This document shows, piece by piece, positions 1 through 51,942 of a stretch of DNA of 51,942 nucleotides. Position 1 is the first letter of the stretch; each line of letters begins with the position of its first letter. The stretch is from Terriglobia bacterium. GTDB taxonomy: Bacteria > Acidobacteriota > Terriglobia > Terriglobales > Acidobacteriaceae. The translations under genes and the position numbers were made by a program. The notes under the pieces are model-generated. The model searched no databases and had not been told where the DNA came from. It saw only the letters and a program-made list of their open reading frames with translations. The DNA is taken from the NCBI GenBank assembly GCA_020073105.1, contig JAIQFW010000020.1, positions 1-51,942 of the forward strand. The letters are read 5' to 3'.

Positions 1-246
1 ATCGAGCACCGTCATCTGTCGCGCATCAAAATGCACCTCGACCGACAGCGCGGTCGGGTCCACAGTGCCCGAGGACAACGGCGCCTCGATCTCGTGGTCG
101 TGGGCGAAGCCGGAGAAGAATCCGCTCTTGAACACGCGGATCTTCAAGCTCGAGTGCTCCACATCCACAGGAACGGATGCAGCCTGGCAAAGCCCACAGA
201 GCAGGCTTGCGGACACGGCGATCAGTAACCAGATGCGACTGTTCAT
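1..246 (-). CDS. YceI-like secreted protein, 3' part outside window
   Basis: The 82 visible residues begin with a signal peptide (hydrophobic stretch after MNSRIW, cleavage near CQA) and continue into a sequence typical of the start of YceI-like domains, with 'VEHSSLKIRVFKSG' and 'HDHEIEAP'. YceI proteins are periplasmic lipocalin-like barrels that bind polyisoprenoid lipids; the substrate here is unknown. A strong ribosome binding site (AAAGGAG) precedes the ATG at 246. It lies 10 bp downstream of the serine protease gene on the same strand, so the two are probably co-transcribed. The C-terminal half runs off the window edge, so the domain cannot be checked completely. Confidence 0.7.
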   Translation of the reverse strand, partial: MNSRIWLLIAVSASLLCGLCQAASVPVDVEHSSLKIRVFKSGFFSGFAHDHEIEAPLSSGTVDPTALSVEVHFDARQMTVLD

Positions 247-256
247 CGATACTCCT

Positions 257-1054
257 TTAGTTATGTCCTGCGATATTGGATGCAAGGGCCGGGTTTAGGC
301 CAGCCTTGCGCAGAAAGGCGGCAGCGCGCTCAAGACTGGTTCCAAAGGAGATCCCGCGAAACTTGCCAGTGCCGGCCGTGGTGATCAGGCCGATGACTTC
401 GCCCTGCTCGGTGACGAGGGGGCTGCCACTCATCCCCGCATGAGTAATGACATTGACGGCAAAGTCGCAGTAGCAACCGTCCTGGAGGCGATAGAGTTGC
501 TGGGGCGAGGTCAGGCGGCCTCGGGCGACGGTCGGGGAGAAGCCCCAGCCGGTGAAACCCGTAATGGCGACTGGCGAATCGGGCGGCAGATTTCGCATGC
601 GAATGCGGGCCGAGCGCACGTAGGCCCAGTCGCGACCGTTCTCGAGGGGTTGGATGCGGCACAGCGCGATGTCAAGCAATTCACTGGTGACGCAGTTCCG
701 CACGGAGAAGGGATGAAATCCTAGGGCGCGGCTCCAGTCATCATTCGGGACTACGATCGTGAGCACGCAGGAAGGCCGCGATTCGAGAATCACGTGAGCG
801 GCCGTCAGAATGATTCCGCTGGAATCAACCACTACTGCCGTGCCTCGGACTTTGGTTCGAGCTGCCGGGTTTTCGGTACACAGCACGGGTACGGCGAAGC
901 GCGCGGCGCCTGCCGCATCTGAGGAAAAGCCTCGAGCCGGGCAGAAGAGTGTCAACAGAAGTGACACAGCTGCGAGTTGGAGCCGTCGGGTCAAAAGGGA
1001 CCAGCGCAAGTTTACTGCCAACAATAAGCGCTGCGATGGTTTCCTGGTTGTCAT
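257..1054 (-). CDS. Trypsin-like (S1 family) secreted serine protease
   Basis: The 265-residue product carries the chymotrypsin-fold triad: His87 in 'LTAAHV', Asp128 in 'ELLDIALCRI' and Ser209 in 'HAGMSGSPL'. A basic N-terminus followed by a hydrophobic segment (about residues 25-44) suggests export by a signal peptide or anchor. No PDZ domain follows, so it is a bare protease domain rather than a full DegP/HtrA. The ATG at 1054 has no clear ribosome binding site, so the true start may lie slightly downstream. It heads a likely two-gene unit with the YceI-like gene. Its substrate cannot be told from sequence. Confidence 0.8.
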   Translation of the reverse strand: MTTRKPSQRLLLAVNLRWSLLTRRLQLAAVSLLLTLFCPARGFSSDAAGAARFAVPVLCTENPAARTKVRGTAVVVDSSGIILTAAHVILESRPSCVLTIVVPNDDWSRALGFHPFSVRNCVTSELLDIALCRIQPLENGRDWAYVRSARIRMRNLPPDSPVAITGFTGWGFSPTVARGRLTSPQQLYRLQDGCYCDFAVNVITHAGMSGSPLVTEQGEVIGLITTAGTGKFRGISFGTSLERAAAFLRKAGLNPALASNIAGHN

Positions 1055-1178
1055 CCCAGGCCGGGTTTCTGGTTCGGCACCCCATTATCCTCCAGCAAGA
1101 ATCTTTGCCTCCGTGACTAACTCCTTATCTTTGCTTGGTTTTCAGGGGGCTTCTTGGAGCGAGAAACCGCCTGCTCAC

Positions 1179-1206
1179 TTGTTTTGTGACGAACATGCGC
1201 TACAAT
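1179..1206 (+). promoter_or_regulatory. Candidate sigma-70 promoter for the TonB-dependent receptor
   Basis: A -35-like TTGTTT (1179-1184) and a -10-like TACAAT (1201-1206) are separated by 16 bp, about 130 bp upstream of the receptor start. The match is moderate and the leader would be long, so this is only a candidate. Confidence 0.35.
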
Positions 1207-1334
1207 GCGTGTCTTGCAAAAGTCGGTGCGAAAAAGGCGGTTTTCTGATTAGCAATGAATCACTTAGCCGATGAACCATGCCGGTCGCGGCAGGTGAAAG
1301 TGCACTTATCTTGTGGAGTGGGAGGAGAACGATC

Positions 1335-4300
1335 ATGAGATCAAAGCTGATTCTGGTGGCAATTTTGTTGACCGCGACGGCGCTGCTGGCGCAGACCTTT
1401 CGTGGGACCGTTCTCGGTACCGTGACCGATGTCACTGGCGCGTGGGTCGCAGGAGCCACGGTCAAAGTCAAGAATGTGAACACCGGCCTGGAACGGACGA
1501 CCCAAACCAGTGGCGACGGCAGCTATGCCGTGTCGGAGCTCCCCATCGGAACTTATACCGTCACCATCACCCAGACTGGATTTCAGACCGCAGTGACCAG
1601 CAGCGTAGAGGTCAACGTGGGCAGCGAAAAGCGGGTGGACGCGACGCTCAAGCCCGGCCAAGTATCACAACGCGTCGAAGTCTCCGGCGCGGAACTGCCA
1701 CAGGTGGACACGACCAGTGCCGAATTGGGCGGAACGCTAACGACGGAGACCATCGCAAGTCTACCGGTGAATGGACGCGACTACACCAAGCTGATCTACC
1801 TGAATCCTGGCATCGCAGGTTCTCCCGACCAGATCAGCGATTCGCCCGGCTCTTACGGTGAGTTTTCGATGAACGGTTCACGGGGACGTTCCAACAACTT
1901 TCTGCTCGATGGCACGGACATGAACGATGGCTACCGCAATGACCCCGCCATCAACGAAGCCGGAGTATTTGGTGATCCGGCGACCATCCTGCCGATTGAT
2001 GCGGTTGCTGAGTTGCGGGTTCTCTCCAACTATGAGGCAGAATACGGACGCAATAGCGGCGCTGTGGTCAACATCGTTACCAAGAGTGGCACAAACACCT
2101 GGCACGGTTCGGCGCTGGAGTACTTCCGTAGCGGCAAGCTGGGCGCGCGCAACTACTTTAACTTTGTCCCAGACCGGAAGAGTCCTTTCAATAACAACCA
2201 ATTCGGCGGCTCTTTCGGCGGCCCGATTGTCAAGGATAAGACTTTCTTCTACGTGGATTATGAGGGGCAGCGTGAGAACGGCGCGCAAGCCGGGACCACT
2301 TGCGTGCCCGATCCCGCGGTCATTGCTGCGACCGAGGCAAGCATCGTCGCTGGCGGCGGGATCGTAAACTCAGTGACTACTGCGCTGCTGGCCCGCAACC
2401 CATGGCCCTCGCCGAATATTGCCGGCGCGAGCAGCGACGCGACTGGTTGTGCTACCAGTAATCTTTCGACCTCCACGAGGTTCTTCAACCGTGTGGACAG
2501 CCTGATTGCCAAAATCGACCATAACTTTAGTGCGAGCAATATGCTGACTGGGCGGTATTACTTTGGCGACAGTAACCAGAGCTTTCCATTCGCACAATTG
2601 TCTGGCGGACTCTTGCCGGGCTTTAACACGATTACGCCCACACGGGTGCAATTAGTCTCGCTTTCGTGGGTGAAGGTGGTAAACCCCACCCAGCTGAATG
2701 AAGCCCGTCTGGGATGGAACCGTTTTGCGGAAAATTTCTCTCCCGAAGACTTGAGCTTTCTTCCCTCTTCGATAGGTTTGGACACCGGCGTAGGGGCATA
2801 TGACGGTGGGTTGCCGGCGATCTCGGTCGGCGGCTTCTCCCAAATTGGTGCGACCACCTCGGTACCGCGCAACCGCGTGGATTCAAACTGGCACTTCGTG
2901 GACAACTATTCGTGGAAGTCGGGGAAGCATGATGTCAAGTTTGGCTACGAATTCCGGCGCACGACGATCCTGCATGTGATCGACCATAATTTCCGGGGCA
3001 CGCTGGACTTCGACGATTTGACGACATTCCTCGAAGGAATTCCTTCGGGCGGCAACCAGGTAACAGGCAACTCGAGAAGGCATACCTTCCAGAACAGCCA
3101 TGGGCTCTTCGTTCAGGATAGCTTTCGCTGGACACCGAGGCTGACACTTAACCTCGGAGTGCGCTGGGATTACTTCGGGGTGACGGGAGAGAAGAACAGC
3201 TTGTTGTGGACCTTCGACCCGGCGAATGGCGGGGATAATGTTCCGACCGGCCAACTGTACGCCAAGGATTACAACAACTTTGCTCCCCGCGTGGCCTTTA
3301 ATTACGACGTGACGGGTAAGGGACGGACCGTGGTCCGCGCCGGATGGGGCTTGTTCTACGACGCATTTTCGCAAGACATATTTCTGGGCCACTTGCCGTG
3401 GAATTGCGTCTTCTGTCCTGGGCCGGCTTATCCCGGCCTAGGGCCGCAAGCGCTCGCCACGGGCAGCGTAACGGGTGCGGCGTTGGCGCAGGGTCAGCCC
3501 GTGTATACGGGCTACGGGCCAGAGGGAGATTTCTTTTCCGTGGATCCGAATATGCGAACGCCCTACGTCCAGAACTTCAATTTGAATCTGCAGCAACAGG
3601 TGGCAAGCAAGGTCGTGGTGCAGATCGGCTACGTGGGATCGAAGGGGACGAAGCTGTTCCAGTTCTACGACATCAATCAGCCCAGTCATGCGGCGATCAC
3701 GGCGGCGGATCTGGCCAATGGTGTGAGTGGGTATGGCGTGCCGCGTCCCTATTCCAATTTGTTCTATATCAATCAGGAGAAGTCCTCCGCCAATTCCATC
3801 TACCACTCGCTGCAAGCCAGCCTGCGTGCCAAGGGGTGGCACGGATTGTCTACACAAGCCAACTTTGTGTGGTCGCACTCCATCGACACGGCGAGTGATC
3901 TCGAGGACTTTCTCCCCAACCAGGCGCAGCCGCAGGACAGTACCAACCCGGCCGGGGACCGTGGGAATTCCAGCTTCGATATCCGCCGACGTTTCACTTG
4001 GAACTTTAGCTACCAGTTTCCGAAATGGTCTGGAGCATGGTCGAGGCTCAAGAACGGCTGGGGCTTCGATGGCGTGCTCAACCTGCAGGATGGCCAGCCC
4101 TGGCAGTTGAACTACGAGTTCGAAGGGGAATACTCGGGGGCGGGCGAGGGATTTGATCGGCCGGACCTGATTGGGACACCGCAATACTCGCGCAATCCCG
4201 CACAGTACATAAACCTAACCGCGTTCGCCGCGCCCTGCACGTGGGCTTCGCTGGGTGACCCTGCCGACAGCAGCGAGACCAACTGCGTGGCCGGGACGCG

Positions 4301-4622
4301 GCACTTCGGAAGCTTAAGGCGCAACTCCCTGCGTGGGCCCAGCTTCAAGGATTTTGACTTCTCCTTCTTTAAGGATACGGCACTAAGCGAGCGGATGAAG
4401 CTTACGCTCCGGGCCGAATTCTTCAACCTGTTCAACCACCCAAACTTTGCCAATCCGTCGATGCCCAACTTCATCGCGGACATTGGCTCTCCCGACTATA
4501 CGACCGGCCGGCACAGCGGCTACTACCAGATCACTGCCAGCGGAGACGTAGGCATCGGCAACCCATTCCTGGGTGGCGGCGGGCCGCGCGGCGTTCAGTT
4601 CGCGGCCAAGATTACGTTCTAG
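1335..4622 (+). CDS. TonB-dependent receptor with N-terminal carboxypeptidase-regulatory-like domain (Oar-like)
   Basis: This outer-membrane protein of 1095 residues has a signal peptide (residues 1-20, ending LLAQ), an Ig-like carboxypeptidase-regulatory domain (about 22-105, 'GTVLGTVTDVTGAWV'), a plug region (about 120-260, with 'LPVNGRDYTKL' and 'IVTKSGTNTWHGS') and a long beta-barrel ending in an aromatic residue (KITF). That architecture is the large Oar-like family abundant in Acidobacteriota, generally thought to import large substrates such as oligosaccharides or peptides using TonB energy. I chose the ATG at 1335 because GGGAGGAGA sits just upstream and the signal peptide starts there; the frame is open further upstream. 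It is monocistronic, with a strong terminator behind it. The ligand is unknown: no SusD-like partner or polysaccharide enzyme is adjacent. Confidence 0.92.
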   Translation: MRSKLILVAILLTATALLAQTFRGTVLGTVTDVTGAWVAGATVKVKNVNTGLERTTQTSGDGSYAVSELPIGTYTVTITQTGFQTAVTSSVEVNVGSEKRVDATLKPGQVSQRVEVSGAELPQVDTTSAELGGTLTTETIASLPVNGRDYTKLIYLNPGIAGSPDQISDSPGSYGEFSMNGSRGRSNNFLLDGTDMNDGYRNDPAINEAGVFGDPATILPIDAVAELRVLSNYEAEYGRNSGAVVNIVTKSGTNTWHGSALEYFRSGKLGARNYFNFVPDRKSPFNNNQFGGSFGGPIVKDKTFFYVDYEGQRENGAQAGTTCVPDPAVIAATEASIVAGGGIVNSVTTALLARNPWPSPNIAGASSDATGCATSNLSTSTRFFNRVDSLIAKIDHNFSASNMLTGRYYFGDSNQSFPFAQLSGGLLPGFNTITPTRVQLVSLSWVKVVNPTQLNEARLGWNRFAENFSPEDLSFLPSSIGLDTGVGAYDGGLPAISVGGFSQIGATTSVPRNRVDSNWHFVDNYSWKSGKHDVKFGYEFRRTTILHVIDHNFRGTLDFDDLTTFLEGIPSGGNQVTGNSRRHTFQNSHGLFVQDSFRWTPRLTLNLGVRWDYFGVTGEKNSLLWTFDPANGGDNVPTGQLYAKDYNNFAPRVAFNYDVTGKGRTVVRAGWGLFYDAFSQDIFLGHLPWNCVFCPGPAYPGLGPQALATGSVTGAALAQGQPVYTGYGPEGDFFSVDPNMRTPYVQNFNLNLQQQVASKVVVQIGYVGSKGTKLFQFYDINQPSHAAITAADLANGVSGYGVPRPYSNLFYINQEKSSANSIYHSLQASLRAKGWHGLSTQANFVWSHSIDTASDLEDFLPNQAQPQDSTNPAGDRGNSSFDIRRRFTWNFSYQFPKWSGAWSRLKNGWGFDGVLNLQDGQPWQLNYEFEGEYSGAGEGFDRPDLIGTPQYSRNPAQYINLTAFAAPCTWASLGDPADSSETNCVAGTRHFGSLRRNSLRGPSFKDFDFSFFKDTALSERMKLTLRAEFFNLFNHPNFANPSMPNFIADIGSPDYTTGRHSGYYQITASGDVGIGNPFLGGGGPRGVQFAAKITF

Positions 4623-4643
4623 TCGGCTCGATAGAGTAGTTTC

Positions 4644-4677
4644 AAAGCTCCTCCTGCTTCGCAGGAGGAGCTTTTTT
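4644..4677 (+). terminator. Rho-independent terminator after the TonB-dependent receptor
   Basis: A perfect 12-bp stem (4646-4657 with 4661-4672) closes a 3-nt loop and is followed by a run of T. It begins about 20 bp after the receptor stop codon. Confidence 0.9.
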
Positions 4678-4788
4678 GTGGCTGATTGGAGGGTGCTCGC
4701 TGAAGTGGTTTACACGGCGGCTGTGGAGTCCGTAAAGAGGGCATAACTGCGCCTCCGCGGACAAGAATGTCCGTGCTACCCTTCGCCG

Positions 4789-5430
4789 CTACTTCCCAGC
4801 GCGAACAAAGGCGCCGGTCGCGGCGTTGATCACCCCAATGCCTTTCGCCTCTGATTGGGTCTTGCCATAAATCACATACCAAAGCAGGGTCTTGTGCTTA
4901 GGGTCCCAGTCCAGCAGGTAGGTAACCGGCTGTTGCGGGTCTTTCTTCGTGAGCGCTTCGCCACCGTGTCCCTGGGCCAGGGTGAAAGCCTTGTCCGAAT
5001 CGGTCTGCAGGTACGAGGGCTGGAACATCAGACTGGGAACGTTGGGCGGGTAGGCTGACTCCGCGGTGGAGGTAAATCCGCTGGCGGGGGCCGACGATAA
5101 ACGACTACCGGAACAAATGAAGGTCTTCATGGTTCCCCGGCTCGCCGAGGCGAAGTAGGCCCGCCAGACGGTGGACTTTCCGTCCTGGCCGGTGGTCTCG
5201 CTGGTAAGTTCCGATTCCAGATGGAAGGGCAGCGCGTCAGGTTGCCAGCGTTGCGCCAGATTCACCATGCTGGTGAAGCACTGTTTCGCCGTGTACAGTA
5301 CCGGTTCTTTCTTCTCCGGCGGCGATGCCTTGGGTTGCGCCGTGGGTTGCGCCGGTTTCGACTCGCATCCGGTCAGCAAAATCATCATCAGCATGACTGC
5401 GGCGGGTATCGTGAGACGTCGTGTGTTCAT
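4789..5430 (-). CDS. Putative lipoprotein of unknown function
   Basis: The 213-residue product has a lipoprotein signal peptide with lipobox 'LLTGC' (Cys22), followed by a Pro/Lys/Ala-rich linker and a globular region. The C-terminus ('GVINAATGAFVRAGK') resembles the strand pattern of PepSY-like or YxeB-like periplasmic domains, but not enough to assign a family. A ribosome binding site (AGAGGTGA) precedes the ATG at 5430. The gene stands alone on the minus strand. I do not recognise a function; location in the periplasm or at a membrane is the only supported inference. Confidence 0.75.
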   Translation of the reverse strand: MNTRRLTIPAAVMLMMILLTGCESKPAQPTAQPKASPPEKKEPVLYTAKQCFTSMVNLAQRWQPDALPFHLESELTSETTGQDGKSTVWRAYFASASRGTMKTFICSGSRLSSAPASGFTSTAESAYPPNVPSLMFQPSYLQTDSDKAFTLAQGHGGEALTKKDPQQPVTYLLDWDPKHKTLLWYVIYGKTQSEAKGIGVINAATGAFVRAGK

Positions 5431-5627
5431 AGCTCACCTCTGCCGGGGCCCGGTTTTGTACAGTGAATTCGCTCGACTCTGGTTGAGCGCGACCACAGTA
5501 TCACGCCGGCATTATCATCACAAGAACTGCCCCAGCCGCAGTGATTTGCGCCACATGAATGGGTGACAGAGCGGTGACCGAAGATGCCTCGGCGACGTCC
5601 CCGAGCGTGACCATTCCTGGCGTCTTC

Positions 5628-6248
5628 TTATTTGGCGTGCTTTTCAGCACGGCCCAAGCAGCCCGCACGGAACGAGCGATCGTCGAGGCGGTGCAGCTTC
5701 TTGACCATCACGGGCGTGAGCAGGCGGTGATGGCGGATGGTAAAGAGGTACTCGGCGACGAACCAGAGATGCTCGTCCGTGGTCATCCAGTCAAGTTGGT
5801 CGAAGCGGGCCAAATTTACTGGCCGGGAAAACGTGCGCAACGTCCTCTCGCCCCGAAGATTGAAGTACACGTCGAAATAACTCAACGCAAGTTCGCGCAG
5901 CGAACGGTAGACGGGCTCGCGATAACGGCATCCGGTGTAGTTGGACTTGGCGACTGCGCCCCAGTGGCCGTGGTGGCGATAGATGGCGATGACGTGGTCG
6001 GTGTCTTGCTCGGCTTCGAGGTCGAGGACGAGCGGGGGATAGCCGTTGGCTCGCAGGGCAGCGGCGGCAAAGGTGGCGCCCTCGAAGCAGTGGGAAGTGT
6101 CTTCGCGCAACACGCGGCGCGGCGACCAAGCAGTGTCGGCCAGATGGTAGGGCATGGCATCGAGAAAGCGCTGGATTCCGTGGGGATTTTTGAGACTCTT
6201 CAGCTTGCGCAGTTCGCTGGGGGTGAGGCTGTGGTTGAAGTTGTTCAT
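5628..6248 (-). CDS. Transglutaminase-like protein
   Basis: The 206-residue protein has no signal peptide. The segment 'DTSHCFEGATFAAAALR' with Cys54, followed by 'TDHVIAIYRHHGHWGAV' with His85, matches the Cys-His spacing of the transglutaminase-like fold (papain-like catalytic core). The third residue could be Asn103 in 'AKSNY'. Related bacterial proteins may act as peptidases or cross-linkers; no substrate can be proposed here. It is transcribed toward the lipoprotein gene and away from the DoxX gene region with ordinary gaps, so operon membership is uncertain. Its start has only a weak ribosome binding site. Confidence 0.7.
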   Translation of the reverse strand: MNNFNHSLTPSELRKLKSLKNPHGIQRFLDAMPYHLADTAWSPRRVLREDTSHCFEGATFAAAALRANGYPPLVLDLEAEQDTDHVIAIYRHHGHWGAVAKSNYTGCRYREPVYRSLRELALSYFDVYFNLRGERTLRTFSRPVNLARFDQLDWMTTDEHLWFVAEYLFTIRHHRLLTPVMVKKLHRLDDRSFRAGCLGRAEKHAK

Positions 6249-6288
6249 CTTTGAGGCAGTCTAGTCGAAGCCGGCTCGGCCAGCGTTA

Positions 6289-6307
6289 ACCACAGAGGAC
6301 ACAGAGG
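6289..6307. repeat. Short direct repeat of an ACAGAGG motif
   Basis: The stretch contains two copies of CACAGAGGA/ACACAGAGG in the gap between two minus-strand genes. Similar phrases are common in intergenic DNA of several phyla. No function is evident. Confidence 0.35.
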
Positions 6308-6325
6308 GCACCGCTAATAGGGCCT

Positions 6326-6757
6326 TCACGCTTTCTTTGATTTGGCTCCGCCTCCCCCACCCCCGCGGCGGATCGCGTCCAGTGCGATCGGGCCGGCACC
6401 GAAGAAAATCAAGACGAAAGCAATGGTTGCCAGGGTCAGGGGGAACTCGGTTCCCCCCTTGGCCAACAGCCCGTTTTTCCAGTGGATTTTCCAGATGGCT
6501 ACTCCCATGTCGATCATGATGGCCAGTGACGCACAGCGGGTAAACAGACCAAGAATGACCAGAATCCCGCCGAAGAACTCGGCGAAAGCGGATGGATAGG
6601 CCAGCCATCCCGGCAATCCCAGGCTGCTGACGCGCGCCACATGTTGTGCCAGACCACCGTGGAACACTTTGCCGTAGCCGTGGCCGACCATGATGATGCC
6701 CAGGACGAGGCGTAGGGCAACCAGCGCCAGGGGTTGCAGACGATCGAGAAAACGCAC
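6326..6757 (-). CDS. DoxX family membrane protein
   Basis: The 143-residue product has four hydrophobic segments and the DoxX hallmarks 'LGIIMVGHGYGKVFHGG' and 'AEFFGGILVILGLFTR'. DoxX proteins are small inner-membrane proteins linked to redox processes (subunit of terminal quinol oxidase in archaea, thiosulfate or oxidative-stress functions elsewhere). The start is a GTG at 6757 with AGGAGG five bases upstream. The C-terminus is a glycine run and a basic tail. It ends 77 bp before the transglutaminase-like gene on the same strand, so they may share a transcript. Confidence 0.85.
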   Translation of the reverse strand: MRFLDRLQPLALVALRLVLGIIMVGHGYGKVFHGGLAQHVARVSSLGLPGWLAYPSAFAEFFGGILVILGLFTRCASLAIMIDMGVAIWKIHWKNGLLAKGGTEFPLTLATIAFVLIFFGAGPIALDAIRRGGGGGGAKSKKA

Positions 6758-6805
6758 GAGTTCCTCCTGAGCGTAGCTGGACAGATTAGCAGGAAAGGGG
6801 AAAGT

Positions 6806-6847
6806 AGTCAGGAGTCAGCAGTCCGGAGCCAGGAGTCGGGAGCCAGC
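6806..6847. repeat. Imperfect tandem repeat of GGAGTC/AGCC units
   Basis: Units such as AGTCAGGAGTCAGCAGTC and GGAGCCAGGAGTCGGGAGCC follow each other upstream of the DoxX gene. The pattern is a short intergenic repeat, degenerate at several bases, with no reading frame. Confidence 0.5.
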
Positions 6848-7253
6848 CATGCGGGGTGGGATGGTTTCCTGGCGGAATTGACCTGCAATCTCAGGCTGTT
6901 GCCGCTCGTCCTACTACCTTCGTACCGTCTCTAGTACTTTGGTTACGATTCTCAGGTGACGCATGAGCAAGGCTGGCCCACGATACGGTATATAGATATA
7001 GAACCTATACATACCACAACATATAGACATCCATTGCAACTCTCAGAAAATTGCTTTCCAGAAAAACCGCAAAAAACCCAGTAAAACGCGGAAATAGACA
7101 GAGACCTCACGAATTTCCCGGTTGATATATGCTCGGGACACTTGAATTCACTCGAAGGCGATTTCTTTGAGGAATTCTCTCCCAACTTAGCCCGGTGGCA
7201 CGAGCGACAAGCCACAAAAGGGCGCCAATTCTGTGGATGAGGAAAACGGAACT
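6848..7253. other. AT-rich intergenic region upstream of the HTH-pil cluster
   Basis: No gene is seen here. The part from about 6980 to 7140 is clearly richer in A and T than its surroundings and has an imperfect inverted repeat (GGTATATAG near 6987, CTATACATACC near 7005-7015). It is the only sizeable gap before the pilus operon and probably holds its promoter, though I could not fix a -35/-10 pair. Confidence 0.5.
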
Positions 7254-7490
7254 ATGGCCGACTCGCGTGAAGTCATGAACATTCGCCAGGCTTCGCAGTA
7301 CCTGGGAGTGAGTCCGGACACGCTTTACAAGTACGTCGGGGAACAAAAGATCCCCGCTTTCAAACTGGGCAACCGCTGGCGCTTCAAGAAGTCGAGGCTG
7401 GACCAGTGGATGGAAGAGAAGTCAGCCCAGATGGAACCGAAGAGCAAGAAGAAATCGAAGGCGGTTGCCAAAGCCGCCGGGTCACTGTAA
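7254..7490 (+). CDS. Small excisionase/BldC-type helix-turn-helix DNA-binding protein
   Basis: The 78-residue product contains a winged-helix MerR-like/excisionase domain, 'MNIRQASQYLGVSPDTLYKY' followed by 'GEQKIPAFKLGNRWRFKKSRLDQWM', with a lysine-rich tail. Such proteins bind DNA as small regulators. The ATG at 7254 is preceded by GATGAGGAA; an in-frame GTG at 7233 is possible. It lies only 11 bp ahead of pilM, the first pilus gene, and is probably the first gene of that transcript. Control of the pilus operon is an inference from position. Confidence 0.85.
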   Translation: MADSREVMNIRQASQYLGVSPDTLYKYVGEQKIPAFKLGNRWRFKKSRLDQWMEEKSAQMEPKSKKKSKAVAKAAGSL

Positions 7491-7501
7491 AAGGCGGGCA
7501 C

Positions 7502-8557
7502 ATGTTTGGATTCGGATCGAAAGCGATTGTTGGTCTGGATGTGGGCTCCTCGAGCATCAAGGCAGTGGAGCTCAGGAAGGGGCGCAACGGCATTGAGGTC
7601 GCGCACCTGGGATTGGAACCGCTGGCTCCCGATATCGTCGTGGACTCGATGATCGTGGATTCGGGAACGGTTTCCAGCGCGATTTCGAAACTGTTCGCCG
7701 AAAACCAGATCAAGACCAAGGCCGTGGCCACGGCGGTGAGCGGGCACTCGGTGATCGTGAAGAAGATCTCCCTGCCCTCCATGAGCGATCAGGAACTGGC
7801 CGAGACCATTCAGAAGGAAGCCGCGCAGCATATCCCGTTTGATCTCGCCGATGTGAACCTCGACTACCAGATCCTTTCCGAAGACGCCGGCAACCCGCAG
7901 ATGGACGTGCTGCTGGTGGCCGTCAAGAAGGACAAGATTCTCAACTACACCAACGTACTCTCGATGGCGGGCAAGACCCCGGCTATCGTGGACATTGACG
8001 CTCTGGCGCTGCAGAACTGCTACGAGTACAACTACGAGCCGGCGCCGGGCCAGGTGGTAGCGCTGCTGAATCTGGGCGCCAGCGTAATGAACATCAACAT
8101 CGTGAAAGGCACGACGCCCTTGTTCCCGCGCGACGTCAGCGTGGGCGGGCACCAGTACACCGATTCGCTGCAGAAGGAACTGGATCTGAGCTTTGATGAC
8201 GCGGAATCGCTGAAGCTGGGCCACAAAGTGGGCACGGTGAGCGAAGACGCCAAGACGCCGATCCTGCAGCAGGTGACCGAGATCATCGTGCTGGAGATTC
8301 AGAAGACGTTTGATTTCTTCCGCGCCAGCGCGGCGGGGGAGCACATCGAGAAGATTTATCTGGCGGGCGGTTCTTCGAAGGTCCCCGGACTGATCGAGGC
8401 GCTGCGCCAGGAGTTCTCGCTGCCGGTGGAGGTATTCAATCCCTTCCAGAAGATTGCGCCGCCGGTGGAAGGGCCAGGAGTGGAGCTGATCGAGAAGAAC
8501 GCCGGCCAGCTGGCAGTGGCGGTGGGTTTGGCATTAAGGAGTTTTGAAAACCTATGA
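7502..8557 (+). CDS. pilM: Type IV pilus assembly ATPase-like protein PilM
   Basis: The 351-residue cytoplasmic protein has the actin-like/FtsA fold seen in PilM: 'AIVGLDVGSSSIKAVEL' (nucleotide-binding phosphate 1 loop) near the N-terminus, 'QKEAAQHIPFDLADVNLDYQ' in the middle, and 'YLAGGSSKVPGLIEALRQ' near the C-terminus. PilM binds the N-terminal tail of PilN and anchors the inner-membrane alignment complex of the type IV pilus. The ATG at 7502 starts the conserved domain; the frame is open upstream but overlaps the HTH gene. The stop overlaps the pilN start by four bases. Confidence 0.95.
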   Translation: MFGFGSKAIVGLDVGSSSIKAVELRKGRNGIEVAHLGLEPLAPDIVVDSMIVDSGTVSSAISKLFAENQIKTKAVATAVSGHSVIVKKISLPSMSDQELAETIQKEAAQHIPFDLADVNLDYQILSEDAGNPQMDVLLVAVKKDKILNYTNVLSMAGKTPAIVDIDALALQNCYEYNYEPAPGQVVALLNLGASVMNINIVKGTTPLFPRDVSVGGHQYTDSLQKELDLSFDDAESLKLGHKVGTVSEDAKTPILQQVTEIIVLEIQKTFDFFRASAAGEHIEKIYLAGGSSKVPGLIEALRQEFSLPVEVFNPFQKIAPPVEGPGVELIEKNAGQLAVAVGLALRSFENL

Positions 8558-9141
8558 TCCGAATCAACCTGCTGGGAGCACCGAAACCGAAAAATAAGCG
8601 CAGTTCCGTTTCGGTTCCGAACGTCATGGAGATGGGCGAGCCCGGGTCTCCGAAGGTAAAGATCCTGGTCGTGCTGGCACTGGCTGCGACCCTGAATGTT
8701 GGGCAGTGGTACCGCCTTGACAAGCAGGCCACGACCATCGCCAAGAACATGGCCGCGGCGGAGCAGAAGAACCGCGAGTTGGCCGAAGTCAAGACCAAGT
8801 ATCTGGAGCGGCAGCGCGAGGCCGACAACTACAAGCGACGGGTCGATGTGATCGATCAGCTGCGCGCCAACCAATCGGGACCGGTGGAACTGCTGAACAC
8901 CATCGGGAGCACGATAAACAACACGGAGGCGGTTTGGCTAAGCACCATGAAGGACCAGGGCGCCAGCGTGGACATTGAAGGCATGGCCCTCAGCACCGAT
9001 GCGGTGGCCAATCTGATTCAGAATCTGCAGAAGACGGGTCACTTCAAGAACATCGAAATCAAAGAGACCTACCAGGACGAGAGCTTCAAAGAGATGCAGG
9101 CTTTCCAGTTCACCCTGACCTGCGAAAAGGGAAAGTCCTAA
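8554..9141 (+). CDS. pilN: Type IV pilus inner-membrane alignment protein PilN
   Basis: The 195-residue protein begins with 'MIRINLLG', the conserved PilN tail that docks in PilM. An extended segment (residues 8-36) precedes one membrane helix (about 37-52), a coiled coil (about 55-110) and a ferredoxin-like periplasmic domain. It overlaps pilM by ATGA, which suggests translational coupling. PilN pairs with PilO to bridge the cytoplasmic PilM and the periplasmic lipoprotein PilP. Confidence 0.93.
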   Translation: MIRINLLGAPKPKNKRSSVSVPNVMEMGEPGSPKVKILVVLALAATLNVGQWYRLDKQATTIAKNMAAAEQKNRELAEVKTKYLERQREADNYKRRVDVIDQLRANQSGPVELLNTIGSTINNTEAVWLSTMKDQGASVDIEGMALSTDAVANLIQNLQKTGHFKNIEIKETYQDESFKEMQAFQFTLTCEKGKS

Positions 9142-9153
9142 AGGCGGACGACT

Positions 9154-9783
9154 ATGGATAACTTCAGCGAACTATCGGGTCTCAAGCAATGGGCGGCTCT
9201 GGTGCTGGCGGCGGCGCTGGTGACCGTCGGGCTGCACTACACCCTGTTCAAGTCGAAGCGGGAAGCCAATGCGGCTGCGCAACAGAACTTGGAATCCAAG
9301 CTGCGCGAGAACGCGGAGCTGGAGTCCTACCGGCCGAAGCTCAAAGACATGGAGCGGCAGGTGGCGAACCTGAAACAGCAGTTGGAGATCGAGCGCCGCA
9401 TCGTGCCCGATGACAAGGAAGTCGACAACTTCATGCGGGCGCTGGACGCGGAAGCGGTGAAAACGGGAATCGAGATCCGGCGCTACACCGCCAAGCCGGT
9501 GGCGACGCGGGAGTACTACACCGAAGTGCCCTTTGAGATGGAAATCGATGGACCGTACTATTCGGTGCTGAACTTTTTTGACCGGGTGGGGAAATTGGAG
9601 CGGATCGTCAACATTTCCAACGTACTGATCGCCAGCGTGAAAAAGCCCACGGAGGCCAAGACCAAACATACCTATCAGTACGCGCCGAACGAGAGCATTG
9701 TGGCTACCTGCCAGGCGTCCACATTCTTCAGTCATGACATAACGCCCGCCACTGCATCGGCGAAAACCAAGGGAGCCTTATGA
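9154..9783 (+). CDS. pilO: Type IV pilus inner-membrane alignment protein PilO
   Basis: The 209-residue product has a single membrane helix (about 13-30), a coiled coil (about 35-85, 'LKDMERQVANLKQQLEIERR') and a C-terminal domain with 'PFEMEIDGPYYSVLNFFDRV', typical of PilO. It forms the periplasmic heterodimer with PilN. Its stop overlaps the next start by four bases (ATGA). Confidence 0.93.
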   Translation: MDNFSELSGLKQWAALVLAAALVTVGLHYTLFKSKREANAAAQQNLESKLRENAELESYRPKLKDMERQVANLKQQLEIERRIVPDDKEVDNFMRALDAEAVKTGIEIRRYTAKPVATREYYTEVPFEMEIDGPYYSVLNFFDRVGKLERIVNISNVLIASVKKPTEAKTKHTYQYAPNESIVATCQASTFFSHDITPATASAKTKGAL

Positions 9784-10739
9784 AACTGACCACTGGAATT
9801 CTGCTGTTGGGAATGGCCACGGGAGCTGCGTGGGCGCAGAACCCGGACATCATCCAGGACACGCGGAGCACGCTGCAAAACATCCAGAAGAAGCAGACCA
9901 TCGACCAGAACGCGGCCTTGGCAGCTTCGGGACAGGCGCCTAACAGCTCCACGCCCAACAAGCCGTCGGCGGCGGTGGCGCCGGCGAAGCCGGTCGCTAA
10001 CCAGTCTGCCTCGGCGCCAACTCAAGCCAAGCCGGCGGCGAAGCCCGCCACAATCAGCGTGTCGGCACCGGCCAAGGCCAAGCCCGCGGCGAAGCCCGCA
10101 ACGAGTAGCGCCTCAGCACCGGCCAAAGCCAAGCCCGTGGTGAAGCCCGCAACGAGTAGTGCCTCGGCACCAGCCAAAGCCAAGCCCGTGGTGAAGCCCG
10201 CCACCAGCAGCGCCTCAGCACCGGCTAAAGTTAAGCCCGCGGCGCAGAACCACAAAGCACCTGCAGCCAACGCGCCCAAGACTGCCACAGCGAAAAGCAA
10301 GAAGAAGTCCACCACCATTGCGGTGAAGCCGCCGGCGGAGCCGAAGCAGGCGGTGGCGGTCGAGGACAAGAAGAACCCCCTTGAGCCCAAGAAGGAAGAA
10401 GAAACCAAGACCTACAGTGCGGCCGGACGACGCGATCCATTCGTCAGCCCGGTAGTAAACCGCAGCATGTTGGGTTCGGGTTGCAGCACCGGCAAGCGGT
10501 GCCTGGCCATTGACCAGATCAACCTGCAAGGGGTAGTGAAATCGGAATCGGGCATGATCGCGGTGGTGGTCAATGCACTAAACAAGGCTTACTTCCTGCA
10601 CGAGAACGATCCGGTCTTCAACGGATATGTGGTGAAGATCACGGGAGACTCGATCATTTTCAAAGAAACGATCCAGGACAAACTGGGTAAGCCGTTCGAG
10701 CGGGAAGTGACCAAGAAGATCTCGACCCCGGCAGTTTGA
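9780..10739 (+). CDS. pilP: PilP-like pilus assembly protein with Lys/Pro/Ala repeats
   Basis: The 319-residue product has a signal peptide (1-19, ending AWAQ). There is no lipobox cysteine, unlike proteobacterial PilP lipoproteins. Residues 84-151 are four tandem copies of a 17-residue unit rich in Ala, Lys and Pro, and the linker stays Lys/Pro-rich to about 205. A compact C-terminal domain starts at 'AAGRRDPFVSP' (about 214) and continues through 'LQGVVKSESGMIAVV' and 'LHENDPVFNGYVVKI', matching the HR domain of PilP. PilP links PilN/PilO to the secretin PilQ. Position between pilO and pilQ supports the call. The length, about twice the usual size, comes from the repeat linker. Confidence 0.85.
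   Translation: MKLTTGILLLGMATGAAWAQNPDIIQDTRSTLQNIQKKQTIDQNAALAASGQAPNSSTPNKPSAAVAPAKPVANQSASAPTQAKPAAKPATISVSAPAKAKPAAKPATSSASAPAKAKPVVKPATSSASAPAKAKPVVKPATSSASAPAKVKPAAQNHKAPAANAPKTATAKSKKKSTTIAVKPPAEPKQAVAVEDKKNPLEPKKEEETKTYSAAGRRDPFVSPVVNRSMLGSGCSTGKRCLAIDQINLQGVVKSESGMIAVVVNALNKAYFLHENDPVFNGYVVKITGDSIIFKETIQDKLGKPFEREVTKKISTPAV
10029..10232 (+). repeat. Four 51-bp tandem repeats inside the pilP-like gene
   Basis: Each unit encodes a 17-residue segment of the type KPxxKPATSSASAPAKA. The second to fourth units are nearly identical in DNA, the first is more diverged. This points to recent in-frame unit duplication, so copy number may vary between strains. Confidence 0.9.
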
Positions 10740-10837
10740 GCGGGGAAGGAAGCGTCCGCCGCAAGTGGACGTGCAGCAAGGAATTTGACGAATAGATCAC
10801 GAGGCGAGCCGAGCGCAAGCCCGTGGGGAGAAGGGAA

Positions 10838-12949
10838 ATGCGAAAGCAACTGCTGGTTGTTTTGCTACCGCTGCTGGTCCTGATTGCGACTGCGGAAACG
10901 CCGAACGCGGTCCGGGACACAACGACACACGCCGCGCTGCAAAAGGTGGACGTGATGCGCGGGAATGACGGAATCAGTGTGGAAATGACCGCCCGCGGGC
11001 AACTGCTGCCCACGGTCAGCACGCTGAGTTCGCCGGCCCGCGTCCTGGTGACTCTGCCCAATACTGTGGCGGCCACCTCGCACAACCAGGTGAGCGTGGA
11101 CAGCGAAGCCGTGAAAGGGGTACGCATTGGGATGGACGGTCATACCCCTCCCACGACCAGCGTGGTCATCGATCTGCTGCGCGCTTGCACCTACGAACTG
11201 GTGCCCGGCGATGACGGTAAGGTCGTTGTCAAACTGCACCCAGTGTCGGACTCCGCCAAGACCGCCAAACCGGTCGCCGCTCCGGAGACCGCCAAGGTGC
11301 CGGCGTCGATCCACCGGACCGCACTGCAGCCCGTTTCGCTGCACAAGCCTGCCGCGCTGCGCACTCCTGGCCCGGTGGCTGTAGCTCCAGCGCCCGGAGA
11401 GAAGGCGGCACCGTCGGCTTCCAGCGCCAGCGACTTTGTGTTCGTGGAGCCGTCTTATCAGGCCAAGACCGAAAACGAGAACCGGACCCAGCCGGCGCGT
11501 GCGATCACGGCTGCGGCTAAGTTCGTCGACAAGCCCGAAGGCAGCTTGCTGCCAGCACCCAGTGCCACCATTCAGGAAGCTACCCAGGCGGCGAATGCCA
11601 CGCCCATGCAGCCGGCGGTGAACCTCGCAGCCGAGCAGAAGACGCAGTCTGCGCAACCGGTGTCCGCCCCAGAACAGAAATATACGGGTGAACCAATTTC
11701 GGTAAACCTGAAGGACGTCGACCTGAAGGATTTCTTCCGCCTGATCCACGAGATCAGCGGTCTCAACGTGGTTCTGGATCCCAACGTTAAGGGCTCGCTG
11801 ACCATCGTGCTCGACGACGTGCCGTGGGACCAGGCTCTGGACATCGTTCTCAAGAACAATGATCTCGCCCGTCAACTCGACGGCAACGTATTGCGTATCG
11901 CGACCGTGGAGACACTGCGCCATGAGGCGGATGCCCGCCGGGCCCAGCACGAAGCGGAAGCCCTGGCGGTGGACAAGGTGACCTTCACCCGCTTCCTCAG
12001 CTATGCGCACGCCAAGGACCTGGTGACCACCTGCAAGAAGTTCATCACCCAGCGCGGCGATGTGATTGCCGATGAACGCACCAACGCCATCATCGTGACC
12101 GACGTTCCTTCGGTGGTTCCGGCCATCGACAAGCTGCTCACGCAACTCGACCGCAAGACGCAGCAGGTAGAAATTGAAGCTCGAGTGGTGGCCGCAACCC
12201 GCAGCTTTGCACGGGACATCGGTACCCAGCTTGGCTTTGGTTGGGGCAATAACACCACGGCAGTCGGCGGCGCCAGCGCAGTCGGCACTACGCCCACCGC
12301 GACCTTCGGCTTGAGTCCCTTCTACCCGATCATTGGCACCTCCGCGCCGACCCCCACCACGGGAATGCAAATCCCGCTGTTCTCCAACTTGGGTGTGACC
12401 AGCCCGACCAGCGGCATCAACTTCATCAACGCTACCAACAACATCCGTCTCGATGCCATCCTAACCATGGCTGAGTCGCGCGGATTGGTTAAGATTCTGT
12501 CACGGCCGCGGGTCGTGACCCAGAACAACATCCAAGCTTTGGTCCGTCAGGGCGTGCGCGTACCCATCGTGACCCAGGCGCAGTTGGGTGGTCCGCCCAC
12601 CGTGACCTACGTGGACGCGTTCCTGCGTCTGACTGTGGTGCCGCAGATCACGTCGGAAGGCACCATATTCCTGAACGTGGACGTGGAAAACACCACCCCG
12701 GACTTCGGTCAGTCGATCCAGGGCAACCCGACCTTGATCACGCAGCAGGCCACCACGCAAGTACTGGTGACCGACGGCGGGACGGTGGTCATCGGTGGCG
12801 TGATCCAGACTAACAACTCGGTGCAGGTCAGCCAGGTGCCATTGCTTGGCAACATCCCGTACCTGGGAAACTTGTTTAAGCACACGAATGTCAGCACCCA
12901 GAACCAGGAGCTGATCTTCTTCATCACTCCACGGATTATTCAGACATAA
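10838..12949 (+). CDS. pilQ: Type IV pilus secretin PilQ
   Basis: The 703-residue outer-membrane protein has a signal peptide, an AMIN domain (about 25-135) that binds peptidoglycan, a Pro/Ala-rich linker, a secretin/TonB short N-terminal domain (about 285-365, 'ISVNLKDVDLKDFFRLIHEI'), a NolW-type domain and the secretin barrel domain with 'VKILSRPRVVTQNN' and 'TDGGTVVIGGVIQ' followed by 'VPLLGNIPYLGNLFK'. It forms the multimeric channel through which the pilus passes. ATG 10838 follows GGGAGAAGGGAA. It is the last gene of the pilMNOPQ cluster and is followed by a hairpin terminator. No pilin or pilus ATPase gene is in the window. Confidence 0.96.
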   Translation: MRKQLLVVLLPLLVLIATAETPNAVRDTTTHAALQKVDVMRGNDGISVEMTARGQLLPTVSTLSSPARVLVTLPNTVAATSHNQVSVDSEAVKGVRIGMDGHTPPTTSVVIDLLRACTYELVPGDDGKVVVKLHPVSDSAKTAKPVAAPETAKVPASIHRTALQPVSLHKPAALRTPGPVAVAPAPGEKAAPSASSASDFVFVEPSYQAKTENENRTQPARAITAAAKFVDKPEGSLLPAPSATIQEATQAANATPMQPAVNLAAEQKTQSAQPVSAPEQKYTGEPISVNLKDVDLKDFFRLIHEISGLNVVLDPNVKGSLTIVLDDVPWDQALDIVLKNNDLARQLDGNVLRIATVETLRHEADARRAQHEAEALAVDKVTFTRFLSYAHAKDLVTTCKKFITQRGDVIADERTNAIIVTDVPSVVPAIDKLLTQLDRKTQQVEIEARVVAATRSFARDIGTQLGFGWGNNTTAVGGASAVGTTPTATFGLSPFYPIIGTSAPTPTTGMQIPLFSNLGVTSPTSGINFINATNNIRLDAILTMAESRGLVKILSRPRVVTQNNIQALVRQGVRVPIVTQAQLGGPPTVTYVDAFLRLTVVPQITSEGTIFLNVDVENTTPDFGQSIQGNPTLITQQATTQVLVTDGGTVVIGGVIQTNNSVQVSQVPLLGNIPYLGNLFKHTNVSTQNQELIFFITPRIIQT

Positions 12950-12973
12950 CCACCAAGGTAGAAGTAAAGACAG

Positions 12974-13010
12974 CCGCCGGTCGCCCCATGGGCACCGGCG
13001 GTTTGGTCTT
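12974..13010 (+). terminator. Hairpin terminator after pilQ
   Basis: An 8-bp GC stem (12974-12981 with 12994-13001) is extended by GCCC/GGGC around a 3-base loop, with one bulged C. A T-rich stretch (TTTGGTCTT) follows. It lies 25 bp after the pilQ stop. Confidence 0.65.
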
Positions 13011-13077
13011 CCAGCCAGCACTTCTTCGAGGTTCGACTGCGAACATTGGCACCCTGCTGCCTGCTAGACTGGCAGCG

Positions 13078-14166
13078 ATGGACTACGAAGGCCGTCAAAC
13101 CAGATTGCAGGGAGTTCTCGCGAAGCACCGGCTCGATGGGCTGCTCGTCACTCATCTTCCCAACATCAGATACCTCTGTGGTTTCACCGGCAGTGCAGGC
13201 GTGCTTCTCGTCACCGAATCCACAAGAGTGTTCTTCACCGACGGGCGCTACACGGAGCAAGCCGGCACCGAGGTGCAGGGAGCGCGCGTTGTGATCGCTC
13301 GCAAACCCCCGCTGATTGCGGCCAGCGAACGCCTGGCAGCGAAAGGGAAGAAGTGGGGACTGAAGACGCTCGGTATCGAGGGCGATCACCTCACCGTTGC
13401 CGGCCGGAGCCAGCTCACGAAGGTTCTGCAGTCCCGGCTCAAATTGCGGGAGGCGCCACCGCTGGTCGAGCAAGCACGAATGGTGAAGGACGCGGAAGAG
13501 ATTGACCGGCTGCGTGCGGCGGTGCTTCAGGGAGCCAGGTTGTTCGATGTGGCCCTTCGCACTATTCGCGCCGGGGTGAAGGAAACCGAGGTGGCAGCCG
13601 AGATGGAGTACGCGGCCCGGCGCGCCGGGGTGGAAGGCATGTCGTTCGAAACCATCATCGCCTCCGGACCGCGGTCAGCCTTGCCTCATGGCCGGGCCTC
13701 GCAGGCGGCCATTCCGTCCAACGGGTTCGTCGTCTGCGACTTTGGTGTTATACTCACGGGCTACTGTTCTGACATGACCCGTACCGTGCACCTCGGCGTG
13801 CCGGGGCAGCAAGCTCGTGGCGTCTACGCGGCTGTACGCGAGGCCCAACAGGCTGGCACTGAGGCAGTAAAGCCCGGAGCCAAGGTTAGCGAGGTTGATC
13901 GGGCCGCTCGTAACGTGCTGCGAAAGAATGGCTTAGGTCGCCACTTTACGCACTCGACAGGGCATGGCGTGGGTCTGGAGATTCATGAAGCCCCCCGCGT
14001 CGCGGCCGGTCAAGCCGAGGTCTTGCGTCCGGGAATGGTGGTTACCGTCGAACCCGGTGTGTACATCCCCGGCGTAGGTGGCGTACGGATCGAGGACATG
14101 GTAGTGGTCACGGAGCGCGGGCGCGAAGTTCTGACGCCCACGCCCAAGGAACTCATAACGATTTGA
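13078..14166 (+). CDS. M24 family Xaa-Pro peptidase
   Basis: The 362-residue product has a creatinase-type N-terminal domain ('[17 protein letters not shown]') and a pita-bread C-terminal domain. Metal ligands are visible: Asp in '[19 protein letters not shown]' (two Asp), His in '[13 protein letters not shown]', Glu in '[10 protein letters not shown]' and Glu in 'VRIEDMVVV'. It would release N-terminal residues before proline, or cleave Xaa-Pro dipeptides; the two activities cannot be separated here. It sits directly ahead of accB. In many bacteria the order is peptidase-efp-accB-accC; efp is not found here. Confidence 0.9.
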
Positions 14167-14265
14167 AGGTTGCGCTGTTCTTGGCCGGGTGTTCGAAGCA
14201 AAGCCCAGATCTTCTGCTTTCCACAGGTCATGCGTAGGGAAGCAGCAACGGTCCCACCGCGAACG

Positions 14266-14754
14266 ATGAATCAAAAAGAGCTGAAGGAACTCATAGAGTT
14301 CTTAATTGAAAAGGACATTGCCGAGTTTGAGTTGGAACGCGGCGATGTCAAGGTGCGAATCAAGCGCGCCGGCGAGCAGGTGGTCACGATGGTGGCGCCA
14401 GCGGCGCCCCATCTGGTCGCGCATCCGGCTCCGCCCGCAGCCTCCGGCACTGCCGTCCCGGTTACTTCAGCCGTCACGCCAGCCCATGAGCCAGCACCGG
14501 CCGCGGAGGAAGGCCTGCACACGGTGCGGTCACCCATCGTGGGAACATTCTATGAGTCGCCATCGCCTGGGTCTCCCCCTTTTGTGAAGGCGGGAGACGC
14601 GGTGGAGGTTGGGCAGGTGTTGTGCATTGTGGAAGCCATGAAACTGATGAACGAGATTGAGTCCGACGTGGCGGGCGAGATTGTCAAAAAGCTGGTCAAC
14701 AACGGCCAACCGATTGAATATGGGCAGGAGTTGTTTGCGATCCGGAAGAAATAG
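14266..14754 (+). CDS. accB: Acetyl-CoA carboxylase biotin carboxyl carrier protein
   Basis: The 162-residue protein has an N-terminal helix pair, a Pro/Ala-rich flexible linker (about 43-82) and a biotinyl domain with the modified Lys126 in '[11 protein letters not shown]'. It carries carboxybiotin between AccC and the carboxyltransferase in malonyl-CoA synthesis. The start at 14266 matches the family N-terminus '[10 protein letters not shown]'; the upstream open frame has no family likeness. A hairpin lies between this gene and accC. Confidence 0.95.
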
Positions 14755-14772
14755 TTTGAGCCAGGGTAAGAG

Positions 14773-14794
14773 GGCGCGCGGAGCGCGCCTTTTG
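14773..14794 (+). terminator. Hairpin with T-tail between accB and accC
   Basis: A 7-bp GC stem (14773-14779 with 14783-14789) with a 3-base loop is followed by TTTTGTG. Because accC follows 83 bp on, it may act as an attenuator or a partial terminator rather than an absolute end. Confidence 0.55.
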
Positions 14795-14876
14795 TGTGTA
14801 GTGCCGCCGTCTCGGCGGCATCAAGGGCACGCCAAAGGTCCACAAGTTTGCTGGCGGGACGCCGGCGCAACTTTTC

Positions 14877-16232
14877 ATGTTCAATAAGATTCTGATTGCT
14901 AACCGCGGGGAGATTGCCCTGCGCATCATTTGTGCCTGTAAAGAGCTGGGCATCCGCACGGTCGCCATCTACAGCGAAGCTGACCGGAACTCGCTCCCCG
15001 TTCGCTTCGCCGACGAAGCCATCTGCATCGGCCCGCCTCAGCTCTCGCAGAGCTACCTGAACATTCCTTCGGTCATCAGCGCGGCGGAGATCAGCAACGT
15101 GGACGCCATCCATCCGGGATACGGACTCCTGGCCGAGAATGCCAACTTCGCTGAAGTGGCCGAGACCAGCAACATCAAGTTCATCGGACCGCCGCCCGAG
15201 ATCACACGGCTGATGGGTGAAAAGGAGAAAGCGCGCGCCGAGATGAAAAGGCATGGAGCTCCCATCCTACCCGGTTCGGAGGGGATTCTCGCCAGTGAGG
15301 GCGAAGCGGCGGAATGGGCGCGCCAGGTGGGTTTCCCGGTCATCATTAAGGCGTCGGCGGGCGGGGGTGGGCGCGGCATGCGCATCGTGCGCAATGAGGA
15401 AGACCTCCCCGCTTTATTCAAGGCTGCGCAATCCGAGGCAGCAGCGGCCTTCGGCAATGGCGACCTCTACATGGAGAAGTTCATCGAGCGGCCGCGCCAC
15501 ATCGAGTTCCAGATTCTTGCCGACCAGTACGGCAACGTAGTGAGCCTGGGCGAGCGCGAATGCTCGATTCAACGGCGGCACCAGAAGCTCCTGGAAGAAT
15601 CTCCGTCCACCCAGGTCACGCCGGAGCTTCGCGAAAAGATTGGCCAGGTTCTTTCCAAGTCGCTCTCCGAAATCGGCTACGTCAACGCCGGCACCATCGA
15701 GTTTCTGATGGACGAGGACGGCAGTCTGCACTTCATCGAGATGAACACCCGCATCCAGGTCGAGCACCCGGTCACGGAGATGGTCACCGATGTTGACCTG
15801 GTGAAGAGCCAGATTCTGCTGGCGGCGGGCGAACGCATGGAAAGCGTTTTGCACGGGCCGATTGTGCACCGCGGGCACGCCATCGAATGCCGCATCAACG
15901 CCGAGCATCCCGAAAAGTTCACCCCATCGGCAGGAAAGATTACCGCGTTCCATCCCCCGGGAGGCACCGGCGTTCGCATCGACACCGCGGCCTACGCCGA
16001 AGGCGTCATTCCGCCTTACTACGATTCGCTGATCGCCAAGCTGATCGTGCGCGGCAAAGACCGCGATGAAGCTTGCGCACGCATGGCCCGGGCGCTGGAG
16101 ATGTTCATCGTCGAAGGGATCTACACGACCATTCCGCTACACCGCAAGATTCTGGCCGATCCCGACTTCCGCGCCGGGAAGTTCGATACGACGTTTATTG
16201 AGAGGTTCCTGACGAAAACCGGCAAACACTAG
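14877..16232 (+). CDS. accC: Acetyl-CoA carboxylase biotin carboxylase subunit
   Basis: The 451-residue protein has the ATP-grasp architecture: N-terminal '[19 protein letters not shown]', the ATP-binding glycine loop '[14 protein letters not shown]', '[16 protein letters not shown]', the catalytic '[15 protein letters not shown]' and the C-terminal domain 'AHPEKFTP'-like segment '[15 protein letters not shown]'. It carboxylates the biotin on AccB using ATP and bicarbonate. Full length for the family. The ribosome binding site is weak. The gene ends 45 bp before the convergent vapC stop. Confidence 0.97.
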
Positions 16233-16276
16233 CAGGCAAACTTCAGTTATCGTCGCCCCAAACGGAGTCAGGTAGA

Positions 16277-16666
16277 TTACTGCACTGTTTTGATAGGGCC
16301 CGGATACTGCGACACCTGGGAATCGGTGGTCAACAGCGTAATACCCTCGACGGTCGCTTGTGCCACTAAGATCCGGTCGAAAGGATCCTTATGAATCGGC
16401 GGCAAACTCTCAGTGGCAACGACGTGATCGCTGATGATTGGCAGCTCACCGTACCCGTTGTCCAACAGGCCGCGGCGCAGCAGCCGCACATCGACCAGGA
16501 AATCCTCTCGACCCAGCCCGCGCTTAATGGCCACTTCCCATAGGCTGGCTGCACTGAAGAGAAGCTCATTGTCTGGATTGTCGAGCAAGGTTCGCGCTTG
16601 TTTTGAGAGCCGCTGCGGTTCCCCGGCAGCCCACAGAAGAAGATGTGTATCCAGCAGCAGCTTCAT
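16277..16666 (-). CDS. vapC: VapC-type PIN-domain toxin (module 1)
   Basis: The 129-residue protein has the PIN acidic residues: Asp6 in 'MKLLLDTHLLLW', Glu44 in 'ASLWEVAIK', Asp95/Asp98 in 'HKDPFDRILVAQA' and Asp116 in 'LLTTDSQ'. VapC toxins are Mg2+-dependent ribonucleases that cleave tRNA or rRNA. The start overlaps the antitoxin stop by four bases, as usual for such modules. Confidence 0.93.
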   Translation of the reverse strand: MKLLLDTHLLLWAAGEPQRLSKQARTLLDNPDNELLFSAASLWEVAIKRGLGREDFLVDVRLLRRGLLDNGYGELPIISDHVVATESLPPIHKDPFDRILVAQATVEGITLLTTDSQVSQYPGPIKTVQ

Positions 16667-16908
16667 GCCCCGCCGCCGAAAATTCGCTCGATCTCTTCTT
16701 TGCCCATGCGGTCAAAGTCGTCCGGCACTGAAATCTGCCCCGCCATGAAGCCGAGCCGCCGTACTTGCGCATCGGTTGGAGTGCTAAGGGCAGTGACCCT
16801 GACGACCGGTTTGCCGGCCTTGGCAATCACGAACGACTCCCCCTTGGAAGCCTGCTCTATGAGCTTTGAAAGCTGAGTTTTTGCCTGGTGTATGTTTACT
16901 GTTTTCAT
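16663..16908 (-). CDS. Phd/YefM-family antitoxin (module 1)
   Basis: The 81-residue product starts 'MKTVNIHQAKTQLSKLIEQA', the classic Phd/YefM DNA-binding N-terminus, and ends in a toxin-binding tail. It should neutralise the downstream VapC and repress its own promoter. The upstream AT-rich stretch with a palindrome (see separate entry) fits an operator. Confidence 0.93.
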   Translation of the reverse strand: MKTVNIHQAKTQLSKLIEQASKGESFVIAKAGKPVVRVTALSTPTDAQVRRLGFMAGQISVPDDFDRMGKEEIERIFGGGA

Positions 16909-16911
16909 AGT

Positions 16912-16943
16912 GTTATAAAAACTTAGTCTTTAAGACTTAGTTT
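16912..16943 (-). promoter_or_regulatory. AT-rich operator/promoter of the Phd-VapC module
   Basis: A palindrome AGTCTT-T-AAGACT (16925-16937) is embedded in a direct repeat of ACTTAGT (16921-16927 and 16935-16941). On the minus strand a -10-like TATAAC (16917-16912) lies 3 bp from the antitoxin ATG. No convincing -35 was seen. Confidence 0.5.
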
Positions 16944-17046
16944 ATCAAGGAACCGCGCTCGATGGCAAGATCCCGGGTTTCGGGGGACAGACTTGGATTC
17001 GACGGAATCTTGTGATAGGTTACATGTAACCAGGAAGGAGCTGAAG

Positions 17047-17271
17047 GTGCGAGCACAAGCCCGCTCCAAGTCGTCTCGGGACAAGGTTCGAGCCCACCGC
17101 AAGCGGCTGCGTCAACAGGGGTTGCGGCCTATCCAGATCTGGGTGCCCGACATGCGCTCGCCCACTTTCGTGGCAGAAGCCCATCGCCAGTCCCTGGCTG
17201 TTGCCGAGAGTCCTCTCGCCAGGCGGGATCAGGACTTCATCGATGCAGCCTCTGACCGGAGCGGGTGGTGA
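17047..17271 (+). CDS. MazE-like antitoxin (DUF3018 type)
   Basis: The 74-residue basic protein has 'AHRKRLRQQGLRPIQIWVPD' and 'SPTFVAEAHRQS', the signature of the antitoxin MazE family proteins found ahead of MazF in many bacteria. I chose the GTG at 17047 because GGAAGGAG lies eight bases upstream; an in-frame TTG at 16993 is less likely. The stop overlaps the mazF start by seven bases. Confidence 0.88.
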   Translation: MRAQARSKSSRDKVRAHRKRLRQQGLRPIQIWVPDMRSPTFVAEAHRQSLAVAESPLARRDQDFIDAASDRSGW

Positions 17272-17612
17272 GGCGCGGCGAAATCTGGACCGTTGCAGGC
17301 AGTAAGGACTACGCCGGTAAACCGCGTCCGGCTGTGATTCTCCAGGACGACCGTTTCGACATGACGGATTCGATCACCGTATGTGCGTTCACGACCGACC
17401 CGACCGATGCTCCTCTGTTCCGGTTGCTGATCGAGCCCGGCGAGAACAACGGGCTTCGCGCTGCTTGCCGCCTGATGGTTGATAAGATCACGACCGTTCC
17501 CAAATCGAAGATCGGCGCGCGCGTCGGCCTTCTTGCCGACGAGGACATGGTGCGGCTGAATCGAGCCGTGCTCGTGTTCTTGGGCATCGCCGCGCCGAGC
17601 GACAAAGAGTAA
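17265..17612 (+). CDS. mazF: MazF/PemK-family endoribonuclease toxin
   Basis: The 115-residue product begins 'VVRRGEIWTVAGSKDYAGKPRPAVILQDD', the PemK/MazF beta-barrel start, with the family's 'AACRLMVDKITTVPKSKIG' later. It should cut mRNA at short sites and be inhibited by the upstream MazE-like protein. The start is a GTG. The module is divergent from the Phd-VapC pair, with about 140 bp between the two antitoxin starts. Confidence 0.92.
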   Translation: MVRRGEIWTVAGSKDYAGKPRPAVILQDDRFDMTDSITVCAFTTDPTDAPLFRLLIEPGENNGLRAACRLMVDKITTVPKSKIGARVGLLADEDMVRLNRAVLVFLGIAAPSDKE

Positions 17613-17675
17613 GAAGAGCTTAGGCTGGGCAGGTGAGGACACCTGCACCTTACGTGGCCGGTTTAAGATGCTGGA

Positions 17676-18290
17676 ATGCTGCAACTCCCGCGCCTCTACG
17701 CCATTCTCGACAGCTCTTGCTTCCCAAGCGACGGAACATTATTTTCGGCCGCCGAGGCCCTCGCCACCGCCGGTGTCACTCTCCTCCAATACCGCAACAA
17801 ATCCGGCCATGCTCGCCAGATGCTGGAGCAAGCCCGCGAGCTGAAACATCGGCTGGGGAATTCCATCCAACTGATCATGAATGACCGGGCAGACTTGGCG
17901 GTGGCGGCGGGTTTTGACGGCGTCCACGTCGGTCAGGACGATCTTTCGCCGGAGGGAGCGCGCAAGGTCATCGGCGACAAGCTCTGGCTGGGGGTCTCCA
18001 CGCACAATCCCGAGCAGGTGCGGGAGGCTGACAAAACAACCGCCGACTACATTGCTGTGGGGCCGGTATTTGCCACGACTAGCAAGGCCAATCCCGACCC
18101 GGTCATAGGGCTGGAGGGCGTGCGCAGGGCGAGGTCTTTGACCGAGAAACCGCTGGTGGCGATCGGAGGAATCACCCGCGCCAACTGCCGCTCGGTGATC
18201 GAAGCGGGAGCGGACTCGGTAGCGGTGATATCTGACTTGTTACCCGACCCGGGGAAATCAGCAGAGGCATTATTGCGCATCTTAAGGTAA
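17676..18290 (+). CDS. thiE: Thiamine-phosphate synthase
   Basis: The 204-residue TIM-barrel enzyme joins HMP-pyrophosphate and the thiazole phosphate to give thiamine monophosphate. Visible motifs are 'TLLQYRNKS' (substrate-binding), 'LIMNDRADLAVAAGFDGVHV', 'QDDLS', 'GVSTHNPEQV', 'YIAVGPVFATTSK' and 'VAIGGI'. No other thi gene and no TPP riboswitch is visible nearby. Confidence 0.95.
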   Translation: MLQLPRLYAILDSSCFPSDGTLFSAAEALATAGVTLLQYRNKSGHARQMLEQARELKHRLGNSIQLIMNDRADLAVAAGFDGVHVGQDDLSPEGARKVIGDKLWLGVSTHNPEQVREADKTTADYIAVGPVFATTSKANPDPVIGLEGVRRARSLTEKPLVAIGGITRANCRSVIEAGADSVAVISDLLPDPGKSAEALLRILR

Positions 18291-18301
18291 AGTCATGGAC
18301 T

Positions 18302-18342
18302 GCCGAGTTCGCTCGGCGGGACAGCCCGGGGGCGGCTGTCCC
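18302..18342. repeat. Double hairpin between thiE and the first permease
   Basis: Two adjacent hairpins: GCCGAG/CTCGGC (18302-18307, 18312-18317) and a 9-bp stem GGGACAGCC/GGCTGTCCC (18318-18326, 18334-18342). A weak A-tract follows rather than T, so it may be a REP-like dispersed element more than a terminator. It ends 26 bp before the permease GTG. Confidence 0.55.
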
Positions 18343-18367
18343 CACCCAAAAATGCCCCACATAACCT

Positions 18368-19933
18368 GTGAGCACCGAAATCAAGACTCCGATTCCGCCA
18401 GCCGCCACCGACTGGGACATTCACAGCCATCAAGACAAGGAACTGATAAAAGGTTTGGGCCTCACCAGTTCCACCATGCTGGTGATGGGCTCGATGATCG
18501 GCTCGGGCATTTTCATCGTTTCGGCCGAGATCGCGCGAGAGGTGAATTCCCCGGCGCTGCTGATCGGGGCGTGGCTGGTAACCGGCTTCCTGACCATTGT
18601 CGGCGCACTTAGCTATGGCGAGTTGGCCGCCATGATGCCGAGAGCGGGTGGGCAATACGTTTACCTGCGCGAGTCGCTAGGGCCCCTCTGGGGGTTTCTC
18701 TACGGGTGGACGCTCTTCCTGGTGATTCAAACCGGGACCATCGCAGCTGTCGGCGTGGCCTTCGGCAAATTTCTCGGTGTGTTCTTCCCCTCAATTTCTT
18801 CCTCTAACTGGATCCTGCATTTCTGGAGGGTTCCACCCATCCATGTCGGTCCGATGGTCCTGGGCAACATGGAAGTGGGCCTGAACACACAAAATCTGGT
18901 TGCCATCCTTCTGGTGGTTGCGCTCTCGGTCATCAACATTTTCGGTATCAAGACGGGCGCAATCATTCAGAACATTTTCACCGCGGCCAAGGTCTCAGCG
19001 CTCTTTGGCTTGGTGTTGTTCGGAATCTTTCTAGGACGGAACGCACAGGCGCTGGCGGCGAATTTCCAGGGAAACTTCTGGCGCAACGCCGGCCTCGGTG
19101 CAATGCATGACATCGGCGGAGGAGTGTTGGTCGGCACGCTCACGGTTCTGGCGGTGGCGCAGGTGGGCTCGCTGTTCTCGGCCGACGCCTGGAACAACGT
19201 GACCTTCACCGCGGGCGAAGTCAAGAACCCCAGCCGCAACCTGCCGCTGTCCCTGGCGCTGGGTACAGGCGTGGTGATCGCGCTCTACATCGGATGCAAT
19301 TTCATCTACCTGAATGTTCTTCCGCTGGACGGAATTCGGGACGGTGCGACCATCCTGGCACGCGGCATCAAGTACGCCACGGAAGACCGGGTTGCCACCG
19401 CAGTGTTGACCCAGATGTTTGGAAGTTTGGGTGGCCTGTTGATGGCGGTGGCCATCATGCTGTCCAGCTTCGGCTGCAATAACGGCCTGATTCTGGCGGG
19501 CGCGCGCGTCTACTACGCCATGGCCAAGGATGGCCTGTTCTTCCGCAGCGTGGCCAATCTGAATCCGACCTACAAGACACCCGCCGTATCGCTCATGGTG
19601 CAGATGGTCTGGACTTGCGTGCTTTGTGTCTCGGGAAGCTATGGACAGCTGCTCGACTACATCATCTTCGCGGTGCTGGTGTTCTATATCTTGACCATCA
19701 TTGGCCTGTTCGTGTTGCGTCGGACGCATCCCGATGCCGAACGGCCGTACCGGGCGATTGGCTATCCCGTGCTGCCCGCCATTTATATTGTTATGGCTTT
19801 GTTTATCGATATCGTACTATTGCGCTACAAACCGCAGTACACGTGGCCGGGGTTATGCATCGTATTGTTGGGAATCCCGGTGTACTTTGCTTGGAAAACC
19901 AGCGCTTCTCGAAAGGTCAACCATGAGTCTTAG
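18368..19933 (+). CDS. APC-family amino acid permease 1
   Basis: The 521-residue protein has about twelve hydrophobic segments and the APC motif in the first helix, 'GSMIGSGIFIVSAEIAR', with 'GALSYGELAAMMPRAGGQYVYLRE' following. It should be a proton- or exchange-driven amino acid transporter of the inner membrane; the substrate is unknown. The start is a GTG at 18368. The stop overlaps the next permease start by 11 bases. Confidence 0.88.
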   Translation: MSTEIKTPIPPAATDWDIHSHQDKELIKGLGLTSSTMLVMGSMIGSGIFIVSAEIAREVNSPALLIGAWLVTGFLTIVGALSYGELAAMMPRAGGQYVYLRESLGPLWGFLYGWTLFLVIQTGTIAAVGVAFGKFLGVFFPSISSSNWILHFWRVPPIHVGPMVLGNMEVGLNTQNLVAILLVVALSVINIFGIKTGAIIQNIFTAAKVSALFGLVLFGIFLGRNAQALAANFQGNFWRNAGLGAMHDIGGGVLVGTLTVLAVAQVGSLFSADAWNNVTFTAGEVKNPSRNLPLSLALGTGVVIALYIGCNFIYLNVLPLDGIRDGATILARGIKYATEDRVATAVLTQMFGSLGGLLMAVAIMLSSFGCNNGLILAGARVYYAMAKDGLFFRSVANLNPTYKTPAVSLMVQMVWTCVLCVSGSYGQLLDYIIFAVLVFYILTIIGLFVLRRTHPDAERPYRAIGYPVLPAIYIVMALFIDIVLLRYKPQYTWPGLCIVLLGIPVYFAWKTSASRKVNHES

Positions 19934-21422
19934 ATTGTTTGCCCGCAAGGACATTGCCGCCCTCATGCAGGAAGCCGAGGGTGATGGGGGTGAGCACGGG
20001 CACGGATTGCGCCGTGCCTTGGGTCCTCTGAACCTGGTCACGCTGGGCATTGGTGCGATTATCGGCGCCGGCATTTTCGTCATCACGGGTCAGGCGGCGG
20101 CGCAGTTTGCCGGGCCGGGGATTTTGATCTCGTTTATTCTCGCCGGAATTGTCTGCGGATTTGCCGGGCTTTGTTACGCCGAGTTTGCCTCCATGATCCC
20201 GATCGCCGGCAGCGCGTACACCTATTCCTACGCAACTCTGGGAGAGCTCATTGCCTGGATCATTGGCTGGGACCTCATCCTGGAATACGCCTTCGGCGCT
20301 GCGACCGTCGCCGTCGGCTGGAGCGGACACTTTCGCGCGTTCTTGCACGATCTCGGTGTGACCTTGCCTGCCGTGCCGGCTTCGAACCTCACGTTGTTCG
20401 GTATCCACATGCATTTGAACTACGACTATATCGGTTTCCTGGTGATCATGGCGATCACGACCATTTTGGTGATCGGAATCAAGGAATCGGCGAATTTCAC
20501 CACCGGCATCGTGATCCTCAAGGTTGCGGTGGTGTGCATGTTTATCACGCTGGCCACGGCCTTTTTGATGAAGCACAATTGGCAGCCCAACTATTGGCAC
20601 CCGTTCATTCCCCCGAACACCGGGGAACGCGGGCATTTCGGATGGTCCGGCATCCTGCGCGGTGCTGGCGTGGTCTTCTTCGCTTACATTGGTTTCGACG
20701 CTGTATCCACGGCGGCTCAGGAGGCCAAGAACCCGAAGCGCGATATGCCTCTCGGCATTCTGGGCTCCTTGGTCATTTGTACGATTCTGTACATTCTGGT
20801 CTCCGGCCTGCTCACCCATCTCGTTCCCTACAGCGAACTCAATGTGCCCGATCCAGTGGTTGTCGGCATCCGTACTACGGGACAGCAGTGGGCCACGTTT
20901 ATGGTGGAGCTGGGAGCAATCGCCGGATTGGCGACTGTTATGCTGGTCATGCTTCTGGGGCAATCGCGGGTGTTTTATTCCATGTCGCGGGATGGCTTGC
21001 TGTGGCCGTGGGCCGGCAAGATTCATCCTCGCTTCCGCACGCCTTACCTCAGTTCCATCGTCGTTGGTCTTTTCGTGGCGATTCTGGCGACGCTGGTCCC
21101 GCTCAGTATTCTGGATGAAATGACCAGCGTGGGGACCCTGCTGGCATTTGCTCTGGTCAGTGCGGGAGTCTGGATCATGCGCAGGACCCATCCGGAGCTG
21201 AAGCGTCCCTTCAAGACCCCCCTGGTGCCGCTGGTTCCGATCCTCGGCGTCCTTTCTTCCGTCCTGTTGATTGTTTCTCTGTCCGGCTGGACCCTGCTCC
21301 GGTTGGTTGTCTGGCTGGCCATTGGATTGGCCATCTACTTCACCTACGGGAGCAAGAACAGTAAGGTGCAAGCGGCGCTGCAATCGCCGCCGCCGGAGCG
21401 GGCGCCATCCATGGCAGACTAG
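19923..21422 (+). CDS. APC-family (cationic amino acid transporter-like) permease 2
   Basis: The 499-residue protein has about twelve membrane helices, 'LGIGAIIGAGIFVITGQAA' in helix 1 and 'CYAEFASMIPIAGSAYTYSYATLGELIAWIIGWDLILEY'-type sequence (shown in part: 'AGSAYTYSYATLGELIAWII') typical of YfnA/CAT transporters. Later 'FFAYIGFDAVSTAAQEAKNP' is the CAT signature. The ATG at 19923 follows GAAAGG and overlaps the upstream gene, so the pair is probably one transcript. Substrate unknown, likely basic or branched amino acids. Confidence 0.9.
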   Translation: MSLRLFARKDIAALMQEAEGDGGEHGHGLRRALGPLNLVTLGIGAIIGAGIFVITGQAAAQFAGPGILISFILAGIVCGFAGLCYAEFASMIPIAGSAYTYSYATLGELIAWIIGWDLILEYAFGAATVAVGWSGHFRAFLHDLGVTLPAVPASNLTLFGIHMHLNYDYIGFLVIMAITTILVIGIKESANFTTGIVILKVAVVCMFITLATAFLMKHNWQPNYWHPFIPPNTGERGHFGWSGILRGAGVVFFAYIGFDAVSTAAQEAKNPKRDMPLGILGSLVICTILYILVSGLLTHLVPYSELNVPDPVVVGIRTTGQQWATFMVELGAIAGLATVMLVMLLGQSRVFYSMSRDGLLWPWAGKIHPRFRTPYLSSIVVGLFVAILATLVPLSILDEMTSVGTLLAFALVSAGVWIMRRTHPELKRPFKTPLVPLVPILGVLSSVLLIVSLSGWTLLRLVVWLAIGLAIYFTYGSKNSKVQAALQSPPPERAPSMAD

Positions 21423-21440
21423 GCTGCCCACGATTTCTTA

Positions 21441-21476
21441 GGCCTTCCGCACATACGCGGAAGGCCGTTTTGTTTT
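21441..21476 (+). terminator. Rho-independent terminator after permease 2
   Basis: A perfect 10-bp GC stem (21441-21450 with 21457-21466) closes a 6-base loop and is followed by GTTTTGTTTT. Confidence 0.88.
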
Positions 21477-21483
21477 ATAGTTC

Positions 21484-21570
21484 CGTCGTTGGTCGTTCGT
21501 CGTAGGTCGTTCGCTCCGTGCCTGTTTCGAATGGTTTTGGCTGACGACGAACGACGTACGACCAACGACG
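21484..21570. repeat. Long imperfect inverted repeat just before the K+ channel gene
   Basis: The outer 13 bp pair perfectly (21484-21496 with 21558-21570). Inside, CGTCGT (21498-21503) pairs with ACGACG (21551-21556), and a further four bases pair after a small bulge. All arms are built from GTCGTT/GGTCGT units. The right arm ends 3 bp before the ATG of the next gene. Confidence 0.75.
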
Positions 21571-21573
21571 CGC

Positions 21574-22572
21574 ATGAAGGCCCTGCACAACCTGCGGCTC
21601 ATCGGAATCGCTCTGGCACTTCTGACACTGATCGGGATGGCGGGTTTCCACCTCATCGAGGGCTGGTCCTGGTTCGATGGTTTCTACATGGTCATTACGA
21701 GCTTCAGCACCATCGGATATCAGGAAACACATCCACTGTCACATGCCGGCCGGGTGTTTAATGTTGGGCTCATCCTGGCAGGCGTAGCGCTAGTGTTTCT
21801 CGGAATCGGGTCACTCACCCAAGCTTTGCTAGAATTCGAGCTGCGAGACTTCTTCGGGCGGCGAAAAATGGAGCGCGAGATCGGCCGGCTCAGCGATCAC
21901 TACATTATCTGCGGCGCGGGACGAGTGGGCCGCAGCGCAGCGCGCGAGCTGGCGCGTCGTCCGGTGCCCTTCGTCATCATCGAGCAGAACGAAGCCAAGG
22001 CGGCACGCTATGCTAACGACTGGCTGATGCTGGTGGGCGATGCCACGCAGGAACAAACCCTGCGGCAGGTGCACATCGAACATGCCCGCGGGCTGGTAGC
22101 GGCAACCACCACCGACGCGACCAATCTTTACATCGTGCTCACGGCGCGCGGCCTGAATCCCCGGCTGAAAATCATCGCCCGGGCCAGCGAAGATGATGCC
22201 GAGAAGCACCTGCTGACCGCTGGTGCTGACTCTGTGGTCTCGCCTTACCACTTTGCCGGACAACGTATCGCCCAGTCTTTTCTCCGCCCGCACGTGGTAA
22301 GTTTCCTCGACACCGCGACCACCCATCTGGGGATTGATCTGGAGATCGGAGAGATCGAAGTACGGCAAGGGTCGGTGTTTTCCGGAAAAACGGTCGAGGC
22401 TTCCCGCATCCGCCAGGACCGCGGCATCATCATTCTCGCGATCAAGCGCGAGCAGGGTATGCACTTCAACCCCGCACCCGAAGACCGGATTGACGCGGGC
22501 GATTGCCTGATCGCCATGGGCGAACCTTCCCAGCTTCGGCAACTCGAACAGATGGCAGCGGCCCGGTCATGA
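21574..22572 (+). CDS. Potassium channel with TrkA-N and TrkA-C domains
   Basis: The 332-residue protein has two membrane helices (about 7-27 and 65-85) flanking a pore loop with filter 'TIGYQE' (residues 46-51). A Rossmann RCK/TrkA-N domain follows ('DHYIICGAGRVGRSAARELA'), then a TrkA-C domain (about 245-325, 'LEIGEIEVRQGSVFSGKTVE'). The layout matches MthK-type ligand-gated K+ channels, but the usual GYG is GYQ. Its stop overlaps the next gene by ATGA. No Shine-Dalgarno sequence is obvious, because the inverted repeat occupies that position. Confidence 0.88.
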   Translation: MKALHNLRLIGIALALLTLIGMAGFHLIEGWSWFDGFYMVITSFSTIGYQETHPLSHAGRVFNVGLILAGVALVFLGIGSLTQALLEFELRDFFGRRKMEREIGRLSDHYIICGAGRVGRSAARELARRPVPFVIIEQNEAKAARYANDWLMLVGDATQEQTLRQVHIEHARGLVAATTTDATNLYIVLTARGLNPRLKIIARASEDDAEKHLLTAGADSVVSPYHFAGQRIAQSFLRPHVVSFLDTATTHLGIDLEIGEIEVRQGSVFSGKTVEASRIRQDRGIIILAIKREQGMHFNPAPEDRIDAGDCLIAMGEPSQLRQLEQMAAARS

Positions 22573-24137
22573 AGATCGTCACTGCTGCCGAAATGCGCGA
22601 AATCGACCGTGTCACCGGCGAGCGCTTCGGAGTACCCTCGCTCACCTTGATGGAGAATGCAGGAACCGCGGTTGCTGAGTTTGTGCAATGGCACTACCCA
22701 TCGACGAAACGAATCGGCGTTATCTGCGGCAAGGGAAACAACGGAGGAGACGGCTTCGTGGCAGCGCGAAAACTGTACGATGCGAGAAGGGAAGTGGCCG
22801 TTCTGCTGCTGGCCGAGCCTTCCGAGTTGCGCGGCGATGCCGCCGAGATGTTCCGCCGGCTTTCCATGACTCCGGCGATTGTGCGGTCGCACGGGGAATT
22901 GAAGTCGGAGCCCGCACAACTCGTGTTCGATTCGGATGTCCTCGTCGATGCGATCCTGGGTACCGGGTTCCGCCCGCCCGCCAGCGGCCTGTATGCGGAA
23001 GCGATCGCATCAATGAACGCAAGTGGCGCGCCTGTGGTCGCGGTTGACATTCCTTCTGGGGCGGACGCCGATGTTATGGGAGAGCAAACCGGCGCGGTGG
23101 TTCGGGCGAATGCCATCGTGACCTTCACGGCCCCGCGCCCGGCCCACGTCTTCGGCGGCTTGACCTCGGGGCCGACTGTGATTTCGCCCATTGGCTCACC
23201 GGACGAGGCGATTACCTCGTCACTGCAAATGAATCTGATCACCGCCTATGAAATCGCCCCGTTGATCGGGCCGCGGCCTGCCACTTCAAACAAGGGAAGC
23301 TTCGGACACGCTTTGGTCGTTGGCGGCTCGCTGGGAAAGGCTGGGGCGGCGGCGATGGCAGGAATGTCCGCATTGAGAGTCGGGGCGGGACTGGCGACGG
23401 TTGCAACCCCGAAATCGGTACTGGCGACGGTCGCCGGATTTCACCCGGAAGTCATGACCGAAGCGTTGGAAGAAACCCGGGTAGGGACCATTTCGATGCG
23501 CGCTGGCAAACAGGTCAACGCGCTGGTGAAGGGAAAGACTGTGCTTGCGGTCGGGCCGGGAATTTCGCGAAACTCGCAGACGGCAAGTTTTGTGCGCTCC
23601 ATTGTGAAGAAACACAATTGCCCCGTGGTTCTCGATGCTGATGGATTGAATGCCTTCGAAGGGCACGCCGGTGAACTCAGGGGGAAATCGCGAGCGCTTG
23701 TTCTCACCCCTCATCCCGGAGAGATGGCACGTCTTACCGGCTCGACAGTAGCTGCGGTGCAGCGCGACCGGATCAATGTGGCCCGAAATTTTGCCCGGGA
23801 GCACGAGGTGATCGTCGTGCTAAAAGGACATCGCACCGTGGTGGCGACGCCGGGTGGCGAGGTTTGGGTGAATGCGACCGGGAATCCGGGGATGGCCACC
23901 GGAGGCACGGGTGACATCTTGACGGGCATGGTTGCGGGTTTCATCGCACAAAATCCTGACCGAATCCTTGTCGCGGTGATCGCCGCGGTCTATCTTCATG
24001 GTCTTGCCGGCGATGTGGCCCGCGAAAGTATGGGTGAACATTCGTTGGTGGCGACCGATCTCGTGAAGGCTCTGCCAGAAGCGTTCCGACGGGTGCGCCA
24101 TGCCGCGAAAAATCCGCACGTCGAGATCCATGGCTGA
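22569..24137 (+). CDS. nnr: Bifunctional NAD(P)H-hydrate epimerase/dehydratase
   Basis: The 522-residue enzyme repairs hydrated NAD(P)H. The N-terminal epimerase (about 1-215) has 'MKIVTAAEMREIDRVTGERF', 'ICGKGNNGGDGFVAARKL' and 'VAVDIPSGADADVMGE'. The C-terminal ADP-dependent dehydratase (about 230-520) has 'NKGSFGHALVVGGSLGKAGA', 'VLTPHPGEMARLTG' and 'NATGNPGMATGGTGDILTG'. The start is the ATG overlapping the channel stop. Full length for the fused form found in most bacteria. Confidence 0.95.
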   Translation: MKIVTAAEMREIDRVTGERFGVPSLTLMENAGTAVAEFVQWHYPSTKRIGVICGKGNNGGDGFVAARKLYDARREVAVLLLAEPSELRGDAAEMFRRLSMTPAIVRSHGELKSEPAQLVFDSDVLVDAILGTGFRPPASGLYAEAIASMNASGAPVVAVDIPSGADADVMGEQTGAVVRANAIVTFTAPRPAHVFGGLTSGPTVISPIGSPDEAITSSLQMNLITAYEIAPLIGPRPATSNKGSFGHALVVGGSLGKAGAAAMAGMSALRVGAGLATVATPKSVLATVAGFHPEVMTEALEETRVGTISMRAGKQVNALVKGKTVLAVGPGISRNSQTASFVRSIVKKHNCPVVLDADGLNAFEGHAGELRGKSRALVLTPHPGEMARLTGSTVAAVQRDRINVARNFAREHEVIVVLKGHRTVVATPGGEVWVNATGNPGMATGGTGDILTGMVAGFIAQNPDRILVAVIAAVYLHGLAGDVARESMGEHSLVATDLVKALPEAFRRVRHAAKNPHVEIHG

Positions 24138-24156
24138 CGCCCTGGCCGTTGGGACA

Positions 24157-24184
24157 TTGACCAGAGCAGCAATGCCGCTATCTT
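24157..24184 (+). promoter_or_regulatory. Candidate sigma-70 promoter for the PilZ gene
   Basis: TTGACC (24157-24162) and TATCTT (24179-24184) are spaced by 16 bp in the 158-bp gap before the PilZ gene. Moderate match only. Confidence 0.35.
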
Positions 24185-24295
24185 ATTGTCAATAAGTAAC
24201 TTAAGGGTAGTTGCCCCACGGGGCGGACTGGGCCCACGGGTCGGTCATCCGTAATCTGCCGCGGAGGCCAACTTCGTGAAATAGTGGTTTCGGCT

Positions 24296-24688
24296 ATGAC
24301 CCACTTCCCCCAACCGAACCCTCAGCATCGTGCGACGCGAATTCAACTTGGTACCTCAGCCCTGGCCCTGGTGAAACTGGAAGACGGCCAGCGCGCCAAA
24401 GCCAAACTTCAGACCGTTTCCGTCACCGGAGGTCTCCTGTATCTGTCCCGCCCACTCGGCGAAGGGGACTTCGTTGAGGTTGCCTTCCAGACCCAGTCCG
24501 GCCCCGTGCATGGCATGGCGGAAATGCTGCACGCCCGGCGGATCTCTGCCGACGGAATCCTGCAGGCGTTTCGATTCGTCGCGCTCGACGATGACGATCA
24601 TAAGACACTGAGCTACACGGTGGACACAACCACGGAGCGCAACTTTCTGCTAGGACCTACACAGTTCTCCAAACAGAATTCACATTAG
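24296..24688 (+). CDS. PilZ-domain-like protein
   Basis: The product of 130 residues is a single small beta domain with 'HRATRIQLGTSALALV', 'TVSVTGGLLYLSRPLGEGDFVEVAF' and a closing 'QAFRFVAL', the strand order of PilZ domains. The canonical c-di-GMP motif RxxxR...D/NxSxxG is only partly kept (RATR and SVTGG, where a D/N-x-S is replaced by T-V-S-V-T). Binding of c-di-GMP is therefore unproven. The start could be ATG 24296 or the in-frame GTG 24284. It is 55 bp ahead of tsaE. Confidence 0.7.
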   Translation: MTHFPQPNPQHRATRIQLGTSALALVKLEDGQRAKAKLQTVSVTGGLLYLSRPLGEGDFVEVAFQTQSGPVHGMAEMLHARRISADGILQAFRFVALDDDDHKTLSYTVDTTTERNFLLGPTQFSKQNSH

Positions 24689-24743
24689 GAGAAGACCTAC
24701 GCCTTCGCTGGACGCATTGGACCCTCGCTATACTGGTCTGGCG

Positions 24744-25172
24744 ATGGAGACGCGGGAATTCATTACGCACTCGCCGGAGGAGACAGTCGTCCTGGGGCAG
24801 AGGCTGACCTCGCTTCTGATTCCGCCCAAGGTCGTGCTGCTTCGTGGCGATCTGGGGGCTGGAAAGACCACTCTGGTGAAGGGGATTGCGGCAGGATTTC
24901 GTGCCGCCTCCGAGGAGGATGTCACCAGTCCCACCTTCACGCTCGTCCACGAGTACCGGGGGCCGGGAGTGAATCTCTACCACATCGACTTGTACCGGGT
25001 GGACACGCCGCGGCAACTGGAGACGCTGGGCTTGGACGACCTAATCGGGGATAGCAGTGTCCTGCTGGTCGAGTGGGGAGACAAGTTCGAGCGTTTTGTG
25101 CTTGAGCGGGATGTGGAGATCGCGCTGGAGCGGGTGGGGGAGAACACACGAAGAATCAGAGTAAGTTGTTAG
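24744..25172 (+). CDS. tsaE: tRNA threonylcarbamoyladenosine biosynthesis ATPase TsaE
   Basis: The 142-residue protein has a Walker A motif, 'GDLGAGKTTLVKG' (residues 35-47), and the TsaE signature 'VTSPTFTLVHEYRG' followed by 'YHIDLYRV' and 'LLVEWGDKF'. TsaE drives the TsaB/TsaD complex that makes t6A at position 37 of ANN-decoding tRNAs. The start at 24744 gives the family-typical N-terminus. Gene is convergent with fabI. Confidence 0.93.
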   Translation: METREFITHSPEETVVLGQRLTSLLIPPKVVLLRGDLGAGKTTLVKGIAAGFRAASEEDVTSPTFTLVHEYRGPGVNLYHIDLYRVDTPRQLETLGLDDLIGDSSVLLVEWGDKFERFVLERDVEIALERVGENTRRIRVSC

Positions 25173-25220
25173 CGCGATTCCTCTGCGACCTCCGCGTACT
25201 CGGCGGTGAAAGCTTTTGAC

Positions 25221-25991
25221 TTAGAACCCCATGATGTTATAGCCGCAGTCCACGTAAATCACCTCTCCAGTGATTCCCGAGCTAGCGTCAGACGCCAGAA
25301 AAACTCCCGTGGCCCCCACCTCGTTCACATCAACATTGCGTTGAAGCGGCGCGCGCTCAGCGTGCGACTTCAACATGTCGCTGAGGCCGGAAATGCCCCG
25401 TGCCGCCAGGGTCTTGATCGGTCCGGCCGAGATGGCGTTCACCCGAATCTTCCGTTTGCCCAGGTCCTGCGCCAGGTAGCGCACCGTACACTCCAGCGCA
25501 GCCTTGGCGACGCCCATCACGTTATAGTGAGGCACGACTTTCTCGGCGCCATAGTAGGTCATGGTGATGACGCTGCCGCCATCTTCCATCAGAGGAGCAG
25601 CGGCCCGGGCTACAGCAATCAGCGAATAGACGCTTACGTCGTGAGCAACGCGAAAACCTTCCCGCGTGGTGTTGACGAAGTCGTTCTTCAGTTCGTCGGC
25701 GGGAGCGAAGGCCACGCTGTGTACTAGTACATGCAGCTTGCCGTAGCGTTCTTTGAGTGTTGCGAAAAGGCGGTCGATCTCGGCGTCGTTCGACACATCG
25801 CACATGAAGGCTTCCGCACCCGGCAGGGAGAGGATCAGGTCCTTGGCTTCCTGTTCCAGGCGTTCGTTCTGGTAGGTGATGGCCAGCTTGGCGCCGGCGT
25901 TGTGCAGCCCTTGCGCAATCGACCATGCAATCGAGCGCTTGTTGGCGACTCCGAAGACGACGGCGTTACGGCCTGCTAGATCCGATGACAT
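25221..25991 (-). CDS. fabI: Enoyl-[acyl-carrier-protein] reductase FabI
   Basis: The 256-residue NADH-dependent reductase reduces trans-2-enoyl-ACP in the last step of fatty-acid elongation. The cofactor motif 'VFGVANKRSIAWSIAQ' and the catalytic pair Tyr156 and Lys163 ('HYNVMGVAKAALE') match FabI numbering of Escherichia coli exactly, as does 'YYGAEKVVPHYN' before it. The start has a good ribosome binding site (GAGGGAGA). It is monocistronic and convergent with tsaE. Being FabI, it belongs to the triclosan-target type of enzyme. Confidence 0.96.
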   Translation of the reverse strand: MSSDLAGRNAVVFGVANKRSIAWSIAQGLHNAGAKLAITYQNERLEQEAKDLILSLPGAEAFMCDVSNDAEIDRLFATLKERYGKLHVLVHSVAFAPADELKNDFVNTTREGFRVAHDVSVYSLIAVARAAAPLMEDGGSVITMTYYGAEKVVPHYNVMGVAKAALECTVRYLAQDLGKRKIRVNAISAGPIKTLAARGISGLSDMLKSHAERAPLQRNVDVNEVGATGVFLASDASSGITGEVIYVDCGYNIMGF

Positions 25992-26020
25992 GGAGATCTC
26001 CCTCGAAAATGGAAGGAAAA

Positions 26021-26049
26021 AGAATATCAGTCGCCTGGGGGATTGACCA
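26021..26049 (-). promoter_or_regulatory. Candidate sigma-70 promoter for fabI
   Basis: On the minus strand TGGTCA (26049-26044) and TATTCT (26026-26021) are 17 bp apart, about 30 bp upstream of the fabI ATG. Each hexamer matches four of six consensus bases. Confidence 0.4.
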
Positions 26050-26187
26050 CTGAGACCAGTTTCTTACGGACAGGCGGGACTGCGAACCGCGGGGCACACA
26101 AGGTCTCAGCGCGGACTGTTTGCGGGGCCTCAGTGGCCAGCGGCCCAGTTGCTGATCAATCTGTGCAACTGAGGCCAAGCCTCCTAC

Positions 26188-26216
26188 TTGACCGATAAAG
26201 GTATGCCGGGGATAAT
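26188..26216 (+). promoter_or_regulatory. Sigma-70 promoter for the GloVer repeat protein
   Basis: TTGACC (26188-26193) and GATAAT (26211-26216) are 17 bp apart; each hexamer matches five of six consensus bases. The predicted leader is about 75 nt. Confidence 0.6.
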
Positions 26217-26297
26217 CATCGCCTACCCTGGGGTTTGGTTCATAGTGTCTGTTCCCTTAGCTCAGCCGATTTCGCCAAGCTGCGACGGAGGACTTCA

Positions 26298-27704
26298 ATG
26301 ACAAGACTTAGTGAGCGCGCCCTAGCTTCCAGCCTATTTGTGGTGGTTCTGACCTTTGCGGTTTCCGCTTCCGCGCAAACCTATACCGAACTGCTTAGTT
26401 TTGATGGGGACATCATTGCTGCACCGATAATTCCCCTGACTCAGGGCGTTGACGGCGCTCTGTACGGAGCAACCAGGTACGGTGGGACGGGAGACTGTTT
26501 CGACGGTAGTGGCATAGGTTGTGGCGTAGTGTTCAAGGGCACGCCCGAGGGAGGGTTCAGAATTATTTACAATTTTCAGCCGGATCAAAACGGATATCTG
26601 CCGCAAAACAACCTTACTTTGGGCCCTGACGGCAATTTATACGGAACCGCAAGTCGCGGGCAGGGCATGATTGTTAGGATCACCCCAGACGGTATTTTTA
26701 CGATCGTACATGCATTCAGTGGACCCGATGGTAATGGATTGCTCGGTGGACTTACTCTGGGGACAGATGGAAATTTCTATGGAACAACCATAGGCGGCGG
26801 TCAGCCCTCCAAATTTTGCCCTAATGGCTGTGGAACTATCTACAAGGTGACACCTTCCGGAGTGGTGACAACACTTTACAGTTTCTGTCCGGAGAACTAT
26901 TGTCCGGATGGTACTTCACCTAGAGGGGCATTGGCGGAGGGAACGGACGGAAACTTTTACGGAACCACCTACGGGGGCGGTCTTTACAAAGTAGGGACGA
27001 TGTTCAAAGTCTCCCCAAAGGGAACGTTTAAGTTGCTGTACACGTTTCAAAACGGCAATCCGCAGCTGTACAGCGGGTTGATGCTGGCGAGTGACGGCAA
27101 CTTCTACGGGGCAGAATCACTGTCTGGACTCTACAGGATCACTCCACAGGGATCCTTTACGCAGTTGGCGAATCCTGGAAACGTTCCGAATCTTCCAATC
27201 GAAGGCAGTGATCGCAATCTTTACGGGACGACCGCCCAAGCTGGAAGTCCGCCCTATGGGAATGCATTTGAGATGCCTTTCGACGGATCTCCAACCACGC
27301 TGCACATGTTCACGGGGTATCCAACTGACGGGTCGGAACTGTGGAGTGGTCTCGTCCAACACACCAACGGGATATTCTATGGAATCACGTACTCCGGAGG
27401 AAGTTCCCCATGTAACTATAGCTATCCAGGTTGCGGCACGATCTTTAGCGTGGATATGGGCCTTCCTCCCTTCGTGGCTTTCTTGCGGGGCGGGGGCAGA
27501 GTGGGAAAGCGATTCGGCGTTCTAGGTCAGGGATTCACCGGGACTACGAGTGTGTTGCTCAATGGAACGCCAGCGAGCTTCGTCGTCAAAGCTGACACGT
27601 TTCTGATTGTCACAGTTCCCGCGGGAGCCACAACAGGCTATGTCACAGTGAATACGCCTAGTAGACCGTTGACCAGCAACGTTCCGTTTTACGTGAAGCC
27701 TTGA
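26298..27704 (+). CDS. Secreted GloVer tandem-repeat protein with C-terminal IPT/TIG-like domain
   Basis: The 468-residue product has a signal peptide (about 1-29, ending SASAQ). It then has repeated units of the type 'LTLGTDGNFYGTT' about 40-60 residues apart (residues about 45-385), the Gloeobacter/Verrucomicrobia repeat ('choice-of-anchor tandem repeat GloVer-containing protein'), which likely folds as a beta-propeller. A final domain of about 80 residues ('VLGQGFTGTTSVLLNGTPAS') looks like an IPT/TIG Ig-like fold. The ATG at 26298 follows GGAGG. Function unknown; an extracellular location is expected. Confidence 0.85.
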   Translation: MTRLSERALASSLFVVVLTFAVSASAQTYTELLSFDGDIIAAPIIPLTQGVDGALYGATRYGGTGDCFDGSGIGCGVVFKGTPEGGFRIIYNFQPDQNGYLPQNNLTLGPDGNLYGTASRGQGMIVRITPDGIFTIVHAFSGPDGNGLLGGLTLGTDGNFYGTTIGGGQPSKFCPNGCGTIYKVTPSGVVTTLYSFCPENYCPDGTSPRGALAEGTDGNFYGTTYGGGLYKVGTMFKVSPKGTFKLLYTFQNGNPQLYSGLMLASDGNFYGAESLSGLYRITPQGSFTQLANPGNVPNLPIEGSDRNLYGTTAQAGSPPYGNAFEMPFDGSPTTLHMFTGYPTDGSELWSGLVQHTNGIFYGITYSGGSSPCNYSYPGCGTIFSVDMGLPPFVAFLRGGGRVGKRFGVLGQGFTGTTSVLLNGTPASFVVKADTFLIVTVPAGATTGYVTVNTPSRPLTSNVPFYVKP

Positions 27705-27723
27705 TGCAGGTTCGATGGAGTGC

Positions 27724-28977
27724 CTAGTCCGCCGGGCTCACCTCGCCTGCTGGGACCGCTGCCCGCACCGGCCACACCGCGCTCACAAACGCGACCGCGT
27801 AAACCATCCCAATGATGGAGAAACCGGCAATCAAATTCCACTGGGCCACGGCTCCCACCAACAGGGCAAGCGCGATCTGCAGTGCTGTACCCGCAAAATA
27901 AAACGCATTCTGCACCCGTCCCATGAAGTGCGGCGGCACCTGTTCCATCAGGCTGGTGTTGATCGCAATTCCCGTAAGTCCGCGGGCCGATCCCATCACG
28001 CCATACATTCCAACCGCAATCGCCAGCATCGGTGACAGCGGGGCGAGGATCATGCTGATGGACAGCATCCCCATGGAGATGGCAATCGCGCGCCGCGACC
28101 CGAACCGCGCGATGAACTGGGGAGCATACAAGGCGCTCAGGAAGGCGCCTGTCCCCCAGCCGCCGTTGAACCAGCCATAGCCCACCGCGCCGGCATGATA
28201 GATCTTGTCACTCAGAGGCGCCGTGACCACGACTCCGGTCATCATCGCTCCCAGGAAGAGCGCCCAGCTGACGCCCAGCAGGACCAGCTTAGGGCGGCCG
28301 TGAAGAAACTGGATGCCCTCCCGCATCTCGCGTATGAAGCGCTCGAGAGCAGTCTCTGCGGCCAGCAGGTCGGCATGCAGCTCCGCGGGGCGAGGCACCA
28401 CGTGGCGCCCTTTGCGCACCGCGAAGTAGCAGAGGAACGACGCCAGGTAGGTGGAGAAGTCGATCAGCAAAACTCCGCCCAGGCCGATGTGGTTGTACAC
28501 GAAACCTACGATGGAGCCGGCGATCAGCCAGCCGCCCTGCACCCCGGCCAAGAGGAACGTGTTGGCATGAACGAATTCTTCTCCAGGAGTCAGTTCCTGG
28601 ATCAGGGCGGTGATCGTCGGCCAGAACATCCAGAAGCCGGCTGCTACCAGCATGTTCATCAAGTACAATTCCCAGACTTTCACCCGATGAGCAAAGGCTA
28701 GCAGCGCAACCGCAAGAATGATGACGGCACGGACAGCGTCCAGCCACATCACCAGGCGCCGCCGGTCTTCGCGGTCAATGATGACGCCGGTGAACGGGAG
28801 CATCAACAGGGCAGGGATCGTCTGCACGATGGCGAACGTTCCCAGAGCAATTTCGGAGTGTGTGGCCTGCAGGATATACCAGGCGACGGCGGCCGCGTTC
28901 ATGCCGCTGCCCAGCATGGAGATCACGTTGGCGGCAAAGACGTAACGCAGCCCCGGCTTCTGCAGAATCGACCGCAT
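27724..28977 (-). CDS. MFS transporter (EntS-like, MFS_3 type)
   Basis: The 417-residue protein has twelve predicted membrane segments. 'RYVFAANVISMLGSGMNAAAVAWYIL' lies in the first helix pair (shown here as part of the family pattern 'NVISMLGSGMNAAAVAW'), and the loop 2-3 motif is 'GVIIDREDRRRLVMWLD'. This is the exporter subgroup related to enterobactin exporter EntS and macrolide efflux proteins. The substrate cannot be read from sequence. No ribosome binding site is apparent before the ATG at 28977. It is transcribed alone. Confidence 0.87.
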   Translation of the reverse strand: MRSILQKPGLRYVFAANVISMLGSGMNAAAVAWYILQATHSEIALGTFAIVQTIPALLMLPFTGVIIDREDRRRLVMWLDAVRAVIILAVALLAFAHRVKVWELYLMNMLVAAGFWMFWPTITALIQELTPGEEFVHANTFLLAGVQGGWLIAGSIVGFVYNHIGLGGVLLIDFSTYLASFLCYFAVRKGRHVVPRPAELHADLLAAETALERFIREMREGIQFLHGRPKLVLLGVSWALFLGAMMTGVVVTAPLSDKIYHAGAVGYGWFNGGWGTGAFLSALYAPQFIARFGSRRAIAISMGMLSISMILAPLSPMLAIAVGMYGVMGSARGLTGIAINTSLMEQVPPHFMGRVQNAFYFAGTALQIALALLVGAVAQWNLIAGFSIIGMVYAVAFVSAVWPVRAAVPAGEVSPAD

Positions 28978-29117
28978 AGTCTAATTTAAATGATGGCTGC
29001 GAAGCCCGCCAACCAGCGCTGGCGGCCTACAAGGCGGGCGGCCATATCCTGTGCTCGATGCGCTTGCAAGCAAAACGATTCAGAGCTACGATGCGGGCGC
29101 GAGTTCTGGAGGCAGCG

Positions 29118-30260
29118 ATGAAGCGCTCTCAGACCCTGGTCGTAGCGGTCGTTCTCTATGTGTTGTCCAGCCCCCTTCTTGGATACGCTCAAGTGGATCG
29201 GATCGTGATTCCCGCCGGCACGCCCGAGGATCTGGCGCTGACGGCGATCTCGAAAGAGGACGATGCCCAGAAAAAACTGACAATGTATCAGGATTTCGTG
29301 AAGCAGTTCGCGGCGAACCCGGCAGCCGCAGCCTATGGTAACTGGCAGATCTCGCAGTCCTATCAGAGCATGGGAGACCTGCAAAAGGCGCTGGAATTCG
29401 GTGACCAGGCCCTGGCTGGTTCACCCCGCAACCTGGACATCATGGTCTCGCAGGCGGGTATCGCCCAGCAGATGAAAAACAACGCCAAGGTCATGGACTA
29501 CGCGGCCCACGGGGGCGAGGTCTATAGCTCGATCGGCAAACAACCCAAGCCGGAAGGCATGGGAGACCAGGACTTTGCCTCGCATATCGAGGGGGAGAAG
29601 GACTCAAGCAAGAGCGCGTACGAATTTCTTGAAGCTGCGGCATTCAATGCTATCGCAGAGGAAACCAGCGCCAAAACCCGCATGGCATACATTGAGCGTT
29701 TCACGCCGGCATTCCCCAGTTCCCGCTTTGAAGAGTCAGTCGCCTCCTACGCCATGATTGCCCTGGGAGAGCTCAAGGACACGCCGCGGCTCATCTCTTA
29801 CGGAGAGAAATCCCTGGCGAGCAATCCCAACAGCCTGCCCACGCTGCTGATGCTGGCCAACACCTATGTGGATGACCCCAAACCAGGCAGTCTTGCCAAA
29901 GCCACGGCTTATGCGGAGAAGGCCATCCAAGTGGCCAAGGCCGACGCTGAAGACGCGGACCGGGCGCGAAAAGTTTCAGCCGGAGTCGCCCACTCGACGC
30001 TGGGCTACGCCAACATGAGGCAGGACAGGACAGCGGCCGCCATTCCGGAACTGAAGTCTGCTTGTGCGTTGCTCAAGGGACAGGACGAGCAGTCTTACGC
30101 GGTGGCGGGCTACCGCTTGGGCTTCGCCTATGCCAAGCTGAATCGGGTCAGCGAAGCGCGCGAGATTCTGATGGAAGTAGTGAAGATCGCCGGACCCGTG
30201 CAGCCACCGGCACAGGATCTGCTGCTCAAAGTGAACGCCGCCCGGGCGAAGGGACGATAG
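29118..30260 (+). CDS. Secreted tetratricopeptide-repeat protein
   Basis: The 380-residue product has a signal peptide (ending near 'LGYAQ') and alpha-helical TPR-type repeats: 'NWQISQSYQSMGDLQKALEFGDQAL', here residues about 80-105, and further helix pairs around 215-255 and 320-345 ('GYRLGFAYAKLNRVSEAREIL'). It probably acts as a periplasmic protein-protein scaffold. ATG 29118 follows TGGAGG; open frame upstream is ignored. No partner is implied by the neighbours. Confidence 0.8.
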   Translation: MKRSQTLVVAVVLYVLSSPLLGYAQVDRIVIPAGTPEDLALTAISKEDDAQKKLTMYQDFVKQFAANPAAAAYGNWQISQSYQSMGDLQKALEFGDQALAGSPRNLDIMVSQAGIAQQMKNNAKVMDYAAHGGEVYSSIGKQPKPEGMGDQDFASHIEGEKDSSKSAYEFLEAAAFNAIAEETSAKTRMAYIERFTPAFPSSRFEESVASYAMIALGELKDTPRLISYGEKSLASNPNSLPTLLMLANTYVDDPKPGSLAKATAYAEKAIQVAKADAEDADRARKVSAGVAHSTLGYANMRQDRTAAAIPELKSACALLKGQDEQSYAVAGYRLGFAYAKLNRVSEAREILMEVVKIAGPVQPPAQDLLLKVNAARAKGR

Positions 30261-30267
30261 GCCGAAA

Positions 30268-30288
30268 GCCTGAAGCCTGAAGCCTGAA
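30268..30288. repeat. Three tandem GCCTGAA heptamers
   Basis: Three exact copies lie in the 50-bp gap between the convergent TPR and proline-rich genes. Short intergenic repeat of unknown role. Confidence 0.7.
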
Positions 30289-30299
30289 GCCACGCACTC

Positions 30300-30914
30300 T
30301 CAGTGTGCCAGCAAATCCGCCGAAAGCATGCTGGCCTTGTGGGCGAGGTTGTAGGCGCGCTGCACGTCGCCGCCCTTCGCTGCGGTCCTCGCTTGCTCCA
30401 TGTAACTCCCGATCTGCTTGACCGTGTCTTGCTGGGTGGGGTTGAGCTGACGTCCCTCGATGGTCTTCAGGTTGGCTTCTGTCTTGGCCAACATCTGGTT
30501 GGTGGCCTGCAGTTGGCGGGAAGCCTGCTGTTGGTTCACACTGGGAGAAATCTCCACCGCAGGGTCCGCAGTGCTGCCGTTGCGTACCACGGTCTTCGTA
30601 GAGCCGGCTCCGGACGGTTGCCGCGGATGTCGGCGCTTCTTGCTGCTCGTCTTCGATGGCGGAACCGGTTTGCAGTCGGGGTTGGTCTCTGAGTCTGCCG
30701 CAGAAACGCCCGGACAGTGTTTCGTCTGGGAAGGTGTAGCTGAGGCTGGCGGCACGGCGGATTTCTCCTCGCTCTTCTCCTCGGAGGGTGCGGCGGGAGG
30801 CGGATTCTGCTGGGGTTGCTCAGTCTGACTCTGGACCGCCGGGACGCGAGACGGCGCACTGGCTGCTGGCTGAACCAGCAATAACAATGTTGCGGCGATG
30901 GCGGCCAGAGGCAT
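30300..30914 (-). CDS. Secreted proline-rich protein of unknown function
   Basis: The 204-residue protein has a signal peptide (about 1-20), then a low-complexity Pro/Ala/Ser/Lys-rich region (about 25-125). A C-terminal helical segment follows, 'QLQATNQMLAKTEANLKTIE' onward to 'AYNLAHKASMLSADLL', which looks like a coiled coil or a helical hairpin. I do not recognise the family. The ATG at 30914 is chosen over a TTG two codons upstream. It converges with the TPR gene. Confidence 0.65.
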   Translation of the reverse strand: MPLAAIAATLLLLVQPAASAPSRVPAVQSQTEQPQQNPPPAAPSEEKSEEKSAVPPASATPSQTKHCPGVSAADSETNPDCKPVPPSKTSSKKRRHPRQPSGAGSTKTVVRNGSTADPAVEISPSVNQQQASRQLQATNQMLAKTEANLKTIEGRQLNPTQQDTVKQIGSYMEQARTAAKGGDVQRAYNLAHKASMLSADLLAH

Positions 30915-31108
30915 GTCCAATTATCCGACGCGGGTGACAAGGCTGCGACCAACCGATTCTAGCTCTACCGGGCGGGTTGTGCACGTGGCGGTGCAGGACG
31001 CTTGCAGGGGGGATCGCTTAGGCGGCGACCGTGGCACAACCCGTCGATGCGCGCACTCTTGTTGCGGATTTCGGAAGTGCAACATCTTGCAGTAGGTGAT
31101 TTCGGCTC

Positions 31109-31135
31109 TTGACACGCGGCAGCTTTGCCGATAAC
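31109..31135 (+). promoter_or_regulatory. Candidate promoter for the PQQ-like/BNR gene pair
   Basis: A perfect -35 TTGACA (31109-31114) is followed at 15 bp by GATAAC (31130-31135). The spacing is short, so confidence is limited. Confidence 0.4.
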
Positions 31136-31198
31136 GTTCGTTACCGCAGTACGTAGTAGACCCCGGGGCGTAGTTCATCTTTTTCTCTGGAGGCCCGG

Positions 31199-32860
31199 AT
31201 GTCGTCCCTTCGCTTCTCTCTCTCTCTCTGCTTTCTGGCCGGAGTCCTAGTGTTGCTGACTAGCGCCGTAGCCCAGGACGTAACCACTTGGCATAACGAC
31301 GTCTGGCGTACCGGCCGGCAACTTGCTGAAACTACGCTCACCCCCGCGCTGGTAGGCACGAATAACGCCTTTGGCTGGCTCTGGAAGTACTCGGTACAAG
31401 GGGCAGTCTACGCCCAGCCACTGGCCGTCAAAACGGTTGCCTCGTCGCATTGTCGCCACAGTACGCCTTGCAATATGGTTTTCATTGCGACCGAGCAGGA
31501 TCTGCTCTACGCCTTCGACGCCGATGACGCCAGCAATACTGCACCGCTGTGGGTTACGGATCTAGCTGCCAAGGCCGGCGGCACGTTTGTCGACTGCAGC
31601 TATCTGGTACCCCCGTGCCATCCGGGCGTCATCTATCCCGCCATCGGCGTCACAGGCACGCCGGTTATCGACAGAATGGCGAATGCCATCTATGTGGTGT
31701 CGGCGGTCTTCCTCATTGGCAACAGCCCCAGCTCAGCAGTTCAGTATTATCTGCACGCCATTGACATCCGGGACGGAACGGAGGAGGCCCACAGCCCGCA
31801 ACTGATGAACGCCCAAGTGCCGGGTGCCGACGTCACTCCCGACGCCTGCGCCACAAGCGCCGAACAGGGTACGATGCTCACATTTGAGCCGACCTACCAT
31901 CTGCAGCGCGCGGGTTTGCTGCTGCTGAACGTAGGCAGTCCCAGCACCGATGTGGTCTACGTCGCGTTTACCCCCGTCTTTGACGATGAAAAGCGAAACG
32001 GCTGGATTCTCGGCTATACCTACAACACGACGAATGGCTTTGTCCCGGTGCCACAACAGTTCAGCACTACGCCCTACGGCACAGGCGGCGGGATTTGGGA
32101 GGCGGGCGCCGGACTGGCCTCGGACGGGTCGAATATCTTTGTAGCAACGGGCAACGGCACGTTTGATGTCAGCGGCGTGCCGATCACCAGAACCGATTAT
32201 GGCGACAGCATGATCAAATTGGCAGTCAACTCCAGCAACGGAACGCTCACCGTGTCCGATTACTTCACACCGATTGATGTTCTCGACTATCCTCCCCCGC
32301 ACGGTCCAGGCCTTTGTAACAAGGACGAGGACTTCGGCTCGGGAGGCATTTTGCTGATGCCTGATTCGATCATGCCCACGCATCCCCATCTGTTGATAAG
32401 CGCGGACAAGCAGTCCTATCTTTACGTGGTGGATCGAGATACGCCGGGACAGTTCAACAACGGCGGACCGGTCCAGCACCCTCTCCTGCCCGCCAGCCCA
32501 CCACCGAACAGCGTTCCGGGATATTGGAGTAGTCCGGCATACTGGAAATATAGCAACCAAGGCACAGACTACTTGCGGCTGTATTATGGGGTTGACGAAA
32601 CGAACCCTACCATTGCACCTTGGCCGATTACCATGTACTCCCTCGACTCAACCGATCCGATTTCCACGAGCAACCTGGTCACCACAAGCACGCTGTTCTG
32701 CGGTGCGCCCCATGCCCCGACACCTTCGATTTCCGCCAACGGCGCGTCGCAGACCACCGGGATCTTGTGGGCAATTGAGAGCAGCAACACCCTACGTCTT
32801 CGGCCTTTGTACGGCGTCTCCCAGCACCTGCGTGCCCCACTCCCAGTAGGTCCCTCATGA
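31199..32860 (+). CDS. Secreted PQQ-like beta-propeller protein, probably lacking its last blade
   Basis: The 553-residue product has a signal peptide (1-25, SAVAQ) and the acidobacterial quinoprotein-like start 'VTTWHNDVWRTGRQLAETTL'. Blades follow, with 'VFIATEQDLLYAFDADDASN', 'GVTGTPVIDRMANAIYVVSA' and 'LLISADKQSYLYVVDRD'. In relatives the sequence after 'ISANG...GILWAIE' continues for about 60 residues with 'LHAYDATN' and 'GKVYVGT'; here it turns into unrelated residues and stops. That suggests a frameshift or truncation at the 3' end. ATG 31199 follows CTGGAGG. The stop overlaps the next start (ATGA). No catalytic PQQ ligands are evident, so it is not called a dehydrogenase. Confidence 0.8.
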   Translation: MSSLRFSLSLCFLAGVLVLLTSAVAQDVTTWHNDVWRTGRQLAETTLTPALVGTNNAFGWLWKYSVQGAVYAQPLAVKTVASSHCRHSTPCNMVFIATEQDLLYAFDADDASNTAPLWVTDLAAKAGGTFVDCSYLVPPCHPGVIYPAIGVTGTPVIDRMANAIYVVSAVFLIGNSPSSAVQYYLHAIDIRDGTEEAHSPQLMNAQVPGADVTPDACATSAEQGTMLTFEPTYHLQRAGLLLLNVGSPSTDVVYVAFTPVFDDEKRNGWILGYTYNTTNGFVPVPQQFSTTPYGTGGGIWEAGAGLASDGSNIFVATGNGTFDVSGVPITRTDYGDSMIKLAVNSSNGTLTVSDYFTPIDVLDYPPPHGPGLCNKDEDFGSGGILLMPDSIMPTHPHLLISADKQSYLYVVDRDTPGQFNNGGPVQHPLLPASPPPNSVPGYWSSPAYWKYSNQGTDYLRLYYGVDETNPTIAPWPITMYSLDSTDPISTSNLVTTSTLFCGAPHAPTPSISANGASQTTGILWAIESSNTLRLRPLYGVSQHLRAPLPVGPS

Positions 32861-34314
32861 GAACTCTCTATCGCATCCTGACTGCGGCAGCTTTCCTAGC
32901 GGTGGCCGGATGTTGCATGCCCGGTCAGGCTCGAGCTCAAGGCACGCTGCGGGTCGCGCCCCCTCACGACCTAATGAGCTGCTCCCCTGCGCCGTGCGTG
33001 CTGCCGCCCCTGCAGGTATCGGAAGGAGGGTATTTGGTCAACACTCCATCGGTAGCGGCTGATCCGCTGAATCCCAAGCATCTGGTCCTGGGGGCGAATG
33101 ACTTCAACTGCCTGCAGGCCACCGGGCCCTTGGCGACTTACAGCTCTAGGGACGGAGGAACGACCTGGCAGGGCCCTTTCTGCCTGCCCGAGATCCAGCA
33201 GGGGAGTAAGTTCTTCGTTCCGAGCGTCGATTCAGCGGTCGGGTACGACCGCAACGGCGCGGGGTATGTCGCGGGAGGCTACTTCTACAGGAACGGGGGC
33301 AGCACCACGGGCTTTGTTGCTTTGTCGAAGTCGACCGACGGAGTCACCTGGAGCCAGCCACTTGTAGCACTGAATGTCCACAACAGCCAAACGGCCGACA
33401 GTCGGCTCGTGGTGGACACCAATCCGGGCAGCCCACATATGAACACCTTGTACGTCTCCGCGGTAACGATTGGCCCTCCAGGAGACAACTCAGACAATCA
33501 GGTAGTTGTAGCGCACTCCAATGACGGCGGAGACAGTTGGCAACAATCCACACCTGAACCGGTGCAGAAGTACCCAGCAGCTGACTTTTTTACGAGTATG
33601 ACGATTGGGGCGGACGGCACAGTTTACCTAGCGTGGCTACACTGCATTGGTACCGGCCCGGCAGCATACTGCGCTAACGGCAAAGCTTATATGGTGTTTT
33701 CGAAGTCGAGCGACGGAGGTCACAGTTGGTCTATGCCGCGAGTGATAGCCACGGTCATGATTGGAAACAGTGCCTGCCATTGCGCCTTCGGCGATCTGCC
33801 CAACACGAATAATGTCTCGCTCACCAACTTCCCGACAATCGGCATAGATAACAGCAATGGACCCTACGCTGGGAACCTCTACGTGGTGATGTATTCGTGG
33901 ACAGGCGCATACTTGCGCGTACAAGTTGTCCGCTCCACCGACGGTGGTAACACATGGTCGAAGCCGGTACCAGTTGCCCCGCCGAGCGATACGCACGACC
34001 AATTTTTTCCGTGGCTGTCGGTAAGCCCCACAGGGTTAGTTGGAGTGAGCTGGCTGGACCGCCGTAACGATCCTGCGAACATCAACTACCAGGCCTTTGC
34101 GGCGATCTCCGCCGACGGCGGAAAGAGCTTTCAGCCGAATGTACATCTGACGACGGCGTTTTCGGATCCCAACGTGAACGGTTATGTCAATAACGCCTGG
34201 ATGGGGGACTACACCGGCAACACCTGGGCCGGTTCCAACTTCGTCGCTGCCTGGATGGACAGCAGCAACGGCGTGGACATGCAAGTCATGGTCGGCGGCA
34301 TCCGGCTGAAGTGA
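32857..34314 (+). CDS. Secreted BNR/sialidase-like beta-propeller protein
   Basis: The 485-residue product has a signal peptide with a lipobox-like 'AVAGC' (Cys19), so it may be a lipoprotein. Asp-box motifs recur: 'SSRDGGTTW', 'SKSTDGVTW', 'HSNDGGDSW', 'SSDGGHSW', 'STDGGNTW' and 'SADGGKSF', the six-bladed sialidase fold. The catalytic arginine triad and Glu/Tyr of true sialidases cannot be identified by eye, so enzyme activity is not claimed. It is translationally coupled to the PQQ-like gene. Confidence 0.83.
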   Translation: MRTLYRILTAAAFLAVAGCCMPGQARAQGTLRVAPPHDLMSCSPAPCVLPPLQVSEGGYLVNTPSVAADPLNPKHLVLGANDFNCLQATGPLATYSSRDGGTTWQGPFCLPEIQQGSKFFVPSVDSAVGYDRNGAGYVAGGYFYRNGGSTTGFVALSKSTDGVTWSQPLVALNVHNSQTADSRLVVDTNPGSPHMNTLYVSAVTIGPPGDNSDNQVVVAHSNDGGDSWQQSTPEPVQKYPAADFFTSMTIGADGTVYLAWLHCIGTGPAAYCANGKAYMVFSKSSDGGHSWSMPRVIATVMIGNSACHCAFGDLPNTNNVSLTNFPTIGIDNSNGPYAGNLYVVMYSWTGAYLRVQVVRSTDGGNTWSKPVPVAPPSDTHDQFFPWLSVSPTGLVGVSWLDRRNDPANINYQAFAAISADGGKSFQPNVHLTTAFSDPNVNGYVNNAWMGDYTGNTWAGSNFVAAWMDSSNGVDMQVMVGGIRLK

Positions 34315-34322
34315 GGTAGGCG

Positions 34323-34337
34323 CGGGCGTCGCGCCCG
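34323..34337. repeat. Short GC hairpin between convergent genes
   Basis: A 6-bp stem (34323-34328 with 34332-34337) and a 3-base loop lie just after the BNR gene. No T-tract follows, so termination is doubtful. The rest of the gap to 34486 shows nothing else. Confidence 0.4.
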
Positions 34338-34486
34338 TGCAGCGACGCAGGTAACAGCAGATTCCTCCTCGCTAGCGCTCGTCGGAATGACCAGTGGAAG
34401 AGAGCGGAAAGAGTTTCTTGGCATCTGCTGAGGGGCAAGGTTTGGGGTGGCGCAGCGGTTCGAGCGCTGCGGAGATGGAGAAGGAC

Positions 34487-36379
34487 TCAGGTCTTGGCCG
34501 GATCGAGGGATCGAACCAAAGGTTGGTCATTTCCCGCGTTGCCTTCGCCGGGCGCTTCAGCCACCGGCAATCGCAGGCGGAAGGTGGTGCCCTGCCCGTT
34601 GACGGACTCAAAGTCGACTGAGCCGTAATGCCACTGCATCACCTGGTAGGTCTGGGCCAACCCGATCCCGCTGCCACCTTTCTTGGTGGTGAAGTACAGC
34701 TCAAAAATCTTTTCCTGAATTTCGGGGGGAATGCCGCCGCCCTGGTCCTGAACTTCGGTGATGACCGTGTCTTCCTCGCGGCGGACCGAGATGGCCAGAG
34801 TCCCGCCCTGCGCCATGGCCTGCACGCCATTCAGCACCACGTTCAGGATGGCTTGCTTCATGAAGTCAGTGTCCACTTTCACGCTGAGCGGGTCCGGGGA
34901 ATAGGTCCGCGTAATGGTGACGCCATGCTGCTCGGCATCGGGCATGGCCAGCAGGACGACCTCGTCCAGCAGGCGGCGTAGGTCGATCTCCTCGATGTGC
35001 AGATCACGCGGCCGGGTGAAATCCACCAGAATCTGCACCACCCGGTCGAGGCGGTGGATCTCGCTGCCGATAATGTCCATGTGGCGGCGAGTGTCGGGAT
35101 CGATCTGCTGCAGCTTGTTTTGCAGAAGCTGCAGGTGCAGGACGATGGCGTTGATGGGATTCTTGACCTCGTGGGCCACGCCGCGGGTAAGGCGCCCGCT
35201 GGCTGACATGCGCCGCGACATCTCGATTTCATCGCCGATTTGCCGCACCGACTCGGCGTCCCGCAGAGTCAACAGGGCGCCGATCGGCGTTCCCCGTTCC
35301 TGGATGAAATCAAGCGCAACCTGCACTCGCTTTCCATTCGAAGTCTCCCATTCGCTGGGGACAATCGGGCGCCGGAGATGAAAGCTTTCCAGCAGCAGTC
35401 CACCCAGAGCTGAGTCCGGGGAAAAGATCTCCTTGGCCGTGCGGCCCAGCAATTCGTGCCGGGGCCGGCCGAGGAAATGTTCCACCGACGCGCTGACCAG
35501 CACCACGCGCGCATCCCGGGTGAAAAGCATCAAGCCGTCTTGCAGATTGGCCATGATCTGGTCGACGTTATCTTTCAGGGCCGAAAAGATTTCTTTGGCA
35601 TCGCGCATCTGGCGTCCCAGGTGGGCGATCTTCAACGTAACCAGCCCGTATTCGTCGTGGCCGGAGTCTTCTTCGGAGAGGGCATCGGCATGCCCCAGGG
35701 TCACGCTGTCGAGGGTGCGGCTGATGCGCTCCAGAGGCCCCAGAGCAATATGGGAGAGTCCGGCCGCCAGCACCAAGGAGAGAAGTACCGCAATGGCAGA
35801 GAGAATAACTGCCTTGCGCAAACTTGGAGTGAGGTCGCTTTTCAGGAAAACCGTGGAGATTCCCAGTCGCACGCTGCCAAAGGGCGCTCCATTCAACTGC
35901 AAGGGCATGCGCACTTCATAAACTGTGGGCGGGTTATAAACCATGCGGAGTTGGCGGCGGAAACGGGCCTCCTGCAGCCGTTGAAAGTCAGGGCGGTCCA
36001 CGACTTGTTTGCCCACCAGATACGGATCGGAATGCAGAATGGCTTTGCCGGTGGTGTCGACGATCGATGCGTCATAGACAAACGGCCAGTTGCTGACCAC
36101 CGTTCCTATCATCGCGTTCAGGTCTTTGTCGGTACCCAGGTAGTAGGCGATCGTGCGGCGCACGGCCTCCGGGTTGTTGGTGTTGACCGGCGTGCTGGTC
36201 AAGTCTGGGGCAGCGTCACTGGCGAGGTCCGCTATTTGCGAAGTCAAATAAGACGCATTGTTGTGGGCGGTGTTGATTTGCTGGCGAAGAATCTGTGAGA
36301 CGTAGATGTAGGAGAAAAACGAAGCCATGACCGTCACCATGAAGGTGATGGCCAGCACGATCTGGGTTCTTCGACGCAT
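34487..36379 (-). CDS. Membrane sensor histidine kinase (HAMP-PAS-HisKA-HATPase)
   Basis: The 630-residue protein has two membrane helices (about 8-28 and 190-212) around a periplasmic sensor region (about 30-188). A HAMP-like linker follows (about 212-265), then a PAS domain (about 275-375), a DHp domain with phospho-acceptor His403 in 'GVAHEVKNPINAI', and an ATPase domain with N box 'QAILNVVLNGVQAM', G1 'QDQGGGIPPE' and 'TTKKGGSGIGLAQT'. It probably phosphorylates the response regulator encoded 65 bp upstream on the same strand. The start follows GAGGT. Stimulus unknown. Confidence 0.92.
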   Translation of the reverse strand: MRRRTQIVLAITFMVTVMASFFSYIYVSQILRQQINTAHNNASYLTSQIADLASDAAPDLTSTPVNTNNPEAVRRTIAYYLGTDKDLNAMIGTVVSNWPFVYDASIVDTTGKAILHSDPYLVGKQVVDRPDFQRLQEARFRRQLRMVYNPPTVYEVRMPLQLNGAPFGSVRLGISTVFLKSDLTPSLRKAVILSAIAVLLSLVLAAGLSHIALGPLERISRTLDSVTLGHADALSEEDSGHDEYGLVTLKIAHLGRQMRDAKEIFSALKDNVDQIMANLQDGLMLFTRDARVVLVSASVEHFLGRPRHELLGRTAKEIFSPDSALGGLLLESFHLRRPIVPSEWETSNGKRVQVALDFIQERGTPIGALLTLRDAESVRQIGDEIEMSRRMSASGRLTRGVAHEVKNPINAIVLHLQLLQNKLQQIDPDTRRHMDIIGSEIHRLDRVVQILVDFTRPRDLHIEEIDLRRLLDEVVLLAMPDAEQHGVTITRTYSPDPLSVKVDTDFMKQAILNVVLNGVQAMAQGGTLAISVRREEDTVITEVQDQGGGIPPEIQEKIFELYFTTKKGGSGIGLAQTYQVMQWHYGSVDFESVNGQGTTFRLRLPVAEAPGEGNAGNDQPLVRSLDPAKT

Positions 36380-36444
36380 ACCTCAGTTACGAACGTGAAC
36401 CGGGGCCCCAACCGGGGGTTAGGCGATTACCGCGCACGGGCACG

Positions 36445-37839
36445 CTAGCCCGTCGGTTCGTCTTTGTCGGCGGCAGCACTGCCGTACTCCTTCAGCTTAT
36501 TATGCAGGGTTTTGAGGCTGATGCCGAGGATCTCAGCGGCGCGGGTCTTGTTGTTACTGGTCGAATCGAGCGTCTTCAGGATCAACAGCTTCTCGGCCTC
36601 CTCCACGGTCGTTCCCACCGCCAGGTGTACGGCGGTTGGGTCTTCCGACGAGGTGCGCACGGTAGCTTGGCCGAAGCCGGGGGGAAGGTGCTTGGTCTCG
36701 ATCACCGCTCCTTCGCACACGATCACCGCACGTTCCAAAGTGTTGCGCAATTCCCGCACGTTCCCCGGCCAGGAATAATTCTGAAATGCATGCAGCACGG
36801 CTTCGCTGACCGCGGCGACCTTTCGACCGTGCTTAGTGCTCATGTCTTGCAGGAGATGGTCCACCAAAGGGGGAACGTCATCCTTGTGCTCCCGCAGCGG
36901 CGGCATGTGGATGTTGAAAACATTCAAGCGGTAGTACAAATCGTTTCGCAGCTCACCGTGAGCGACGGCGTCTTCGGGCACCTTGTTGGTTGCGGCCAGA
37001 ACGCGGACATCGACCGTAGTCTCGACTTTGCTGCCTAAACGTCGGACCTTGCGGTCCTCCAGCACGCGAAGCAGTTTGGCTTGAGTCGCCACTGGCATCT
37101 CGCCGATTTCGTCCAGAAGCAAGGTTCCGCCTTCCGCCAGTTCAAAGCAACCGGTGCGGCGCTCGAGTGCGCCGGTGAAAGCCCCTTTTTCGTGGCCGAA
37201 GATCTCGCTCTCGATCAGCGTCTCCGGGATGGCGGCGCAATTAATGGGGACGAACGGCTTACTGCGTCGCGGGCTGAGCTCGTGGATGGTGCGTGCCACC
37301 AGTTCTTTGCCGGTTCCACTGGCGCCGGTGATGAGCACGGACGCGGTACTGGGGGCCACCATCTCGATGAGGCGGAAGATCTCCTGCATCTTCTTGGAGG
37401 AGCCGACCAGGGTCCCCAGAGAGCCGGCGTCACGCAGCTTGCGCCGTGTGACCTCCAGCTCAACCCGAGTTCCCAGCAGGGCAGAGGCGTTCTGCAGAAT
37501 GGTGCGCAAACGGTTGGTGTCGATGGGCTTGGTGATGTAGTCGTAGGCGCCCATGCGCATGGCCTGCACGGCGCTGTCGATGGTGCCTTGGGCGGTAACC
37601 ACGATGACCGCAATCGTCCGGCTGTCGGCGGCAATGCGCTCCAACAACTCCAGACCTCCCATGCGCGGCATCTTCAGATCGGTGACCACGATGGCCGGCG
37701 ACCAACTGCCAACCTTTTCGAAGCCCTCCACGCCGTCGCGCGCCGTATCCGCGCGATAGCCCCAGGCAGAAACCAGCTCGGCCAGCCCGGCACGCTCGTT
37801 TTCTTCGTCTTCAACGATGAGTACTCGTTCTTCGCTCAT
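36445..37839 (-). CDS. NtrC-family sigma-54-dependent response regulator 1
   Basis: The 464-residue protein has a receiver (phospho-acceptor Asp54 in 'VVTDLKMPRMGG'), an AAA+ domain with Walker A '[16 protein letters not shown]' and the sigma-54 loop 'GHEKGAFTGALERR', and a Fis-type HTH at the C-terminus ('ILGISLKTLHNKLKEYG'). It activates sigma-54 promoters after phosphorylation. The ATG at 37839 gives the family N-terminus 'MSEERVLIVEDEEN'; the longer upstream frame lacks likeness. It forms a two-gene unit with the downstream histidine kinase. Confidence 0.94.
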   Translation of the reverse strand: MSEERVLIVEDEENERAGLAELVSAWGYRADTARDGVEGFEKVGSWSPAIVVTDLKMPRMGGLELLERIAADSRTIAVIVVTAQGTIDSAVQAMRMGAYDYITKPIDTNRLRTILQNASALLGTRVELEVTRRKLRDAGSLGTLVGSSKKMQEIFRLIEMVAPSTASVLITGASGTGKELVARTIHELSPRRSKPFVPINCAAIPETLIESEIFGHEKGAFTGALERRTGCFELAEGGTLLLDEIGEMPVATQAKLLRVLEDRKVRRLGSKVETTVDVRVLAATNKVPEDAVAHGELRNDLYYRLNVFNIHMPPLREHKDDVPPLVDHLLQDMSTKHGRKVAAVSEAVLHAFQNYSWPGNVRELRNTLERAVIVCEGAVIETKHLPPGFGQATVRTSSEDPTAVHLAVGTTVEEAEKLLILKTLDSTSNNKTRAAEILGISLKTLHNKLKEYGSAAADKDEPTG

Positions 37840-38126
37840 GACTGACTCATTATTGAGGTTGGCCGTCCCATCCTGCAAGTGAAGCGGTCGTGGTGAGTGC
37901 AGAGTCCGACCGGAGTCGAAGGTATCAATGTGAGACCCGCGCATCGGCTCTAGAAACTAGACTCGATTCGAACCCGCCGAGTATGATGGTTGGGCCAGAT
38001 TCCATTGGAAAAATCTGCAATCAGACACAGCTTTCAAGCAGGACTATCTTTAGCGGTTTCCATGCCCGGAGCCCCGATCTTGCACGCGAGCATGGACTTT
38101 ACGGACCGCGAAATCTTGGAGGAGAT

Positions 38127-39740
38127 ATGTTGCCTAATCGCAACACGAGTACTGGGCGCGTACTGATTTCTAGCTTGCTGTTCAGCCTAGCGGTGTTGTT
38201 GTTACCAACCTCGGCACTTGCACAAGAGGATGAGACTCCGAAGTATGAGATCTTTACGGGATATCAATGGCTGCATCCGGGTGCGAAGGTCCCGATCGCG
38301 GGCCAACCGCCTACGGCGCCGCTTGGCCAGAATCTGCCCGACATGCCGGCCGGGGCCGGGGCCAGCTTCACCTATTTCTTCAACCGCTACCTGGGCGTGG
38401 AGGCTGACGCGGGCGGAAACAAGAAAGATGATGGCAACGAGACCACATTTTCGGTGGGCCCGCATCTGGAATTGCGCCGGGACCGGACCAACTTCTTCGT
38501 GCACTCCCTGCTGGGCTGGAATCATCTCACGCCCCCGGGTCTAGATGGACGTAACGGCATCGGAGTGATCGTAGGCGGCGGCATGGACCTTCAGATCACC
38601 AAGCTGATCGGGTTCCGCCTGTTCGAGGCCGATTGGGTTTGGGCCCACCACAATTTTTCTGACGAGGTTTCACCCAGCTTCCCTGACCTGCGCCGCGTGA
38701 ACCTGGAAGGCGTGAGGCTGCGCACCGGCCTGGTGTGGAATTTTGGCTATCCCCAGACGACGACCCCGACCGCAAGCTGCTCGGTGCAGCCTAGCGAAGT
38801 GATGGTGGGTGAGCCGATCACCGCCACCGCCACCACCAGTAACTTCAACCCCAAGCACACTCTGAATTACACGTGGTCCGGCAATGGCGGGAAGATTACC
38901 GGCAAAGACAATACCGCCAGCATCGACACGAACGGAGTCGCCGGTGGCAACTACACGGTGACGGCCCACATCACGGATCCGAAGATGAAGAAGGGCGGAA
39001 CCGCCACCTGCTCGGCGAATTTCACGGTGAAGGAACCGCCGAAGAATCCACCGACCATGTCTTGCTCGGCAACTCCGACCACGTTGCAGGCCGGGGGCAG
39101 CTCAACCATCACCTGCACCTGCACCAGTCCGGACAACGTTCCTGTGAGTGTGGGGGGCTGGACGGCAACTGGGGGCAACGTTTCTGGTAGCGGAAACACA
39201 GCCACGTTGAACACCACAGGAGCATCCGCAGGTCCGATTACGGTGAGCGCAACTTGTACCGATTCCCGCGGCTTGACCGCCCCGGCGTCAACTCAGGTTA
39301 CGGTGGAGAATCCGCCACCGCCACCGCCGCCGCAGGCCAGCAAGCTGAGCCAGTGCGACTTCCCCAACAAGGTGAAGCCGTGGCGCGTGGACAATACCTG
39401 CAAGGCGATACTGGATGACGTAGCCAAGAACCTGCAGCAGAACGCAGACAACCGCCTGGTCATCGTCGGCAACGCGGAGCCAACAGAGAAGCGTCCGAAC
39501 CTGGCGGCGGAACGGGCCGTCAATTCGAAGGCCTATCTGACCGGCGGCGAAGCGCAGTTGGGAATCGATCCCAGCCGCATCGAAACCCGCACCGGCAACG
39601 GCGGAACTCGGACTGCCGAGTACTGGATCGTTCCGGCTGGTGGCGTCTACTCAGGAGAGGGAACGCAGGTTGTGGATGAGTCCAAGGTGAAGGCCGTACC
39701 GGACCATCCTGCGGCTCCGAAGAAGAAAGCGAAGCCGTAG
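38127..39740 (+). CDS. OmpA-like outer-membrane protein with two Ig-like domains
   Basis: The 537-residue protein has a signal peptide (1-32, 'TSALAQ'), an N-terminal beta-barrel (about 35-215, 'YEIFTGYQWLHPG' to 'LRTGLVWNFGY'), two Ig/PKD-like domains (about 217-300 and 308-393, each with a Cys pair), a proline run (PPPPPPP) and a C-terminal OmpA-type domain (about 405-537, 'VIVGNAEPTEKRPNLAAERA') that would bind peptidoglycan. ATG 38127 follows TTGGAGGAGA. It is followed by a terminator. It may connect the cell wall, outer membrane and surface. Confidence 0.87.
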   Translation: MLPNRNTSTGRVLISSLLFSLAVLLLPTSALAQEDETPKYEIFTGYQWLHPGAKVPIAGQPPTAPLGQNLPDMPAGAGASFTYFFNRYLGVEADAGGNKKDDGNETTFSVGPHLELRRDRTNFFVHSLLGWNHLTPPGLDGRNGIGVIVGGGMDLQITKLIGFRLFEADWVWAHHNFSDEVSPSFPDLRRVNLEGVRLRTGLVWNFGYPQTTTPTASCSVQPSEVMVGEPITATATTSNFNPKHTLNYTWSGNGGKITGKDNTASIDTNGVAGGNYTVTAHITDPKMKKGGTATCSANFTVKEPPKNPPTMSCSATPTTLQAGGSSTITCTCTSPDNVPVSVGGWTATGGNVSGSGNTATLNTTGASAGPITVSATCTDSRGLTAPASTQVTVENPPPPPPPQASKLSQCDFPNKVKPWRVDNTCKAILDDVAKNLQQNADNRLVIVGNAEPTEKRPNLAAERAVNSKAYLTGGEAQLGIDPSRIETRTGNGGTRTAEYWIVPAGGVYSGEGTQVVDESKVKAVPDHPAAPKKKAKP

Positions 39741-39764
39741 TTCGCTAATCAAACAGTAAGATTG

Positions 39765-39797
39765 GCCGGTTGGGCGTTGAGCTCAACCGGCTTTTTT
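39765..39797 (+). terminator. Rho-independent terminator after the OmpA-like gene
   Basis: An 11-bp stem, including one G-T pair (39765-39775 with 39781-39791), with a 5-base loop is followed by TTTTTT. It is 25 bp after the stop codon. Confidence 0.92.
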
Positions 39798-39851
39798 CGG
39801 GCGCGTGGCCCGCATTCGCTTTTTTGTCTGCACTATTCCAACTGGGGGTGC

Positions 39852-39884
39852 CCCATCCTAGCGCGTTCTTTGCGCTAGGGTGGG
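39852..39884. repeat. REP-like hairpin in the long intergenic region
   Basis: A 13-bp stem (39852-39864 with 39872-39884) with one G-T wobble and a 7-base loop. It begins a GC-rich tract and is likely a dispersed palindrome rather than a terminator, since an efficient one already lies 55 bp upstream. Confidence 0.6.
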
Positions 39885-40190
39885 AGGCAACCCTGCAAGC
39901 ATCGAATTCGGAGAAGTGTCAGTGAAATTGATTTTGCCAGAGTCGAACCTTCCACCCACAACCTCCCCGAGCAAAACCGGCTCGGATGGGGCACCCTCCA
40001 GAATTCAATCAGGCCGTAAGGCCGGGCCAGCCCCCCGGGCCAGCCCCCCCACCAGACGTTCAAGCGGACTCGAACCTGGGCGGCGAACGGAACCCGTGCA
40101 AAGGCCTTTCCCTTCGGTAACTTGCCCGGCCCGTGCTACCCTGTCACGCTGGGCCTCTGAGGGATTCCTTCCTTGAGGGGCAACCGAATC
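39885..40190. other. Gene-free tract before the BNR/YCF48-like gene
   Basis: No coding frame with family likeness is present. The tract contains two adjacent copies of a 13-bp GC unit (GGGCCAGCCCCCC at 40024-40036 and 40037-40049). No promoter or RNA gene could be supported. Confidence 0.5.
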
Positions 40191-42194
40191 ATGACTTTGG
40201 GACCACACAGCTTCGTCAACGGTAAGCTATTGATAACACTATCGGTTATTCTGCTCTGCGCCAGCGCCTGGGCGGGCCAGCAGTGGACCACATTGGGTCC
40301 GGACGGCGGCGATGTTCGCAGCCTGACTTTCGATCCGCAGAATCCGGATCACATCTTCCTCGGGACCAGCACCGGAACGATCTTCAGTTCGACCGACGCC
40401 GGCCACAACTGGTCCCGTTTCGCCCACCTCGGCAGCGGCGACGACTACGTCATCGACCACGTTGTGGTGGATCCGCAGCATTCGGAAAAGATCTATGTCG
40501 CGGTCTGGAGCGTAGAGAACCAGCAAGCCGGCGACCTGTTCCGTTCCCACGATGGTGGCAAGACCTGGGAAGTGATCCCGGCTATGCACGGCAAGTCGAT
40601 CCGGGCGTTCTCCATGAGCGCTTCTGATTCGAAGGTTCTCGTCGCTGGCGCCCTGGATGGTGTGTTCCGCAGCAAGGACGCGGGCAAGAATTGGGACAAG
40701 ATTTCTCCAGTCAATTCCGAGATCAAGAACATTGAATCGATCGCCATCGATCCCAAAGACTCGAACGTGGTTTACGCCGGCACCTGGCACCTGGCATGGA
40801 AAACGGACGACGGCGGAGCCAACTGGCACCACATCAACAAAGGCATGATTGACGACTCCGACGTTTTCTCGATCATCGTGGATTCGTCGAATCCGTCGGT
40901 GGTATTCGCCAGCGCCTGCTCAGGCATTTACAAGAGCCAGGCGGCGGGCGAGCAGTTTTCCAAGATCCAGGGCATTCCATTCTCGGCACGGCGCACCCGT
41001 GTGCTGAAGCAGGACCCGAGCAACCCGGCGGTGGTCTATGCCGGTACGACTGAAGGACTATGGAAGACCGCAGATTCCGGCAAGACCTGGAAGCGAGTCA
41101 CCAATCCTGACGTCGTCGTCAACGATGTCTTCGTCGATCCGCGCAACTCGCAGCGCGTCTTGTTGGCAACCGATCGCGCCGGCGTGCTGGCCAGCGACGA
41201 TGGCGCGCAGAACTTCGCGGCCTCGAACCACGGCTACGTGCATCGTTACGTGACTGCGATCCTGGCCGACAAGAAAGATCCCAACACCATTTACGTGGGC
41301 GTGGTCAACGACCGTGAGCACGGCGGCGTCTTTGCCTCGCACGACGGCGGGCAGCATTGGATCCAACGCAGCGCCGGGCTTGACGGCCGGGACGTGTTCA
41401 CCTTGAAGCAGGCTGCCAATGGTGAACTGGTCGCGGGCACGAATCGTGGCATGCTGATGATGGCGCGCAACGCCTCGTCCTGGAGCCCGATTAACACTGT
41501 TATTGAAGAGAACGCTTCCGCTCGGAAAACCAAGAAGGGCGCGGCTGCCAAGACGGCTGTCCGCTCGGTGCTGACTGCCCGGGTGAACGACATTGAGATC
41601 ACTCCGAAACGCTGGCTGGCTGCGACTTCAGCGGGGCTGTACACCAGTTCCAACGCCGGGCAGAGCTGGAGCGGCGGACCCGTTATGGGTAAGAAAGACT
41701 TCGTCTCAGTGCAGGCGGACGGCGACCTGATTGCCGTGGCCACTCGCAGCAGCGTTCTCATCTCCACCAACGGGGGGACGAGTTGGAAGGAGTCGAACAA
41801 TCTGTCTCCGTTTGTCAGCAGCATTCGCGGTCTGACGATTACTCCTGACAAGCAGATCATCATTGCCTCTCGCGAAGGCGCCTTCCGAAGCCCGAACGCA
41901 GGCGGTGGATGGGAGCACATGCAGAACGGTCTGCCGGACAAGAACATCAGCTCCGTTGCCTACGACGAGAGCCGCAGCCGGTTACTTGCCACCAGCACGG
42001 AAACGGGAGTTGTGTTTGAGAGTGCGGATGGCGGGCAGAGCTGGCATCGCGGTCCGGACACCGGATATCCGCTGCGCCACATCAGCGTGGTTCACGGACG
42101 GTTCGTGGCCGCAACGCCGTTTGACGGCGTCGTGGTCCAGCCGGAAAACGACAACCGCAGCGCGTCTGCCGGTGTCGGCAGTTCGAACAACTAG
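40191..42194 (+). CDS. Secreted YCF48/VPS10-like BNR propeller protein
   Basis: The 667-residue protein has a signal peptide (about 1-28) and many Asp-box repeats: 'SSTDAGHNWSR', 'RSHDGGKTW', 'RSKDAGKNW', 'KTDDGGANW', 'KTADSGKTW', 'SHDGGQHW', 'SSNAGQSW', 'STNGGTSW', 'ESADGGQSW'. This is the architecture of photosystem-II-stability-factor-like (YCF48) and VPS10/sortilin-type propellers, probably two propellers. It has no enzyme motif. The ATG at 40191 follows GAGGGG; a TTG at 40173 is the alternative. Likely extracellular binding or glycan contact, not proven. Confidence 0.85.
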   Translation: MTLGPHSFVNGKLLITLSVILLCASAWAGQQWTTLGPDGGDVRSLTFDPQNPDHIFLGTSTGTIFSSTDAGHNWSRFAHLGSGDDYVIDHVVVDPQHSEKIYVAVWSVENQQAGDLFRSHDGGKTWEVIPAMHGKSIRAFSMSASDSKVLVAGALDGVFRSKDAGKNWDKISPVNSEIKNIESIAIDPKDSNVVYAGTWHLAWKTDDGGANWHHINKGMIDDSDVFSIIVDSSNPSVVFASACSGIYKSQAAGEQFSKIQGIPFSARRTRVLKQDPSNPAVVYAGTTEGLWKTADSGKTWKRVTNPDVVVNDVFVDPRNSQRVLLATDRAGVLASDDGAQNFAASNHGYVHRYVTAILADKKDPNTIYVGVVNDREHGGVFASHDGGQHWIQRSAGLDGRDVFTLKQAANGELVAGTNRGMLMMARNASSWSPINTVIEENASARKTKKGAAAKTAVRSVLTARVNDIEITPKRWLAATSAGLYTSSNAGQSWSGGPVMGKKDFVSVQADGDLIAVATRSSVLISTNGGTSWKESNNLSPFVSSIRGLTITPDKQIIIASREGAFRSPNAGGGWEHMQNGLPDKNISSVAYDESRSRLLATSTETGVVFESADGGQSWHRGPDTGYPLRHISVVHGRFVAATPFDGVVVQPENDNRSASAGVGSSNN

Positions 42195-42590
42195 ATCAAG
42201 AGCGAGTCCATGAAGGAGCGGCGCAAGCCGCTCCTTATGTTGTTGCGTCATTGTATTTCGGAGGAACCTGAAATATGCAAATGCCCTGTGCTTAACGCCC
42301 CCAAAGCATCTCGTGCGTTCCAAGTCAGGTTAGTTCCCTCCTGTTACAGCCTTGTAAATTCTCGTAATTTCGCTGGCAGTGCAGGAAGTTCCGGTATATA
42401 GTGCCGCCCCTAAGTTTATGATGCCAACCGTTGCTGACGGCTACATATTCGTTGCCGGTGGCGCGCCCGGATACCTCATCACCGGCGTTCCTGCCCGCCG
42501 CTGCTGCCGGTTGGCACGTCGTACTCATGCCCCGGGCAGTTTGACAATTTTGCACTGAGATGGCCTTGTGTCCCTTGTGGAAGGACTCTT
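42195..42590. other. Intergenic region before the FG-GAP gene
   Basis: The 396-bp tract contains a hairpin with a GCAA tetraloop right after the propeller gene (next entry). It also has a TTACA-N4-TGTAA inverted repeat (42344-42357) and a TATATA sequence (42395-42400) that may be part of a promoter. Otherwise nothing coding is seen. Confidence 0.45.
42213..42236 (+). terminator. Hairpin after the YCF48-like gene
   Basis: A perfect 10-bp stem (42213-42222 with 42227-42236) closes a stable GCAA tetraloop. The T-tract behind is poor (ATGTTGTTG), so termination is likely but not certain. Confidence 0.6.
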
Positions 42591-43814
42591 GTGAGAAGAA
42601 GTTGCTGGAGCTTGGTCGCATTATTAGTGGCGGTGATTGGTGCCTTGTTTTCCTTGGCATCTGAGACACAACCGGTGAAGGCGGCCGACGGGGAAGCACA
42701 CGCCCGGATTTCGTTTGCCCCGGCCATCACCGAGATCAGCCCGGTATTGTATCCTCAGTCGATTGCCGCTGGGGACTTGAACCACGATGGGAGGGCTGAT
42801 CTGGGGGTGGTGGGAGAGGAGTATGGTGGGCTATGCACGACGCTAGACCCCCTTTCGTTGGCTATCTCCAACAAGTGGGACTGCACGCAGCCCGCTGGGG
42901 ATGCGCCCGAGCAGGTAATTTTTGCCGATGTGAACGGTGATGGAAACCTCGACGAGGTCACAACTGACGTTGACCTTCCCGTGACCGTAGTGGGTTTTGG
43001 CGATGGGCATGGGCGGTTCCCCAAGGGAGCGGGGCTTCGCAGCGGTGCCTGCGGCTATGCGAGCTGGCAAGGGGCGGTAGCAGACCTGAATGGTGATGGC
43101 ATCCCCGATATCGTGGTGACGGTGCTGGGTCAGGCAGGCAATCCAGGTTGCTTGGCGGTTTTCATGGGCCAGGGCAACCGAAAATTCGCCAAAGCTCAAA
43201 CAATCAGTAGTGGCGGCAGCCATCCATATTCGGTCGCCATCGGGGACCTGAATAATGACGGTATTCCGGATCTAGTAGTTGCAAACTTCGGAACTCAATC
43301 AAACGGGGACTATGGAAATTTAGCGGTGCTGCTGGGCAATGGGGATGGTACCTTCAGAAAACCGATTCGTCACGTTGGACTGCATGACCCGAAGCTGGTG
43401 ATTCTCGCCGACTTCAACGACGACAGAAACCTGGACGTGGCCGTATTGGACAATGGCGGGAATGCGGTCTGGATTGCCCTGGGAAAGGGCGACGGCACTT
43501 TCCTTCCGGCTGCCAGGTTTCCAGCCGGGTACGCGCCCATCTCCGTGGTAGCCGCTGACCTCAACGGCGACGGGATCATGGATTTGGCGGTGTCGAATTT
43601 TGCCAATCCTAAACCGTGCTATGTTTCGGTCTTAGTTGGTAATGGCGATGGTACATTTCAGAAACCCGCCCACTTTGCGGTGGGTGTCAGCCCCGCGCAG
43701 GTCGTTGCGGCCGACTTCAACGGCGATGGCAAGCCTGACTTAGCGACTATTAATGAGGGGTCTACCATCAGCATCCTGCTCAACACCACACCCTCGCCGA
43801 GCCCGCGTCAGTAA
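42591..43814 (+). CDS. Secreted FG-GAP/VCBS repeat propeller protein
   Basis: The 407-residue protein has a signal peptide (about 1-31, 'PVKAAD'). It then has repeated FG-GAP blades with calcium-type motifs such as 'GDLNHDGRADLGVV', 'ADVNGDGNLDEVTT', 'ADLNGDGIPDIVVT', 'GDLNNDGIPDLVVA', 'ADFNDDRNLDVAVL', 'ADLNGDGIMDLAVS' and 'ADFNGDGKPDLATI', six to seven blades in all. It resembles integrin-alpha-like surface propellers. The start is GTG 42591 after GGAAGGA. Function unknown. Confidence 0.87.
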   Translation: MRRSCWSLVALLVAVIGALFSLASETQPVKAADGEAHARISFAPAITEISPVLYPQSIAAGDLNHDGRADLGVVGEEYGGLCTTLDPLSLAISNKWDCTQPAGDAPEQVIFADVNGDGNLDEVTTDVDLPVTVVGFGDGHGRFPKGAGLRSGACGYASWQGAVADLNGDGIPDIVVTVLGQAGNPGCLAVFMGQGNRKFAKAQTISSGGSHPYSVAIGDLNNDGIPDLVVANFGTQSNGDYGNLAVLLGNGDGTFRKPIRHVGLHDPKLVILADFNDDRNLDVAVLDNGGNAVWIALGKGDGTFLPAARFPAGYAPISVVAADLNGDGIMDLAVSNFANPKPCYVSVLVGNGDGTFQKPAHFAVGVSPAQVVAADFNGDGKPDLATINEGSTISILLNTTPSPSPRQ

Positions 43815-43854
43815 AAGCCGCCCAAGTTCATGGCCCAGCGAATGGCACCGATTC

Positions 43855-44259
43855 CTAGGTACCCTCGCGGTTGGCAAGCACCGGAATCTCCCGAAGCTCC
43901 ATCAGCCGCTCGTCGGCTGTAACCAGGGTCAGCTCGAAGACCTTCGCCGTAGCCACCAGGAACCGATCCGCGGGGTCACGGTGGGGAAGTGACAAGCGTG
44001 CTACCTCACGTGCCACTTCGTAGGTGATCGTCGCCTCCTGCAGAGGCAAGGCTCGCAACGCCCGTGGAATCCACGTCTCAATATCTTCGCCGGGGAGAAC
44101 TCGCTTCTTCTGCCACAACACGATCAGCTCCCAAATGCTGATCGGCGAGAGCCACAGTTCGTTCTCCGGATTCTCGATGGCATCCGCAACGCCTTGTGAA
44201 AGGCGCTCGGGCTCAAGCTCGCTCCACAGCCAGATATGGGTGTCGAGCAGCAACTTCAT
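43855..44259 (-). CDS. vapC: VapC-type PIN-domain toxin (module 2)
   Basis: The 134-residue PIN protein has Asp6 ('MKLLLDTHIWLW'), Glu44 ('ISIWELIVL'), Asp95/Asp98 ('HRDPADRFLVATA') and Asp116 ('LVTADERLM'), at the same positions as module 1, so the two toxins are clearly paralogous types. The ATG at 44259 overlaps the antitoxin stop by ATGA; an upstream in-frame ATG is less likely. Confidence 0.93.
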   Translation of the reverse strand: MKLLLDTHIWLWSELEPERLSQGVADAIENPENELWLSPISIWELIVLWQKKRVLPGEDIETWIPRALRALPLQEATITYEVAREVARLSLPHRDPADRFLVATAKVFELTLVTADERLMELREIPVLANREGT

Positions 44260-44498
44260 GAGCGAAGCACTTCCCAATCGTCTTCATCGCTGGCCGGAGC
44301 AACGATGTCCCCTACAATCCGGGCCGTGCCCCGCATCGATCCGAGCTCACGCTTTGAATGATTCGCAGCCGACGGCGGTCCAACCTCGGCCACCGGCTGC
44401 CCAAAGCGCGTGACCAGCACAGGCTTGCCCGTCTTCCGCACGCGTTCCAGCACCGCTAGGCAGGTAGCCTTGAATTTCGAAATGGCAATCTCTTCCAT
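44256..44498 (-). CDS. Phd/YefM-family antitoxin (module 2)
   Basis: The 80-residue product starts 'MEEIAISKFKATCLAVLERV' and has 'KTGKPVLVTRFGQPVAEVGPP', typical of the antitoxins paired with this kind of PIN toxin. I set the start at the ATG 44498; two further in-frame ATGs lie upstream at 44516 and 44522, but the family N-terminus and the promoter position favour 44498. Predicted autoregulator; see the operator entry. Confidence 0.88.
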   Translation of the reverse strand: MEEIAISKFKATCLAVLERVRKTGKPVLVTRFGQPVAEVGPPSAANHSKRELGSMRGTARIVGDIVAPASDEDDWEVLRS

Positions 44499-44506
44499 CC
44501 GTCTAG

Positions 44507-44537
44507 ATGATACCATGGTCAATGACCATGGTCAAAT
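44507..44537 (-). promoter_or_regulatory. Promoter inside two tandem palindromes, antitoxin module 2
   Basis: On the minus strand TTGACC (44535-44530) and TATCAT (44512-44507) are 17 bp apart, a near-consensus promoter. Two direct copies of ACCATGGTCAA, each carrying the palindrome ACCATGGT (44512-44519 and 44525-44532), cover the spacer and both hexamers. Predicted transcription start is within about 2 bp of the antitoxin ATG. Confidence 0.72.
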
Positions 44538-44681
44538 AATTCTCAACCCGGCGTAAGGATTACCTGCAAGAACCACCGGAGTCTCCCCCCCGCCATTGCT
44601 AACTCGCTGATCTACCAAGGTCAGCGGATGGCATCTGCCGTGCGACTTGTGAGACGGGGCAATGGTAGGCAGGATCAGGCT

Positions 44682-45296
44682 ATGAGGGGTTGGCGGTGGG
44701 CGCCAGTGCTGGCCGTGGGGCTGGGAGCAGCGCTGGCTGTGGGGTGTGGGCAGCAACCCGGACCCATTTCATCCGGCGGCACCGCTTCCGTTCAACATCT
44801 TCCCTTTGACCGAGGGTCGGTGCGTGGGGGCATGTCGCCCACCCAAGCCTTCGCTGCGATCGCTATTCCAGCTGGGACTTCACTCATCATCCAATTACCA
44901 GCTCCCTTGTCCAGCGCAAATTCCCGTCCCGGGGATGTCTTTGAAGCGGTCTTGGACGAACCGGTCGTTGTGCAGGATCAGACCATCGCCCCACGCGGAG
45001 CTCTTCTTACCGGAAAAGTCATGGCGGCACAATCTTCCACGCTGACGGAGCCAGGCTACTTGCGACTGACCCTTTCTTCTCTGGTTCTCAATGGCAAGAC
45101 TCTCGAATTGCGCACCTCGAGTATCTTCGCCAAGGGCGCTACGCAGGTGAGGGCCGAGGCGATGAAGCGTCAGCGAGAGGACGCCCCCGGCCAGTTCGCC
45201 GGAGCCGGGGCATCTGCAAGCAGGAACGAAGCTAAGTTTTCCACCGGTCGGCGACTCACCTTCCGTCTCATCGACTCCTTACCGCTGCACGACTGA
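44682..45296 (+). CDS. Putative lipoprotein of unknown function
   Basis: The 204-residue product has a lipoprotein signal peptide with lipobox 'AVGC' (Cys21). A domain of about 90 residues ('IPAGTSLIIQLPAPLSSANS' and 'GDVFEAVLDEPVVVQDQT') resembles the beta-rich region seen in several acidobacterial envelope proteins. The C-terminus is basic. I cannot name a family. The in-frame ATG at 44628 lies 54 bp upstream and would add a non-signal stretch, so 44682 is preferred. It stands alone. Confidence 0.72.
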   Translation: MRGWRWAPVLAVGLGAALAVGCGQQPGPISSGGTASVQHLPFDRGSVRGGMSPTQAFAAIAIPAGTSLIIQLPAPLSSANSRPGDVFEAVLDEPVVVQDQTIAPRGALLTGKVMAAQSSTLTEPGYLRLTLSSLVLNGKTLELRTSSIFAKGATQVRAEAMKRQREDAPGQFAGAGASASRNEAKFSTGRRLTFRLIDSLPLHD

Positions 45297-45520
45297 GCTT
45301 TCCGCAAGAACTGTGCTCCCCGTTGAAAGGACAAGAGATAGCACAGGTTCTCCAATTCCCCTTTTGGCGCCGCCTGACTCCAATTCACTCTGTTCGCTGA
45401 TCACTTCCAAGGTGTGATGACAGTCCTAAGATCTTCAGCCTAGGCGCACCTAAACTCCTCAGCTAGGAGTCTCCGCAAAATGTGGTGGGTTTGTGAGCGA
45501 GAGTTCCCATTCTGGGACGC

Positions 45521-46432
45521 ATGGAACGGCCGGATACGAAGGGTATGGTGTCCGCGTTGAACGCCGTAGTAGAGGTTCGGGCCAAACAACGGTCTTGCGA
45601 CCCGTGCAGTGAGCAACGGTTGCGGGAGTCGCAGCGTATGGAGGCCGTTGGGCGGATGGTGAGCGGGGTCTCCCATGACTTCAACAACCTGCTTACGGGG
45701 ATCGTTCTCTGTTCCGATCTCATCCTTGCCGGCTTGGAAAAAGACAACCGTCTGCGGCGGTATGCGCAGGAGATTCGTGCGGCCGGGGCGCAGGGTGCGG
45801 AACTGATTCAGCAACTGTTGGCAGTGGCACGGGAGCGTGCAGTCGAGGCCCGCGTACTACGGTTCAACGACGTGATCCTGGACACGCGCGACCTGCTAGT
45901 GCGATTGATCGGGGAGAACCTCAAGTTGGTTACAGAACTCGCGACAGATCTGGGGGCCGTGAAGATGGACCCCGCGCAAGCGCGGCAAATCGTGCTGAAC
46001 CTGGTGCTGAATGCGCGGGATGCGATGCCCGATGGCGGACGAGTCACGCTCACCACCCGTAACGGCAACGACCCGGTAATGAGTGTCGAGGGAAGAAGGT
46101 CCACGGGAAGCTCTTGGATCGACTTCGAAGTTTGCGACACCGGTTGCGGAATGGACGCGGACAGGCGTTCCCGGGTCTTCGAACCTTTCTTCACCACCAA
46201 GAAGCCCGGCAAGGGAAGTGGCTTGGGATTGACCACGGTGCAAGACATTGTGAGGCAGAGCGGCGGCAGCATTGAGGTGGAGAGCGAGCCAGGGAAGGGA
46301 ACCAGAGTCATCGTCCACCTTCCGCGGGTGGAAGCGGAAACCAAGCCGGGCAAGACCCGCAGCCCGGCCAACCGGCTCGGCCTGTCTGCAGGGCAGAGAG
46401 TCGAGATCCCAAGAAGAGGAAAACACCTATGA
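45521..46432 (+). CDS. Soluble histidine kinase without a sensor domain
   Basis: The 303-residue protein has no membrane helix and only about 35 residues before the DHp domain. The phospho-acceptor is His52 in 'MVSGVSHDFNNLLTGIVL'. The ATPase domain follows with 'QIVLNLVLNARDAMPDGG', 'CDTGCGMDADRRSRVFEPFF' and 'TTKKPGKGSGLGLTTV'. This is the core of the NtrB/hybrid-kinase type, lacking PAS, GAF or periplasmic input. It must get its signal from a partner. It overlaps the next gene by four bases (ATGA), so the pair is translationally coupled. The Cys-containing N-terminus (Cys26, Cys29) could matter but is not a known motif. Confidence 0.9.
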   Translation: MERPDTKGMVSALNAVVEVRAKQRSCDPCSEQRLRESQRMEAVGRMVSGVSHDFNNLLTGIVLCSDLILAGLEKDNRLRRYAQEIRAAGAQGAELIQQLLAVARERAVEARVLRFNDVILDTRDLLVRLIGENLKLVTELATDLGAVKMDPAQARQIVLNLVLNARDAMPDGGRVTLTTRNGNDPVMSVEGRRSTGSSWIDFEVCDTGCGMDADRRSRVFEPFFTTKKPGKGSGLGLTTVQDIVRQSGGSIEVESEPGKGTRVIVHLPRVEAETKPGKTRSPANRLGLSAGQRVEIPRRGKHL

Positions 46433-47835
46433 CCACGGCTGCGGCGCTGGCGCTCAATCCGCCACAATCGGAACCGGCCAACTTGCTGAACTTGTTGATT
46501 GTGGACGACGAACGTGCGGTGCGCGAGGCTTGCCGGGAAGTCGCTCGGACCCTGGGCTTCAGCGCCTTGGTGGCGGAGTCGGCTGAGCACGCCTACCGGC
46601 TTCTGGAATCGCATGCTATCGACGTGGTGCTGCTCGATCTCAAATTGCCGGGAGTGGGTGGAATGGAGGCGCTGAACCGGATCAAACAGTACCGGAGAGA
46701 CGCCGAGGTGATCGTAGTCACGGGCTGCGGTACGGTTCAGTCGGCAGTGCAGGCTATGAAAAACGGCGCCTACGACTATGTGACCAAGCCCTTCAGTATG
46801 GATGAACTGAAAGTGCTGCTGGAACGGGTGGACACCCACTTGAAACTGAAGAGTGAAAACCGCATGCTGCGCGAACGCATCCGATCCAAACACGGTTTTG
46901 CGGGTATTGTGGGCAGCGCACCGGAAATGGAAAAGCTGTACCGTATGATCGCCAAGGCTGCGCAGAGCAATCATCCGGTGTTGATTTTAGGCGAGAGCGG
47001 AACCGGCAAAGAACTGGTGGCACGTTCGATTCACTTTTCCGGGCCCCTGCGCGACAAGCCGTTTATCCCGGTGGACTGTGGTTCCCTGGTGCCCACGCTG
47101 ATCGAAAGCGAGCTGTTCGGTTATGTGAAGGGGGCCTTCACGGGGGCCGTCCAGGCAAAGGATGGCTTGCTGACCATGGCGGAAGGCGGCACGGTGTTTT
47201 TTGACGAGATCGGGGAGATGCCAGTCGACCTGCAGGCCAAGCTGTTGCGAGCGATTCAGGAAAAAGAGATCCGGCCGGTGGGCAGCAACCGGCGAATCGC
47301 CATCAATGTGAGGGTCCTGGCCGCAACCAATCGTGACCTGGAGCAAGGAGTTTCCCAAGGAACGTTCCGCCGGGACCTGTATTTCCGGCTGAATGTCCTG
47401 AGTCTGAAGATTCCTCCCCTGCGGGAACGGCGGCAGGACATTCCGCTGTTGTCGGGATACTTCCTCGACCGGATGTCGCGCGACTGCGGACGTGAACGCT
47501 TGCTCAGCGACGCCGCAATGAAGCTCTTGCTGGCCTACGATTGGCCTGGCAATGTGCGGGAACTGGAGAACTGCCTGGAGCGTGCCTGTGCCCTGAACAG
47601 TGGTCCGGACATACAGGCTACGGATCTGCCTGGCGCAATAAGCGGAAACGGCCACATGACGGCGAATAAATCCGGCTCGGCCAAGATCGTTCCGATGTCG
47701 GAACTCGAGAAACAAACCATCCTCCATACCATCATGCAGCTGAACGGGGACAAGTTGTTGGCGGCACGGCTGCTGGGGATTGGCAAAACAACCCTCTACC
47801 GCAAACTCAAGGAATACGGTTCCCAAGACTGTTAG
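46429..47835 (+). CDS. NtrC-family sigma-54-dependent response regulator 2
   Basis: The 468-residue protein has a receiver with Asp70 ('[13 protein letters not shown]'), an AAA+ domain with Walker A '[16 protein letters not shown]', the sigma-54 contact loop '[14 protein letters not shown]', and a Fis-like HTH at the end ('[17 protein letters not shown]'). It should be phosphorylated by the kinase encoded just upstream. Two such NtrC-type regulators lie within 10 kb, each with its own kinase. Target promoters are not visible in the window. Confidence 0.95.
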
Positions 47836-47946
47836 TTCGGAGGCCCTTGCTTCCCGCCCTGGGACACGTGCACTCCCGACAGTCCCCTCAAGCCCCCTAT
47901 TTTCAAGCACGGCCAGTGTGGCTCACGACGTGCAATAGCAGAAGGC

Positions 47947-48435
47947 ATGATTCTGCTGATTACGCCTCTGGCAAAAGCCCAAGATTGTGTACTGGCGATC
48001 GAGGGAGCGACCAGCGAAGCAGTGAGGGTGTGTAGCGCGCTCCATCTCGCGATTGCCGAATTGCAGGCACAGACATTCACGGCGGTGGTTTTTGATCAAC
48101 TCTTGTTGGATGCTGAACACGATGAAGGTGAAGTTGTCCTCCAGCATCTCGGATCGGCGGTACCGGTCTATTTGAACTTTGCGGTGAGCGGAACGGCGCG
48201 CGTGATTCGCGAGCTAAAATCAGCTCTGCAACGCAGAGGGCGCGAAGTACTTGCCGCAAGACGAGACGCAGAGCAGGCTTTACATCACGAGCTAAGAGAT
48301 GCGGTTACCGCTGCGCTGCTCTCCTGCCAGATGGCGCTGCAAGTACCAAACCTGCCTCCCTTGGCAGAGGACAAGATGCAGGCTGCAGTAGCTCTGGTGC
48401 GGGAGATGAGCATGAAGCTGGGCGGGACCGCTTAA
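47947..48435 (+). CDS. Small receiver-like/DHp-like protein of unknown function
   Basis: The 162-residue product has no signal peptide or membrane helix. Residues 1-95 show alternating strands and helices: 'MILLITPLAKAQDCVLAI', then 'FTAVVFDQLLLD' with Asp50 where a receiver carries its phospho-acceptor, then 'VPVYLNFAVSGTARVIRELK'. The usual conserved Lys of receivers is missing. Residues 105-132 ('EQALHHELRDAVTAALLSCQ') look like the first helix of a histidine-kinase DHp domain with His113 or His114. A C-terminal helix follows and no ATPase domain is present. The role is not known. It lies 111 bp after the kinase/NtrC pair and is probably part of the unit. Confidence 0.75.
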   Translation: MILLITPLAKAQDCVLAIEGATSEAVRVCSALHLAIAELQAQTFTAVVFDQLLLDAEHDEGEVVLQHLGSAVPVYLNFAVSGTARVIRELKSALQRRGREVLAARRDAEQALHHELRDAVTAALLSCQMALQVPNLPPLAEDKMQAAVALVREMSMKLGGTA

Positions 48436-48451
48436 CCATTTCCCCCCTGAC

Positions 48452-49219
48452 TTACACTGCCGTCTCGTTTAGCTCCGCGGCCATTTCCTCCAGCACGTCT
48501 TCCGGCTTTTCTTCCAGCATGAACGCCAGCACCTCTTGGGGAACTGGATTGCTCCACACCGGAGCAAACGACTGCCGGTGCAGCGGAGAGGGGCCGTGCT
48601 GGCGCAGGGCGGCCAGATGGTGAGGTGTGCTATATCCCTTGTTGGAAGCCAGACCGTAAAGCGGAAAAACCGGGTCCCACTCACAAATCATGCGGTCGCG
48701 TTCGACTTTGGCGAGGATGGAGGCGGCGGCGATCGAAGCGGAAAGCGCATCCCCGTGGATGATCGCTCTCTGCGGCAGGTCGCAGTCCAGGTGTAAAGCA
48801 TCGATCAGCAAATGGTCAGGAGCGGGGTGCAGCTGCAATACCGCTTCCCGCATGGCTACGCGAGAGGCTTGGTAGATGTTGATTTGGTCGATGCGGGCGG
48901 CATCCACGGCCGCGATCGCCCAGGCAATGGCATGTTCACGGATACGCCCGGCCAAGACTTCGCGGCGTTCTGGCGGCAAAAGCTTCGAATCACGAAGCCC
49001 TTTCACGCGATAAGCGGGATCAAGAATCACGGCGGCAGCAACCACCGGTCCGAACAGCGATCCCCGGCCGACTTCATCCACGCCAGCAACCAGGCGCGCC
49101 CCCGATTCCCAGGCCAGTTTCTCAAACTTCAACGTGCATCGCAGACGCTTCAGCAGGCGAAGCTTCGCGGCAGCGGGAGAAAGGCTTTTGGCGCGAGCAA
49201 GTTTGGCTTCGGAAGCCAC
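48452..49219 (-). CDS. rnhB: Ribonuclease HII
   Basis: The product has the RNase HII signature 'LVAGVDEVGRGSLFGPVVAA' with the catalytic Asp-Glu pair, 'GLRDSKLLPPERREVL', 'HLLIDALHLDCDLPQRAIIHG' and 'SASIAAASILAKVERD'. It removes ribonucleotides from DNA and RNA primers. The frame is open well upstream into the DinB gene, so the start is uncertain; I chose the GTG at 49219, giving 255 residues with an about 40-residue N-terminal extension. The region downstream of the family domain ('EEKPEDVLEEMAAELNETAV') is an acidic tail. Confidence 0.9.
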   Translation of the reverse strand: MASEAKLARAKSLSPAAAKLRLLKRLRCTLKFEKLAWESGARLVAGVDEVGRGSLFGPVVAAAVILDPAYRVKGLRDSKLLPPERREVLAGRIREHAIAWAIAAVDAARIDQINIYQASRVAMREAVLQLHPAPDHLLIDALHLDCDLPQRAIIHGDALSASIAAASILAKVERDRMICEWDPVFPLYGLASNKGYSTPHHLAALRQHGPSPLHRQSFAPVWSNPVPQEVLAFMLEEKPEDVLEEMAAELNETAV

Positions 49220-49296
49220 CAGAACATCTTCGCCCGCGCCATCCCTGTGGAGCAAGTTGGAAAACAGGAAGGCGCGAGGCCGCGCCTCCCCGAACG

Positions 49297-49806
49297 CTAA
49301 AAGGTGTTCTCGTCGGCTGATGGACCGTAGAGTGCCGGCACGGGAACGTTGTTGAGGCGCAGGTAGACGCCGAGTTGCGCGCGGTGGTGAATGCTGTGAT
49401 TCATCACGAAGCTGCGCAGCACTGCGATGCGCGGCATGGAGAAAAGCGTCTTGCCGGTGGCCAGCAGCGCCCAAGGCTTCATGAAATGCGCGTCGTCGGT
49501 CGCTTCTACCAGTGCTTTCCGGCCGGAGGCTACATTCTTGTCAAACAATGCCAGCAGTTCTTTACGGCTCTGTACGGGTTGGCTGGCAACGAACTGGCCC
49601 TCAGGGGCGATGTCCAGCTTGTCTTTGTGCAAGGTCTCGACCACCCAACCAGGCATCTCGGCGAGGTGTTGCGCCAGATTGCGCAGCTTCATGGACTTGG
49701 GGTGGGGCGCCCACTCGAACTTGTCTTCGGGAACGCGTTCCAGGGTCTTACGGGTGTTGGCCATCTCGTGGTCGTACTCTCCGAGCAGAGATTGATTCAA
49801 GGGCAT
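49297..49806 (-). CDS. DinB-family protein
   Basis: The 169-residue protein is the four-helix-bundle DinB type, with likely metal-binding His47 ('LAQHLAEMPGW'), His137 and His141 ('NHSIHHRAQLGVYLR'). Members are metal-dependent enzymes such as thiol transferases or hydrolases, many uncharacterised; the substrate is not evident. AGGAGAG precedes the ATG. It lies upstream of rnhB by about 75 bp on the same strand. Confidence 0.9.
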   Translation of the reverse strand: MPLNQSLLGEYDHEMANTRKTLERVPEDKFEWAPHPKSMKLRNLAQHLAEMPGWVVETLHKDKLDIAPEGQFVASQPVQSRKELLALFDKNVASGRKALVEATDDAHFMKPWALLATGKTLFSMPRIAVLRSFVMNHSIHHRAQLGVYLRLNNVPVPALYGPSADENTF

Positions 49807-49838
49807 GGTTCTCTCCTAAGCAAAATTTCGAAGTTGCA

Positions 49839-49867
49839 ATATTCGCTTTTTATTCGCTCATTGTCAA
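49839..49867 (-). promoter_or_regulatory. Candidate promoter for the DinB gene
   Basis: On the minus strand a perfect TTGACA (49867-49862) is followed at 17 bp by GAATAT (49844-49839), a poor -10. Two copies of GCGAATA lie in the spacer and -10 area. Confidence 0.4.
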
Positions 49868-49917
49868 GGAGAATTTCGGGTTGGGCCTTCGGATTTGGGG
49901 AGCGATATATTGAGTAG

Positions 49918-50964
49918 CTACGGATTCGGCATGATCTCGCCGATGTTCGCCACGGTGTCTCCCTTTTTCATCGAAGGCACACCGCAAATGTAAAGAACCA
50001 CTCCCGCCGCAGGCGTCTTGGCTTCATACACAATCTGGCCAAAGTAGTCCGTCACATATCCGATCTTCATTCCCTGAGCCACATACGTCCCCCGCTCCAC
50101 CAGCGGATAGAAAATGCCGGCCTGGGTACTTTCCACGGTGTCAATCTTGCCGACCCAGACGGGATGCTCGACCGGAGTTGCAGCGCCGGGTAGCATCCCG
50201 AGATAGCGCATCACGCTCAGTGTGCCCTTGACCAGCAATTGCACATCTTCCGGCGTGGCTGTGCCGGAGTAACCTGCTTCCACGGCGATGGCCGGTTTGC
50301 CGCGCGTATTCGCCGTGTTGTCGAGATAGCGGGAGGCATTTGGGTCCTTTGGCCTGTCGCTCCATACGATAATGTGATCAAGCCCGAACGCCAGTACCAT
50401 GTCACGGGTGGTTGCGTCATGCTTCGCATCGCCTGTTTTGGGCCAGTAGGCGTACGGCCGAAGACTCTCGTCGAGATCGCCGCCGTGGTAGTCAATCAGG
50501 TAATCGCAACGCTCTACTACCTGTTTTGTGATCTGCCATGACACGCGTTCCGTCTGTGACTCCGCGGGATTTCCGGGATAGAAGCGATTCATGCTTTTTC
50601 CGTCCACCGGGTTCACGTGCGGAACTTTCTGCTCAAACGACGGAATATTGACCAGCGGAAGAATAATGACCGTTCCGGAGATCTGGGCCGGATCGAGAGA
50701 CTGGATCAGCTTTTCCAAGGCGATGATGGAGGCGTACTCGGTGCCGTGCGAGCCCGCGACGAGCGCCAGCATCGGCCCGGGTTTCACGCCGCGGAATACG
50801 GCCACTGGAATAGAAGCCGCGGCATCGCGGCCCGCAGGAACTTCAATCGCTCCGAAGGCCTTTTGTCCCGGAATAGCGGTGGCTGTGCCGACGGTGAAGG
50901 TTTGCGCGGCGGTGAGGCCGGCCGTGAGGCAAACAACCGACATTGCGAACCAGCGGGTTTTCAT
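49918..50964 (-). CDS. Secreted succinylglutamate desuccinylase/aspartoacylase-like protein
   Basis: The 348-residue product has a signal peptide (1-20, 'GLTAAQ'). The carboxypeptidase-like zinc core is visible: His73 and Glu76 in 'AGSHGTEYAS', 'MNRFYPGNP' and His160 in 'DYHGGDLDE'. A C-terminal beta domain with a lipoyl-like pattern ('IFYPLVERGTYVAQGMKIGY') follows. It likely hydrolyses an N-acyl or amide substrate in the periplasm; the substrate is not known. ATG 50964 is preceded by no strong Shine-Dalgarno sequence; the longer upstream frame lacks likeness. Confidence 0.88.
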   Translation of the reverse strand: MKTRWFAMSVVCLTAGLTAAQTFTVGTATAIPGQKAFGAIEVPAGRDAAASIPVAVFRGVKPGPMLALVAGSHGTEYASIIALEKLIQSLDPAQISGTVIILPLVNIPSFEQKVPHVNPVDGKSMNRFYPGNPAESQTERVSWQITKQVVERCDYLIDYHGGDLDESLRPYAYWPKTGDAKHDATTRDMVLAFGLDHIIVWSDRPKDPNASRYLDNTANTRGKPAIAVEAGYSGTATPEDVQLLVKGTLSVMRYLGMLPGAATPVEHPVWVGKIDTVESTQAGIFYPLVERGTYVAQGMKIGYVTDYFGQIVYEAKTPAAGVVLYICGVPSMKKGDTVANIGEIMPNP

Positions 50965-51163
50965 GGCAGAGAGTATAGGAGCAATGTTGAGAAGAGTCGA
51001 ACAGGAGGGCTTCGGCAAGAGCAAGAGCGTTATCGTTCCTGGCGTCACAGCATCGGCTGGCCGCAGTACAAGGGCTATGCGATACTGAGGCAGAAGGGCC
51101 ACACACACGAGCAAGTGACGCTCGATGTACTAGGGGCAAGCTAGGTCACCCGTAGGTTGTTGA

Positions 51164-51216
<53 letters not shown>

Positions 51217-51240
<24 letters not shown>

Positions 51241-51351
51241 TGCCCACCCACAAGGTTGCCTAGGGGGAGGTCCCTCGCTCCGCTCGGGATTTCGGCACGC
51301 GGCTCAGACACCGCGTAAACGCCTCAAGTTCGATTCCTGCCGCGCCTACCA
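51217..51351 (+). other. tRNA 3'-end duplication (att-like direct repeats)
   Basis: The last 24 bases of the tRNA gene (51217-51240) recur exactly at 51328-51351. The 87 bp between the copies have no gene. A tRNA 3'-end repeat is a classic mark of integration by a tyrosine recombinase. No integrase lies in the window. Confidence 0.7.
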
Positions 51352-51456
51352 GCACTGAGGCTCCCTGTTACGAATTCCGAACAAACCCTGCATTGTCCGT
51401 CAGGAACCCCCGCAAGCGTGTACAAGGGCAGTGAAATACCTTTGGAGGCGCGTGTG

Positions 51457-51729
51457 GTGAACATTGACCGTGTTCTGGCCAAGCTGAAAGAACAACGCCG
51501 TGGTACCGACAAATCATCGATGCGTCGCGACATCGACAAGGCAATTGCCGCCCTAGAAAGTCTCCGATCTATCCGACGTGGCAGCGGGAAGAAACGGACA
51601 ATCTACGCGCAGAGGGCAAGGCCAACGTCCGCTCTCCGAATTGGCAAGGTCAAAGACCTAACGCGGGTGCAGGAACGTCATGGAGACACCGGGATTGCTC
51701 TTGTTCTCCCGACAAGACAAGTCGGTTGA
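51457..51729 (+). CDS. Small hypothetical protein next to the tRNA repeat
   Basis: The 90-residue product is helical and basic ('NIDRVLAKLKEQRRGTDKSS', 'RRDIDKAIAALESLRSIRRG'), reminiscent of small DNA-binding or accessory proteins, with no domain I can name. I prefer GTG 51457, eight bases after GGAGG; a GTG at 51454 or 51418 is possible. It lies just beyond the tRNA 3'-end repeat and could belong to an integrated element. Confidence 0.5.
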   Translation: MNIDRVLAKLKEQRRGTDKSSMRRDIDKAIAALESLRSIRRGSGKKRTIYAQRARPTSALRIGKVKDLTRVQERHGDTGIALVLPTRQVG

Positions 51730-51942
51730 TACAGGTCGCTTGTTGGGCCAACCATTCAACGCCCGGACGCTGCCTGCCTCCGTCGGTCTGTGCATTTCTC
51801 TCTCTAGGAGCTTGTTGAAAATACCGTTAACGCAGCGTGCGGATCATTCCAAGAAGCGCACGCGCAGACTGAGTTTTGTTATTTGGGCTTCCGATCTGCC
51901 CGCGAAAGTCAGGTCCGTTGCTGCTTCACGCGCTCTGCGCCC
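51730..51942. other. Right edge: possible insertion-sequence end
   Basis: No supported gene. The sequence TAGGAGCTTGTTGAAAA near 51805-51821 resembles terminal repeats of some transposable elements. On the minus strand a frame ending in TAA near 51831 could be a transposase tail, but it contains a stop within the window. The element cannot be confirmed. Confidence 0.25.

Follow-up and report, generated by a model that had tools for sequence, protein, structure and literature searches.

A truncated pseudo-receiver joined to a DHp-type hairpin beside NtrC: a possible converted phosphorelay component

What is the role of a small protein that joins a receiver-like part to a DHp-like part, lacks an ATPase domain and is encoded behind a histidine kinase and an NtrC-type activator? 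Such a protein, called RD' here, is encoded in the window (the whole stretch of 51,942 nucleotides that was analysed). An earlier note on this DNA had described it as a degenerate receiver followed by one phospho-acceptor helix, which might take phosphate from the kinase, act as an HPt-like relay or compete with the regulator. The open-reading frame (ATG start, TAA stop) and the kinase/NtrC pair upstream are present as that note claimed, judged by the ORF and Pfam (Table 1).

The kinase frame and the start of the NtrC gene share four overlapping bases, a gap of 111 bases separates the NtrC gene from the RD' gene, and on the 3' side of the latter lies an RNase HII gene on the opposite strand. 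The Pfam domains of NtrC are a receiver, a sigma-54 AAA+ domain and a Fis-type HTH. The sigma-54 promoter pattern with at most one mismatch has 0 matches in the whole window, as opposed to 2.4 expected by chance, and therefore no target genes are proposed. On the 5' side of the kinase, a frame at 44628-45296 (+) encodes a 222-amino-acid protein with no significant Pfam match, for which a near-operon match is seen in 7/33 relatives. A PIN-domain protein (43855-44277, minus strand; PF01850, 2e-13) forms a VapBC-like pair with a Phd/YefM antitoxin-like protein (44256-44522, minus strand), the match of which (E 7e-6) lies under the Pfam cut-off.

Table 1. Positions of the RD' gene, its predicted parts and the two-component genes upstream of it
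Feature	Position	Strand	Basis
Plain HisKA-HATPase kinase, no recognised sensor or receiver domain	45521..46432	+	Pfam
NtrC-type sigma-54 activator, receiver intact (DD/D/T/K)	46429..47835	+	Pfam, active residues, tree
RD' gene (truncated pseudo-receiver and degenerate DHp hairpin, 162 aa)	47947..48435	+	ORF and translation, AF2 model, 66 loci
Truncated receiver fold β1-α1-β2-α2-β3-α3-β4, residues 1-82	47947..48192	+	AF2 model, VIA-align
Asp50 codon, end of β3	48094..48096	+	D in 63/66 loci, E in 3/66
49-residue helix (receiver α5 running into DHp helix 1), residues 83-131	48193..48339	+	Model, profile alignment
His113-His114 codons	48283..48288	+	His114 aligned to the invariant His of relatives
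DHp helix 2, residues 138-157	48358..48417	+	Model

Predicted fold of RD'

The AlphaFold2 model of RD', made from a 33-row alignment and, like all the structure models, for a monomer, has a mean pLDDT of 95.6. Structure prediction had been named as a check in the earlier note, and it does give a receiver-like and a DHp-like fold. In the model, α4 and β5 of the receiver are missing, as is the acid pair of β1. Residues 1-102 align by VIA-align with the PmrA receiver 9of7_A (Z 14.1, rmsd 1.8, 99 aligned residues), and decarboxylase chains are also found among the fold matches with Z of about 12. RD' thus has the fold of a receiver but falls short of the Pfam cut-off for PF00072. Among the residues of a phosphorylatable receiver (acid pair, Asp, Thr/Ser and Lys) the Asp alone is kept. 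The description of a degenerate receiver without its Lys is therefore right about Asp50, although it is the whole α4/β5 segment, which would carry the Lys, that is absent. Asp50 is the last residue of β3 in the model and stands immediately ahead of a helix; a helix-capping role might account for its survival when the other active-site residues are gone.

The second part is DHp-like, as had been noticed, but the model predicts a hairpin of two helices rather than a single one, and its homology to DHp domains is indicated both by the model and by a full-length profile match to proteins that match HisKA. No HATPase match is found in RD' at E 1, which agrees with the claim that the protein cannot phosphorylate itself. 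Based on the model, RD' is a truncated pseudo-receiver followed by a DHp-type helical hairpin, with no ATPase domain.

Single-sequence scans of RD' against Pfam and NCBIfam give no significant match, and at E 1 RD' matches neither Response_reg nor Hpt (PF01627). Within the family, 6 of 33 members show weak matches to Response_reg (best E 0.0032) and 2 of 33 match HisKA directly (best E 0.017). A Foldseek search with the model yields weak matches (best E 2.0e-03), the profile of the window's family finds nothing convincing among PDB sequences (best E 0.026), and the 50 structure matches listed for RD', which cover mainly residues 1-103, include no DHp, ChpT or Spo0B chain. A match to OKR_DC_1_N (E 0.025) was set aside, since the match to a profile of pseudo-receiver-DHp proteins is far stronger (E 1.6e-11).

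Conservation and neighbourhood in the window's bacterial family

In a single-sequence search of 61 genomes, RD' is found in 32 of the 37 belonging to the window's own bacterial family and in none of the 24 outside it. In a profile search of 299 genomes of the window's class, strong matches (E 5.5e-35 or better) are confined to that family, to which all 16 genomes with E 1e-10 or better among 297 of the phylum belong as well. The loci analysed further number 66, namely the window and 33 and 32 from two locus sets. Arg88, Arg96, Leu124, Leu125 and Leu158 are each kept in 62-64 of these, position 78 is Phe or Leu in 59, and positions 5-7 are mostly hydrophobic or small. His114 occurs in one locus, the window itself, the site being otherwise mostly Ser, Asn, Ala, Thr or Gly; His113 occurs in three. 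Because the phospho-accepting His is present in 1/66 loci, the window's family is not a conserved His relay.

The 25 most similar pairs give dN/dS values of 0.00-0.26 for RD', a rough estimate as several dS values exceed 1, and in most pairs listed RD' exceeds the AAA+ part of NtrC (0.03-0.10). The dN/dS of RD' amounts to 0.06-0.26 among the listed pairs with the phospho-Asp of NtrC lost, and to 0.00-0.10 among those with no operon kinase. RD' is under purifying selection, even where the phospho-Asp of NtrC is lost, and its occurrence (32/37 genomes as opposed to 0/24), together with its dN/dS, is beyond chance.

In 64/66 loci the first two-component gene met upstream on the strand of RD' is NtrC, with 0-777 bases between the end of its frame and the domain. 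L053, where the contig ends, and L245, which carries a deletion, are the exceptions. In L245 (G293:C27) the entire NtrC gene and the last part of the kinase are deleted, the small protein being left intact, and that genome has no NtrC-like match above 46% identity. The kinase slot, labelled by hand, holds a hybrid kinase in 10 loci, a plain kinase in 25 and a DHp-only frame in 5; none is found in 22, and 4 are cut off. NtrC, not the kinase, is therefore the constant neighbour. The check proposed earlier, whether homologues sit beside the same kinase/NtrC pair, thus comes out positive for NtrC but not for the kinase. As evidence against its reading that note had named an unlike structure, or homologues lacking the Asp and His in unrelated places; the structure, the Asp (63/66) and the NtrC linkage speak for the reading, and the lack of the His speaks against it.

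The phospho-Asp of NtrC is itself missing from 13 of the 61 readable loci, Asn having replaced it in 11, and RD' is present in every one of the 13. Nine of them retain a plain kinase upstream; L246, L248, L250, L251, L254, L256 and L257, among others, combine such a kinase with the change from Asp to Asn. At L043, L045 and L062 the kinase slot holds frames of 103-137 amino acids consisting of a DHp with its His and no ATPase, so that the kinase appears reduced to its hinge in three genera related by NtrC.

The linkage is not reciprocal. It had been expected that genomes without RD' would also be without NtrC, but 17 of 20 picked same-family genomes that lack RD' keep NtrC at 58-61% identity, and no trace of RD' was found in the flanks of those RD'-less genomes. 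Co-divergence was also expected to single out the receiver of NtrC and does not do so. The DHp part correlates with the AAA+ part of NtrC (r 0.55) and with the receiver (r 0.35, partial 0.14), while the pseudo-receiver part shows r values of 0.46 with the receiver, 0.50 with AAA+ and 0.51 with the lid-HTH, with partial correlations of 0.31 with the receiver and 0.38 with the lid-HTH.

His-bearing relatives in sister groups

Weak matches of the class search over the hairpin provided 20 proteins (E 3.7e-7 to 4.2e-4), 15 of which were aligned as a set named A2. These proteins of 198-272 amino acids contain a pseudo-receiver and a DHp and no ATPase. At E 0.01, Pfam detects HisKA in 15/15, Response_reg in 2/15, HATPase in 0/15 and Hpt in none. 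The motif RHExNNPLTGILGN is invariant across the 15 except at x and at one I/V position. The window-family profile matches that of A2 over positions 3-160 on 20-207 (hhalign 97.3%, E 1.6e-11), with Asp50 aligned to the Asp and His114 to the invariant His of L095. The model of L095 (pLDDT 83.2) comprises a complete β1-β5 receiver, a low-confidence linker and the hairpin, and the His-bearing relatives end soon after the hairpin.

A search of the 299 class genomes with the A2 profile gives 57 genomes with a match at E <1e-20 (a row count), none of them in the window's family. The His is present in 30/30 of the best-scoring loci, a figure that is biased, as the profile was built from His-bearing sequences. 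For the relatives in named genomes, the best 80 of 109 were fetched; having been found with His-containing peptides, they were used for the neighbourhood, not for the His. Among these best 80, a kinase lies within 1,200 bases upstream in 55, being a hybrid (DHp-HATPase-receiver) in 54, and NtrC is found upstream in 50. A contig end truncates 4 of the loci without such a kinase, and the other 21 have a different setting, 7 of the latter being labelled as other phyla.

In each of the 54 hybrid kinases the receiver has retained its acid pair, Asp, Thr/Ser and Lys, and its β4 motif is FxTGD or FxSGD. Intermediary receivers carry a motif of the FATGUY or FxSGY type (PMC9981736, accessible part), to which the match is partial, the last residue being Asp. 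By eye, the 10 hybrid kinases of the window's family, the partner of which lacks the His, carry [FYC]x[ST]G[YF], and their receivers look closer to FATGUY than do the receivers of the His-bearing operons. Since the motif also accompanies His-less partners, it is weak evidence for a His partner. Ten of 12 picked sister-group genomes, some of which are incomplete, have no Hpt (PF01627) in an ORF of <300 amino acids, and two of these ten have none at all.

In a tree of NtrC, made by a quick method with SH-aLRT values only and midpoint rooting, the clade of the window's family (70 rows, SH-aLRT 97) stands beside a clade of His-bearing operons (40 rows, 97), with a joint value of 99. Of the 40 rows in the sister clade, 39 lie upstream of a relative; a second, paralogous cluster stands apart. 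Since the NtrC clades are sisters, the two kinds of operon are most likely orthologous, and the sequences are most simply accounted for by a single loss of the phospho-His close to the root of the window's bacterial family. The idea that the His was lost together with the hybrid receiver is contradicted, as His114 is lacking in all of the 10/66 loci that have retained a hybrid kinase.

A second pseudo-receiver-DHp paralogue, with the His, is encoded in the window's own genome (L112:4911-5618, minus strand, contig C18). A kinase, a receiver and NtrC are nearby, and an Hpt match lies in a 281-amino-acid frame on the same contig at 34240. The 20 stretches around L112-like matches often include further kinases and receivers, and their wiring is less clear. 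In this second lineage the His also seems, by eye, to have been lost in L231:8869-9561 (+).

Possible roles and comparison with known systems

Computed are the fold, the family, the linkage, the loss of the His, the relatedness of the operons and the purifying selection. The reading of these that is favoured here, with a probability only just short of even, is that RD' is a converted phosphorelay component: its relatives would be phosphotransferases, and RD' itself probably a His-less, phosphate-independent regulator of NtrC. Judged by their anatomy, the sister-group proteins most likely work as histidine phosphotransferases between the receiver of the hybrid kinase and NtrC, as they have the features that such a protein requires and are encoded behind a hybrid kinase and an orthologous NtrC, in the place where an HPt would be expected. 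In the window's family the phospho-His would then have been lost, the receiver deprived of α4-β5, and the two parts merged through a single long helix. Having no conserved His and no phosphorylatable receiver, proteins of this family are unable to act as phosphotransferases. Since RD' is kept where no kinase is found and where NtrC is unphosphorylatable, its present role is most likely independent of phosphate. RD' would probably dimerize through the DHp hairpin and act by binding a partner. NtrC, being the most constant neighbour, is the candidate for this partner and most likely the one, its oligomeric or active state being set by RD', perhaps in the direction of restraint. Alternatively, RD' may bind the AAA+ part of NtrC or a different partner, and it may also compete with the regulator, as the earlier note suggested. 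Against the favoured reading stand the co-divergence, which does not single out the NtrC receiver (for the DHp part, r 0.55 is reached with AAA+), the 17/20 picked genomes that keep NtrC without RD', and L245, which keeps RD' although NtrC is deleted.

That RD' itself is a working HPt-like relay, with His114 accepting phosphate and passing it to NtrC, is highly improbable. His114 is exactly aligned with the invariant His of the relatives, to which extent the earlier assignment of His113/His114 as phospho-acceptor was well placed, and the NtrC receiver of the window is intact. However, His114 is absent from 65/66 loci (and His113 present in 3/66), and its surroundings are degraded, HELRDAV taking the place of RHExNNPLTG and R-D-A that of the NNP after the His. 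In the closest relatives by NtrC the site is Asn (L032, L031) or Ser (L243), and, as a receiver domain is missing from the window's kinase, no phospho-Asp donor is encoded alongside. His114 of the window is most likely a chance re-appearance, and the suggestion that RD' takes or relays phosphate on His113/114 is not supported; it is the sister-group relatives, not RD', that are best read as HPt-like relays. A decaying relay remnant without a function of its own is also very unlikely. The phospho-His, the Lys, the β1 acids and α4-β5 are indeed gone, and RD' is undetected in most listed genomes of genus g35, but such a remnant is hard to reconcile with the dN/dS of 0.00-0.26 in the 25 pairs listed, with the conservation of Asp50, Arg88, Arg96, Leu124, Leu125 and Leu158 in no fewer than 62/66 loci each, and with the presence of RD' in 32/37 same-family genomes.

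In HisKA phosphatases the fourth residue after the His is Thr or Asn. This bears on the quite unlikely proposal that RD' is a phosphatase or a phospho-NtrC binding protein, the DHp hairpin of which dephosphorylates NtrC, as the corresponding residue is Thr or Asn in 11/66 loci but Ser, Asp or Gly in 45/66, and RD' is kept where NtrC has no Asp (13/61). On the other hand, Glu115, which adjoins the His site, and Thr121 are each kept in 52/66 loci, and the phosphatase activity of DHp domains does not require the His (PMC12632262, accessible part). An inhibitor of the kinase, with the hairpin pairing with the kinase DHp or the pseudo-receiver blocking the kinase, is unlikely too, though it has a precedent in the receiver-like Osp, which inhibits CckA via the transmitter domain (PMC9430884, accessible part), and a kinase with an ATPase is encoded upstream in 35/66 loci. 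Yet no kinase is found upstream in 22/66 and an ATPase-less one in 5/66, with RD' intact, and constrained in the tested pairs.

Among known systems, the role is best matched by ChpT and Spo0B and the layout by LvrB. Spo0B has kept a degenerate ATPase-like domain. A DHp-type hairpin serves as a phosphotransferase between receivers in both ChpT of Caulobacter and Spo0B of Bacillus (PMC9981736, PMC3433190, accessible parts), and the His-bearing relatives occupy the matching place in the operon. In multistep phosphorelays an HPt, or a pseudo-kinase such as ChpT, stands between the receiver of the hybrid kinase and the regulator, and ChpT has a degenerate ATPase-like domain (PMC9981736, accessible part), whereas in the relatives this domain is absent and a pseudo-receiver stands at the N-terminus. 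RD' differs further in being without a conserved His, so that the window's family has neither the DHp His nor the degenerate ATPase-like domain of the ChpT/Spo0B type.

LvrB resembles these proteins in its order of a receiver, a signalling helix and a DHp, and the A2 profile matches LvrB (8vc9) at positions 19-158 with E 8.2e-05; plain receivers score higher, the best being 3luf (E 4.1e-07). The model of a relative fits LvrB poorly overall (rmsd 25.1 over 201), the other structure matches being receivers. In LvrB an ATPase domain is present and the receiver can be phosphorylated (PMC13269768, accessible part), while the pseudo-receiver-DHp proteins described here have neither an ATPase domain nor such a receiver.

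RD' can also be compared with pseudo-receivers and pseudo-histidine kinases, although it joins both losses in one small protein. DivL is reportedly a case of a pseudo-histidine kinase. According to the accessible part of PMC12632262, such proteins have lost phosphotransfer residues and still take part in signalling networks, and the His is missing in 0.9% of sampled HisKA domains. Osp is similar in being a receiver-like protein that acts by binding, but it is a single domain without a DHp part and its target is a kinase (PMC9430884, accessible part). A literature search covering few subscription papers found no report of ATPase-less receiver-DHp proteins or of the RD' operon, and the accessible part of the domain census PMC4558063 does not show a receiver-DHp layout without an ATPase.

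A broader statement, that in Acidobacteriota a distinct class of ATPase-free phosphotransferase, made of a DHp on a pseudo-receiver, replaces HPt between hybrid kinases and NtrC and that one family turned it into a phosphate-free regulator of that sigma-54 activator, is made more tentatively and is, on balance, somewhat doubtful. A DHp hairpin working alone as a relay would, if true, be a simpler solution, and the operons provide ready test pairs. The window's family contains the same small protein with a hybrid, plain, ATPase-less or no found kinase, and with the NtrC receiver intact or broken, and a role of a pseudo-receiver/pseudo-kinase without phosphate becomes testable within one gene neighbourhood. 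If the reading is true, the family would be a natural record of the passage from a phosphorelay to an allosteric switch, kept after the losses of the His, the kinase and the phospho-Asp of NtrC in different lineages.

Short DHp frames were also observed at other loci. L178, L182 and L184-L189 hold frames of 105-136 amino acids that match the DHp model, five of the eight being labelled Pyrinomonadaceae and two having NtrC-type genes nearby on the contig. L099 encodes a 229-amino-acid frame that ends in a DHp with no ATPase, L111 an 83-amino-acid DHp-only frame, and each has an NtrC-type gene on its contig.
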